A stretch of 64,000 nucleotides of DNA from assembly GCA_025449115.1 (NCBI GenBank), contig JAHLKC010000105.1, positions 62,001-126,000 on the forward strand, read 5' to 3'. This DNA is from Chytridium lagenaria. Lineage: Eukaryota; Chytridiomycota; Chytridiomycetes; Chytridiales; Chytridiaceae. The notes below the pieces were generated by a model that had not been told where the DNA came from, made no database searches, and saw only the letters and a list, made by a program, of their open reading frames with translations. Each line of letters begins with the position of its first letter. Position 1 is the first letter of the stretch. Made by a program: the position numbers and the translations under genes. Positions 1-64,000 of this stretch are shown here, piece by piece.

Positions 1-995
1 ACTTGCGAAGTTAACGACAATTAAATCGACGTGCTTTTACTTGCTTAATGACCATGAAATGGAATATCGAATGATATTTTATGTTACGCCATGGACTGAC
101 CACTGCATTTAACTACAATGAACATCCCCGTCATCATTTTCACGCCTTCCCGAGTGTTGTGGCCTTCTTACCAGCCTGCCTACGCTTCAAAACTGCGGAA
201 GTCACGTGACTAATAGGAATTGTCAGAATTGTCAATGAAAAGAGAAGAAAAAAAAAGAAGCCCTTTGCAAATGTGTATAAAAAGCGTCCCTCAACTCTCG
301 TTTTTCTCATATTGATTCTCTCTTTCTTCCCATCATCTGTCTGGATCAACCGTCGACACGAGTTCAATGACACTCTTGAACGTCTCACCTTTTCAATAGC
401 GTCGTGCCCTCCTGCCTTCTATGATCCTTCCTGTTCATACTTCCTTTCCTTCTATTACACATCACAAGCACCGATGCATGCAGCCCCTTGACAGGGCCGT
501 TGGCGCCGAAGCACCTCTCTCAGTGGTGTATAGTTCTAGTCAACGCATCGAAGATCAACCCTCCCCATTTCACTCCCCCTTCTTTTTCCTCGTCATCAAG
601 GTCGTCTTTGGTTGGCATCGCTTTATTTTTGGATAAAGTTGAACCCTGGAGTCGGGCTGGCTTGGAGAACGCTGGGGTGTTGGTGGGTGGAGAAGGAATC
701 CAATATTCTATGGCGTTTGCTGTTAGTTCCTATGGGACAATGCGGCTTGGGCAAAACCATTGGATGGGCATTCCCTTTTTACTTTGTTCTTTCTCTTAAT
801 TCTTTTTGAGTTTTCAGGTAATGACGGGGATAATGCACAAAATTGTTTCATATCTACATGTTTAATAAATCGAATCGAACATAAAGTTGACATTAAACTT
901 TCTCATCGAATCGGTGTTGTTCTTATTCGTAATTTAGCCATAGCAGAGCAACCCGTCATGCCTCAGGCGAAGTATACACAATGCCCGACAAATGA
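1..995. other. Region without a supportable gene
   Basis: No convincing coding region was found. A TATA-like stretch (tgtataaaaag) lies near 271-281, and an AATAAA polyadenylation-like signal near 862, so a short or noncoding plus-strand transcript is possible but not supported by any protein-like frame. The right end is the 3' flank of the minus-strand Gtr2-like gene. Confidence 0.4.
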
Positions 996-2708
996 CTAGT
1001 ATATCGACCCATAACTTCCAGCACCTTGCAATCCCTTCCCGTTCGCTTCGACGGGTGATTGCTCCTTCGAAGCGTTGAAAGCCGCAACACCAACCTTTCG
1101 AATCTTGAGTACATCCATAACCGCCTTACGAAACACTCCAAAGTTGAAATCAATCAGCCCCTTCTTCTCAAAGTTATCCTCGCGAATGAGGCAAACAAGA
1201 GAAAGATTTCTGAAAAGTAAAATAAAAATGTGAGATAGATGGATTAAATCAAAATGAATAAATATCGAAAAAGTAAAAGGAGACTCGCGAGCAACACATA
1301 TGAGGGAAAAAATTACTTACTTATCAACCTGTCTTGTATACAACACCATCCCATTATTCAATTTAATCGACGTAAATGCATCTGGTCTTGTCTCCTCATT
1401 CGCAGCCCCCGCATCTCCCTTAAGCGTCCCATATATCATCGCAAAATCCATCACAACATCGATCATATCCGAACAAAGCTCATATGACTGAATATCAACG
1501 GGTGACGAGTCTGTCGCGATATAAATTTTGGAGAAAGTATCAAAAAGAAAGGCTTTTTCAATGCCAGAGTTCTGTGATAAAATGAGATTTTTGATGAAGC
1601 GGCAAATATCCCCTTACCGAACATAAGATGTTGAGAAGGTTTTCGAGGGTGGGGAGTTGAACAATGAGTTTTTGGATGACTTTTGAGAAGGCTTCAAAAA
1701 TGGAGTGGTCGTAGATGGAGGTGAGGTAGAAGCTGATGTGGATGTCGTCAAGGCCTGCGTCGGCGAGATCGTCAGTGATGCGTTGATGTATTTCTCGTTG
1801 CGTTTCTAAATTAAGAAATGTTTACGTAAAGCATTAGATAAATACGCGGTTGACAAAAACATGGTTCATAATCAAGGTCACTAAAAACTAAGGATAACTG
1901 ATTGTAATCAAGGTTCGCTGTTAATAGAGAGTAAAGATGAAAATAAAAGGTGTCTAGTCTAAAACCCAGATAAACTAAACAAAGATCACTATAACTGAAA
2001 AAATACCATACTAAACACGACAAACTCACCAATCTTATGATCATCGCTCAACCCATCCACCTTATGTATCAACACATCAAACGAAATCGCCGGATTAATC
2101 TCATGCGCAAACGTCACCGTCGCATGCAGTCTCTTGATAGCTTCAAAAATATCATCTTGAGCGTCCACAATAAACACAACAGCACCGCATCGGCTGAACG
2201 TGGATGTAGCGTCAAAGGAGGGATCGTGTGGGTCAATGTGCCCGGGAAAGTCCCAGACCTGAAAATCGAGGAAGGAGCTGACCAATTTAAAAAGAAACGA
2301 TTAAGATAAAAATTCTGAGGTTAAAGGTTTAAGTTTGAGAGTCGTGTTTACATAACATCGTCTTTCCCGACTCGTGTTGTGGTTTCGAGGAAGAGGGTAT
2401 CGTTCGGGGACATTTTTTTGAAGACGACGTTTTGAATGCTTGATTTGCCGCATCTGTTGGTCATAAAACACAAAAAGCATCACTGATCCATAGGTTTAAA
2501 GGTATACACGCAAATAAAGTAAATCATGCCCATGAATGCGTAAAGGAAGACGTACCTCCGTAATCCCATCAACAGAAGGATGGGTTGTGTGTAATCTGAA
2601 TTTTGGCTGAACAATGAAAGCGAAATGAATTGATAAGACGATTTATACATTCTTTGTGATGAAGCTAGAATGTGCTAAGTGCTATGCTCACCTTCCTGTG
2701 ACGGCCAT
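996..2708 (-). CDS. GTR2: RagC/D-type GTPase (Gtr2-like), several exons
   Basis: Small GTPase of the Rag family. By family knowledge it pairs with a RagA/Gtr1 subunit on the lysosome or vacuole membrane to pass amino-acid sufficiency to TORC1. The exons rejoin cleanly. A 17-nt first exon starts at 2708 (MAVTG, donor GTGAGC) and splices to 2606. The next exon ends in ILLLMGLRR and continues as [18 protein letters not shown], giving the P-loop. Then come [10 protein letters not shown] (switch II), FIVDAQDD, the G4-like [65 protein letters not shown] and [11 protein letters not shown], all typical of RagC/D. The C-terminal roadblock-like part ends GAGSYGSIY at a TAG at 996-998. The HKVDG motif and the DFPG context point to Gtr2 rather than Gtr1. 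No frame break was seen. Confidence 0.93.
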
Positions 2709-3440
2709 AATCGCTGGATGATGATGGATTTGAGAATGGCTTCGAGTACGTGACACAAAGTATAATTACTTGGGACTGGCCATGAAGCAAGAGTTGTCGC
2801 GACCACTTCCTCGCGATAACAAGTCGATACTTTCCACTAAAACATTGTTTTCTGCTTGACGCGGAGCAAACGTAAACCACTAAAACATTTGGAAACAATC
2901 AAGAGGTGGGTGATAATTTACATTCGTCACTTAGCAAAAAAGGGAGACCCAAAATAGCAAAACAAAGCCTGAAAGCGCAAACAAAAATAAAGGCGATATG
3001 AAGACTGAAGCAATTCAAGAGACGACGACCAGTAAAAGAAGAAAAAACCACTAGCAATATCAATCAATCCATGAAGCAAAGAAAACACAATAGGAAAGCC
3101 ATAAGGAACAACTAATGTACTTCCAGGTAGAGAGTAGTAGTAGAAAGAAAAGAGAGGAGATTTGTGAAAAGCATAACGAAAAACATTAAAGCAATAAAGA
3201 ATACATCAGAAAGAGGAGAAGGATGTGGAAATCACAAAGTAGAAAAAGACATAAGACAAGACCGGGCTTAAAACTAAAAGCCCCAAACTAATAAAATATG
3301 ATGGATAACACAAAAGGCAGAAAGACAAGAGGAGGAAGAAGAAGAAAAAATACGAGAGTCTCGTGCAAACAACACAAAAAGGGAAACAACAACAAAAAAG
3401 GAGTGAGAAAATAAGGAAGGAAGGCATGTCGAGGGACCTT
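2709..3440. other. Intergenic spacer, AG-rich
   Basis: Purine-rich DNA between the start of the Gtr2-like gene and the end of the NAM8-like gene, both on the minus strand. It should hold the Gtr2 promoter next to 2708 and the NAM8 3' UTR on the right. No protein-like frame was recognised; long minus-strand frames here are low-complexity Phe/Ser/Cys translations of the purine-rich strand. Confidence 0.5.
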
Positions 3441-5232
3441 TCACTGAGCATAAACTTGCTTCTGAGCTCCTCGCCACCCAGTCGCCTGAACATCAATTCG
3501 ATCAAGCGACTCTTCTCTCTGCACAATATACGATTCGTTAAGCCTGTCGACAGGGTCCGCGTGGATGGGGTCATCATTACCTAAATGGTTCACTGTTCCA
3601 GGCGCGGGGGCAAGATAACCCGCGTTCGCTCCCATGCCGTAAGCCCCTGAAGCTACATCAAAAAGCGAGAAAAAGGGAAGAGATCGATGTTAGCTTTAGA
3701 GTGCGCTCTCTTTTACAGAAAAAATTGCAAAGCAGATGCAAGTGATAAATGAATACACCAACCTTTGGACTGAGGCTGAGCCTTGCCCCAGGACAAACGA
3801 ACACGTGCTCCTCCTAGAAATAAGTCAGCATAAAAGTTCAAGCCAGAAACCAAAAAGGAATGACGAGAGAGTAACGAGAAAGTACCAATAATCGCGTTGT
3901 TCATCTGCTGAATCGCAATTTCGGCAGACTGGCGGTGAGCGAAGGTCACGAAGCCGCAGCCGCGTCCAGGCGGGATCTTGGTGTGCAAGATCTCACCGAA
4001 CTGAAGAAAGTGTCTATAATTGAAAAAAAAAAAATTACGTTAGATAAATGGTATTAAAAAAAACGCAACTGAAAAGTAAAATTTATCCCATATTGTTAAC
4101 TCACGCCTTCAAATCCTCGTCGGAAACGCTAGGGTTGAGGCCACCAATAAAAACAGTAGTGTTGCTGGGGTCAGTAAAAGGGTTGTAACCACCCTGAGCA
4201 CCGTATCCCTGAATCTGCTGTTGTTGTTGCTGCTGTTGCTGCTGCTGTTGCTGCTGCTGCTGGTGGTGTTGTTGCATTCCTTGAGGAGGCATCCCTTGCA
4301 TCGGCATGCCATAATATCCGCCCATCTGCTGAGGAACCATCCCCTGCATGCCCATTCCCTGCATTCCTTGCATTCCCATGCCCATGTTCATACCCTGCAT
4401 GCCCATTCCCATTCCCATGCCACCGGGACCTCCAGCAGGTTTGTTCTTCGGCGTGGCGGAAGCAATGCGCATAGGCCTAGCACCACAGTACTGTCCATTC
4501 ATCTCAGCCATAGCACGCTGCTGGTCCATCTCGTCAGAAAAGCGGACGAATCCATAACCGCGGGACATGCCCGTGGACGGGTCGGTGACAACCTTTGCGG
4601 CTTTAATAGAGCCGTAACGCGCTTGGAAAGTGTTCTATAAATTCAAATCAGCAATTTATAAACTCAAATGTTTTGAACTTACCAAAAGTAACATATCGTT
4701 GACTTCAGGGCTAAGATCTCCAACAAAACAAGAAAACTCCGGCCCGACCTGGTCCCTAGCATTCGAACAGAGAAGGATAAGGCTTCTTACTATAATAGAA
4801 TGCTCCTACCTGCGGTCCACCATTCCACCTCCAGAAGCCCAGTTCAATTTGAAGATCTTGTTAGTTCCAGGGATAATAGATCCGTTGATGGAGGTAATTT
4901 GACGCAGGGCAGCTGCATGGCTAGGGAAGTCCACAAAGCAGTAACCAGCAGTCGCTCTAAGAAAAATCCGTCAATCAACCATCAACTCAAACGTCTTAGG
5001 TACCCAGTGACTTTGGTCCCTAATAGTCTTCACGTTAACACTCTCGCCGAGAGAATACCTATTCCCATATGAGAGACGAACAATTAGGATAGTCCTCCAA
5101 CAAAGTAATTGCTCCACTCCAGAAAGCATCCAAAAAAAATACACACCAAAGCTGCCTGATGTAGTTCTCATCCATCCACTGCTCAAGCTCACCCATCCAC
5201 AAAGTGGTCCTTCCATCTCCGCCAAAAGCCAT
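3441..5232 (-). CDS. NAM8/NGR1/TIA-1-like protein with three RRM domains
   Basis: Nuclear or cytoplasmic RNA-binding protein of the NAM8/Ngr1/Csx1/TIA-1 group, which act in U1 snRNP-dependent splicing or mRNA stability. The start at 5232 reads MAFGGDGRTTLWMGELEQWM and leads into RRM1 (YIRQLW, then YSLGESVNVKTIRD and AGYCFVDFPSHAAA, ending KLNWASGG). RRM2 has EFSCFVGDLSPEVND and RGYGFVRFSDEMDQQ. A Met/Gly-rich linker (repeats of GMGM/MQGM) and a run of about 17 Gln follow. RRM3 starts NTTVFIGGLNPSVSDEDLK and ends GCGFVTFAHRQSAE ... VRLSWGKAQ. The tail carries a short acidic/Arg region ending QKQVYAQ with a TGA at 3441. At least five introns. The TTLWMGELEQWMDE opening is characteristic of NAM8-type proteins; the orthologous group (NAM8, NGR1 or PUB1) is inferred. 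Confidence 0.88.
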
Positions 5233-7311
5233 TGTTTATCGTTCACCAAGGTTGAGGTTGTGTGTAGTGTTGTCCGAAACAGTTCCAAAACAGAAACAGA
5301 AAGCCGCGCCAAGCGAGACTAAGGAAGAAACAAAACAGTAACAGAAGAAAGCGGACAAATGATGACGGCCAGAGGACCAAAAAAGGAAAAACAGCGCAGA
5401 GGCCCCAGGGGGAAACGAAGAAGGAAAGGAAGACGGTCTCCGAAGAGGCAACTAGGGAACTAGGGGGAGTAAAATTTTTCGTCTTTCCCCTCGAAATCCC
5501 CCATTTCAATTTTGGGGAATTTTTATGTAATGATGGGATGATTCACAGACGGCGTCCACCACAAACCGCCATTGGAACATCAGACTACTGGCCAGTCAAG
5601 CATAGTTAGTTAGATATCACAGAGATTTGAAACTTCAACATTATCGCAATTCATGGATGTAGTAAGGCCTCTTTGATAGATTATGGGGGTTGTGCATTTG
5701 AGTACAGTAATAACAGTATACGACAACGAGATAAAAATCGGAGTGCTTACCATCTACTCTCCATACGCATGTGGAATATTGTCGAGCTTGTCGCTGCTGT
5801 TCTCTTCAGTTCTTTCATGATCAGCCGCAAATATGAACTGAGTTCATGCAAAACATACGTCTCTGTCCCATGCCTATCTGACTTGGGTTGTCCAGTCTAT
5901 GTATTATCTCTGGCATCCGCGAGAACGTTTTATAATACATATCACTTAGGTCGCTTGCCTCCCGATATCCTTTAAAATCCCGTGCTACTCTGCGTTGAGC
6001 CTCGTTCTCCACAAGCTCTCCAAATCACTATCACCCAGATGATTTAAGGGTACCGCATCCCGAGACTCGCGCCATCAAAGCGCAGCTGCAAGGTAGCATC
6101 CACCGATCGCCATATATTGAGGCAGTGAATGAAGCATGGAAAGCGCGTTCAACAGTGTGATCCGCCACAAGCCACCAAGGCCTTGATGATCTTGACGTAA
6201 CATTCTTGTTTTATAACAGCACCCCCTTGCTAAACACATAAAAATATTGGTCTTAAAAGAGGAACGAACGTTTTCGTGGTGAGTCAAGAGTAATGGTGCT
6301 TGGAATTTATGGATAAGAAAATGGCGCGCAATCTATGCGTTTATCGGAGACGGGTTTGATTGTTTCTTGGCCGGCTGGATAAAGCTCTCCCTGAAAAAAC
6401 TCTGTCGACACAGAAGCAGAGTAATGCGAGAACAGGCCGAGCATGAGATTGCTTCAGAACGTAGTGCCGAGAGGGGAGAAAACGAGCATCGAGGTTGCTC
6501 CATACCAGTATGGGTCCAATGCAGAGGTCTTATCACTTATGCCACCCTTGCATAGATGATCTTGGTTCTTCTCATGACCACCGCTATCGCTTCCATCGTG
6601 GTTCCTCTTAGTATCATCTTTGTGGGGACATGACAGAAATCTTTAAACTCTCTTTCGACCACCGCGGTTCAGTTGGCGTAAGGCAAGCTTCGGACGGTAT
6701 TGCCACGCGGCTGATGACCACGGCGGAAACTTTGGAGGATCTCGTAAACTCGGCTTATTTTTCAGAGGTACCGTTAGTGTAATCTTCGCTTGGCTTACAC
6801 AAGTTCAGGACTTTATTCAAGTATCAGTGACGTGAAAGCGTCCCGTACTTTAATCCCAGATATAGCGAAAGTTTGCCTTTTTTTTTACAAATCAAACCAA
6901 AGGAAGCTCAATACTTATTCATCACCACAGGCTCTGAACTCGCAACCCTATATCAGCGGTATTGTGTGCTCTCAACCTGGAGAGTAAGCTGTGGAACCAT
7001 TTGGCCCATACATCAACCGCACGAATGATCATTTGGTGGCTGCAACCGCGATCCTCGGAATGTTTGAAAAGACTACAACTGCATTTGTCATTGGTGCGCC
7101 GTATATATGCTGTGATAGTTTCCAACAAGAATAATAGATCCAACCACCAACGCGCCATTCAAATGGTGATGCTTGAACCATCGTCTTACACGGTAGTTCG
7201 GAACGAGACACTTGGTCCTGTTTTGGCAAACGCGGATGCCAATGTGGCGCGAAAGAATATGTTGTCAAGTAGTCCCTCGAAGGATCTTCATTTTGGTGAG
7301 AGAGTTTTATT
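5233..7311. other. Gene-poor, degraded region left of the retroelement
   Basis: No intact gene seen over about 2 kb. The left part holds the promoter of the NAM8-like gene. From about 6.3 kb to the retroelement boundary there are scattered protein-like plus-strand patches in shifting frames with stops, for example LQNVVPRGEKTSIEVAPYQY near 6.45 kb and FGPYINRTNDHLVAATAILG near 6.98 kb. They look like remnants of a gene or of several genes, but I cannot name a family for most of them. Confidence 0.4.
6550..6690 (+). pseudogene. Possible relic of a membrane sensor (TM plus HAMP-like segment)
   Basis: One plus-strand frame reads a hydrophobic segment ILVLLMTTAIASIVVPLSII followed by FVGT, a stop, QKSLNSLSTTAVQLA, a second stop and GKLRTVLPRG. 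A transmembrane helix followed directly by a segment of this kind resembles the TM-HAMP joint of sensor histidine kinases or cyclases. Two in-frame stops mean it cannot be functional. It lies left of the retroelement, while a clearer dCache-TM-HAMP relic on the same strand lies right of it. They could be parts of one locus or separate paralogues. The similarity is weak and judged by eye. Confidence 0.3.
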
Positions 7312-7379
7312 GACTATAATGTTGACGATTCAGCTATGGGAAATAAGCGTGACTCGCAGCGGGTTGTATGACCAACACC
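7312..7379 (-). repeat. Split direct repeat B, outer copy
   Basis: 68 bp matching 7767-7834 with three visible differences, all within the short stretch gcagc/ttcagt after the shared gactataatgttgacgatt core. It marks the downstream end of the retroelement. Confidence 0.85.
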
Positions 7380-7595
7380 CGGAGCGAGTAGCGGATAAAC
7401 CCCACCACACCGGCTGCCAGGAGTTAAACCTGGGGCTGAAAGACACGGTGTAGTGTGTAACGAACAGAAGAAAATGAAAAAACAAACGAAAACGAAAATA
7501 AAGATATAATAATAATATATAACTTGAGTAGAAGACGGTGTGGTGAGCGCGGGTATAAGGAAAAGAGGAGGTGGAATGGAGGGGTGGATGGTGGG

Positions 7596-7766
7596 GAAAC
7601 GATGAACTGAGGACTGCACCAAGGATGCAGTTGTGATGAAGGAAAATGGGCAATCTGCCCATATTCCCATCTCCGCCGACTTCAATGCTTCACAGTGTCC
7701 GAACTAGTCCGGACATTGTGTAACATTGAAGTCAGCCTGAAATCTTCAGTCATATATTCAGATAAT
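7596..7766 (-). repeat. Split direct repeat A, inner copy
   Basis: 171 bp that appear identical by eye to 13457-13627. It ends in cagataat directly against repeat B at 7767. It contains the opening codons of the gag-like ORF (MKSAEMGIWADCPFS), here running into unrelated sequence. Confidence 0.9.
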
Positions 7767-7834
7767 GACTATAATGTTGACGATTCAGCTATGGGAAATA
7801 AGCGTGACTTTCAGTGGGTTGTATGACCAACACC
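7767..7834 (-). repeat. Split direct repeat B, inner copy
   Basis: 68 bp, the partner of 7312-7379. It directly abuts the inner A repeat on one side and lies 33 bp downstream of the recombinase stop codon on the other. Confidence 0.85.
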
Positions 7835-7867
7835 AATGCTTAGAGAAATGAATAAAGGGAATGCTAG

Positions 7868-9263
7868 TCAGTGAAAGTCCCAATGCTTATCAGAGGGTTT
7901 GTGTTTATTGAGGGACAAAGTAGAGGGTACTAAAGAAAAGAAGGCCGGTAGGTCGGTGCGCCACTTGAGGAGAGCGCGTTGCCAAGTGACTTCAGCGATG
8001 CGGGCGTTGGGGGTGACGGCTTTGGCTAATTGGGAGTAACGTGCCGCGGTAGCAGGAGAACGCCAATGGCCTGCAGCCATTGCCGCTGGGATACCATCAG
8101 ACGTGACGACCGCGGAGATAGCAGAAGCGACGCGGAGGCCGTGTAGAGTCTCGTTAATGTAGCAACGTTTCTCACGTAAAGCAGTTGCAAAGCGTTGCTG
8201 CATAACGGGGTACGAAATTGAAGAGTGTGGGTCATAGAGAACCGGGGTTATGGAAGGAAAGACATAACGGCCATCAAGGATGGGGAAACCCATAAGACGG
8301 GATTCTATAGCATATTCACGTAAAGCGTTAATAATGCAAGTAGCAGGGGTGGAGGCGGGGCGAATGATAATTCGTTCGACCATGCCGGCTTTGATAGTTT
8401 TGCCGGTGTACAAGGAGATGTGAATTCCATTGCCATCAGGAAGCCAGGTAATAGCGTTGGGGTCGAGGCGATCAATATCTGAGCCGCGGTAACCAGCCTC
8501 GGAAGTGAGGAGTCAGAAGGCAATGTTTTGCAAAGCGACGAGACGTGTGTAACGAAAAGAGCCGGGGGCAGCGCGAGTCTGGCGAGCCTGATGAGCAATG
8601 GTTGACCAATGTGAAAGTGCGACTGTGAGTTTTTCGGGAAAAACAGGAGTTGCTTGTACAGGGGTAAGGAGTGATGATTGACCCTCCCGCTGGAGGAAAT
8701 CCAGATACGATTTAACCATGGTGGAATCAGCAGGGTTGCCGGATCGGGTGAGTGGGGACCAAGGGTCTGACCAGCCAGCCGCCTGGAGGCCCCGTTTTAA
8801 GTAAACTGATGTGGTTTTGTATGGAGGTGGGAGCAGCGCGAATGGGACAGAGTAATTTGGCGTGGGACTCAGAAAGTCTGTGGGGGCAACGTGTTGGCGA
8901 CAAGCAAGAGGAAGGAAGGCAACGAATAAAAGTACGCTTTTGGGCGGAAGCAATACCCTTGTGAGGACAATCTATGTGGTGATACTGGGTATTGGCGGAG
9001 ACGTCCTTCGAAATCAGGTAATCAACCACCAAGGAGGGATCGGCGGTAGTGAGGTCCACTGGTGGAATGAGGGAGGCGAGGAATGTAGAAAAGGCAGAAA
9101 CAGCCTTATCTTTAAGAAGGACTTTTGGAAGTAGGGCAAGGGAAGAGGCAAAGGCTTCGCGTCGGGAAGTTAAATAATCGTGGTTAATTGACGGAGGGAA
9201 TGACGCGACGGGAGTGACCACTTGCGCACCACATTGGGAGCAAAACAAGTACGTTGGTTGCAT
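7868..9263 (-). pseudogene. Tyrosine recombinase (YR) of the retroelement, broken
   Basis: C-terminal integrase-like domain. The catalytic set is visible: the first Arg in EAGYRGSDIDRL, the H-x-x-R in ETLHGLRVAS, the His in AAGHWRSPATAA and the nucleophile Tyr in ARYSQLA. The N-terminal part reads from a Met at 9263 (with CSQCGAQ and a core-binding-like helical region) but lies in a different frame, so a frameshift falls between about 8730 and 8950. An in-frame TGA at 8513-8515 then interrupts LQNIAF/LLTSEAG just before the first catalytic Arg. About 465 codons in total, normal for a YR. The enzyme would resolve and insert the circular cDNA of the element. The catalytic core is intact downstream of the stop. 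Confidence 0.8.
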
Positions 9264-9491
9264 GGACGAGGCACAGCGGTGGCATGTGCGGAGAGGTGTG
9301 GAGGTCTAGAGGGGTAAATAAAATGGTGGTTAGGAAGGGTAAGGAAAGTTATGGAAGCGTAGAGGAATACGGAGAGCGCGAGAATGAATGTATTAAGAAG
9401 TTCAATTAAGCAACAACATGGAAAACAATAAAATCATAAGGTAATGGGAGGGTAGTGAGGGTCCGTGCGATGCGGCAGTAACCGCGGAGCA

Positions 9492-11211
9492 TTAGTTCAC
9501 CCTTAGAACTAACAGCCAGGAGGCTGTAGCGGCGGCAGCTAAAGGAGGGTACCAGGATTCAAAAAGTTTGGGAACAACAATGGTAAATGTCAGATGGAGG
9601 GATAAGAGATGATGAATAGTAGGTGTGAGCATACAAAAAGGTGGGAATACGTAAAGGTGTTCAGGCGGGAGGTCGGGGTTAGGGTGCCAAGCCAAAAAAT
9701 TGGTACCGGCGGCACCGGGACACAGGTAGCGAGAAAGAAAGCGGTCAACTTTGCGAGAAACGGAGGTAGCCATGGCATCCATGGTGAAAGGTCCGTGGCG
9801 ATCGTGTATGCGTTGGAAGGCAGCCGGGAGGAGAGCAAAGTCAGCAGAAGAGTCTTCACGTGAAATGGCATCGGCTTCAGTATTCTGGGTGCCAGGTATG
9901 TGATGGAACTGAGCTCGGATGCCTAAGGATTGGCATAAGGTAAAAATACGGCGGATTTGGAGGTTGATGGGGTTTGAGCGAGAAGATCCCTTAACGAGGG
10001 CCTTATAGAGACCTTCATTATCAACGCCAATATTCAACCAATCGCGAGAGGTAGGAGACAGCAAAGCGCGATTGAATTGAGGTGAGACGTAAATGTCCAC
10101 AAAACAACGGTGAAGGTGTGGGGTGAAGGCGAGAAGGGAATTGTAGCATGCGACAGCTTCACGGAGGTTAATTGATGCACCCGCGGCGGCCAGGAGGTTT
10201 GTATCAAGATCGCCACCAGCCTGGAGGTCATGAGGGGAAGGCAGAAAAGTAGGTATGGCCGAAGACGTGGATGAGGTGGCGAGAGGAGCCGACTGGAAAA
10301 GGTGTCCACCCCAACGGGTGTTGCTGGCGTCAGTGCGGATCGTCAAGATACGGTGGGCAGATGTAGCCCAAAGGTAAGGTGAATTGCGACGGATGATGGA
10401 GGCCCATAAAGTTATTTCGTCTAAGATAGCCGGTGTGAGATGGAGCAGGAAACGAGGGGTTTTATGGAGGAGAAGCTGACGGCGTGCTGTGGAAATGGCA
10501 AGATACAGATTGCGGGTGAAGGAGAGGCCGCCAGGTGTGATTGTGGACAGGTGAGCACATTTACCGGCAAAACGCTCTAAAACGGACAAATGTACCATAG
10601 GCCGCGAGAGAATTGTATCAACAAGGTCAAGGAAAACGGTTTGTTTATCGGCGGGAACGGAGAAAGTGCGTTCGTAGAGGTTGACATTTAAACCAAGGAA
10701 ACGAAAGAGAGGGTTTGCGGTAAAAATGGATTTCTTGATGGAGATAAAGTAACCAGTGAGGATACAGAGAAGACACCAAGCAGTAACGGCATCCGCGGAA
10801 GCACATGAGGGGGAGCAGGTGGCGGTAGTGCGAGGTGCGAGGGCGGCGTCATCAATCCATATGACGACCGGAATGTTCCAAGCGCGGATAAACCGCGTCA
10901 AGGCCGTAGCAAGGGTTTTGGGTAATGTACGGAGAGGGAGACCATCCAAATACTAAAACCGTGGCGACGAGGTAGTATGGAACACCATCTAAAACTGTGA
11001 TGGTGCCAAAGTATTTGTAACTAGATGGGTGGAGAGGTATGTTGTTGAAACAACTAGCAATGTCGATGACGGCAGCACAATGAGAATCCCAATATGTTAA
11101 CGAAAGAAGGCCTTCCATGGAGAACTTGGGGGGTTGCATCCAACAATTGAGAAGTGTGCAATCATCACATTTCCGTGGTTTTGTGGGTTCAATCAGAATG
11201 GGGGAAACCAT
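9492..11211 (-). pseudogene. Reverse transcriptase-RNase H of the retroelement, frameshifted
   Basis: Two minus-strand frames form one polyprotein. The upstream part (11211-10852) has PTKPRKCDDCTLLN, motif A-like AAVIDIASCFNNIPL and FGWSPSPYITQ. The downstream part (to 9492) continues with TLATALTRFIRAW and the catalytic VVIWIDDAALA (IDD in place of the common YxDD), then FRFLGLNVNL. An RNase H domain follows with Asp in TIRTDASNTRWGG, Asp in VDNEGLYKAL, and the HHIPGTQNTEADAISRE segment. This RT-RH order without integrase is typical of DIRS-type elements. The frame changes near 10.92 kb, so the product is broken unless programmed frameshifting occurs; the change lies inside a conserved RT region, so decay is likelier. 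Confidence 0.82.
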
Positions 11212-12334
11212 ATGGAGCGCCGAGGGGAAGCCGCGGAAACAGGGCCCAGAATGCGACGAGCCCCAGATGCGAGATCTTTCCGTGTCGAAGCTTCAACAAA
11301 GGCTGTGAAGTCAGAAGGAACAGGATAGGAAGGAGCGAGGCCGCGAGGAGGAGTATTGCTAGAGTAATTGATACCGCGGTGGGAACCCGTGAAAGGTATC
11401 ATGAAGTCTTCCACACGAACTCCTTCCGTAACCCATTTGGATATAATTGCGGCCTCGGCCGGAGGAGAATATGCCAAGACTTCGGTCCACATTGAAAGAG
11501 TGGAAGCGTTAACGCAACCCGCAACAAAATGATCCGGGTCAGGGAAAGGTATTTGGGAAGGTGTTAGGTGGTGTGAGCCGTTCAGAACGTCATGGAGGAG
11601 GGACGTTAAGGTGGAGCGGGGAGGTGGGTGCGTTTTCGCACCGGAGAGGAAACACCAGCTGGATGGAGTGGGAAGCTGGTTGTTGAATAAAATGGTAGGG
11701 TAAATAAACGGATAGTTGGAGGACATCATTTATTGACTAAGATGTAAAGAACAAAAAATCGGTTGAAGGAAAAGAATTAAGTAGGGCATTTATTACGCAC
11801 ACAAAGGTCACTGGTAGGGCTTGCTTTTTGGCAAGGTTGGGAGCAGGTATGGCCGAAGTGGCCTTTGCCGTGGCAGTGGCCGCAAGTGTGTTCCTTACGA
11901 GGTTTACGAGTGGAGCCGGAGGAGGTCGGAGTAGAAGCAGAAATGAGGGGACGATCATAAGGTCGTGGGTTGGTGGTGTGGGGAGTAGGATGATCGGAAC
12001 GACGCTGCGTCTTGAGGTGGGCTGTCATACGCACGGTCTCGCCAAGACGACGTTGAACGGCGGCGACTTTGGTAGTAATAAGGCTGGCATTGGTACTCGG
12101 CATGTACCAACCCAAAACGTCAAGAAGAGCAATGACTTCCAACTTGAAAGGAAGGAAGGAATCGTCAGGAAGACGGAAATAGTTGCCGGAACTAAGAGTT
12201 TCCCAGGCATCGATCTGGGCCGGCGAGAGACAACGGCATTCAACACCAATCTGGCGGATTTGGTTGAGGTGGTGGAACAAGGCTTCGCGACTGGAAGACC
12301 AAGCGGGGGAGCCAAGGTCGTGGCGGGTAAACAT
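11193..12334 (-). pseudogene. Middle ORFs of the retroelement with a zinc knuckle
   Basis: Two frames, 12334-11777 and 11729-11193. The first is Gln/Arg-rich and ends in the CCHC knuckle CGHCHGKGHFGHTC (C-x2-C-x4-H-x4-C) expected at the end of a Gag-type nucleic-acid-binding protein. The second (MMSSNYPFIYP start, then VAGCVNASTLSMWTEVL and IPFTGSHRGINYSS) leads into the RT region and is probably the N-terminal part of the Pol protein. The frame changes between them and again at about 11.2 kb. Confidence 0.65.
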
Positions 12335-12622
12335 AGTAGCTTCGTTGCGGAAGAATCGCCAGGCGGAGACATAAATGGAGATGTCCTATGGAAAGGACAA
12401 AAAGAGAAAGGAGGGGAAAATTAGGAAAGTGTATGAAAGAAAAGGAGGATAGCAATCCAATGGTCGAGGACGGTAGTCCACAAGAGGAGGGACGACGGTT
12501 GTCGAGGGTTTTTTTGGAAGACGGTCGTCCTCAGAAGGGTGGAAGGTGGGAGGACGGTTGTCCGAAAAGGAAAAGGGGAGGACAGCAGTCCAATGGGTAG
12601 GCAGCTGCCCACGTGTGGTCAA

Positions 12623-13546
12623 TTATGGACAAAGAATAATATGCAACGCAAGGAAAACAGCGGATGAACGAAAAGAGTGCAACGGAAAAGAGGGTTTGCT
12701 ACCGTCATCCCGTGGAATGGTGGAAAAGCGTGCCCTGGGTTCAAAGACCCATTGGAAGAAAGAGTTTGAAAGAAAAGAAGATAAAACGACAGGACTTACA
12801 GGAAGAAGAGGGTCGTCAAGCCTGTCAGCATCGACAAGAAACTGACCGAGATCCAAGGCAGTTGAAGGGGCGGGATGCAAAGGAGGTCGGGTGGTACCGG
12901 TGCGTAAAGCGACAGTAAGTTGTGCCGCAGTCAGTCGATGCTGATTTTCAAGGAAGTCAATTCGGGCTTGAAGCTGGCGACGGACTTCTTCTTCGCCATT
13001 ATCGCCAGGGCCAGCGTGAAGAACAATGGCGTTCGCAGGGTTAGCGATATGGGGATTGGCGTTTCCAACGTTGTCAAGGTTAGCAGCATTGGCATCTCCA
13101 TTGGCATTGCCATTATCAATGTTGTTAACGTTATTAGCGGCATTTCCGCCATCACCTTGGGCACCATTACCCTGACCACCATCGTTCTGCGCATGTGGAC
13201 CACCGAAGGCGACCAACAGCGTGTTAGGGTCCATAGCAGGACGGGGGTCGATAGCGGAAAGGTAAGCCATAACATTAGGCAACAAGGTTAAGAGAGAGTT
13301 CGGGAGGGGGGGTACCATTCCCAAAGCCAACGCGACGGTGCGGAGATTGCGGTATTGAAAAGCACTCATAAGAGTGCCGTCGTAAGTGGTGGTGTTAGGG
13401 TCGAGGGGGGGTAGGGCAGCAGCCATTTGAGGAGCAAGCGAGCGAAGAGTCCGAAAGAAACGATGAACTGAGGACTGCACCAAGGATGCAGTTGTGATGA
13501 AGGAAAATGGGCAATCTGCCCATATTCCCATCTCCGCCGACTTCAA
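12623..13546 (-). CDS. Gag-like protein of the retroelement
   Basis: 307 codons beginning inside repeat A (MKSAEMGIWADCPFS). A conserved-looking part holds PPLDPNTTTYDGTLMSAFQY, ALALGMVPPLPNSLLTLLP and AIDPRPAMDPNTLL. An Asn/Gly/Asp-rich low-complexity stretch follows, then a short coiled-coil-like segment (VRRQLQARIDFLENQHRL). A degraded relative of the same protein is recognisable on the plus strand at 46.8-47.3 kb, which supports this being a real family protein. The structural role in the retroelement particle is inferred from its position. Confidence 0.65.
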   Translation of the reverse strand: MKSAEMGIWADCPFSFITTASLVQSSVHRFFRTLRSLAPQMAAALPPLDPNTTTYDGTLMSAFQYRNLRTVALALGMVPPLPNSLLTLLPNVMAYLSAIDPRPAMDPNTLLVAFGGPHAQNDGGQGNGAQGDGGNAANNVNNIDNGNANGDANAANLDNVGNANPHIANPANAIVLHAGPGDNGEEEVRRQLQARIDFLENQHRLTAAQLTVALRTGTTRPPLHPAPSTALDLGQFLVDADRLDDPLLPVSPVVLSSFLSNSFFQWVFEPRARFSTIPRDDGSKPSFPLHSFRSSAVFLALHIILCP

Positions 13547-13627
13547 TGCTTCACAGTGTCCGAACTAGTCCGGACATTGTGTAACATTGAAGTCAGCCTG
13601 AAATCTTCAGTCATATATTCAGATAAT
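13457..13627 (-). repeat. Split direct repeat A, outer (5') copy
   Basis: 171 bp matching 7596-7766 with no difference seen by eye. It forms the upstream end of the retroelement and includes the gag start codon at 13546. Flanking DNA on the right begins tctagtaggagc. Confidence 0.9.
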
Positions 13628-13790
13628 TCTAGTAGGAGCGACATAAATTTCTTGTTCTTGTGTTTTCCATTCACATAGATATCTCCTACATCCCATGTCA
13701 AGTTTCAAACTTTTGGCTTAAGTTTTCTTACTTATTATTACCCTTTCAAATCCCTACCGTGAAACTAAAGTTTTTTTTTAATTTTTAGAG

Positions 13791-14510
13791 ATGTCCTACT
13801 ACAAAAACTTTTGGAGGACCTTATCAAACACTGGCACCTCTACCCCCGACTTTGCATGCAGCGTTGGTTCCATCATCGACTCCAGCATTACCCCCTTCCT
13901 CGACTCCATCCGCGTGACCGACAACACCATCCTCATAGACGACGCCAACCTCCTCCTCTCAACAAACCGCCAGGACCCCATCTCCATCAACCAAACCCGC
14001 GTCACGCCAGATAATTCCCCGAACGCTGAAGTATCCAAAGTCGAAAAAGGGATCATGTATCTTTATGGAAGCTTTTGGGGGATTCCAAAAGGGAATGAGA
14101 CGGAAGTGAGGCAAGTGAGGTTGGGGTATGGTGCGAATTGGTTTGTTAATACAGTAGCGTTTTCAGTGAAGGGACTAAATTTGTGATAGCAGTAGGATTT
14201 CCTCGTTCTTATATGTTCTCAAGCGTTGATCAAGGTATGTACTCTTTTTTTTTTTTTTTACAAAAAAATTCAATGTTTTTTTTGGCTAACGCGTGGGTAA
14301 AATTAAAGCTGGATGGACCGGCCAGCAGGGTGGCGGTCGTCGGTGTCCTTCTCACAGGCCTCATGACCTAGCTATTCCTTCGGCCCCTTCAGTGAATGGC
14401 GAAAAGCATGGGCGAGCTCACGAAATTTGAGCTCGCGTCTGACACGATGGTGGTGGCGTTTGCGAAGGCGATAAAAAAGAACAGGGCATTGATGAGTCAT
14501 GGAGGTGGAT
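13791..14510 (+). pseudogene. Degraded dCache-TM-HAMP sensor fragment
   Basis: A plus-strand exon after an acceptor-like tttttag reads SYYKNFWRTLSNTG, then SSITPFLDSIRVTDNTILID and DANLLLSTN, GIMYLYGSFWGIPKGNE and ANWFVNTVAFSVKGLNL. Together these look like the distal part of an extracellular dCache sensor domain. A one-base loss after GLNL shifts the frame; the next frame continues VIAVGFPRSYMFSSVDQ and ends at a GTATGT donor. The following exon reads a membrane segment VAVVGVLLTGLM, a stop, LFLRPLQ, a stop, MAKSMGELTKFELA and MVVAFAKAIKKNRAL, which fits a TM-HAMP joint of fungal sensor cyclases or kinases. No catalytic domain was found downstream. The gene is truncated on both sides and carries two stops. 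The family call is by pattern only. Confidence 0.6.
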
Positions 14511-14988
14511 CTTCATGGTAGCCTTATGCAAGCACGACGAGATTATATGGTTGTTAAACGTAAGAATGGGCGACTTGAGGTGCAGTGTCTATTGCTAGCA
14601 TTTACAGCTACGAAAGTTACCAATATATAGATAATTATTTTTTTTAACCAAAAAAAAAAAAGGGAGGAAGGGTAACAAAAAAACCTTTCAAAAATATTCA
14701 CGGCGCTGTTCACGACAGGTGGAATAGAACGGAAAGTTGATGTGTTAAATAAATGAGATGTAAGAGTTGTAGATTTAATAGCACTCCGCACCCATACAAA
14801 ACCAAAAATAGAATAAAAAAGGAATACCAAATTCATCAAACAATGATATGAGTTTTATTCCCTCAACTGGGCAAAAAAATGTGCATGAACCGAGAAACAA
14901 AGGCATGAGGATCAAAAACAAAACAAAACAGAATAAGCAAAGGCGCCATAAAAAGCGAAACTGTGACAGAAAAAAACAAAATTCACAT
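14511..14988. other. Spacer with poly-A/T tracts
   Basis: No gene seen. It contains poly(A/T) tracts near 14.64-14.69 kb and the 3' flank of the minus-strand membrane protein gene. Confidence 0.5.
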
Positions 14989-16880
14989 TCAAGTCATGTC
15001 CTGCAACGTAATCCCGTTATTCAAATCATCCCCTCTCCTATTCGCAAGCACATCCCCATTCCCTAACCTAAAAAACCGTCTATCCGAACCACTCTTACGT
15101 CCTTTCAAAAACAAGAACGCAACCACAACTCCCGCAGCCACAGCCAAAACACCGGCAATGATGAACACGATCCCAACGGGTGTAAGCGTGCTTCCTGAAG
15201 ACGAGGCACCGGAACCTTTAAACTCGGTGGAAGAAGCAGATGGGGTTGATGGGGATGTGGGAGATCCAAGGGTGAGACGGCGAAGGACAGGTTCGAATTT
15301 CCAGTCAGAGTTGCAGTAGACTCCGTCAAGGTATGGGGTCCAAGCGCGGTTTACAGGACAGGTTCGAGGAGGGACGCCAGGAGCTGATAAAAAAAGTTAG
15401 AATGGTGCTTGTAAAGATGGGGTGTTACCATTGTTGAGAGCTTCAAACCAGTATGGACGGTAAGCGCGGTTAAAGCTCGGGTCCATAATGTAAATGAGTT
15501 CTATCGATAATTTATAGATAATTAGTATATTGCACATGAGGAAAGGAGACATGCGATTCTTATATAAACTCACCAGCTAAAAGAAGATCCGGCTGAGCGT
15601 AACGTGCTTGATCGTAATCTATTCAATAACGACAAAGCCATTAAACACCTTATCACCCAGAATCCACCTTCAATTCCTAAATTTACTAACCTACAACTCC
15701 AGAGCTATTATGCCTCTGCAAGTCATACCTAAACACCTTTGAATTCGTATTATCCAAAAACGGATACACCCCCTGCTGCGCATCAGGCAACCCATAATTC
15801 TTCAAAAACGTCTTCATATCATACGCATCATTCTCCGGATTCGAAAAATCAAACACGACGTCCACTGTCTTTGCAAGATCCTTCCACGTCGCCAATGGAG
15901 CTGACGAGGTGGGCAAAACTGAGAAATTCGCACCAGCCGCCAATCCAAGACCTATCCAATCCATCTCATCAACCACTCGCTCCACGACCCCGTTGTTAGC
16001 TTGGTAGGCACCGATGACAGGGTATTTGTCGGGTGTGACTCTGGTTCGGTAGGCAGATGTTGCGGATGTAATGCATTGGAACGTGTTGTCCATTTTCGTA
16101 AATTCCGTCTGAGCGTTACGCATACCGTCAGGACCAAAGAAAAGGCCAAAGAACTTAATCCATTCGCCTATAGCGAGAGGATTGGCTTCTCTTGTAAAGG
16201 CGTTGGTGAGAGAGGAGTTGAAAGAGTAAAAGCCAGCGGGAACGGTTTGAGCATTCGAAGGAAGGGTGAGACAGGAATCAGAGTTGACGAGACGTTCGGA
16301 GGAAGCGATGAGAGGTCCCATGCCGATGCGCTGGATAAAGGTGAGGACACCTGAGCCGGCAATTTGTGCGCCTGTAATGGGGATGCGGATAGGGATTCTG
16401 TTGTTGACTGTTGGAGGAGTGGGAAGGTTGCACATGTAGAGAAAGAGTGATAATCCAGCTGTGGGAGCGTCGACGGAGATGGTGTTGGTTCCGATTTGGT
16501 AAGAGAAGCCTTTTGCATACTTCAATTCTGTAATAATAAAAGAGGAATAAGATGGTGTTTAATGTTCTGTCGAATGACTCACCTGAAGAGAATCCCTCAA
16601 AGTAGTTTGTTCCATTGTTGGTGAATGCGCAAGAGTCTTGTGCTGATGCACTTATAAAGCTCTGCGTCAGGATGAGGCCGATGGTGACGGCAGACCCACA
16701 GCATGTTTTGCTGCTTTTTGAGGTGATGAGACGACAACTTTTGGGTGACCTCCTTATTTTTTTAAGAAAAGCCCAAACACCGCAACCCCCTTGTCCATAA
16801 TTATTTATGTATCCCTTAAAAAGTAGTAAGGTTGTGACAGCAAATCGCTTGAGATGATATGGATTGAACGGCTTATGCAA
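14989..16880 (-). CDS. Secreted, membrane-anchored periplasmic-binding-protein-like protein
   Basis: Multi-exon minus-strand gene. The first part has a signal-like hydrophobic stretch SAVTIGLILTQSFISASA followed by QDSCAFTNNGTNYF. The main exon (KYAKGFSYQIGTNTISVDAP ... LSLFLYMCNLPTPP ... GVLTFIQRIGMGPLI) then shows ANPLAIGEWIKFFGLFF, YPVIGAYQANN, VDVVFDFSNP and NYGLPDAQQGVYPFLDN. Short exons give QARYAQPDLLLA and ELIYIMDPSFNRAYRPYWFE. This layout resembles eukaryotic proteins of the Peripla_BP_2 (iron-siderophore/B12 binding) fold found in algae and zoosporic fungi. A Ser/Thr linker, one transmembrane helix (VGIVFIIAGVLAVAAGVVVA), a basic stop-transfer and a short tail ending LQDMT follow. 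A cell-surface ligand-binding role is inferred. The start is unsure: from the Met at 16880 the signal segment lies about 65 residues in, so an upstream intron may be missed. Confidence 0.62.
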
Positions 16881-17201
16881 ACGATCGCTAACATTGTACC
16901 TTTATCAGACATGATTAAATATTTAACATAGTAAAAGCATTGACGATAGAAAAAAAAGGAAATGATCGTCGACGAATGATGCTGATCCATTCGACGGCCT
17001 CATTCAGAGATGATGGGTCTCAACTGGTGCTGAAAGTTCGCGCAATTGCAATGAGCCCACCTGCCACCAGCCTCTTCCGATTTTTGGTGGCAAAGTGCGG
17101 AGTTTGAGCGAAAAAAATTATTTAAAATATTGAAAGTTCAAAAAAACCAACAAGCTTCCTTTCTCTCCCTCTCTCCAGCACCAGCAAACAATCTTCCCAA
17201 C

Positions 17202-18272
17202 ATGTCCACCACCTTTAGAGATCCCCTTCCTCCCATCGCATCCACCTCAACAGCAGAAGAAAAGCAACCCCGTTTGATCAACTCCCCACAGGCAACCCCC
17301 GTCCGATCATCCGTTCCTTCATCACTCTTCGCATCTCAAACACCCACAAGTCTCCTACTCTCTCAAAGCATGACCAACAGTATGTCGCTCACATCATCTC
17401 CAGACATGCTTGGGACCATCTTCCATCCATCTCGTGAGATCAAAACACCCGGAAGAAGAAGACCTGTCCATATCGTCACAGACCCCCAAGACTCACCTTT
17501 CAGAGTCCCCTCCCAATCCTCAGAGAACGATGCCATCACCTTTAATCAACCCCTTGAAATGCCTTACCACAAATACCATACTTACCGCGATGTCAAATCT
17601 CCCGTGACAAAGCAACGCATCCCCATCGACACTCAAGACTCCCCTTTCCGCGACCCCGCTCGTCGCGATACCGCCCAAACCCCGACTCGGGACTCCATCA
17701 CTACTAAATTCAGCGCATTGTTCAACGACACACAACGACCCTCCTCTCTCCCTCTTCCCATATCATCAGCAAAGCGTGCCCTTTTCAGACCTACATCCAA
17801 AATCTGGGAAGACCCCGACGTTGAGAAAAACTACATCATACCAGGTCCCCCTACCGGTCCCGTTCATATCAGCCCTCAACAAGTCAACGCAAGCGAGGAA
17901 AACCTAGGCCCGTCCGTGGCTCTTCAAACCAGAAAACCCCTGCAAAACCGTCCCCGCCGACACCTGGGGGAGGTTCCAGTGGACTTTTTTGAGGAGTATA
18001 AGTTGATTTTGAAGGAGGAAGGCAAGTGTGGTGGCAAGGCGGTGGAGGGGTCGACTTCAACGTCGGTGGAGTTGACGCCGAATTCGCAGATGGTGGAGAG
18101 GACACCGACAAAGAGGTCAAAGCTTAACCCTGTGCAGGAGAGGTTGGTGGATAATCAAAGGAGGGCGGATGCAGTGAGGAAAGGGGGACCGGCGTCTTTA
18201 CGGTTATTTGGGTCGACAAAGAGTGCGAGGAATCCTGGTGTGAGCCCTGGGGGAAGTTCTTTGAAGAATTAG
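17202..18272 (+). CDS. Intrinsically disordered Ser/Thr/Pro-rich protein, unrecognised
   Basis: Single open frame; the chosen start at 17202 (aacATGtcc) has a better context than the in-frame ATG at 17130. About 356 residues, rich in Ser, Pro and Thr. A DSPFR motif occurs twice (PQDSPFRVP and TQDSPFRDP), and basic TPxR/K phosphosite-like motifs recur (KTPGRRRPVH, ERTPTKRSK). An RxxL-type sequence sits in RPRRHLGEVPVDFFEEYKLI, the only segment likely to be helical. The many minimal CDK-type sites suggest a cell-cycle-regulated protein, but this is inference; no family was recognised. The downstream 3' flank is AT-rich. Confidence 0.6.
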   Translation: MSTTFRDPLPPIASTSTAEEKQPRLINSPQATPVRSSVPSSLFASQTPTSLLLSQSMTNSMSLTSSPDMLGTIFHPSREIKTPGRRRPVHIVTDPQDSPFRVPSQSSENDAITFNQPLEMPYHKYHTYRDVKSPVTKQRIPIDTQDSPFRDPARRDTAQTPTRDSITTKFSALFNDTQRPSSLPLPISSAKRALFRPTSKIWEDPDVEKNYIIPGPPTGPVHISPQQVNASEENLGPSVALQTRKPLQNRPRRHLGEVPVDFFEEYKLILKEEGKCGGKAVEGSTSTSVELTPNSQMVERTPTKRSKLNPVQERLVDNQRRADAVRKGGPASLRLFGSTKSARNPGVSPGGSSLKN

Positions 18273-18807
18273 TGATGGCCATTTGTGGGGTTTTCCTCAT
18301 TGTATATTTTGTTTTAGTATTTTATTTTATTGAGATTGGAATATTCTTTTTTGAGAATTCTTTTGGCATCGGATCTTTTGAACGTGAATGTTTCCCTTTT
18401 CGTACGTAGGTCGATGTGTTAACTTTTTGTTGTGTAGTTTCGAGTGTACATGTTCAACCTAAGATTATTCTTTGACATTAGAAAAACCAAAAGGAAGGAA
18501 AGTAAGACATGTTTTATGCATGTTTTTTAAAGAATGAGATTTGAATGACTTTGAAATAAGAAAAGAAGAGCGTGTTTTTGTTAATATATTTTTTTTTAAT
18601 GTGATCACCGTTTTTAACCCAAATAATATAAATAATACTTAGAAAAACACCTGCAAGAGGTTTAGACCATCTATGTAAGATATTTAATGTTCATATCCAG
18701 AATATTCACGCTCTTCATCTTCTGTTTCTTTTCGTGGTCGAGTGTGTTATGGTTGGACTTCGAACAACCGAAAAAAAAAAAGTCGCAAAATTGTCAGTTC
18801 AATAACG
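18273..18807. other. AT-rich spacer between two plus-strand genes
   Basis: 3' flank of the disordered-protein gene and promoter of the RPA34-like gene. No protein-like frame recognised. Confidence 0.5.
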
Positions 18808-19928
18808 ATGGTCAAGAAGACATCCCAACCAAAGGCATCGCATCAAAGCCAAGAAAGTCAGACCCAAAGCATCCCACATTCGCATTCCGTAAGCATTCCA
18901 TAACCTACTCCTTCTATTCCGTCCTTTACATGCAATGCAATTCTAACTTTTTGGTTACCTCTAATATTTGACAATACTTCGCTTGCAGAAGGACACCAAC
19001 GCCATCGCACCGTAAGATGAAACCACCGAACTAAACCAATGTACTCACTCTTATGATTCGCCAGTGATTCCCCGCCTCCAAAAGGCTACCTCCCCGACCC
19101 CATCGACGAAGACTCTGAAAACCCCTTCACCTTCCAATCTCTCACCGAACCCTCCAAACAACTCTGGCTCTTCCGTGTTCCCCGCAACGTAACCTCCACC
19201 CCAAATACATCCTTCTAACCTACATTAGTTCCCATAGAAACCCTCTCAGGACTCTCCATCCCGCTTGACATTGATGGAAAGGAGAACCCGGTGGTGAAGG
19301 TCACGGATGTGGAGTTGGGACCGTAGCGTTAAAGGAAAGGGAAGTGCGGGGGCGTTGATGGCGTATGGGGTTTATGGGTGGATACGATGACGGATGCAGC
19401 AGAGTTGGGGAGATGGAGGAGTTGAGGTGTTTATTGCCAAGATGCGGATGAGAATGGGTTTAGATGTGGTAATGCTGATTATCCATTTTCTTGACGCTTT
19501 TATCGTTTTTTAGCGTATTTATGTTTCTCATCATTTGGTTTGTTTTCTATTTATATTTTTGGTAGCATCACGAAAAGTGGATCGATACTTTAACGTGATG
19601 CCTCTTGTGGATGTACCCACGTCAGAACAATTGTCGCAAGCTGGGGAAGTCGTGCGGTCCGCGAAATACGTTCCTCGGGTGCATCCTCCCAACATGAAGG
19701 TACAATATGAACCGTTTGGAAGCAATACAGGTATAGTGGCCATTTATTTGTACTAATTTCAGCATACCAATTCTAACCTTGTTTTTCTCGTGATCAGAAG
19801 GAACGCCGTTAGAAAAATCATTGAGCCGCTACACCACCACTTCCGAATCTGCTGCACAACCCAAAAAGCGAAAACCCGAAGAATTTATAAAAGAATCCCC
19901 GAAAAAGAAGAAGAAGCAAAAGGAATAA
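18808..19928 (+). CDS. RNA polymerase I subunit RPA34/A34.5-like, with frame breaks
   Basis: Small exons give a protein opening MVKKTSQPKASHQSQ. Then come LPDPIDEDSENPFTFQSL, SKQLWLFRVPRN, VPIETLSGLSIPLDIDGKEN, LDRYFNVMPLVDVP-type text (DRYFNVMPLVDVPTSEQL), YVPRVHPPNMKVQYEPFGS, and a lysine-rich end (PKKRKPEEFIKESPKKKKK) stopping at 19928. The order 'LWLFRVP, short beta-barrel part, RYFNV, PR.HPPNMK..., basic tail' fits the A34.5/PAF49 partner of A49 in RNA polymerase I. Between about 19,320 and 19,470 the expected text (EMEELR, VFIAKM, DADENGFRC) is spread over three frames with stops, so this copy has several indels there or the assembly does. The family call is by pattern, not by search. 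Confidence 0.6.
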
Positions 19929-20024
19929 ATGTCAAGCTAGATAGACAGTGTTTATGTTTATACTCTTTTTTTTTTTTTTTTTTTGTAGACTAAGACTGAC
20001 ACGTAATGTGTATGTCTGACCAAA

Positions 20025-20165
20025 CATGAGGGATTGCGGATCATCATCCTCATCTTTCGCAAACCTCCCCAACCTTGCTTGCTTCTTTTTCTCATACTCC
20101 TTATCATCCGTCGGGAATTCGGAGCGACAGCTTGGACATGAGTTATGCTGTATATACTCATTCGA
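20025..20165 (-). repeat. Duplicated terminal exon of the RING gene
   Basis: About 140 bp nearly identical to 20255-20395, including the text HNSCPSCRSEFPTDDKEYEK and the acidic end DEDDDPQSLM. This distal copy has lost the stop codon (FGQ in place of YG-stop) and differs at a few residues (KKKQARLGRFAKD against KKRKAKLGRFAND). It also keeps upstream intron-like sequence. Confidence 0.85.
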
Positions 20166-20251
20166 GGGATAGGTCATTAAAAAGGGATTAGGGACAGACA
20201 TTGATTCTGTTTACGCTCGTTTTCAAAGACAATGACACGTCTTTTTTATGC

Positions 20252-21101
20252 CTAACCATACATGAGAGATTGCGGATCATCATCCTCATCATTCGCAAAC
20301 CTCCCCAACTTTGCTTTCCTCTTCTTCTCATACTCCTTATCATCCGTCGGGAATTCAGAGCGACAACTTGGACATGAGTTATGCTGTTTATACATGTTAA
20401 ACGTAAAAGAGTGTTTGATTTTTTTACCAGATTCAACCAGTGGGTTATGCATTCTTTGGTAGAGATGGGAGCAGGGGGTTTGACGGGGATAGTCGGATGG
20501 GGTGAAGGGTTCGACGCAGATGGGACAGACGTCGCCTAGGGGTTGGTTAGGTGGTGGATTGGGGGGGGGGGGGGGTTACCGAGAGATGAGGGAGGGCCTT
20601 TTGGGAGATTCCGGACAAAGAATTTTGAGGCAGGTGGGATTCTAGCGTCACTAAAGAATTCTGTTAAAAGCCATATATGGAGTAGAGGAATGTCCTGTTG
20701 AACATTGTGTGAAGGAGAGGAAGAGGAAGACACACGTTGAATCGGCCTCTTGGACGAGTTGCGAGATCATGTTTTCCAACACTCGTTGTTGACTGGGATC
20801 TGTGGCGTTGCGGTCACGGATGGATGAGAGGTGATTTGCGAATGAGAGGAAGGATTGACGGTCTATGGAGGTGGGGGAGGGTTGATGGGTTGGGAGGGAC
20901 ATGAAGTCGTCGAGGTTTGGGTTGGAGGTGGCATGACGACGGGTGGAAAGTTCTTTGCGTTCGTCGAGGTTGTGTTCGTCTGTGAGGAAGGGTTGATGAG
21001 CGATTATCTGGTGTAATGGAGAAGGATCGATCATGGTGTAGTGTGGGAAGTGTATGCGTATCGAGAGAGTATTCGTTCTACTCACCAAAGTATGAAGCCA
21101 T
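20252..21101 (-). CDS. RNF181-like RING-H2 ubiquitin ligase
   Basis: Exon 1 encodes MASYF and splices (donor GTGAGT, acceptor CACAG) to give MASYFDEHNLDERKEL, closely matching the characteristic RNF181 start. The middle exon is helical (LSSIRDRNATDPSQQRVLEN). PPASKFFVRNLPKGPPSSLG then leads into the RING: CPICVEPF, PCSHLY, ECITHWLN, HNSCPSCRSEFPTDD. The end is DDPQSLMYG, with a TAG at 20252. RNF181-type ligases transfer ubiquitin with E2 enzymes in the cytosol. The RING is interrupted by an apparent one-base loss after HLY (reading QRMHNPLVES in place of a His followed by KECITHWLN), removing the second His of C-x-H-x-x-H. A run of 17 G lies in the intron near 20.57 kb, a spot prone to sequence error. 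Confidence 0.78.
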
Positions 21102-21215
21102 GCTGCACGATCCCGTCAAGAAACAAAGATGGTTACGCAATGAGTGGACACGCAATTCAATTTATTTATTATAAATCTATGCTGACAATTCCTTGAATAG
21201 GTAAACAAACATTAC

Positions 21216-23437
21216 TTATCGCCTTGACCTTGACGCCCTCGACGCTCTCTTCTCAAGAATCCTCAACTCCCCTTCAATGAATTCAACCACATCCTGATGT
21301 CCCTCCCTCCTAGCAAGCATTAAAGGGGTATGCCCTCGATGATCCTTGACCCCAACCGCACATCGATGTTCTCTCACAAGATACCTACAAATCATAAACA
21401 CACCACAAAAAAAACAACAACGCCTACCACACAACATCCCCCCTCCCCATCCCGCCGCCCAATGCAACACCCCCCTCCCAAAAACCACATCCGGCACCAA
21501 AACCGCCGCCTCCGAAACCATCATCGCCCTCATCCATCCCTCTTCGCTCCGAACCCCACCTCCCCAAAACATCCTCACAGCAGCCCCAACATTCTGCGGA
21601 GCCTCGGTCTTTGCGTTGCAAGGATGTTCGAGGAGTGTTTTAATGATGCTGAGGGACGCGCCGCGGAGAAGAGCGAGGAGGAGTGGGTGTAGCCTTCTCG
21701 GGTTCGCATGAGGAGGGGAGGGTGGAGGTGGAATTTGGTGTTGAGAGGGGTTGGGGAGATGGGAGTTTGGGTGGTGAGGATTGTATCGATGATTGGCTGG
21801 GTTTTTTGGTGGTGTTAGTCAACGGGAGGGGGGAACGGGGGGGTTGTTTTACCTGTATGATCTCGTCCGGATACTCTAAGCTTACTGCACGATGTAACGC
21901 CGTAACACCTCGCTCATCTTCAACAGACCACCACCACCACCACCAAGGAAATGGTTTCACATCATGAATGCTACTTTCCCTAATCTCCTCATCCTCTTTA
22001 TCATCTCGAACTCTCATACACGGTGATGACAAGGGTGACGCCGTCAACGGTGTCGTAGTCAACCTCTGTCGTTTACTGAAATCAACCGCAACATACATTC
22101 CTGAACGTTTTCTTTGTAGAGTCTTGCGAGGGTTTGGGGGGGAGGAGGATTTTAAGAGAATCTAGGTCACCCATTTCAATAGCGAAATGAACAGGAACAA
22201 GGGTTGACTTGACAAGCGTCACAAGGTTCCCATGTTCACCCGGAACAGGATTCGCGTAAAACAATTTATGCAACTCCCTCCTCATCACCGCATCATTGCC
22301 TCCATCTCCACACAAGCCGGCACCCCACACCCCACACATCCGCCTCAAACAACCCCACCAACGTTCTCAGCGCGTCCACGTTCCCGCTTTGTATCGCCAT
22401 GGTCATTGCCGTCAACCCTGGTGTGCTTATTCCGCCTACCAGATTGCGTTCCGTCAGGACCTGGGTGACGAGTGGAATGGTGATGAGTTGACGGAGATGG
22501 GCGAGAGCACGGACAGAGGTGAAGGATTCGAGGAGGATGAGGTGGTGGATGGCGCTGAGGCCGGTTGCGTCGAGGGTGTGGAAGAGGCGGGGCCGTAGTG
22601 GGTGTAAAGGAGGTTGAGGGTTGAGAGGAAGATGTCGATGGAAGGGTGCGGGGTGAGAAGGATGGGAAGACGAGGTGGTTCTGGTGGGAAGGAGAAAGAA
22701 GGGACGGGGTGGAGTATGAAGGACCTCGAGTTGATCTTTAGGAGAAGGATCGAGTTGTTTTGCGTTGCCAGAGTTGTCGTAGAACCCATCATCATCTTGC
22801 GTCAAGGTTGGAAGAAGCAGATTTTGGAAATTGTGAATAGCCGCACCTTCCTCGGCCGTCATGACATCCTGCACAATGCTACTGGCCGCGGTGGATGTAT
22901 CGGAATACTGAAACGCAAACGTTGACGCGTCCGACGTTTCATCGTCAAACAAAATTCTCTGCGTTGGATGAGCCAGCACACTCATAAAGGCATCTTGAGT
23001 GTACGGCGAAAAGTCTGGTGCAAACAAGGACGATGCAATGGAAGATTCGTGAAGTTTGAGTGAGTTTGTTGGTTTGCGTCAGCCCATTCTTGGAGGTTTG
23101 ACCATGGGAGAGGTTGTTGCGATGGCCAGGTTTGTAAGAGATCTGCGTGGAGTTGTTGCACCATTAACGAGGACGAAGAGTCGGTGGTGTTTTCAAAGGA
23201 AAACGGGGGGATGGGAGAGTCCAGGTCCATCTCGACGTGAGTAAGTGTCGTGTGGATTGGTGCTGGTTCCCAGAAGGAAGGCATGGGGAGATTAGGGATG
23301 GTGGGGCGTATGGATTCGGAGGAGGAGGAGCAGGTGGTGGTAGGTGGGTCAAGCGGCCATGGGAACATTGGTTCTGTAATCATAGTTTGAGAGTAATGTT
23401 GTGAATGAAGGATGGTCTCTGCTCGCGGAGATAACAC
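21216..23437 (-). CDS. Ankyrin-repeat protein with Ser/Pro-rich N-terminus
   Basis: Multi-exon minus-strand gene. N-terminal exon: MITEPMFPWPLDPPTTT with acidic, Ser-rich text and DMDSPIPPF-like segments. Next exon: DFSPYTQDAFMSVLAHPTQR, then disordered text. Ankyrin-type repeats follow: DATGLSAIHHLILLESFTSV, TPGLTAMTMAIQSGNVDALR, TLVPVHFAIEMGDLDSLKIL, DERGVTALHRAVSLEYPDEI, GRGVLHWAAGW and DHRGHTPLMLARREGHQDVV. It ends in a basic tail (SRASRSRR). Five or six repeats make it a likely protein-protein adaptor of unknown partner. Frame changes around 22.3-22.6 kb that do not fit clear introns may be errors or decay; the exact exon borders are uncertain. Confidence 0.62.
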
Positions 23438-24817
23438 GTTACTCTAAAAGCAAGTATGGATGCTTTAACTTTTAGCTTTGATGATAACAAAAGCCCAAAG
23501 TGAATAAGAAAAAAGTCTTACCAACTACAGTATAAGCTCAGCGCACTAGTGTTGAAAAGCAAAAACCCCCTCATGAAAGCACAATCCGATGACCCCTTTA
23601 TAACATGAACAAGCGCCAAGGGTTAAGAAGCACTAAAAAAATAACGGACAGTTGCCCAGCAGCTGATCAAAAGTGTTTATTAAAAAGGAGTGTGATAAAT
23701 GAGGGAGACTCTTTTTTTCTTTCTTTTGTCTCTCTCTAAAGGATGGATGATACGGAGAATTTCACGGATATGATAAAATATAAATTGTACATTTAAGAGA
23801 ACGCGTCTATATTTAATACAACAGGGAAGGGGGAGGGGTCTTTTTTAAAGAAAATCAAACCCTAATATATATATATATATATATATAGATTGTTTATGAA
23901 ATAATAAATAAAAAGAGAATAAACCCTTTGAAAGAGGAGGGACAGCAAGCAGTAGCAAAGCACTATATAGGATGAATATAATATATTTATACATATATAG
24001 AAAACAGATAAATATGATGGTGGGATAAGGATGATAATAATAAGAAAGTTGTGTGTGTGTGTGTGTGAAGTGTTTATTATTTATATAGGGTAATTGGAAT
24101 AAACAGATAAATACTCCAATTATGAAAGGATCAACACTATATATATATATTATTTAATTAATTAATTAATTTTATTTAATCTATTAATAAATACTAATGC
24201 TTTCCATAATTCATATTACAAGAATGAAATATAAGATATTTTCTTTTGTTCCCATGTGTGTGTGTATTATATACATTCTCTTATATAAATACTTGTATAT
24301 GTATATGTATATTTAATCATTCATTCAAATAAATACTCTGTCGTCACTATAATATTTATTACTATTTACTACTACCAATACATGTCATATCACAACATCT
24401 CCCTTTTACTTTGTTTGCTTTGCAGTTATATATATTTATACATATACATTATTATTAGGTTTATCTATCTCTACATAATGAATACTTACATATTAATAAC
24501 AAAGTAAATCTTATTTATACCATACAGCATACATATAATATAGTAAGATATATTATATTAATATTTCGATCAATAATTATATAATATCATATGCAAACGT
24601 CATGCACATGTTGTGACAACATTAATGGATGTGTAACATGTGTGTAACATTAAGCTTTCTATTCAGTATCATCAGCCTACCTGTCGAGTCTCTCTTGTGG
24701 ACTACTCCTACTCATCCCACACTACACCCAACAACCACATACCTTCCTTCATATATAGATTAAACTATTTATTGCGATCATTAGATAGATAGAGAGAGAG
24801 ATAGATAGATTATTCAC
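23438..24817. other. AT-rich spacer with microsatellites
   Basis: About 1.4 kb without protein-like frames. It holds an (AT)n run at about 23,864-23,887, a (GT)n run at about 24,051-24,066, repeats of taat/attaatta near 24,150-24,175, (gtatat)n near 24.3 kb and (agat)n near 24.79 kb. Position suggests a divergent promoter region shared by the ankyrin gene (minus) and the long disordered gene (plus). Confidence 0.6.
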
Positions 24818-27800
24818 ATGGAAAAGATGGATTCATCACACTCACCATCATCATCACCATCACCATCATCACCTTCACATTCCTCTCACTCTGCAAATGT
24901 AACCACAGAGGATGATCCTGCTGGATGGCGATACCGTCCCATCTCCATTCAAGCCTCACTTCTCTCTAACGCTGCAACATCAGGCGTCAACTCTTCCATC
25001 ATGGTCAGCTCTGTGATGCGCAAAGCCCAAATAGATGTAAAGAACACTTCCATGTTTCTTTGATGATGCAGAGGAAGAGGCTGCAAGGTTAGAGTACTTG
25101 GCGTTATCGCCAGATGAGACGGGAGACATGTTGGAGTACCTGGATGAAGATGAGGAGGAGGAGCTGGCCTTGGACGATGGGAAAGAGTTTGATTATGAGA
25201 ATGATGGTTGGGATCCTTTGCTTTATTTTTTTTTAACTATAAAATGATCTTGCTAATGTTATTCATGATCTTGCAGAGGCTTCCATTGCTATTTTGCAGT
25301 CACTGAGAAGGAGCAATTCCATTCAGCCGCAACGCCTGTCGAAGGTTTGGACGACTTTGATCGCAGCGTCACCCCGACTCCTCTTCAAAAACAACCCTTA
25401 TCAACTCCAGACTCTCCACAGTCCCAGTCCACAGCAGTTTTGACCCCACCTTCAGTCCAACACCTCCCGCCTCTTCCCGAAGACTTTTCCGTCGAACCCG
25501 TTACATCAGCAGATGACTTTGAAACCCCGTCCGAAGAACCCGTAACCACCTCCATTCCCACAACCCCTGTGAACATCTCCCGCAACTCCACCATCTACCC
25601 CACACCCTCCCTCACACCGTCTCCCGCCGACACATTGGCAGCTCCCACGCCCGCTTCATCACCCATGCCAAACCTCCATATCCTGTTGGAAGGATCATTG
25701 CCGTTCCCCTCTGGCCGAAATGTCCCCAGTGAACGCGCAGGAACTCCGTTCAAAACTCGATGACCTTGTGGATCCTTCTGGTGAGAGCCCGATTAATTCA
25801 TCGGCATCGTCGGCGGCTTCGTCACTGTCACCATCACCTGTACCGACAGATATGGCACCACCGAGTCCAGTGGGGGGGAACTCGAGTTATCGGAGGTTTG
25901 GGGGGCCAAAATTGGAGAGGACGCCGTTTAAAGTGCCCCCTGTTGCCGCAGTGAGTCCGAGGGTGAAGGTTGCGGGGATTGTGTGGCCGCCGCCGGGCAA
26001 GACGGATGTGCCTGTGAGGATGACTTTAAATGTGGAGCCTTTGGTGAAGACGATAAAGACAGAGGCACCGGCAGTGGAGGTTGAAAAGGATGGTACAGAC
26101 ATAGAGGATACGAGTCATAAAAAGGACGAGGAGGAGGTTTATGAGAAAGTGGAGACTTTGAAACAGGACGAGGAGGTGAACGACGACAAGGGTGAGGTGG
26201 ATGCACCACCATCGTCATCTGCATCGGCATCAGAAGTAGCAGCAATGGTGGAGCAATCAATCAAGGAAGAGAAGGGTGAGCAGGAGCAGACCCAGAGGAT
26301 GACATTGCCATCAGTGATGTAAATGGCGAAGTCGTGAGGGAAGGGACGAAGCAAGATGATTTTGACTCTCACTTTGACGGTTGGAAAGATCATGTCTTGT
26401 CAGGTGATACAGTACTACCTGAGGTCGTGCAAGCATCTCAGGGGAGCCCTTTTGTGGGTGATGATGAGGGATTTGGTGTCCATCATCGGGAAGTGCAGGA
26501 GAGTTTAACTGGTCTTGTCTCTCTCACCTCACACTCCAACTCACTCTCAACCTCGCTTGATCCTTCATCATCATCAACATCATCATCAATTCATCATTAC
26601 GATCATCACCCCCACCTACTATCGTTACAACCATCCCAGCTCATTCGGAGCTATTGGATTCAATCCATCCTGTCACCACCACCACCACCACAACTCCATC
26701 TGCTAAACTGGACAACGACGGCATAGCCATCACAACCACCACCATTTCACTCTCTACTCTTCCACCGTCCCCTCTTTCAGAGGAAGGATCACCACCCATC
26801 GTCCCGCCTCCAAGGATCTCGTCAAAGGCATCACCGTCCGGCATTAGATCCATACAGGGATTCTCAGAGTCTTTGCCTCTACTTTCGAGCGTCCCCGATA
26901 AAGGCAAAGGACAGATTGAGACACTTTCCGTGCCTGAATCTACCACCATGAGTGCATCCGAGCAGAATTCAAACGCTGGAGGGGACCGGTCCCATGTCTC
27001 CACCTCCTTCCATGCCCCTCCCTCCCCCACCTCTATTCAAGAACCATCATCAAGCAAGCCCGCACCCGCCACGAATGCTTCCTTCCGTGACCTCGAAAAC
27101 CTTCTCGACGAGCTCGACGCATCCATCAAAAGCTTTGAAGGACCAACCTTACCCCGTCAACCTAAACGAGACCGAATCTCCACCGCTTCCAACGTCTCCT
27201 CTCAATATCCTCCAGGGCCTCCCTCCCTCAAGAGAATGGGATCCAGATCAGCAACCGAGGTCACATCGTTTCCTGCCGGCGGACCCCCTACCATGCCGTT
27301 ACCCCCAACCCCCGCTGAAGCTCAATCAGGCATGACAAAGGGTCGAGCCCCATCCGTCCAGTCGACGCATTCATCCTCAACAAAAGTGTCTGCGACCTCG
27401 GCTGCAAGGATCATTGCAACAGCGTACCAGCAACAAACAGCCGCCATGCAATCCAACTACCAAGAACCTTTTGATGCCTTCCCTGCACCCAGTTCCGTCG
27501 TTTCCCAAGATTACGGCTACATCCATCAACACCCCATGGATCCCACTGACATGATGATGCTTGACGCCCAACGCATGGCCTACGGCAACGCTTCCATGTT
27601 TGACCAACAAACCGCATCCATTGACGAAAACGGAAACAGCAACGTGGTCAACATGATGATGGCTGGAATCGCCTTCCAACAACAAGGTTACGTCGATCCT
27701 AGTTCATGGGATATATCAAATTCTATGGGTATGGGTGGGACACCGTTCATCGCTCGTTCCCTCTCCGCCCCAGCTCCAGGAACTCTTCCCTCCATGATCC

Positions 27801-29778
27801 CATCCCAACCCCTTCCCAAAGAACCTACCCCAACTCCACCCCCCGCCTCCAACCTCTCGCACGCAAAACCGCCTCTCCCTCCAATCCATGGACTCGTTCA
27901 ACTCTTTTGAAAGCGGCAAGAAGAAGCGGACGGTCCCATCGAAAGCGCTGAAACTCATGGGTTTACCGAATGAGGCAGAGATGGCACGTCAGCAGGGCCC
28001 GAGTGTGAATCTGGGATTGACGAGTTTTTTGAAAAGTCGGATAACCCTATGTTGCAAGAGTTGGGACAGTTTATTTATTGTGGCGATTTTAAAAAGAAGA
28101 AAGAGAGGGGTTGGGAGGGTGGAAGAAGAGGTTTGGAGTTTTGGCGGATGGGATGCTTTATGTGTTTATGGTAATTACAATGGCTGACTTACATTTTTCG
28201 TCCTTTCTGTTGCTGTATTGAAATGTCTGACTAAATTTTTTTTAAAAAACAGCGCAACGAACCATACGAACGCCCCTCAGAAACCCTTCCCATAAACAGC
28301 CAAACCACCATCACCATCCCCAACGCCTCCAACACCATCCAAATCACCACCGCCCCGATCCCCTCCTGGACGCTTCTCTTGAATCCGTCGATGACTGAAA
28401 GCTTGGGAAAGGATGATCCGGACGCGTCAAAGGCTGTCAAGAAGAGTCCAAAGCTTTCGGCAAAGTATGGGAATATCCCGGCCAAGGCGGAGGCGTTGTT
28501 GGGGTTGGGTCGCCGGAGAAGAGCGTACGGAGGGAGGTGGTCAATGAGGACGATGATGATGAAGATATGGAGTTTGTGGAGACTAAGAGGACGTGCAAAT
28601 GGAAGGGGGGAAAGTGGAGGTGGCTCCTGCTGCGGAACCTACGCCCTCCGCGATGAAGCTCAGGTACTTTTCCTGCCCTATTTTTGTTCTTGTCCTAACG
28701 TTTTTTGTATTAGACCCAACAACTCCAGCAACAACTCTACCAGCAAATCCAACTTATGCAACAGATCAACGCCACCAACGCCGCAATGGGAACCCTTGAA
28801 TGGAACAACATGCAACTCGCAGCGTTAGGCGGTCAATCCACCTACCCCACCTACCCCACAACCCCAGATCCCAGCATCCGTTCCGGCGCCTCCCCAGGTC
28901 TCATGAACGCCCCAACGTATCTAATGCAACCGCAACAACCCCCCATCGATCCCCAACAACTCCTTCTCATGCAACAACTCCAGATGCAGATGCAAATGCC
29001 TCAACCTGCTCCACCGGCACCCATGGCAGCATCCCCCCCATTTCCCCACAACCCGCCCCCGTCCCACAACGTCCCCAACTCACAGGAACCGGACTCGCAC
29101 GTCGACCCTCCGATGGAACCGAACTCATGCACATCATGCCCCCCAAAACATCTCGCACCATCAACATTGCACCACGCGCAAAACCCGGTCATTCCATCAT
29201 CTCATCCGAATCTGGTCGTTCCACCCCTACATCCATCCGAGACTCCTCGGCGGGGTATTACTCGCCATCCCCCGTCGCTACACCCTCCGTCATGATGTCC
29301 AGATCACGATCCGCAGGTTCAACCTTGTATTCGTCACAGTATTCTCCCGTATCTCCACCCACACACCGGTTTCCGCAGGTCCTACACGGCAGCGAGACAG
29401 AGACCAGGACAACCCGGAAAACCTTACGGATGCCACCCCCATCCAACGGGTGGCCTCAACAACAACAACAGCATACCCAAACACATCCCTTGATCGAACG
29501 TCATCCTGATGTCGACCACATCAAGCGGGTATGGCCGTCCAAGACCCTCCGCGACGGTTTCAGGGAGACCGCAACAATCCTTCCCGTCGCAACCGCAGTC
29601 TCAGCAGAGATCGGCGTACCCTGCTTATGCGGGGTCATCGGTGTCGTCTACGGAACCAACACCATTTGGGATGCGGAGAGCCGCGAATGCGTCTATTGAG
29701 GGTGCGCTTTCGTTGTTGGATGATTTGGAGAGACGGAATGGGGGACCTCCCATGCCGAATCAGGGGTACCAGAATTAA
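24818..29778 (+). CDS. Long disordered multi-exon protein with a PH-like segment
   Basis: Probably one gene of more than 1,300 residues. It opens MEKMDSSHSPSSSPSP with the acidic EEEAARLEYLALSPDET. Long Ser/Thr/Pro-rich stretches follow (ELRSKLDDLVDPSGESP, FRDLENLLDELDASIKSFEG), then Gln/Met-rich text (RIIATAYQQQTAAMQSNY). Near 27.95-28.6 kb a probable PH domain is split by an intron: KALKLMGLPNE, NPMLQELGQFIYCGDFKKKK, RGLEFWRM, then NEPYERPSETLPINSQT and IPSWTLLLNPS. The end is Gln/Pro-rich and closes with ALSLLDDLERRNGGPPMPNQ. PH-bearing disordered proteins of this kind often act at the cell cortex, but no function is claimed. Several joins (26.3, 26.65, 27.9, 28.1, 29.3 kb) change frame without good splice sites, so the copy may be damaged, or it may be more than one gene. 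Confidence 0.5.
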
Positions 29779-32700
29779 GCACAGCCTGATATTTTATTTT
29801 TCCTTTTATTTTCCCATCTTGGTTTTTTTTCGCCTCGTATTTTTTTTCCCTTTTTTTCTTCGCGACATGCGGATTTCATGTCTTTGATATTTTGGGTTTC
29901 TCGTTTCTTTTGATTTTAATATCTGGCGTTTGTTGGATGGTATGGTTGGAGGATCATTGAATTTATCTATTTGAGAGTGGTTTTTTGCGTTATTGAAGAC
30001 GCGGTTTGGGAGTTTAACGAATAAAATTAATTATGAAAAATGAAAGGTTTTGATCAACATTCCACTAATAAAATCAAAAAAAAAATTATAGATAGTGAAA
30101 GAGGCATGAGCGTTCCCGTCGAGTGCTCAATTTTTTGATTGCGTAATTAAAACGGTTAACGTAGGATCGCTGAACCAAGCCGTCCACATTACTGTAATGT
30201 TTTTTTGGTGAGAAACTGAAGGGAAGCAAGCACGTCACATCACTGCGATTTCTTCAATCATCCTCTTTCTTTGCAAAACACCCTCCACCCATTCCCCTTC
30301 ATATTTCTTTTTCAGAATAGGTGACTGTAAAATCTAGGGTATCGAAAGGAAGTGGGTATCCTCGCGGTTCAAAACAGTGAGTCGATGGTACGAAGGATGT
30401 CTTTGCCAGCACAGCTCAACGATTTCAACCATAAGTCATGCATGGTGTTGATGATAAAGGAAGCATGGCTAATCCATGCAGGTACGTGAATTCGCTGAGT
30501 CCATGTTCTTCATTGCAGCGTTTTAGCTCCTTTGCTTTTTACAGATTTGAGGTAATCTTAAGCATGTGCGAGATGGACTGTAGATAAGGCTCCCGCTTTT
30601 TTTTAGATTGACACATTCACTTCTGAATGTTAGGGATGGAAAATGTCAAATAGGCGAACATGCGTTGTTTTAAATGCAAAGAAATGTGAGTTGAGAAGGA
30701 AATAACTATCTTCTCTTAACGTTTACGTTTGTTTTGTTTTTTGGTTCAAGCAAGGAAACCTTTTAAAGTTTGACTTCCAGTTCATCCAACCGCTTCCCTG
30801 TGACTCTTACTTGCATGAACTCTTTCAATGAGGAAACTTAATTCTACGCGCATATCGCCAAATACATATGGTGAAGTATTGTTTGTTTTTTTTTTTTCGC
30901 TGTCTCATTTTAATTTCAATGGTAAAAACCACGTTTTAAAGAATTCAACAGAATAATCCCAGCTTAGGTCACTTCACAAGCAAACGCGAACCTGTATGAT
31001 GCTCTTTCACGTACTTTCCAAATATTCGACGGCATCAGTATCAAAACAAAAAGTCAAATATGACTTTCGCCGTCCGTGTTGCCTTTCGCGTGCATAAACA
31101 TGATGCTTTAAAAAAATGATGCTCCATGTTCTCTCCATCAAAAGAAGCCACAGTCCATATCATATTTCAAGTGCCTCCCAAGATCTTCAAGAATGGGCGG
31201 CAAAAAACGAGTTTGAAAAGTGATTTTTGTAATTTCAAATAATAAATCATTTCGAGTTAGAAGTGGGAGGGAGGAGCGAGCTATGTCTCGAGCATCGACA
31301 GCAGAGATTGAGGAATATTTGGATGGTAAAGTGGAAGGAGCAGATTTAGTAGGTAAAGATAGAGTAGCTGTAGTTGTTTGGGATAGTCCTTCTCCTTCGA
31401 CCCCCCTCTTATATCCTACTTCCCATTCATCAATGTTAGCAAACCCTTCAATCTCCTCCTCTCTCAATCTCCTCCTCTTTCTAGCACAAGTCAGCTATGA
31501 TATCTGCGCTTTGACACCTCCTTTTACTGCTCTTCCTTTAAAAGCGCGAGGGTCGTATCATTTCGAGAGCTTCCTTTCTTAGGAGGTCGTTCATCATTGC
31601 TCCCGTCTTCCTGTCATCTTCTACCTCCGTATATACACCAGTCTCCTCCAATAGCATACATCCCCTCCCGCCTCTTCCTTTCACCGCAAATCCTCAATCC
31701 CCAACAAAGCAAACAAAGAGTGGAGAGTAACTCCTGCGTTGACAAAACAAGTCAGCCTGCCTTGGGATCTTCATCCTCACCCCCATTTCACACGATCCAC
31801 AAACAAAGAAAGAAGATAAACGATGCTCAAAAGCAAAAACAAAGGAAGAAAGGACGAGAAAAGGGTAAAAACGAGAAGAAATTAGAAAAATGAGGAAAGG
31901 ATCGTCACTTCAGGAGGATGTTAAAATATTTGCAGCAGGACAACAAACAAAGGAGAACAAAAATGTTTTTGTAAACACCTTTTTTTTGTCAACAACCATC
32001 ACTCCCTCGCTCTTCTCCTTCTGTCCTTCACTCGACTCCTTCATTCCTACCTTCCTTCACTGCTCTCGACGAAACCATCGTCCTTTCTTCTTTGCAGCTG
32101 ACATCTACTGTAAGGCATCAACATGTAGCGTGCTCTCAACAAAACCTTCGTCCTGTCTTCTTTGCAGCTGACCTCTACTCCAAGGCATCAACATGTAGCG
32201 AAGGCAATCCAGTGGTCAAGAATATCGACGCGGGCGACACCGTCACAAGATACCTCAGGAACTTGATGACGCTTCGAAAGAGTACCGAGCGAGCAGTGTG
32301 GTTGGCGTATATGTTATATGCGATATTCCTATCCGTGGCATTCCTTCCGGTCCCCAGCGTCTTAACCAGCATCTCCCGCATATCCTTCCCCAAAGTCAAA
32401 ATCTGGATCTTCACATCACCACTTGTAACAACGGTGTCGCCTCACGATATTATCCTTCTCGACGCCTTCTTGAGATCAACTGTCTAATTCCTATGATGCA
32501 AGCGGGATAGAAATGTAAGACGGTAAAAACCTCGGGATCGCGTGGTTCGACGTCGGGGAGAGGTTGGTTACGTCACTTGTTGGTCTACCCTGAACCGTCT
32601 AACTTCACCACTTTTATATGATGACAGAGACTCCAGCACGGCTCATAGTGTCGACCACCTTCAACTAGCAACGACCTTCGACAGAAATCTCATTCAAGGC

Positions 32701-33529
32701 AACGATGCCAACGCGGCTATAGGAGATCAAGACAGTATCAATAAGCTTAGCGATAGGCCGTCGTATGGGTAGCAGCTCAAGTACGAGGCCTTAAACTCAA
32801 GACTTACTTGGTATGTGACCATTCCGAATCCTTTTTTTCTTTAACATCGTTCCTCTCCAAAATTAGCGATCCAATCAGAAAACGTATTTGATGGCAGAGG
32901 TGGCAACAACTTCGAAATTTAAAAAACGATAATGATGGTGAATACGAATAAAGCCTGAGCGGTCGGCACAAGCACAAGCTGTATAGCATTTTCAACGAAG
33001 GCATATGAGCAGGTAAGTTTATTCTAATCCTTTGCGAAGTCAACATCCTTTAATATCTTGACTTACGTTATTCAAAAAACGAAGTGATTACCGCACGGTT
33101 ACGATCGATTCCCTTTGCCCACCTTCATTCGCTCACAATGGTATTGATGTAATATGTCAACACGACTTCGACGGTCCTGAAGGCAAGATCTATGGTATGA
33201 TCCCAACACGCGGTTGCGAGGCACTAAGATCGAGCCAAGACAATTAATCCTCTGGTTCCCGTTGCTTTACTTTGTCACTTTAATGCAACAGCGAATTCCC
33301 AATACGTCAGGAATTTTTCTTTTTTTTATTGAACCCATTATCAGATCCGAAAACGCCACTACCTCACGATGGTTCGCAATCGAGCAACACGATTTGCTCC
33401 TATCTATTCGAAAACTCCAATGCCTCTATTTTTTTCTATTGCTTCCATTCAAACGACGACGCCACGAAATCGACCGAAACTTAAGCAGGAAATTCATGAT
33501 TGATGGGTTTCTGCGGGAATATCGCCGAA
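29779..33529. other. Gene-poor region with weak coding traces
   Basis: No recognisable gene. Weak traces: a minus-strand frame at 31,467-31,138 (EGFANIDEWEVGYKRGVEGE ... LLFEITKITFQTRFLPPILE) that reads like protein but matches nothing I know, and a plus-strand frame at about 32.2-32.49 kb (DTVTRYLRNLMTLRKSTERA ...) after a short tandem duplication. The rest is AT-rich and carries homopolymer tracts. Confidence 0.4.
32058..32200 (+). repeat. Tandem duplication, two units of about 70 bp
   Basis: Two adjacent diverged copies, about 32,058-32,130 and 32,131-32,200. Both contain ttctttgcagctgac and end in aaggcatcaacatgtagcg. They include a splice-acceptor-like tttgcag, so the duplication may have doubled an exon start. 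Confidence 0.75.
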
Positions 33530-33724
33530 TAGCTAAGTATATCAATTATCTTTGTTTTCATGAAAAAATAAAAATATTTGTTTTCTCAAATTCAATACTA
33601 ACCAACTCTCTAATAAGAATCCAAGATACGAATGTAAGGCCGACGACCGACGAAACCATCACTTTACGATCGGATCCAGATCCGAAGATCTCGATTCCCC
33701 CCGCTTTTCACTAGCATTGATACC

Positions 33725-34315
33725 GACAGCGAGATCTCAAGCCTCAAGTACGAGATAACGGATACCACGAGGCCACGAGCGAGACGAACGAGACGAACAA
33801 GAACCCATTTTGCTAGTTCTTTCTTCTAGATACCCTTGATGCCGATAGCGACGTCCAAGGCCATCTGATACCACGACGCTGCGAACGAGACGAAGACGAA
33901 CCCGATTCATTCATATTTCTTATTTTTGAATAGATTCGCTTCCATCTGCAACGTCACGACCGAAATAGCACGAGAGCGTTCATAGTAGAATTTCTCGCCG
34001 ACATATTTATGGGGATTTGCCGAGTAAGCGAAGTCCAATTATTATTTTTGTTCTTTACCAGAAAAAAATATGATTAACTGAGTTTTCTTAATTAGGACAC
34101 TCACCGAATCATTCACTTGGATCCAAGATGCGAATGCGAGGCCCATGTTACTAATACTTTTTAACAGTCGGGAACAAACTGAATCGACAACGAGAGCGAG
34201 ATCCCAGACCGCGATTTCGAGGAACGGATGCGACGAGGTCAAGAACGAGACCACAGGAACAAGAAACTCAATTTCCAAACCCTGTTTAACGTAATAGCTT
34301 CGACTCGGTATGCGA
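33725..34315 (+). repeat. Higher-order repeat segment, left copy (partner near 39.92-40.56 kb)
   Basis: About 600 bp closely resembling 39,922-40,562, offset about 6.2 kb. Shared text includes gacagcgagatctcaagcctc, agcacgagagcgt and caagatgcgaatgcgagg, in the same order. It is more alike to that distant copy than to its immediate neighbours, indicating block duplication within the array. Confidence 0.7.
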
Positions 34316-36052
34316 CACCACGCAAGAGAGTGTGTCTAGACGAATTGTATACGGGGATGTTTGCTGAAGAAGTTAAGTTTATCTATGTTTTTCTTCGTTA
34401 ATGCAAAGTCATGATTAGTTTCAAGATTCGGTACTAAGCATCTATTTTAGGTAGAAAAATACGTGAATACGAGGTCACCGACACTAGAAGTTCACGAAAG
34501 GGTGCAGAGTGGAAGGAGCCGCTTTTCCCGTTTTCTATAAATAGCTTTTATATCGACAGCGAGATTACAAGCCGCGATTTCGAGGCAACGGATGCCGCAA
34601 GGTCACGACTGAGACCAGACGGGAAGAACCCTCTATTCCTTTCCCATTTTTTTTTCAATAGCTTTGATGCCAACATTGACGACAAGTTGCCATACGACCG
34701 AGGCAACGGTCGACACGAGGTCACGAACGAGACCAGACGAAGAAGAAACTCATTTGCTCTTTAAAATTCTAGATGCGACTCTGTCTGCGACACCACGAAA
34801 ACGAGTGAAGGGGTGTGGTCCACGCATATTCGGGGATGTTGATGAAGAATCTAAGTATCTTTTCTTTGCGTCGTTAACATAAGTAATGATAAGTTTAGTT
34901 TTTTCAAAACCCAGTTCTAATCAAGTTTTTTATTTATATAGGACAATATGTGAATTTGAGGTCAACGATACTGGGAGTTCACGAACGAGTCCGGCTGGAA
35001 GAACGCAATTTTCCTCTTTCGCATGAATAGCTTTGATATCGACAGCGAGATCTCAGGCTGCGATTCGAGGCAACGCTGCCACGAGGTCACGACTGAGACT
35101 AGACGGGGAAGAGCCCTCCATTCCCTTCTATTTTTTCTTTAGTAGTTTTAATGCCAACATTGACGAGATTCCACTCCATCTGCGACACCACGAAAGCGAG
35201 TGAAGGGTGTGATCTACCTGTATTAGGGTTGTTGCTGAAGAAGCTAAGTATGTTCTTATTTTGCTTCGTTCACAAAAAGTAATGATTATATAGTTTGGCT
35301 TTTTCAAAATTCAGCACTAACCAACAATATTTAACTAGTAAAACATGTAAATACGATGTGACCGACACTGGAAGTTCACGAACGGTCCAGACTGGAACGA
35401 GTCGATTTTTCTTTTTATTATGAGTAGCTTCGATATCGACAGCGAGATTCCACGCCGCGATTTCGAGGCAACGGATGCCACGAGGTCACGACTGAGACCA
35501 GACGGGGATTTAAGACCGCGACTTCGAGGCAACGGATGACACGAGGTCACGAATAAGACCAGACCGGAGAATCCTTCATTCCCTTCCGTTTTTTTTCAAT
35601 AGCTTTGACGCCAACATTGACGACAGTTGTCATACGACCGATACGACGAGAAACGGTTTATACGAGGTCACGAACGAGACCAGACGAAAAAGAAGCTCAA
35701 TTGTTCTTTAAGATTCTAGATTCGACTCCGCCTGCGACACCACAAAAGCGAATGAAGGGGTGTAGTCCACTCTTATTCGGGGATGTTGATTAAGAAGCTA
35801 AGTATATCTTCTTGTTGCTTCGTTCACACAAAGTAATGATTAGTTTGGGTTTCTTAAATTTTAGTACTAACCAACTTTTTTAATCAGGGCGAGGGTTACC
35901 GACACTAGGAATTCACGACCAGACTGGAAGGAGCCGATTTTTCTCCTTCTTATAAATAGCTTTGATATTGACTGCGACATCTAGGCTTCCGAGGCCGCGA
36001 TTTCGAGCGGATACCATGAGGTCACGAAAGCTTTGACGCCAACATTGACGAC

Positions 36053-36300
36053 AAGTTGCCACACGGCGGAGGCAACGGTTAACACGAGGTCACGAACGAG
36101 ACCAGACGAAGAAGAAACTCATTCGTCCTGTAAAGTTCTAGATTCGACTCCATCTGCGACACCACGAAAGCGAGTGAAGGGGTGTTATCCACGTTTATTC
36201 GGGACGGTGCTGAAGAAGCTAAGTATGTTTTTCTTTTGCTACGTTAACTCAAAGTAATGTTTAGCTTCGTCTCTAAAAAGTCAGAAACAATTTTGTTTAG
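36053..36300 (+). repeat. Higher-order repeat segment (partner near 38.59-38.84 kb)
   Basis: About 245 bp almost identical to 38,594-38,841, offset about 2.54 kb, including the distinctive cacggcggaggcaac and the abnormal agaaacaattttaattagg-type acceptor end. This is a recent duplication or gene conversion inside the array. Confidence 0.75.
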
Positions 36301-39300
36301 GACAATATGTGAATGCCCAGTCCACCGACACTAGAAGTTCACGAACGGGTGCAGACTGCCGTTTTTTTTTTTTTTAAATAATAGCGTCGATATCGATAGC
36401 GAGATGCCACGCCGCGACTTCGAGGCAACAGATGCCACGAGGTCACCGTTGACACGAGGTCAAGAACGAGACCAAACAAAGAAGAAACTCATTTATTCTT
36501 TAAGATTCTAGATTCGAATCCGTCTGCGACTTAAACGAAGCGAGTGAATGGGTGTAGTCCACGTTTTTTCGGGGACGGTGCTGAAGAAGCTAAGTATGTT
36601 TTACTTTGGCTTTGTTAACTAAAAGTAATGATTAGCTTCGTTTCTCAAAATTCAGTACTAACCAACAATTTTAATTAGGAAAACAGGTGAATACGAGGTC
36701 ACCGACACTAAGAGTTAACGAATGGGCCCAGACTGGAAGGAGCCAATTTTTCTCTATCTTGTAATAGCTTAGATATCGATAGCGAGATTCCAGGCCGCGA
36801 TTTCGATGCAACGATGCCACGAAGTTACAACTAAGACCAGACGGGGAAGAACTCTCTATTCACGTCCCTTTTTTTCAACAGCTTTGATGCTGACATTAAT
36901 GACAAGATAACTTACGATCGAGGCAACGGTCAATACGAGGTCACGAACGAGACCAGATGAAGAGAAACTCATCCCTTTTTTAAAATTCTAGATTCGACTC
37001 AATCTGCAACACCACGATAGCGAGTGAAGGAGTTTCGTCAACGTGTATTCGCGGATGTTGCTGAAAAGGCTAAGTATCTTTTGCGTTGTTAAAACAAGTA
37101 ATGATTAGTTTCGTTTTCTCAAAACTCAGTTCTAATCAACTCTTTTGATTAGGACAATATGTGGATTTGAGGTTACCAATACTTGGAGTTTACGAACGAG
37201 TCCGGACTGGAAAGACCCGAGCCCCTTCTTTCTTATCAATAGCTTTGATATCGACAGCGAGATCCCAGGCCGCGATTTCGGGGCAACGCTGCCACGAGGT
37301 CACGATTGAGACCAGACGGGGAAGAAGCCTCCATTGCCTTCCAATTTTTTTTCAATAGCTTTGATGCCAACCTTGATGACAAGTTGCCATACGACCGAGG
37401 CAACGGTTAACACGAGGTCACGAACGAGACCAGACGAGAAAGAAACTTACTTGTTCTGAAATTTTCTAGATTTGACATCATCTGCGACACCACGAAAGAA
37501 TTAAGGCGTGTAGTCCACGTATATTTGGGAATGTTGCTGAAGAAGCTAATATATCTTTTTTTGCTTTGTTAACAAAAAATAATGATTATAGCTTTGTCTT
37601 CTCAAAAATTCAGTACCGACTAACCATAAGAAAATATGTGAGCACGAGGTCACTGTCACTGGGAGTTTATGAACGGGTCCGAACTCGAAGAACCCGATTT
37701 CCTCCTCCCTTAGTTAAGGGCTTCGATACTGACAGCGAAACCAGGCTGCTTTTTCGAAATAATGGAGGCCACGACGTCAGGAACGAGACCAGACTGAGAA
37801 TAACTCGACTGTCCTTTAATTCTACAATAGCTTCGACTTCATCGGTGACACCACGAAAGTGAGAAACGAAACGATTCCAAGAATAGAAGATTCTTGCCAC
37901 GATAAATGAAGATGCTTCCAAAGAAGCTAAGTATATCGGTGATTCTTTCTCGTAACAGAAAGTAATAATTATATTATATTTTCCCAATTCTAACGGGCTA
38001 GTTCAATTAGGACTAATTATATGAATGCGATGTCACCGAAGCTAGGAGTTCACGAACGGGTGCGGACTGGAAGAAGCCGATTTTTTCCTCCCTTGCTAAT
38101 GGCTTTTATTATGACACCAAGGTTCCAGGCCTCGACTTCGATGTGACGAAAGCTACGAGTTCACGAGTGAGACTAGACGGGGAAAAAAGACCCTCCATTC
38201 CCTTCTCTAGCAATAATAGGTGCCATACGACCAAGGCAACGGTTGCCACGAGTCACGAACTGGACCAAGAAGAACCCTTCTCTGCCTAACTATTCTTTTC
38301 TTACAATCAATTCGACTCTATGAACGTTAGCGAAAGGTCACTTACGCTAGGAGCTCACGAATGTAGAAGGAGCCAATTTTCCTCTTTCTCATGAATAGCC
38401 TCGATATCGACAGAGAGATTCCAGGCCGCGATTTCGATGCAACGATGCCACGAGGTCACGACTAAGACCAAACGGGGACGAACCCTCTTTTCTCTTCCAT
38501 TTTTTTTCAATAGCTTTGATGCCAACATTGATGAGAGGATGCCGTACGATCGGGCAACGGTCGACACGAGGTCATGAACGAGACTAGACAAAGAAGTTGC
38601 CACACGGCGGAGGCAACGGTTAACACGAGGTCACGAACGAGACCAGACGAAGAAGAAACTCATTCGTCCTGTAAAGTTCTAGATTCGACTCCATCTGCGA
38701 CACCACGAAAGCGAGTGAAGGGTTGTTATCCACGTTTATTCGAGGACGGTGCTGAAGAAGCTAAGTATGTTTTTTTTTGCCACGTTAACTTAAAGTAATG
38801 TTTGCTCCGTTTCTAAAAAGGCAGAAACAATTTTAATTAGGAAATCAGGTGAATACGAGGTCACCGACACTAAGAGTTAACGAACGAACCCAGACTGGAA
38901 GGAGCCAATTTTATCTATCTTGTAATAGCTTAGATATCGATAGCGAGATTCCAGGCCGCGATTTAGAGGCAAAGATGCATACCACCAGGTTATAACTAAG
39001 ACCAGACGGGGAAGAACCTTCTACTCCCGTCCCTTTTTTTCCACCCGGTTTGATGCTGACATTAATGACAAGGCGCCATACGACGGAAGCCTCGGATGCC
39101 ACGAGGTCACGAACGAGACCAGACGAAGAAGAACTCATTCCTCCTTTAAATTTTCTAGTTTCGGCTCCATCTGCGACACCACGAAAGCGAGTGAAGGGGT
39201 GTAGTCCACGCTTATTTGGGGATGCTGGTGAAGAAGCTAACTATATCTGTCTTTTGCTTCATTAATACAAAGTCATGATTATTTTAGTTTTCTCAAAATT

Positions 39301-42300
39301 TAGTACTAACCAACTAGTTGAAGTAGGAAAATCTGTGAATGCGAGGTTACCGACACTAGGAGTTCACGAACGGGTCCAGACTGGAAGGAGCCGATGTTCC
39401 TCTCTCGTATTAATAGCTACGATATTGACAGCGAGATCCTAGGCCACGATTCGAGGCAACGGATGCAACAAAGATGCGACTGAGACAAGATGGAGAAGAA
39501 TTTGCTCCTCCCTTCCTTTTTTAATAGGTTTGATGTCAATATTGACGACAAGTTGCCATACGACCTAGGAAAACGGACGGGGTCGAGAAAAAACCCACTT
39601 TACCACATCGTTTTTTAAAATGGCAGCCTTGACTCTATCCTTTGCAGCAGTAAAGCGAACGAAACGATGTCAGAGAGCCCAAGAAAGGGATCTGGCCCAC
39701 GTGTTGATAGGATGTTGCTGAATAAGCTAAGTTCTTTTGTCATCAGTAATGATTAGATGTTACAAAATTCGGTACTCATAAAAACAACTATTTAAATTAA
39801 GACTCAATGTTCGAATCCGACGCCACAGACGTTACGAGTTAGAAAACGGGTCCAGAGTAGAAGGATTCGAATTCCTCTTTCTTATCAATAGCCTCGATAT
39901 TGACAGCTTAGCAATAATACTGACAGCGAGATCTCAAGCCTCGAGTACGAGATAACGGATACCACGAGGTCACGGGCGAGACGAGACAAACAAGAATCCA
40001 TTTTACTAATCCTTTTTTCAAGATACCTTTGATGCCAATAGCAACGTCCAAAGCCGCGAGTCCCAGGCATCGATACGAGCCACGAGCGAGACGGAGAAGA
40101 ACCCGAATCTTTCTCATATTTTCTTAAGTTCATATATAGCTTTGTGTTTCCATCAGCAACGTCACGATCAAGACAGCACGAGAGCGTCCATGGTAGATGT
40201 TCCCGCCGACATGTTTATGGGGATTTTGCCGAGAAAGGTAAGTCCAATTATTATTTTTGTTCTTTCCCAGAGAAAAAAAAAGATAACTGAGCTTATTTAA
40301 ATAAGACATTCACCTATCACCTAATCTTTCGCTAGGAACCAAGATGCGAATGCGAGGTCCACGTTACTATTATTTTACATTGGGCCCAGCCTGGAAGAAG
40401 CCTAATAATACCCTTTCCCTCATAAATAGCATCGATAACGAGAGCGAGATTCCAGGCCGCGATATCGAGGAACGGACGCCACGAGGTCAAGAACGAGACC
40501 ACCGGAACAAGAAACACAATTTTCTAAACCCTTTTAACATTATAGCTTCGACACGATCTGCGACAGGTATATTGGGATGTTGCTGAAGAAGCTAAGTATT
40601 TTTCTTTTGCTTCGTTACACAAAGTAATGATTAGTTTGGCTTTCTCAAAAGTTAGTACTAACCAACTATTTTAAGTAGGAAAATATGTGAATACACGGTC
40701 ACCGATACTAGAAGTTCACGAACGGTGCAGACTGGAAGGAGCCGATTTTTTTTTATGGATAGCTTCGATATCGACAGCGAGATTCCACGCCGCGATTTCG
40801 AGACAACGGATGCCACGAGGTTACGACGGAGACAGACGGGGAAGAACCTTCCATTTCCTTCTCTTTTTTCTTCAATAGCTTTGATGCCAACATGATGACA
40901 AGATGCCATGAGACCGAGGCAATGATTGCCACGAGGTTATGGCTGAGACCAGACGTGGAAGAACTCCTCATTTCCACCATTTTTCGTCAAACGCTTTGAT
41001 GCCGACATAAACGAGAAGGTTTCATACGATCGAGGCAATGGTCAACACGAGGTCACGAACGAGGCCAGACGAAGAAAAAACCTATTGGAAGAACTCCCAT
41101 TCCCATCCCTTTTTCGTCAAAAGCTTTGATGACGACATAAACGAGAAGGTACCATACGATCGGCAATGGTCACACGAGGTCACGAACGAGACCAGACGAC
41201 AAAAAAACTCATTCGTTCTTTATAATTAAAGCTTTGACTTGACCTGCGACCCAAGAAAAAGAATGTGTCTAGTCGACGTGTATACGGGGATGTTTGCTGA
41301 AGAAGTTTATCTTTATTTGGCCTCGTTAACACAGAGTAAGTATCAGTTTGCTTTTCTCAAAATCCAGTGCTAATTAACATTTTTAATTTAAAAAACATGT
41401 GAAAATGTGGTCAACGACACTAGGACTTCACGAACGGGTGCAGACTGGAAGAAGCCGATTTTTTCCTTTTTTATGAATAGCTTTGATATCCAACTAGACT
41501 GTAGGCCGCGATTTCGAGGCAACGGATGCCACGAGGTCACGGCTGAGACCAGACGTGGAAGAACCCTTCTTTCCCACCCCTTTTTTTGTTTTGTTTTTAT
41601 GATGCCAACATAGATGACAAGGCACCATACGACCGAGGCAACGGTTGAATCTAGGTCACGAACTAGACCAGACGAAGAAGAAACTCATTCTTTTTTAAAA
41701 TCGTAGATTCGATTCCATCTGTGACAACACGAAAACGAGTGAAGGTGTCTAGTTCACCTGTATAATGGGGTGTTTTGAAGAAGCTAAGTATTTCTTTTTT
41801 TTTATTTTTTTTTTTTATTTTTGTTTTCTTCATTAATACAAAATACCTAATAGGTTAGGTTTTCTCAAAATCAGTCTAACGAACTATTTCAGTAATGACT
41901 TAATATGTGAATACAAGTTCATCAACACTAGGTGTTTACAAGCTGGTGCGTACTGGACGAAGCCGATTTAGCCCAACCTTTATCAAAAGCTTTGATATCG
42001 ACAGCGAATCAAGGCGCATTTTCGAGGTAACGGATGCCACGAGGTCACGAACGAGACGAGACGAAGAAGATCCCGACACTCCCTCGCCATTTTTTTTTTT
42101 TTTTTTATACGTCCACGGATATTTTGGGATGCTGTCAAAGAAGCTAAGTATATCGCTGTTTTTCTTTTTTTTTTTACAGGAAGCATGATTAGATAATATT
42201 TTCAATTCCAGTACTAACCAATCATTTCCATTAGTCTTCAATATTTGAATCCGACGTTATCAACGTTACAAGTTAACGAACGTGCCCGGACTGGAATGAG

Positions 42301-42720
42301 CCAATTTTCCTCTCCTTTATTAATCGCTTTAATAGCGATAGCGAGACAAGACGGTGAAAAAAGTCGACCTTTTCTTACTTTTCGTTATATATAATTTTAG
42401 CTTCGATCTCATCCGCGAAAGCGAGCGAAAGTATTTGAAGGAGTTTAAAAGAAAGTTTTTGTCTTTAATCCGCAAGGTGGAAACGACCATGCCCGAAGTT
42501 ACAAGCGAGACCAGATAGAGACTTATCCTGAATTCCCGTCTCTTTTGTTTGATAGCTTCAATGCCGACGCCAACGTCGAAAGCGCAAGTACAAACGAGGC
42601 AACGGATGCCGCAAGTCACGAACGAGAACACAGAAGAACCCGACTCTCTCTCACCATTTCGTTTTCCAGTAAAATGGTTCGATTCCATTTGCGGACCACG
42701 AAAACGACCGAAAGGGCTTG

Positions 42721-43972
42721 AGGGAGTAGAGAAAGTTTGCGAGACCCATGGTGGGAACGCTCTGAGATTAAATCTGCATATGTTGGTTTAATGGGATTCG
42801 CTAAACAGATTAGATCATGTTTGAGAATGGAAATAGTCGACATTACTTTTAGAAAAGATTGAAGGCAAGGTGATTGTTTGATGAGATATCGAGATTTGAT
42901 ATACATCTATGTAGAAATTACCTGCGAGATGAGGTATTGACGTTAAAATGTCGATATCGTATTGTGTGTGAAATAAGTTGGTGAGTGGTATTATAGAGCT
43001 GTGATGGCATGAGGTTGACAGCATTCTGGCAGATAGAATCGCTGCAAATGCTTGTGAGATGTGGTTCGCACTCGGTCAACAGCCACCTCCATGTTATCAA
43101 TTAAGTTTGCAATTTAAGTGGGGAATGGTGAAAGGATAGCGAAATTATCCATTGAACTCCTCGAGGTGGACATTCAAAAGTGGTGCGTTACCTCTTATGA
43201 ATTATGGGGATAGAATGAATCTTATAGGCAATCTAACACGCCTCTTTTCCATGAATTTTAGTGGCCGTGATATTTTTGATACCTGGCGGGAAGTAGGTAT
43301 CTGGACGTGTTTCGGTATGTACACAAGTACGTACACAATAATCGTTCTGAAGAATTTCTTACTGAAGATATAACGCTGGACGCCTCTAGTTGGATCATCA
43401 ACGCCTCGATTGGATATTGAAAACAGACTAGTCGGCGTATTTTTTGTTAGGACGTGTTGGATGTGGCTGGATTTGATGCTGCGGCGCCAGACATTGTGAG
43501 GGAGTTTGCGATGAGGAATTTGCAGAAATTCTTTTGATGTTCTTTGTGTATGGTCACTTGCTTTGTATCATGTTTATGTAAACTTGAACTCGTAAACGCA
43601 TATTCTGCACACACAGTGGCTCCTGTCTATATTTCATTAAATGACCTTTCTAGTTTCTATAATCATCCGCATATGAATCTTGCATCTAAATTCCAAAAGT
43701 TTGAGGCGGGAGTTTCACGCCCAGTCAAATGCAAATTGCAAAACGCAAGCCACCAATTTCCCAAGCATGCCACGTTGGGGACCGGAAACACCGTCAAGTC
43801 CCAAGTCAACCCTGTTCGCAACTTGGCGTTGGGTTCTCAGGATATATGCCACGTCAAATACTATTCGTCAACAGAATTACCAAGATGCTACACCGTACTA
43901 TAAATATAATGAAATCCCCCATAAAGTATTTCAGCTCCTGTATCAGTAACCACAATTACAAACAAACCCATC
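42721..43972. other. Right flank of the array, unassigned
   Basis: No recognised gene. Immediately right of the array a plus-strand frame reads WFDSICGPRKRPKGLEGVEK before a stop at about 42.79 kb. A second patch near 43.45-43.54 kb reads DVLDVAGFDAAAPDIVREFA and MRNLQKFF before a stop, which looks like the last exon of an unidentified plus-strand gene whose upstream exons I cannot assemble. Confidence 0.35.
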
Positions 43973-44756
43973 ATGTCTGACACCCCATATCGTCTTATAA
44001 CCTCTAATCTACAAGATATCTCAACCCCCACATCCCCTCATATTCTCACACCCAACCTCTATCCTTATTTCTCTCGAAATCCGTCGTCTTATTCTCCGCC
44101 ACACGCATGACCTCTCCCTCTCCATCAAAATAGAGTGCATATGGCTGAATCTTCCCCATATCCACCCAAATCCCTTAAAGGCGTTCACCAATCTTTTCCG
44201 CGTCATCGACTTCTTCCCCGTGTCTCAAGAAATCGCTTTGCAAACGTCCGCCTCCATACCCATCGACACCTTGAGCATCGCCGTAGTGGCATGGATACAC
44301 CAGTTCCATACCACCGCCGCTCTCATAAGCATCCCCAAGTTGATTGACGCCAACCGTCTGGACTTGCTAAAACTCCTCCACCATCTCGGTTCAACCCAAC
44401 TCACCGACAATACCATGCTTTACGCCATTCAGCATAACCGTCTCGAAGTTGTGCGATACCTTTCCAAAAAGTGCGGAAAACGATCAACCTATAAGGCGAT
44501 TTGCTGGGCTCATGAGGCGGGGAATTGGGATATGGTGAGGTTGTTGCGAAAAATCCAGGGGAATGGAGAGATGGGATTGAAGGCGCAAAAGCGAAGGGAG
44601 AGCTGGTTTCGTTTTTGTATAAGAATCCACCGTATCAGGCTTTTGTTGCTATGGAGAAGGCAGCCGGAAATAGGCGGCGGTAGTATAAATGTATTTGTTT
44701 ATCAGATGTTGTTTGCGTTATGCAGGCATTCTCCTGTTAGCCCGCGCTCACTTTAA
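43973..44756 (+). pseudogene. Ankyrin-like repeat protein, frameshifted
   Basis: Opens MSDTPYRLITSNLQDIS, then changes frame to LEIRRLILRHTHDLSLSIKI, CIWLNLPHIHPNPLKAFTNL and FRVIDFFPVSQEIALQTSAS. It then runs open through SIAVVAWIHQFHTTAALISI, ANRLDLLKLLHHLG, LYAIQHNRLEVVRYLSKKCG and AICWAHEAGNWDMVRLLRKI, which are degenerate ankyrin-type helices (the AIxxNRLEVVRYL pattern). The upstream frameshift near 44.04 kb makes an intact product doubtful. The partner is unknown; such families are often expanded in zoosporic fungi. Confidence 0.5.
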
Positions 44757-45278
44757 TAAAAACCATTTGGACCTGATTATAAACAAATCAGGAGATTGAG
44801 ATTAGGTTATTCATGAATATATGGTATGAGCTGGAAGAGGGCCACCCTTTTTTGCATATGACAGTTTTGCGGACCGCCACATATATGTGTAATGATCGGC
44901 ATAAAAAGATCAACGAAAAGAATGAAATGAAGTATGGCGATCAATTCCAGTATATTTTCTGTGTCGTTTTAGTATAAGATGGCGAATACATTATTCATGT
45001 CAAAGAACGTCTAATCTGAGAATCTATAGTCTTAAATAGAATGTGCGGCCGGAGCCTGAGAGCAGAATATTGTCTCAAGAAAAAAACCAGTAGTAATTAA
45101 AAGGTGGAGTACGGGGGGTAGATAAGAAACGAGTGTTTAAAATAAGATAGTGCGCGATGATTTAAGGAAAAGGAAAGAAAATGATCAGCGACAAAAAATG
45201 AGAATGTTCAAAGGAAGGAAAAAGAAACTGCCAGCAGCGTCCTCCAATCAGTACAACGTAATTATAAAGAATAGAAGA
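44757..45278. other. Intergenic, no gene seen
   Basis: 3' flanks of the ankyrin-like remnant (plus) and the cyclin gene (minus). No protein-like frame recognised. Confidence 0.5.
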
Positions 45279-46090
45279 TCAAGCTCCCAACACCAAGTTT
45301 GGGTGCCTCTTGACCATGCTCGTATAATACCTCTGCATCTTTCCTTCATCCGCCAAAAGGTCCCAATTCAACATGAAGCACAACTCCATCTCCAACGCAT
45401 TCAACTCCACTATCGGCAAGCCCCCAATCTCGGCATACACCTTGTTACTGTAAAACACGTCGAAATGGGTCTTGGACGTGATTGCCACGGCTGTGCAGAG
45501 AAATCGGTGGACGGTGAGGGAGGATAGGGTAAGAGTTTTCGCGATGCGGTCAGTGTAGATGAGGAGGGAGAGGAGATGGAAAGGAGTAAGGTGAGCGTGG
45601 GTGATGATGCGCTGGAGGTAGGCGGTGATGGAGATAGAAGCGGGACGGCGAGAATGGAAGCGAGTGATCTGGGTGGGATGGAGGGGTATGGTGTCGTTGT
45701 GGGAAGTGAGACGAGTAAGGAGGTCGGAAACGAGAAGGGTGAGGAGATCCATGGGTGCTTGGTGGTAAAGGGCTATAGGAAAAGTCAAACGGTGTTGTTC
45801 GGAAGAAAACTCAAATGGTATGATAGGAGAGAGAAATGCTTACCTGGAACGGTCAAGTATTCACCATCTGCGGATACGGTCATGGTTTTAGCGACGGCCT
45901 CAGATGATGGTTGTTGACGCTCTGAAGGCAGAACAGGGTCGCTTGAAGGAGGTGTAGGAGCATGCTCTCGCTTTGCTTGTTGGTCTGCAGACAATGTTGA
46001 TGTGAGTTGATGCTTCTTGTACTGGTGATCAGGGGATGACGGAGAGACTGGCACCCAAGAGGAAGTAGGATTGGAGTGAAGCTTTTGCAT
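45279..46090 (-). CDS. Pho80-type cyclin
   Basis: Two exons. Exon 1 (from 46090) is a disordered leader MQKLHSNPTSSWVPVSP ending DGEYLTVP. A 52-bp intron (donor GTAAGC, acceptor CCTATAG) joins in frame to ALYHQAPMDLLTLLVSDLLT. The cyclin domain follows with SISITAYLQRIITHAHL, LLSLLIYTDRIAK, HRFLCTAVAITSKTHFDVFY, SNKVYAEIGGLPIVELNALE and CFMLNWDLL, ending MQRYYTSMVKRHPNLVLGA. The KxHxDxFYSNxxYAxIGG and ELNxLE motifs mark the Pho80/PREG cyclin family. These bind Pho85-type CDKs and control phosphate response and other nutrient signals. The domain length is normal for the family and no break was seen. Which Pho85-type partner it uses cannot be told from here. Confidence 0.88.
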
Positions 46091-46766
46091 GATGAGGTAG
46101 TTGGCTAATAAGGGGTATGGTAGATGACGGGCAGTAATGAGAGTGATAAATAGGGTATGATCGGAGGGAGTTGAGGCGCGCTGGAAATAAATAAGAAACA
46201 GAAGAAAATGATAAAAAAAGGTGCAAAAGATCGAACTGTCTTTTTTTTTTTTCCTTTTCGTTAAACATGTGAAAAATGTCAGACTCTATTGGGAATTGTC
46301 AGGAGAAAGAAAAAAGCACATGGTCACACACAGTGTCTTGACAAATTAACCCAAAAAAGGCATATATGAAACTGTGTATCACCGTCGGGCGTTCAATTTC
46401 TTTATTAATAATATATTGTTTTTTATGACGAGTTTTCGGTTGTTATTAATATAAAAAAAAATAATTAGAAATTATATACAGATGATAACTTGTCAAGAAT
46501 ATTGTTTGTTTTTGTTCTTTTATTCATGAGGAGATAATAATGAATGATTCATGACATCAAAATAAAATAAAATAATTATATGCTTGTTCCAAGAGCAAGG
46601 AGTCCATCAGTTTGGGAGTAGCCCGAAGAAAGTCAGGAAGAAAAAGAAATCAACGACAACGGGTCTGAGTCGGCCCAAGAGTCATGAGAGAAAAGAATGC
46701 CATGATGCGGTGGTCTGGGTAATTCGGATTGAGTATCAATAATAGTATGATGGGGCACGTGTTTAG
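46091..46766. other. AT-rich spacer
   Basis: Promoter side of the Pho80-type cyclin gene, with poly-T near 46.24 kb and AT-rich DNA to about 46.6 kb. No gene recognised. Confidence 0.5.
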
Positions 46767-47280
46767 ATGCTCTTTGATCAATGTGCTTTAAAGACGTGGC
46801 TGTCCGGACAAGGTCTCACATTATGTGCACAAAGAGCCAGCATCTCATCTGCACAACAAGGTTCAGCTAGTTTGCTTTGTTTCTCTGCATCTTCTACGAT
46901 GGATGGACGCGCCACCCCCACCCCCACCCCCTTTGGACGCTCACCTACCATGGAGTTCTCATCAGCGTCCTTCCTTACGCCACCTTGAAGGTTATCGCCA
47001 CAGCTATTGGCATGCCTTGCCCTTGTCCCAAAGGTCTCGTCACTATGCGCCCACGTATTATGACGGCTCTCTCAGCCATCATCCCTCGCCCTGCGGTCGA
47101 CCCTGCTACAAATCTTCCCGCTTTTGTTACCCCGGTTATAGATCCCCCCAACGTAAACGGTGATCAAGGACACCAGGGGAACGGGCAAAACGGTAACAAT
47201 GACAACAACAATCAACGACAATGGTGGTCAAGGGGGTAACGGTGTTAATGACGTCATTAACGCTCAACATAACGTTAACG
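46767..47280 (+). pseudogene. Gag relic of the tyrosine-recombinase retroelement family
   Basis: Plus-strand text, partly in shifting frame, parallels the gag-like ORF of the element at 7.3-13.6 kb. Matching pieces in the same order are PPPLDAH against PPLDPN, TYHGVLISVLPYATLKVIAT against TYDGTLMSAFQYRNLRTVAL, AIGMPCPCPKGL against ALGMVPPLPNSL, and MTALSAIIPRPAVDPATN against VMAYLSAIDPRPAMDPNT. Both then enter an Asn/Gly/Gln-rich stretch. No RT or recombinase text follows, so this is a truncated, diverged copy. Confidence 0.72.
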
Positions 47281-50146
47281 GCGTTCCTTGTGAGTTTCCC
47301 TCTTTGGCCCTCCATGGTTCAAGCCTTGACCACCATGGAGAGAGAAATCACTATGTCGCGCCATGCTCATCCTTGGACGTTCTCCAAGTCTGCAGGTGGC
47401 TGCAACTCCTCTTTTCCTGAGGCAAGGATTTTGTTTGCTGTACAGCTTAACTGTTCCCAACAAGTTCTACTATGATAAAAAGGAAAAACTAACGAAAAAC
47501 GATAACAAAAGAACCTAGGTCGGGGATCACACATACCTAGGTGGAAAGTGCTCGAGGAGGGAGTCCGTCCACGCTCCTAGGAGTTTACCAAGCCTCAAAA
47601 TCGCCGCAGTAAGCCGTTTTAACATGTTCTAATCTGATCTCATCTACCTAGGGCCCTGCTTATGTCGCTCTCCCACTCACAGGCAGCTAGATAGCCTGTC
47701 ATAGCCATCGAGAATAGAACAGAGGTGGTTATACTACCCAAACCTTTGAAGGAATCATGCCACAGAGGCGTCTATCCAGGGCTCAAGCCTTCTTAGACTC
47801 ATGTCTTGGTTCAAGGTGTAGTCTCCCCCGGCGCGCGCTTGCCTGAGCGCCCGCTGGTAAAACTCATAACAACAATATTGAATATTCAAACAGAAAGTGA
47901 TAGCACTGGCCCAAGGCGGCCAGGCCTGGGGTGTGTAGTGGTCTAGTCCAGGTCTTCAGAGGTGACGTAAATCTATTCAACTTTCTTCTTCTTTATTATA
48001 AACACCAAAAACACACATAAACAACAACTATCAACATAGGGGAACAACAAACAACACACATCTCGACCACGCGCACTGACGCAGTGGCCGCCGTTCATAA
48101 TAAAAACCTCCGACTAACTCATATGCGGAAAAGTATAAATCCGCGGGAGGAAAACAACAGAACGGGGGATGAAGGAAACATAAACTAAGCACAACGACTA
48201 TAATAAATATGACGCGTTTATGCCTCTTGGTGAGGTTATATAATAACTTCACATCCTCCGCCTCTTTTCTTCTGTTCCCCACCCAGGTTCCCTTACCCAC
48301 CGCCCTTCTTTTCTTTTTACTAATTCTTCTCCCCTTTCTTTATTATTTATCCGTTTGTTCATTACATTTTCACCTGCCCTTTTTCTCTCATGTCTCGCAT
48401 CAGGCTCCTTTTAGCCCGCCAGCGAGTCCTATTTCTCCAGAGTGTAATCTTCTCTTGACCCATCCCTCCCTACCTAGCTTCGACTAGGGGGTAGGGGAGA
48501 AGAGTAAAGGAGTTGCTCCAGCAGAGCAAGTCCACAGAGCACCTAGGGACAGGATGTACTCCTGAATCTAAGTGATGTTGTTGTTGTTTAGTGATGGTGT
48601 GGGTGAGTGATCGCGAGATTCTGCTTAATAAAGGGAGAAGGGAACGTGTTTAGTATCTTCTATGTCGACTTACCTTGCTTATAAACCAATATGAGCACCA
48701 GATCGTCTCCTGGCATCGGGGAGGGCTGAAAGCCTCCTTGCCTTCCTGCTATGGCACCTTTTGGAACGTGATGATCTCGTTGCCTCACGAGCTGGCACAG
48801 GGTAACCTCACTCATCACCTGCCTGCAGCGTCGATCACTCGCTTGGGGATCATCAGAGGTGGAATGTAACCGACCAAGCCTAAGCTAAAGGACACTGACA
48901 ATGAGGAGGACCCTTGGGCTCCCATCGCAGCGTTCTGCTTCAAACAGCTGGATTGCGGCTTCACCAGGTGGCAGGGGTAGAGGGGTGGGCTGCCATCCAA
49001 GAAGGAGTGAATGGAGATCACGGCGAGGCCACGCGCTTGAGATAGAGGATGGGGGATCAACTCAATATCAACTACTTAATTCAACATGTACAAATTAAAT
49101 CAAGAAATCTTCATATTAAAGTAATACACAAAATACAAATAAATAATAGACATAACATATGCACACACACATAAACGGCACATATGCGCGCCACCTCCTT
49201 CAATAAAAACCCTATAACGTGGGGAAAAAGTATATATAAAAAACCCAGAGGGAAAAGAAGGGAGGATTCAATATGACGCGTAAATATACGCGTCGACGCG
49301 GGATATAACGGAACTCATCGGACTTAGACAAAATGTCCTTATGAGCCATAGGCCATGTGAACAATGTAATTCTTCACAAGAGCTGAGTAATCGAGATAAT
49401 AGGCACATTTTTAACAAACTTACCTAATCTGGATGATTTGTCTTATTCATTCAGTTTTGACAAGTTACTTAATGAGAACCAGAGAATCAGTTGGATATCG
49501 ACAGGCTCACCAAGCCGGGTTACCAACAGTGTTGCCATCTCGAATTTTTAATCTGATCATTGCCGCGAAATTATCCTACTCATCCGCAGGTATTTAGATA
49601 AGCTGGGCATTTATTGGTGGGCCTGGAAACTTACGTCGTTTGCGTATTATTATTTTTTTTTTCACCTGGACTCTAGCTAAGATCCATGGGCTGCCGCCGA
49701 ATTATGGGCTTAAAATGCTACATAGTCGTCGTTAATACTTTAGCACGGTGCCTGTTCTTTTGGCGTGCAAGTAGGGTAACTCGAATGCTGTCGCAAAGTA
49801 GGTATCTTCTCAAGTTTCCATGGCAAACACGTGCCTCGCTCACTATCTTTTTTAATTTTGGGTAAAGGTCCTTAAAGCTTTGAATATAATGTAATGACGG
49901 ACCAATTTCCTTCATCATATTCGCCCAATGGTCTTTTTTTCAAAATCTTATTTTTGCATCTGTTGCAGCTTTTGGGGACTTCACCTCCACAGTACTTTAC
50001 TAGAGCATTAAACAATGTTTTGACACCTCCAGAGGACTGTCTAGAGTATCTACATTGTCTTTTAATATACAAGACACACGCACGCCGCCAGCAGGAGCGC
50101 AACCACTTTCTATAATCTACTTATGTACATGGGCTATCTACAAAAA
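47281..50146. other. Unassigned, repeat-like noncoding DNA
   Basis: Nearly 3 kb without recognised protein. Two stretches look paralogous: about 48.04-48.22 kb and about 49.15-49.31 kb. They share an ATAAAAACC, GGAAAA.GTATA, GGGAGGA and AATATGACGCG order, which suggests duplicated ends or promoters of an unknown element. A 12-bp match (ctagggggtagg) to the Helitron 3' end occurs at 48,485 but without the hairpin. CCTAGG palindromes occur near 47.51-47.58 kb. Confidence 0.4.
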
Positions 50147-50158
50147 TTTTAAACTTTG
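50147..50158. repeat. Target-site duplication, left copy
   Basis: ttttaaactttg, identical to 55851-55862. It sits directly beside the poly(T) that represents the poly(A) tail of the minus-strand LINE. Confidence 0.85.
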
Positions 50159-50610
50159 TTTTTTTTTTTTTTTTTTTTTGTTTGTATAGTATTTATTTTG
50201 GGGGTAACATGTAAATAAAAACATAAAGAGATTACTTAAAAGAAAAACCAAAATAAACCCAGCCTTATTGCCCGTTACAGGCGGGGCAATTGTGTCATCC
50301 TCCCGCAGTCTGGGGGAACATAAAGTGAGAGGTGTGGTTGGATACATGGGTTTGGGGTGGGGATAACGGCCTTAGTCAGAGGGCGGGGATAGGCTAGCGG
50401 TAGAGGATCCAAAACGCTGCGGGGTTTGGGTATGAGCGGGACTCCATCTACACAAGTAGTAATCAACTGACCATAACGAGGTGCGTCATGATCCAAGGAA
50501 TGAGAAGAAAGTGTGTTCAGTGGGAAAAAACAGCAGAGGGAAAGGAGGTAAAAAGGTGTTGGTGGGTTAACATAAGATGGGGTGAAAAATTAAGTAAATA
50601 TAAAAGTTTG

Positions 50611-53600
50611 TCAGCTGTCAAGGAGAGTGAGGTGGGTGTGGCATTGGTGTTCGCTGTGGTTAATTCTCGTCGTCTGCTCCAGAGCGGCGCCAGTGGAAGA
50701 GTTTGCACAGACGTCATTCATGGCTCTGGTTGCTGCAGTCCACAGAGGTGAGGTCTTTGTATCGATTGCTGTGCATCTTGTATGCCATGCGTCCATGGCG
50801 GCGGGGGTGGGTTCAGTGGGTTTTGGTGGGTATGTTTGGATGTCGTCTAAGATGTCAAGCAGATGATCAATGTCGACGATGCCTTCGTGGTCATTGGGTT
50901 CCCAACCATCCGGTCTAGCTCCTTCGACCAGCTCAGGTATCCAGAGGTACGCTCCTGAACATTCATTGGCGTGTTGTCGATTAACCTCTTTAGTGACGCC
51001 GATGGTGGTGAGGCATCGACGGCACTCTCGGTATGGGTGACCCGGGAGGTTTCCCAGTCTCCAGAGTAGCATCCGTCTGCGGTTGACTCGAGTGACGGTG
51101 GGGAGTCTAGCAGACAATATGGCGGAAGGGCGGTCGCGCAGTGTGAATGCCATGGCAAGTTGTTGGTTGAGCTTGCGGTGATCGCGGGAGGCCCCCAGGA
51201 GTCGGTAGTCTTCTGCGAGGCTCATCATTCCCGGGGAGTTGTTGGCGGCGGGTATGGACAGGTTGAGTGCGAGGTCCCAGGTATCGAAGGTGATGGGGTG
51301 GTCTTCTTTGCGCTTTCTCATTCGTTTCCAAAGTGCTGTGTCCTCGACGGGGTGTAGTAGCCCTGCTTCTTCTTCAATGGCGAATATGGATGAAGACAGG
51401 AAGCTCTCGTCGTCTTGCCGGTCTCGCCACTTTGCCCGGGTGCGGGTAGCGAGTAGGAAGTTGCGGGTGGTGAGGAGTGGCAGATTGGTGAGTCTTCGGA
51501 TGGCCCGTTGGGATGTCCCTCCTGAGACCCCGAGTCCTATGCATAGCGCTTTGTATTGGAAGGCCTCCAGTTTGGCGATGGTGGTTTTGTCGTATATGGT
51601 GATTTGGAAGCCGTATTCAAGGATAGGTCTAATGAAAACTTTGTAGATCCACATGACGGTCTTGCCCGAGAAACCCTTGCCATTAAATCCGAGTCTGCGG
51701 AGTTCAGCTAGTTTAGCGTGGCCTTTGGTGAGTCGATGTTGCATTTGTTCTGTCATGTCGATCCTGCTGATCTGAAGCAGAAGCGAGGTACTTGAAGAGT
51801 TCGGTAAAGGTGATGGGTTGGCCGTAGAAGTGTGAGGATGTCCTTCTCGGCTGCTGTGGGCGTCTTCCGGGGGGATGACTTCGGTCTTTTTCTGGGGCGA
51901 ATTTGAAGTGGAGTGTGATACTGGCCGTTGCAAGAAACTCCAATCTCCGCCAATTCCGCCGCCGATGCTGCGATGATTGCGATTGTCGTCGGCGTAAATG
52001 ACGATTCGGTTCCCGAATCTTGTGACGAAGGCGCGTGTGAGGGAGTCGATGAATATGGAGTACAGTATGGGGCTAAGAACGGATCCTTGGATCAGTCCCC
52101 GCGCCAGCCAGTACGCTGTGCTTGTTTTACCGTTGATGACGACCTTGGCCATGCAGCGATCGAACATGTGTTGCAGGATTTTAATTAGTGCTGGTTGGAA
52201 ACCGCGCCGGTGTAGCTCTTCCCAGAGTAGTGTTCGGTCGACCGAATCATACGCTGCTTTGATATCAAGGAAACAAAGCCAGTGACCTCCCCCTTTGCTT
52301 GTGGAGCTGGCGATTAGTGCTTGTAGTACTGCAGCTTGATCGGCTGTCCCTCTTTTGGCGCGGAAACCTCCCTGGGCCGGGTGGATGCCGTTGCCGTGTG
52401 TCGGTGATTCCAGGTGAGGGTGAATTATGCGTTCATATACCTTTCTGATGACCTGAGACAAGGAATAGGCCGGTGTTTATCGACCTCATGCGGTTTCCCT
52501 TTCCCCACTTTCCAGATGGGGTGGACCAGCATGTCGTTCCATTCTGTTGGTGTGATGCCGACCTTTGCTATTGCGTTGATAATGATGAGGAACCACCTCG
52601 CCACTGTCTCAGCAATGGGTTTAAGGAGTTCTGAACGTATTCCATCCGACCCCGCTGCCTTCCCCGTTGGTGTTCTTTTGATTGCCGCTGTGATTTCTTC
52701 TACGGAGTGTGCGGTGAATGGTGCGGTCGAGGTTCTGGTATGATGTTGAGGTCTGGGGGGAGCGTAGGTGCTTGGGGGGGCCGGGTTTGCCGAGACCTTC
52801 TGGAAATGTTCGCGGACCGCGTTGAGTGTGTCTGCGTGTCCTTTAAGGTTAGTAGCACTTTGCCTTCGGTTTCGACGGCGAAGAGTTTCCGCCAAGAATT
52901 TCGTCGCGTCGCCGTGGTAGTGTGTGTAGTGGTCTCTGTCCAATCTTCGTATCCTTCATTTTGTTTTTTTTTCATGGTCTTCTTATATGCCTTTTTGGCT
53001 TTTGCCAGTCGCCTTCTCGTTTCCTGGAATAGAGGTGTGCCAGGTTGCGTGTTGTCGAGTTGTACTTGGAGCTCCCGTCGCTCCCCCGCTAATTGGCGCA
53101 CCTCTGCATCCCAGGTCGAACAGGTCGCTGCTTTAAATTTCTTTATCTTTTTTGTTCCTATTATCTCTAGTGCTAACCCATCAATAGCCGCTTTCATGAC
53201 CCCAAGAGCGCCGTCGAGGTATTCTGCGCAGGTATCGTCTGAGTGGTGTACCCTGCCTCCACATCATCGATGAGATCCTGGAGGGTTTCCTGTATCTCGG
53301 TTGCAACTGGGGCTGCTATCTCTGCTGCTCGTGCTTTGTACGTTGCCAGCGTACTAGGCTCGAGGAGTTTTTCTAGTCGGTATGTGTATATATCCGGTGC
53401 TATTTCGTCGTTGTTGATGTTTGTAGGAATCTCCACGTCGACCCATATGGTGCGATGCAGCACCCCCACCAGGGCTGTTTGATCTACGTGGACCTTGCTG
53501 GTGTGTGGCCGTAGATCCTCTGTGACTGCCATCAGGTCAATCACCGATGTGCGGCCGTTATTGTTGTAGGTCCACTTGTTGGCGTGTGGCCCATGTTTGA

Positions 53601-54330
53601 TGAATCGCATACGTTAGTGTCGAGTGCATTCATCAGGGAGTTCCGTCGCCAAAGTGGGGAGACTGCAGTGTCGCCGAACGTGGCCCCAAACCGTGTATTG
53701 AAGTCGCCCATGATCAGTACTGGGGAGGGGGTGTTTCGGAAATTGGAATGTCTGTTGATTGAGAGTAGTGCGCGTGTGACTCGAGCTGCTTTTTGTTGTC
53801 GGGGATAGGTAGAAGACGCCTATATTAATGACGTCCTTGAATCGGAACCATAGGTAATTCGCTTTTGCTGTCTGTTTCTAGTAATCTGAAGTCCTCTGCC
53901 GTCGTTTTTTTAGGGTTACGCATGATGGCTATGCCACTACGTTTTTTTGTTGCCAGGGGGTGTTGGGAGTCCTGGTCGAGTACCAGTAGCTCATTGTGTG
54001 GGTGGAAGTTTTGAGCCAGGTATGGCTAGTGTTTCTTGTATCGCGAGGAAGTGTAGTTTTTTGGCCACTAACAATTCGCGGCATTCATGTATGGAGGTTG
54101 CCAGTCCTCCTACATTTAGTGATGCCACGGTAATTTTTGTTGCGGTTGTCGTTCATTGGGCTTCGGGGCGTTTCGGCCCGTTGTTCTTGTTCGGTGTGTG
54201 GTTGGTGAGGTGTGCACGTACTTCTTCACGGAATTGGTTGCGGTATTCCTGGGTAGACTGAGTAGGTAGGCGATAACAGTTGCGACATCAGAGGCTTGTG
54301 CAGCCTCTCTGCTGATACTCTTAATGTAGT
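50611..54330 (-). pseudogene. LINE ORF2: AP endonuclease plus reverse transcriptase, frameshifted
   Basis: The N-terminal endonuclease starts ITVASLNVGGLATS with LAIQE close behind. Later parts in other frames read NNNGRTSVIDLMAVTEDL, WVDVEIPTNINNDE, and the pre-RT region EDWTETTTHTTTATRRNSWR. RT motifs: TPTGKAAGSDGIRSELLKPI, GFRAKRGTADQAAVLQALI, LCFLDIKAAYDSVDRTLLWE, RGLIQGSVLSPILYSIFIDS and VIYADDN (catalytic ADD). The C-terminal part (MLLWRLGNLPGHPYRECRRC) ends HTHLTLLDS. At least four frame changes (about 53.6, 53.2, 52.9 and 52.46 kb) plus one after YADDN make it nonfunctional. By family knowledge the enzyme nicks target DNA and primes cDNA synthesis from the element's RNA. Confidence 0.82.
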
Positions 54331-54333
54331 ATT

Positions 54334-55737
54334 TCATATGTTCTTCTTTCTCCTGTGTTGGTCGGGGTGTAGTAGGTCTTCTGTAATAACTTTCAGACCT
54401 ATGTGTCTGAAGTATGTTTGAAGAACCTCCGCCTCTTTGCCGTCTTCCGTGGTGTGGACGAGAAATTCAGTGAGTCTGCCGTGTCGACGGATGGCGCCAA
54501 ATGTTTTCCTTTCAAGGTGAGTGACCCGAGCAAGTGATTTACGAGCTTCTGACGGGGCCATAGGAGTGAAGTTTTCAACGCGTACAGGTATCATTCTTCG
54601 TACTTTGTCGCGTAAGATTGAATTTTGGATTTCTTCTTGTGCCTCTATGTTGAGGGGTGCCCTGGTGGCGGCAGAGGTCTTTTTTCCAAGAAATTGGTTG
54701 GTGACCGGGTTGCGTCTGGTGGACATTAGCGTTTGGTAGGCGGCGGCCTGTTCCGTCTCAGCTAATTTGGCAATATCTAGCAGTGCTTGCCCGACTTTGG
54801 TTGGAGGCCGTCTTGAAGCCGTGGCAGCATACGTGTATCCGGTACCTTTTTCCCCAGGCTGTCGTGCAGTCTGATTGTTGGCGAGTTCGGCTGATGTGGC
54901 CTTGGCTGAGTGGAAATCCTGGGCCAGCTGCTTGAAACCACGAACGAGTTGGGTGTTGTGCTCCCGCAGTCCGATGATTAGCGCCTCTTGGGTGTTAATA
55001 ATCTTCTGGACTTCCTTGAAGGGCAGCGTGTCTGTTGGGGTTCTGAGCAGGTTGGCGATGGCGACTGCGGATGCACGTTCAAGCGCGGCGATGTCGACTT
55101 TAGAGGTTGGGGGTTTCCTATGGTGGGGTGTTGAGAACATGTGTCGGAAGACGGTTTTTAGTTCTGGTGGTGGTGGCGTCTTGGCTTTGCCTATGCAGAC
55201 CATCCAGAGTTGTGCGGCTGTCAATCGACCAGGGCAGGGGGTGTCTCTGTCCATGTCCGATTTCTGGACAGTTCTGCATTTTGACCTCCCATCGGGCCCC
55301 ATGACCTCCCACTGTGTGGTGGATCGGCCATCGCAGTGGTGGCATTGGATCAGCGGTCCCATCATCGTCAGGAGTAGGGTCAGGATCTTGGGGGTGGCGT
55401 GTGCAGGTGGCATGTCGTTCACGAGGTTACGGAGTGCAGTGGCTGTTGGGGCGTCCTTAAGTTTGTTTAGGATGGCTAGTTCTCTGCTGATTGCGTCAGG
55501 CTGGGGTTTGGGCCTCTGGGTGGTGGGGTCTACAAGGCGTCCGTTCTCGAAGCGTATCTCGTCCCATGAGGCGTCGTGTTCGGCTGTGTGTGAGCGACCA
55601 TGGTCTTCTTCATCATCGACCGACATTTTGTTGACGTTCTCAGCTTGTTGGTGTTCTGTGTCGTTGATCTCCTTGAGCTTGAGGAGCTTGGACTGGTTTT
55701 CAGGTATGTTTGGGTCTTGGGACAGTTGTCTCTTCAT
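54334..55737 (-). CDS. LINE ORF1 protein
   Basis: 467 codons, uninterrupted, MKRQLSQDPNIPENQSK to DQHRRKKNI. Contains the Cys/His cluster IQCHHCDGRSTTQWEV ... CRTVQKSD ... PCPGRLTAAQLW, a heptad-like region (ALIIGLREHNTQLVRGFKQL), and a C-terminal domain (VRRMIPVRVENFTPMAPSEA, FGAIRRHGRLTEFLVHT). That C-terminal domain could bind RNA as in other LINE ORF1 proteins. The stop is followed closely by ORF2. Role inferred from position. Confidence 0.75.
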   Translation of the reverse strand: MKRQLSQDPNIPENQSKLLKLKEINDTEHQQAENVNKMSVDDEEDHGRSHTAEHDASWDEIRFENGRLVDPTTQRPKPQPDAISRELAILNKLKDAPTATALRNLVNDMPPAHATPKILTLLLTMMGPLIQCHHCDGRSTTQWEVMGPDGRSKCRTVQKSDMDRDTPCPGRLTAAQLWMVCIGKAKTPPPPELKTVFRHMFSTPHHRKPPTSKVDIAALERASAVAIANLLRTPTDTLPFKEVQKIINTQEALIIGLREHNTQLVRGFKQLAQDFHSAKATSAELANNQTARQPGEKGTGYTYAATASRRPPTKVGQALLDIAKLAETEQAAAYQTLMSTRRNPVTNQFLGKKTSAATRAPLNIEAQEEIQNSILRDKVRRMIPVRVENFTPMAPSEARKSLARVTHLERKTFGAIRRHGRLTEFLVHTTEDGKEAEVLQTYFRHIGLKVITEDLLHPDQHRRKKNI

Positions 55738-55850
55738 TATCTTGACTAACGTCTCTCCTCTTTCAGGCTCGACCCCGACTCCCTTGGGGTGTTGGGGGGT
55801 GGAGTGCTGCTCTGACCTGGCAATTTTTCCATCAGGCAGAGTTTTTTTTT

Positions 55851-55862
55851 TTTTAAACTTTG
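55851..55862. repeat. Target-site duplication, right copy
   Basis: ttttaaactttg, partner of 50147-50158, adjoining the 5' end of the LINE. The T run just before it blurs the exact LINE boundary by a few bases. Confidence 0.8.
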
Positions 55863-56071
55863 TAAAAGGTGTAATTGGGAAGGTTTGATATACATAAGGA
55901 ACGGAGCGAGGATCGAATCTTCCATTTTTTTTTTTTTTTTTTTTTTTTGGTAACCAAAAACAATTAAAATTTCAACTTCATGGTATGGTGAAGTTAAACT
56001 TCTCCGAACGCGAATTCTGGAACGTGACCATCTCAATTGTTTTCATAGTTACTTACCCTCTTATAAATAGA

Positions 56072-56096
56072 CTAGGGGGTAGGCCCGCCTTCGGCG
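56072..56096 (-). other. Helitron 3' terminus with hairpin
   Basis: On the minus strand: a stem-loop CGCCGAAGGCG, then GGGCCTACCCC and the terminal CTAG. The stem is short (4 GC pairs, 3-base loop) but lies at the canonical distance, about 10 nt, from the end. Such hairpins act as the stop signal for rolling-circle transposition. Confidence 0.7.
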
Positions 56097-56198
56097 AGAT
56101 TTTTTTTTGGACGAATTTTGCAAAAGCAATGATGAATTATATTTCAATTTTTCAATATATATTACAGCGATTTGCATACGGCATGGCTAGTAGATGGT

Positions 56199-57180
56199 TC
56201 AAAAGTCCGAATCATCATCCAAAGCTCCTCGGAAGTCTCCAGTAGCTAAAAGGAAGCAATGGGTGGTGAGATTGATGTAGAGGTTTGTTTCACCAGTCCG
56301 GGACGATTTTCCTCTTTTCATTGTCACAGGAACCATCAGAAGATTACCCTCTCGTGGAGTAACCGCAATGGTGTTCTTGGTCAGAGCAGTTGGTTTGACG
56401 TAGAAGTTTGAAGTGGTCGCATCATAGACTGGGACTGTTTGGTTAGTTTTGTTTTGGTTTTTGCTTACATGGTATTTGTTGTCCGGTTCGGTTTTTTGAA
56501 AATGTAGTCATAGTGATTCCGTAATCACTCATTCTGATTTCTGGTGAGTTCGTTTTTTCGCAGATTGTTCTGAATATGTCTAAGTGCCCCGTGGTTGGCT
56601 GAAGAGCGATCAGGTATCTGTCGCCTTGTCCTCGGTTGAAATCTCCTTTGAGTTCCACTTTGAGGGCTGCACACCAATTATATAAAAGGTGAGGTCTTTG
56701 TTTGATATCATCACATTGTTGTTCGACACGGTGGCAGAATAGTGGAGGATAGGATGGATACGGTTTCAGGATTGGTATTTTGGAGGATCAGGAGTTTTTC
56801 TGTAAGGGAGTGAAGTAGGGATACGTTGAGACCAGCGGCGGAGGTTCAGGTGGAAGGGGATTTTTGATGATTTTGCGCTTCATCAATTCCACGGTTTCTA
56901 TTTTCGGTTTTTTGTTTGCTTTGTCTATAGTGCCAACTTCCGTTCTTTTTCGTTTTGGTTCCAAAGTTTGTTGGGATGTTGAAGATTCCAAGGGGTTATC
57001 TGCAGCAGTTGCGTTGGGAGAGTGTGGGTTTTCTGAATCAGGTGTTTGGAGGTTCATGGATTTGAGGTCGTTGGGCTGAGGAACGGAAGTTTCACTATCC
57101 ATTTTATTTTTTTTTGGGTGGAGAATTTCTTCGATGGTTCCCTTTTTTCTTCTTTTATGTTCGAAGTTCGTGTCTCCCAT
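56199..57180 (-). CDS. Helitron-borne accessory gene, unrecognised
   Basis: Lies inside the Helitron between the helicase and the 3' hairpin, same strand. The N-terminal part (57180-56788) is disordered and basic: MGDTNFEHKRRKKGTIEEIL, NLQTPDSENPHSP, KKPKIETVELMKRKI. The C-terminal part reads CAALKVELKGDFNRGQGDRY, LIALQPTTGHLDIFRTICEK and SDYGITMTTFSKNRTGQQIP. A 34-bp intron (56435-56468; GTAAGC...CTAAC...CAG) joins this in frame to PVYDATTSNFYVKPTALTKN, REGNLLMVPVTMKRGKSSRT and NLYINLTTHCFLLATGDF, ending DDDSDF at 56199. The beta-rich look and the setting suggest a nucleic-acid-binding accessory protein, which is inference only. The join between the two parts near 56.66-56.79 kb is unresolved. 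Confidence 0.5.
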
Positions 57181-57353
57181 TGTTCCCTTTTTTTATATGT
57201 CTTTGTATTCCGTTTTGTATATAATTAGTCTCTCTATAATTTTTGTTATCTTCTCAAGTTTTTTCGTAATGGTTTATTTCCTTTGTTCCTATATTCTATT
57301 CTCTTTTTTTTATTTTATTTTACATTAAATTGGTTTTAAAGTATGGTCTTTAT

Positions 57354-60300
57354 TTATTGACTTAGCACTTCAGTATATACAACATTTTTCGTTCGTTGCA
57401 ACTTTTCTTCTGATATTGCTAGAATCTTGACGTTGGCTTGGTTTGTTGCTCTTGATAATGCGACATATAGTTGACCGTGAGTAAAGACAGGTTCGGGTAA
57501 GTATATTCCAACAACCGGAATTGTTTGACCTTGTGCTTTATTGACGGTAAGGGCATACGCGAGTTTTATCGGAAACTGTTTTCGTCTCAACGTGAAAGGA
57601 AGGCCGGATGAAGATGATGATGACATCGGAATTCGTGGAATAAATACACGTTTTCCTTTATGTGATCCGATCACAATTTCCGCTTCAATTACGTTTCGAT
57701 GGAGTTGTTTGCAAATAAGACGTGTGCCATTGCACAACCCAGCCGGTGGATCAAGATTACGTAATAATATGATAGGGCTGTGTTGTTTCAAGCGAAGTTG
57801 GTGGGGCGATATTCCGGAAATCTCTAAAGTATTTAGAAATTCGATTTGGTATAAACCATTTGGATCTTCAGGCACTGAATCAAAACTGGAGTATATCGTC
57901 TCTTCCCCCGGTAGAAGCTCGAGAATTTTGCTGTTTAAATGATTTACGTATTCGTTGCGTGTGGCCAAAATAGCTCGATCTACTATCCATCTCGGATTGC
58001 GATAATGAGAATGAATATCGGAAAAGACAAAGTCTATCAATTCTTGTTCGGCGTCGGATAAAGTGTCAGGAGTTGCAGAAATTATTATAGAAGGTGGTAT
58101 TTGAATACGACCTTCTTCATCTCTTTCTTCGTCACCATTTCCGACACGCAAAAGCCATTGACGAAAAGAAGCATCGTCCGACACTCGCATATTTTGTCGA
58201 AGACGAATTATATGAACGTCATGCCATATATATGATCGAGAAAGTGAGCTACTGATAATTTGTTCCCTTGATCCTTTTGGGATGACTGTAAGAATCTGAC
58301 GAAAGTCTCCGCACAGAACTATGGTTTTCCCACCAAACATCTTTTCACTGTCTGCCAGATCTCGAAAGGTTCTATCTACCGTTTCGAAAACATGCTTGTG
58401 CATCATAGGCGCTTCATCCCAAATAATAAGTCGGGTTTCGTGTAGCAACTTCGCAGTTTCACTATTTTTCTTAATGTTGCATGTTGTCGCGGTATCTGTA
58501 TCGAGGGGAATTTTAAATCTTGAGTGCGATGTGCGACCTCCGATCATATTAATTGCAGCGATGCCCGACGATGCTGTGGCAAGTGCAATTTGGTTTCTAT
58601 TTCGAATCGTCGCGAGAAGACATGAACAAAGAAATGTTTTTCCAGATCCTCCTGGACCATCGATGAAAAACACTTCTCCCAAGTTTTCTTCAACACTCGT
58701 CATTATCGTTTGAAATGCCTCGCGTTGATCATTATTGAAGACGTTATATCCATTAAGATGCTCTTCTGGAATGGCGAGATTCAACTCTTCACGAATAAGT
58801 ACAGGCAAACCGTCTATAGAAGATATTTGGTCAAGCGTGGGAAGATCAAAATCGTCAATATTTCGATGATGTTGTTGAACTATGTTGCTGATATGTTGGA
58901 GCACGGCTTGTTGGCGGAGCTGATCATTCATGATTCCTTGATGGAAAAAATCTTCAGACATGGCTTCCCAGTAGTTATTCCAAAGGTCAATAACTGATGC
59001 GGGCTCACAAAACACTAAAAGTATTGCAAATAGCTGTCTGAGCGCATATGGAGACTGGAAAATTACGGCTTCTTCCATGCAATCTGTAACGTGAGAATCC
59101 GCTTCTAACAGATGTAGCTCTTGTGCAGCAGCTTTAAAGGTTGGGAAAGGCACGCCATTGACTGTTCGGAGAGATTGAAAACTTGTAGGTCCGCGTACAT
59201 GCAATAAAAGTAAACGTAGAAAATATCGTTCACCCTCAGAAGGATGAACTGTATACATTCGTCCAACAGCATAATTCCGTTGTCTCCAAACCCACTTTCT
59301 TCCTGTGTTTTGCCAAACGAAATGTTCTGGTAATTCTGAGTACGTATAAACGCGAGCAGATTCGTCACGTTGATTGAGAGTGAAAAATTCGGTCAACATA
59401 GTTTTTCGTAGTCTCTCATCGTTTGCAATAGTTTGAAGATCGGCGGACTCATTATAGACAACGTAATTAGCATTCGGCAAATGCACTTGAAGTCTATACA
59501 CAACAGGAGATAATTCACCAAGGGTGAAACTAAAAATTCGCCAACATGCTTCCGGTGCGGCAATCCATCGAGTGTCAACAAACTGTTTAATCTCGTCGGA
59601 TGAACTAACTTCTACGAAGGCACTATCATGACCTTGATAATATGTTAATGGAAGAACGGCTTAATAACGAATACCTTTTAAAATATACTTATACAAATAC
59701 TTAACCGCTTTAATACTGCTGCAAACTTCGACGTTTATATGGCAGTTGAACTTTACGCTAAGATAGGGATTGTAAGGAACTACCCATCGATTATCCAAGT
59801 TTACTCCATGTTTTCTCACTCTTCGTCCGTCATCTCGTCTACGATATAATGGATATGAGTCCCTTCCTTGCGTAGTAGCTTCTTGAAATTCACGGGGATA
59901 CCGTTTCGAACAATGCCCATTTTGCATGCATGCACTATTAGGTCTAAAAGCACCACACGGTCCATGAACCATGTGATCGGAAACGACTGCGTATAATTGA
60001 GGTTCTTCTTCCCGATCAGGAAATTCTGCGCGAATTACAGCATCGTAATCATCAGCCGTGGAGAATCGATGATGTGGAGCAAGAATGATTAACAGGTGCA
60101 CATGAGGTAATCCTCTTTTCTGAAATTCAACGGAGTAAGCCCATGCTATCACGTCACCAAATATTTTCTTGGTAACAATCTCGTTTTTGAGCTCCTTCAC
60201 TTTCCCGTTGAAAACTCGAACCACAACATCAGGTCGATCTTGCGCTGACTGATTCGGTAGTAATTCTCGACGAATCTCCCGCCAGTTCGGATTACACGTC

Positions 60301-61620
60301 ATCGTAACAAATAAAGATGGTTTTCCAAACTTCGCAACAATCTTCATGGCATCTTGGTATCGTTGGTGTAAATACCGTGGACTACCAACAAATGACGACG
60401 GTAATACTGTTCTCCCAACATTTGCGGCATCTGTTTCCCCGTTCTGTACTGCATCTTGAATACCAAAATATAAATCAGATCGAATCGCGTCTTGCTCACG
60501 TCGAAGATAATTTAAACGCTCAGATTCTATCTTAACATAATTATCAACCACATATTGCTGCAACAAACGCCCGCCGCGAAGAATTAATGATGTAGACTCG
60601 TCTCGTAACTGAAGCTTGAAACAATAATAATCGCGACTTGTAACTTTTTTGTTTTGACGATTTAAAACATTAGGAGACCATCCTTGATCGCCGAAAGGAA
60701 AGAATAATGGATATTGCATAGCGTCATATGCACCGGAAAGATCCGATATTCGTTGCAATTGATTATCAAAAGGCCGCACAACAACTTCACGGTTCATTAT
60801 ACCGGAAGGATTATGTCCTTATGTGAATGTTAGAATTTATACATAGAAAGTTTATATACCATCAGTCCATAAGGCGGCAACCTGTGACGCTTGAGGTCTA
60901 TTATACCGTCGTTGATCAAGATTCGGAATATCAAGGCGTAAAGACAAAGAAAACCCATCCAAATTGGGAAGTTCTGCCGCGGAACGAAAGACGGAGATAT
61001 ATGGATTCACATCACGTAACAAATTCTGTAATGTCCGAACTTTAACGGGATCCAAGTCTGGGAAAACGTCCATTCTATGATCGAATTCGTGTTCGGTATC
61101 AAAGAAATATAATTGTAAAAACTTTGGGCGTTGATTTCCATCAGGCAGTAATGATCCTATCCTATGATAAATAGAACCATGCACCCGAAACGTATATACT
61201 CCATCCCGACCATTCGCCAATTCTATATCCAATTGTACTCCCAATGACGTAAAACCAAAAAGGGAATTATAACTCCGAATGTTGCGACAAAACTCAGTAT
61301 TATTAGAGAAAAGCTCCAAGAGATACGGAGGAGGAGACGACAATGTAACGAAATCTTGCCCCCATCACAACAAAATAACGGTGACTCCCAAGGAAATCGT
61401 CGAGCAAAACAGTATTCACATAAAACAGCAGGCGGAAGCAAATGTTCAACATCTGTAGGTCCCTCGAAAAAAAAGCAAGCTAACCGAGCACTCCCATGTC
61501 GTCTTCTATAACGCTCTCTACGTATACGCCGAATTTCCTGTCGCACATTTTCACTTTGAGCTGCTCGTTGACGGCGACGTCTATCAGTATTGGATTGCCT
61601 ACATCCGTATCACTATACAT
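57354..61620 (-). CDS. Helitron Rep/Pif1-type helicase, one frameshift
   Basis: The N-terminal part is Arg-rich (RRIRRERYRRRHGSARL) with a CEYCFARRFPWES ... FCCDGGK zinc-like region. A one- or two-base shift near 61.35 kb separates it from SPPPYLLELFSNNTEFCRNI. A 42-bp intron (60818-60859) joins ALWTDG to HNPSGIMNREVVV. The Rep part shows SGAYDAMQYPLFFPFGDQGW, the HUH motif in KRGLPHVHLLI and the tyrosines of KAVKYLYKYILKG. A second 42-bp intron (59633-59674) joins that to HDSAFVEV and then WIAAPEACWRIF. The helicase has Walker A GPGGSGKTF, Walker B LIIWDEAPM, the CGDFRQILTVIP motif and the late VNKAQGQTIPVVGIYLP and YVALSRATN motifs. It nicks and unwinds DNA for rolling-circle transposition. 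The exact start is uncertain. Confidence 0.87.
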
Positions 61621-62081
61621 ATTCATTGAACTAAAGAACCTCTCAGTCTCTCGCTGCACATCACTCTGCTGATGTCGTCGACGTCTTCGAGCAAAAGTGT
61701 TTGCTTCGCGCCGACTTTGTCGAACCGAATCCGTCTCTTGACTATCAAATCAATACCACTTCCCACGTCATTCAATACCTTGAATCCATCCACCGTAACC
61801 GTTTGCAACAAACTACGGAAATATTTATAAATAACCCACTATATGATTCCCCCACCGTCTCAAAACACGGATAACAACAATAACATCATCAATTATTAAA
61901 ATTCTACTTTTTTTTATTTTATTTGTTCACGTGGGAACGACCCAATGAATACGATCCGTTAACCCGCCAATAAGAATGGTCGGTGAGGACGGACACCATT
62001 AGAATTTTATAATATTAGATAACTACAACGAAAAAATTCGACAATTCCGCAAGTTAATGTCCTCCTCCAAACAGCCTCGAG

Positions 62082-64000
62082 ATGACCACCATGATGACTT
62101 CCAACCGTTACAGCTTACTCCTTCCCATCCATTCAAAAAGCTACGGTCGACGGTATGATATCTCTCATCCGTCATTTGATTTTGTACAGGCAGTTCCAGG
62201 ATCCCATCCGATAGTTTTTCCGACTCATGTATGTCAGTCATTAACGGAGGATGGGAAACCTTGTCCGATGCCATCGTTGATGGGCTTGTATTGTAAAGAA
62301 CATTATCGAAAAGCACATCCTGTAAGTTATGATACATCAAACATCCTCTAACGTTATAGGAAGCTGTTATGAAACCGATATCCGAGCAGGCAGTAATCGT
62401 TTTTCTCTAAGAATTGCAACTAACACACTTAGAATTTTTTTGTTATGCAATGCGGAAACTAGGAACGGTCATCCTTGTCGAAATTATCGAACGCCAGGAA
62501 AACAATATTGTTTTCGACACAGAAAAAAGTCTAGAGCGACGACGAAGAATATCACAATGACTTCTGTTAAAATGGTAAGCTTCATTTATAGTTATCATTA
62601 ATTTCAGCAGAGAGCAGATAAAAGTCATGAAGCTTGCGTTTTCATTACCAAGGAAGGAAGTCAATGCAGCTTTCCATCTATCAAAAATACCGGATTTTGT
62701 TATTTTCATTACGGAGAACTTGCACCGGTAAGCAACAAGCAAACACAAAGATTTATTAATATCAGCAGCGGCCGTCGACAGCAGAGATTGCACCATCAAC
62801 GGTTCCAATTATGAAGGTCACTTTAATATTTAATTTCAATTGTTTATTTTTTCATTTAAACAGGAAGCGAAACTGTGTTCTGGGACAACTCGTAACGGTA
62901 GACCTTGTCAATCTCGGCCGCTCAAAAAAAAGAGTTATTGCTATCATCACGACAAGCAACAAGAGCTCGTTGTGGAAGTTAGTAAAACTCATGCGGGGAA
63001 ATCCACGAAACGTCGTCACTACAAATCGTCTAGTAATATATCGTCACGATTTTCTTTGGACCCCGACCGTATAATCACTCCTGAAGAACTTCAACATCGT
63101 AGAGCAACGTTTCCAACGCCGGTTAGCCAAGACGATATTGTTGACGCCATTGGGAGGTTTCAAGATTATACAAAACTTGAACAATATGAGAAAGGTAATA
63201 GTTTATGTTTGAAATACAAGTAACTTTTAAAACAGACATATGCACAACGTGTGGACGAGCTATGTTCAAGTCACAGCTGTCACGAACTGGACGTGAATTT
63301 TTTTCCGTTCACCGCGAGCGCTTCCTCCCACAAACGTCAGAACTTCAAGCATTAGCCGAACGGGGGATGTTTGACCATTCAGACGGAATCTTTCACAAAT
63401 TGGTTCTAGCGCAGGAAGGGATCAAGAATGACGAGTCGGCGAATGTTTGTTTTTCTTGTGTTGAAGCGGCCAACACATCCTCTCAGGATTTTTCCTTGCT
63501 CGAGGATTTTGGAGAGGTCGATGGCCAAAACATTTACCCAAGCTCACGGACGCGGAAGAAATGTTGATAGCATTCATGATACCACATATTATGGTGATTG
63601 CACTGCGATCAGTTGGTGGTCATCAAGAAGGTTCGACTGCACTCCGTGGAAATGTGATTGTATACGCGAACGACGTTCAGGAGGTCGTGAAAAAACTTCC
63701 TCGTCCAGTATCACGCCTTCGAGATCATATCCAAGTGGTATTCACGGGGAACATCTTTCGCTCAAATCGCTCAAGTATGCGTTAATGGTCAGGCCATCAG
63801 CATGCTTGGACGCGTTACGTTTCCTTAAGGAAAACTCCATTCTTACAAAGATATCGTCATCGATGACGAGGCTATTGTTGAGTCAGATTTAGATGAGAAC
63901 AAAATTCCACGATGTCTGATTGATTTAGCGGAAACGTACAAGGATGATAGTAGCTCAGTTATTGATCAACAATCTTCCGTACACGCTGGTCAGGAAGACC
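62082..64000 (+). CDS. Second Helitron-type Rep/helicase, N-terminal part, with four Cys/His modules; runs off the window
   Basis: Plus-strand gene starting 62 bp beyond the Helitron end. Four short exons each hold one C-x9-C-x9/10-C-x2-H module: CQSLTEDGKPC ... YCKEH; CNAETRNGHPC ... YCFRH; CVFITKEGSQC ... FCYFH; CSGTTRNGRPC ... YCYHH. Then follow RIITPEELQHRRATFPTPVS, CTTCGRAMFKSQLS, SANVCFSCVEA and LPKLTDAEEMLIAFMIPHIM. Next are GNVIVYANDVQEVVKKLPRP and LDALRFLKENSI, with YKDIVIDDEAIVESDLDENK-like text beyond. The part from CTTCGRA onward matches the region in front of the Rep domain in many Helitron proteins (DUF6570-like). Frame changes near 63.53 and 63.8 kb, plus one unclear exon junction near 62.4 kb, suggest damage. 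The HUH and helicase parts would lie beyond the window. Confidence 0.65.

Follow-up and report, generated by a model that had tools for sequence, protein, structure and literature searches.

Results

A module array at the head of a Helitron gene

The analysed window comprises 64,000 nucleotides of the Chytridium lagenaria genome (C105:62001-126000 of a 41.9-Mb assembly in 356 contigs). The domain content of the assembly suits a flagellated fungus, with at least 23 hits to Zn2Cys6, a domain characteristic of fungi, and one radial-spoke hit. Near its end the plus strand encodes four cysteine/histidine modules of the form C-x3-T-x2-G-x2-C-x9/10-C-x2-H (window 62232-62303, 62446-62520, 62635-62709 and 62876-62950). 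A pattern scan confirmed the number, spacing and place given for them in the original prediction: in six-frame translations of the whole window, C-x9-C-x9/10-C-x2-H matched these four modules only. The expected number of matches in 60 order-1 simulations was on average 0.07 per 64 kb, and no simulated module had both the T-x-x-G-x-x-C core and the Y/F-C end, which rules out a chance origin of the four modules. As had also been proposed, the modules lie ahead of a DUF6570 domain (ORF 63465-63785, residues 10-96; Pfam E 2.2e-21). Two CxxC pairs (63241-63255 and 63448-63462) are located just upstream of DUF6570 and may represent the zinc-finger-like motif that other authors report. The features of the array are as follows (window coordinates):

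62057-62152, + strand, predicted exon 1: candidate ATG at 62057, no module; open frame to a GT-AG intron (62153-62189, phase 0)
62190-62321, + strand, predicted exon 2: module 1 (62232-62303, CQSLTEDGKPCPMPSLMGLYCKEH); followed by intron 62322-62359, phase 0
62360-62392, + strand, predicted exon 3: 33-base linker with phase-0 GT-AG introns on either side
62433-62574, + strand, predicted exon 4: module 2 (62446-62520, CNAETRNGHPCRNYRTPGKQYCFRH); one-base frame change in the T-run 62435-62441
62608-62727, + strand, predicted exon 5: module 3 (62635-62709, CVFITKEGSQCSFPSIKNTGFCYFH); flanked by introns 62575-62607 and 62728-62765, both phase 0 when read in the frame of the modules
62766-62816, + strand, predicted exon 6: 51-base linker with GT-AG introns on either side
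62864-63194, + strand, predicted exon 7: module 4 (62876-62950, CSGTTRNGRPCQSRPLKKKSYCYHH) and linker towards DUF6570
63236-64000, + strand, start of the Helitron body: two CxxC pairs, then DUF6570; continues past the window edge

Extension of the sequence beyond the window (L002, C105:123500-133400) revealed the two domains by which the original prediction had proposed to check its Helitron assignment:

C105:126446-127168 (L002:2947-3669), same orientation: HUH domain ORF (Helitron_like_N, PF14214; E 4.4e-9, 37.2 bits, cut-off 28.9)
C105:128615-129757 (L002:5116-6258), downstream, same orientation: PIF1 helicase ORF (PF05970; E 5.9e-19)

An HVH motif can be read in the translated C105 HUH domain, and a Y-x3-Y stretch (LYFLYYM), a candidate for the two catalytic tyrosines of RepHel proteins, was seen by eye between the HUH and helicase domains of both the C105 element and its relative on contig C47. 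The modules thus belong to a RepHel Helitron gene, frameshifted as assembled, and the prediction of a Helitron-type protein holds, with HUH and PIF1 domains following and modules recurring with the element at three other places.

Frame changes and probable 3' end of the element

Because of the T-run at 62435-62441, the frames of exon 3 and module 2 differ by one base; the exon start in C47 that is equivalent to that of exon 4 is in frame with its module. A second frame change of the C105 copy lies in the T-run just before DUF6570, and when the C47 protein was compared with C105 by tblastn, one match past the window ran across eight stops. Judged by the frame changes in T-runs, the window copy is broken as assembled; since both changes within the window sit in such runs, assembly error instead of decay may lie behind them. 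C47 likewise shows frame changes, one following module 4 and one towards the end of the helicase, so that such shifts occur in places in C105, C47 and C89 (a third copy, described below). Long open frames are found elsewhere, with 664 and 711 aa in C47 and 768 aa in a neighbouring minus-strand Helitron.

This neighbour is a second Helitron-type gene (window 57354-60818, minus strand, perhaps to 61838), arranged head to head with the array gene. Its open frames are long and match Helitron_like_N (E 1.1e-58) and PIF1 (E 2.3e-76). An identical, low-complexity 18-base repeat (CTTTTTTTTATTTTATTT) is present on either side of it, at 57303 and 61907, and is possibly its target duplication.

The likeness between C105 and C47 extends a few bases past a 10-bp hairpin and then ends. 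Counted back from the final G of CTTG, the last bases common to both, the hairpin ends at a distance of 13 (C105) or 12 (C47) bases, the exact end being uncertain by a few bases; 0 (C105) and 6 (C47) of 200 shuffles folded as well. Canonical Helitron1 termini are given in the excerpted text of PMC5148889 as 5'-TC and CTRR-3', the hairpin being placed 10-12 bases upstream of the 3' terminus. CTTG departs from CTRR; this notwithstanding, the parting of the two sequences after the putative hairpin fits what is expected for a Helitron 3' end.

Two further observations concern this part of the element. Within the helicase region, C105 has roughly 1 kb (L002:6047-7091) that C47 lacks, and no inverted repeats were found inside this stretch. 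After the helicase a conserved ORF is present in C47 (L033:8901-9551) and, in two frames, in C105 (L002:8356-9008), with a relative in C89. The C47 ORF had no Pfam match and its fold model, with a mean pLDDT of 36, was left unused; our guess is a single-strand-binding protein, of which other Helitrons offer examples.

Modules recur with the element in the genome

A genome profile search for DUF6570 revealed 24 matches, which come to 22 places once the split pairs at C89 and C40 are joined. The module profile, applied to about 1.5 kb on each side, detected modules at four of these 22, namely C105, C47, C89 and, as a partial match, C153. Similarity to the C47 protein defined a near family of C47, C105, C89, C28, C153 and C7, each with at least 50% identity. 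The near-family places without modules, C28 and C7, are fragments; no module was found in 10 kb around C28. The C7 fragment (L016, about rc 1096-1860) closely resembles C105 around DUF6570 and has no modules.

The C89 array has two modules in its first exon and four further ones in frame, and a seventh is broken by a frame change in a T-run. Three modules are present in C47, whose 5' part is missing; its module 1 was not found within 10 kb upstream. Retroelement-like sequence, recognised by eye and without a Pfam match, adjoins the C47 element there and has apparently cut away what is missing. The occurrence of modules at four separate DUF6570 places implies that they travel with the element, their number varying.

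Predicted exon layout and intron phases

Exons were predicted from DNA alone: GT-AG introns were picked by eye to fit open frames and then checked by script. The six predicted C105 introns within the array (62153-62189, 62322-62359, 62393-62432, 62575-62607, 62728-62765 and 62817-62863) are 33-47 bases long. They place each module on its own predicted exon, with two module-free small exons, one between modules 1 and 2 and one between modules 3 and 4. A running count gives phase 0 for the first three introns and phase 1 for the remaining three, since the single-base shift at the beginning of exon 4 is counted in. When each module's own frame is used instead, phase 0 applies to the donors that follow modules 1, 2 and 3, and to the acceptors ahead of modules 1, 3 and 4. 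The intron preceding the Helitron body is phase 1 relative to the frame of module 4.

All six introns predicted in the C89 array are phase 0; one of them (rc 6060-6098) is not forced, since its length is divisible by three and it has no internal stop. C89 exon 1 carries two modules, and modules 2 and 3 of C47 share one open frame, in which an in-frame GT-AG intron of at least 33 bases is possible but unneeded. One module per exon, as originally suggested, is therefore an adequate description of C105 but not a strict rule. The accompanying idea of exon duplication fits the symmetric phase-0 exons and the difference in array length between C105 (four) and C89 (six to seven). A recent duplication in C105 is ruled out, since its modules 2-4 pair by position with those of C47.

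Conservation and age of the array

An alignment of modules 2-4 from C105 and C47 showed all 12 Cys/His ligands and 32 of 63 other residues in common. At 8 of the 12 ligand positions the codons differ synonymously, and dN is 0.30 with dS saturated and thus incomputable. Since a Cys/His pattern served to find the modules, some conservation of the ligands is to be expected from the outset; this does not hold for the synonymous changes and the low dN. From these comparisons, the fingers look to have been kept by selection while the elements diverged.

With the ligands left out, C105 modules 2, 3 and 4 are each closest to the C47 module in the same position (scores 73, 51 and 64), and scores between modules of C105 reach at most 38. 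This pairing dates the array before the split of C105 and C47. The C89 modules show no clear pairing, except for the sixth with C105 module 4 (score 45).

Family assignment of the modules

Pfam profiles, suggested in the original prediction as a check, assigned the array only in part. Module 4 exceeds the curated cut-off of DUF5763 (PF19067; E 8.9e-7, 28.7 bits, cut-off 26.3), whereas modules 1 (E 4.5e-5) and 3 (E 4.9e-4) remain below it and module 2 is unmatched; DUF5763 is itself a family of unknown function. It matches 5 of 13 modules at all, and a genome search with this model, like all our Pfam genome searches less sensitive than the module profile, detected only three C105 modules and two weak others.

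Comparisons with PDB entries tentatively point to Mcm10. The top three Foldseek PDB matches of a fold model of module 4 (62864-62983) are all Mcm10, at a non-significant E of 0.32 or worse, and the sole PDB sequence match of the modules, likewise non-significant, is again Mcm10. The Mcm10 finger resembles the modules in its C-x9-C ... C-x2-H arrangement and in a G that follows the first Cys by seven to eight residues. It differs in the distance between the second and third Cys (x11 in Xenopus Mcm10, x9/10 in the modules) and in being, according to the text extract of PMC5333062, one lone CCCH finger that adjoins an OB-fold within the internal domain, where the modules form an array. The zf-primase model (PF09329) reached at best E 0.032 and 13.2 bits (module 1) against a cut-off of 28.8, and its genome search lists no Helitron module.

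The host's own Mcm10 gene (PDB Mcm10 match, E 7.4e-6) has its finger on contig C11 (L066:1447-1695, plus strand). As assembled, additional sequence separates its second from its third Cys, and no GT-AG stretch would take this out in frame; a 41-base intron there was rejected, the GT-AG stretches breaking the frame, and the host gene thus lends no support to short introns. The absence of the modules from the zf-primase genome search, together with the failure of this intron, weakens the Mcm10 link.

Other searches returned little. PHROGs gave weak matches only, the widest being a terminase small-subunit family (6 of 13 modules, best E 0.053). No relative was detected in two protein searches (2210 candidates; best 7996 candidates), a scan of viral contigs contained no relative of the modules, and tblastn of two joined modules against phage records yielded five records at E 3 or worse. 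A 240-aa ORF on contig C299 (L065:991-1710, minus strand) encodes a pair of similar C/H modules and, after them, a DHVVELH stretch reminiscent of HNH-type nucleases. Its Pfam matches, zf-primase (E 0.011) and DUF5763 (E 0.22), are both under cut-off; hhalign of the module profile with the C299 protein gave E 5.7e-5. Judged from the PDB sequence, fold and profile matches, a nucleic-acid-binding zinc finger would be the best fit, in line with the nucleic-acid-binding array first proposed.

Discussion

The modules are best explained as the N-terminal part of a RepHel transposase gene, consisting of single C3H fingers of Mcm10/DUF5763 type, mostly on their own phase-0 exons, that would hold ssDNA; we give this reading a probability of roughly 0.6. 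We are highly confident of the anatomy of the array, for which the pattern, the association with DUF6570, HUH and helicase in several copies, the ligand conservation and the predicted exon phases were computed directly. For the ssDNA role the odds appear about even. HUH domains work on ssDNA. Each finger would bind zinc, and the array would act in transposition by holding ssDNA for the HUH nuclease, a job for which Helraiser needs its N-terminal region. As described in passages of PMC4778049, both binding and cutting of ssDNA are lost in Helraiser fragments without the N-terminal 489 residues, in which a zinc-finger-like motif is predicted.

Alternatively, the array might bind RNA or another protein, as is conceivable for TRM13-type fingers. 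The zf-TRM13_CCCH model matches 4 of 13 modules (best E 5.1e-4), and its genome search lists two C89 modules weakly (E 0.145 and 1.37). Against this, Mcm10 provides the leading three fold matches and the sole PDB sequence match, and the same protein carries an HUH domain, which is generally known to act on ssDNA; we consider such a partner rather unlikely. Less likely still is an array that reads DNA sequence to choose a target, as originally suggested, or a transposon end. Diverged fingers in varying number could be the mark of a sequence reader, but Mcm10, the nearest structural relative, is described as showing no DNA sequence preference (PMC5333062, in the portion available).

It also seems improbable that the fingers were captured from the host's Mcm10 finger. 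The host gene has CKGKGKNGEKC and CDYCDFH, both similar to the modules; the modules, however, lack any counterpart of its extra sequence, and the two C299 modules are nearer to them by hhalign (E 5.7e-5 versus 0.0093). A separate host gene beside the Helitron, to which the frame change between modules 1 and 2 and the predicted state of the exon joins could be taken to point, can practically be dismissed, because modules are found ahead of DUF6570, in the same orientation, at four different genomic places.

Returning to an ssDNA-holding array in the transposase, its symmetric phase-0 exons could allow fingers to be gained or lost without shifting the frame. Finger counts within this one genome are three (C47, 5' part missing), four (C105) and six to seven (C89). 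We tentatively suggest, as a somewhat doubtful extension, that a fungal Helitron lineage made an Mcm10-type ssDNA finger into an array by gain and loss of phase-0 exons, and that finger number sets how firmly or how long the strand is held in rolling-circle transposition. This would be a case of a Helitron protein altering its length through symmetric exons. How Helitrons grip their single-stranded substrate is known, from the excerpt of PMC4778049, only to the extent that a large N-terminal region, which has a zinc-finger-like motif, is required. A countable array of four to seven fingers, mostly one per exon, makes this question testable, since finger number differs among natural copies and binding can be compared against it.

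Comparison with described Helitrons

Zinc-finger-like motifs as such are familiar in Helitrons. In the available parts of the sources, one is reported for Helraiser (PMC4778049) and one for a Fusarium Helitron, 'like other Helitrons' (PMC5148889), and several animal Helitrons have zinc fingers, their number not being given (PMC4289320). Introns in RepHel genes are already known too, being reported for two Pleurotus elements in the same portion of PMC4289320. The Helitron zinc-finger literature searched, as far as its accessible text goes, described no array like that of C105; it may already be described elsewhere, for instance in Repbase or among eukaryotic proteomes. Searched by name, DUF5763 and DUF6570 were not mentioned in the literature covered, and Helitron combined with Mcm10 matched, in the text available, only work on Arabidopsis galls.

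The C105 family shares with described Helitrons the order of HUH (PF14214) and PIF1 helicase, a cysteine-rich N-terminus and, probably, a hairpin near the 3' end of homology. It differs in having CTTG at its probable end after the hairpin, where described Helitrons have CTRR, and in an array of four to seven C3H fingers, most of which are predicted to have a phase-0 exon to themselves, ahead of its two CxxC pairs and DUF6570.
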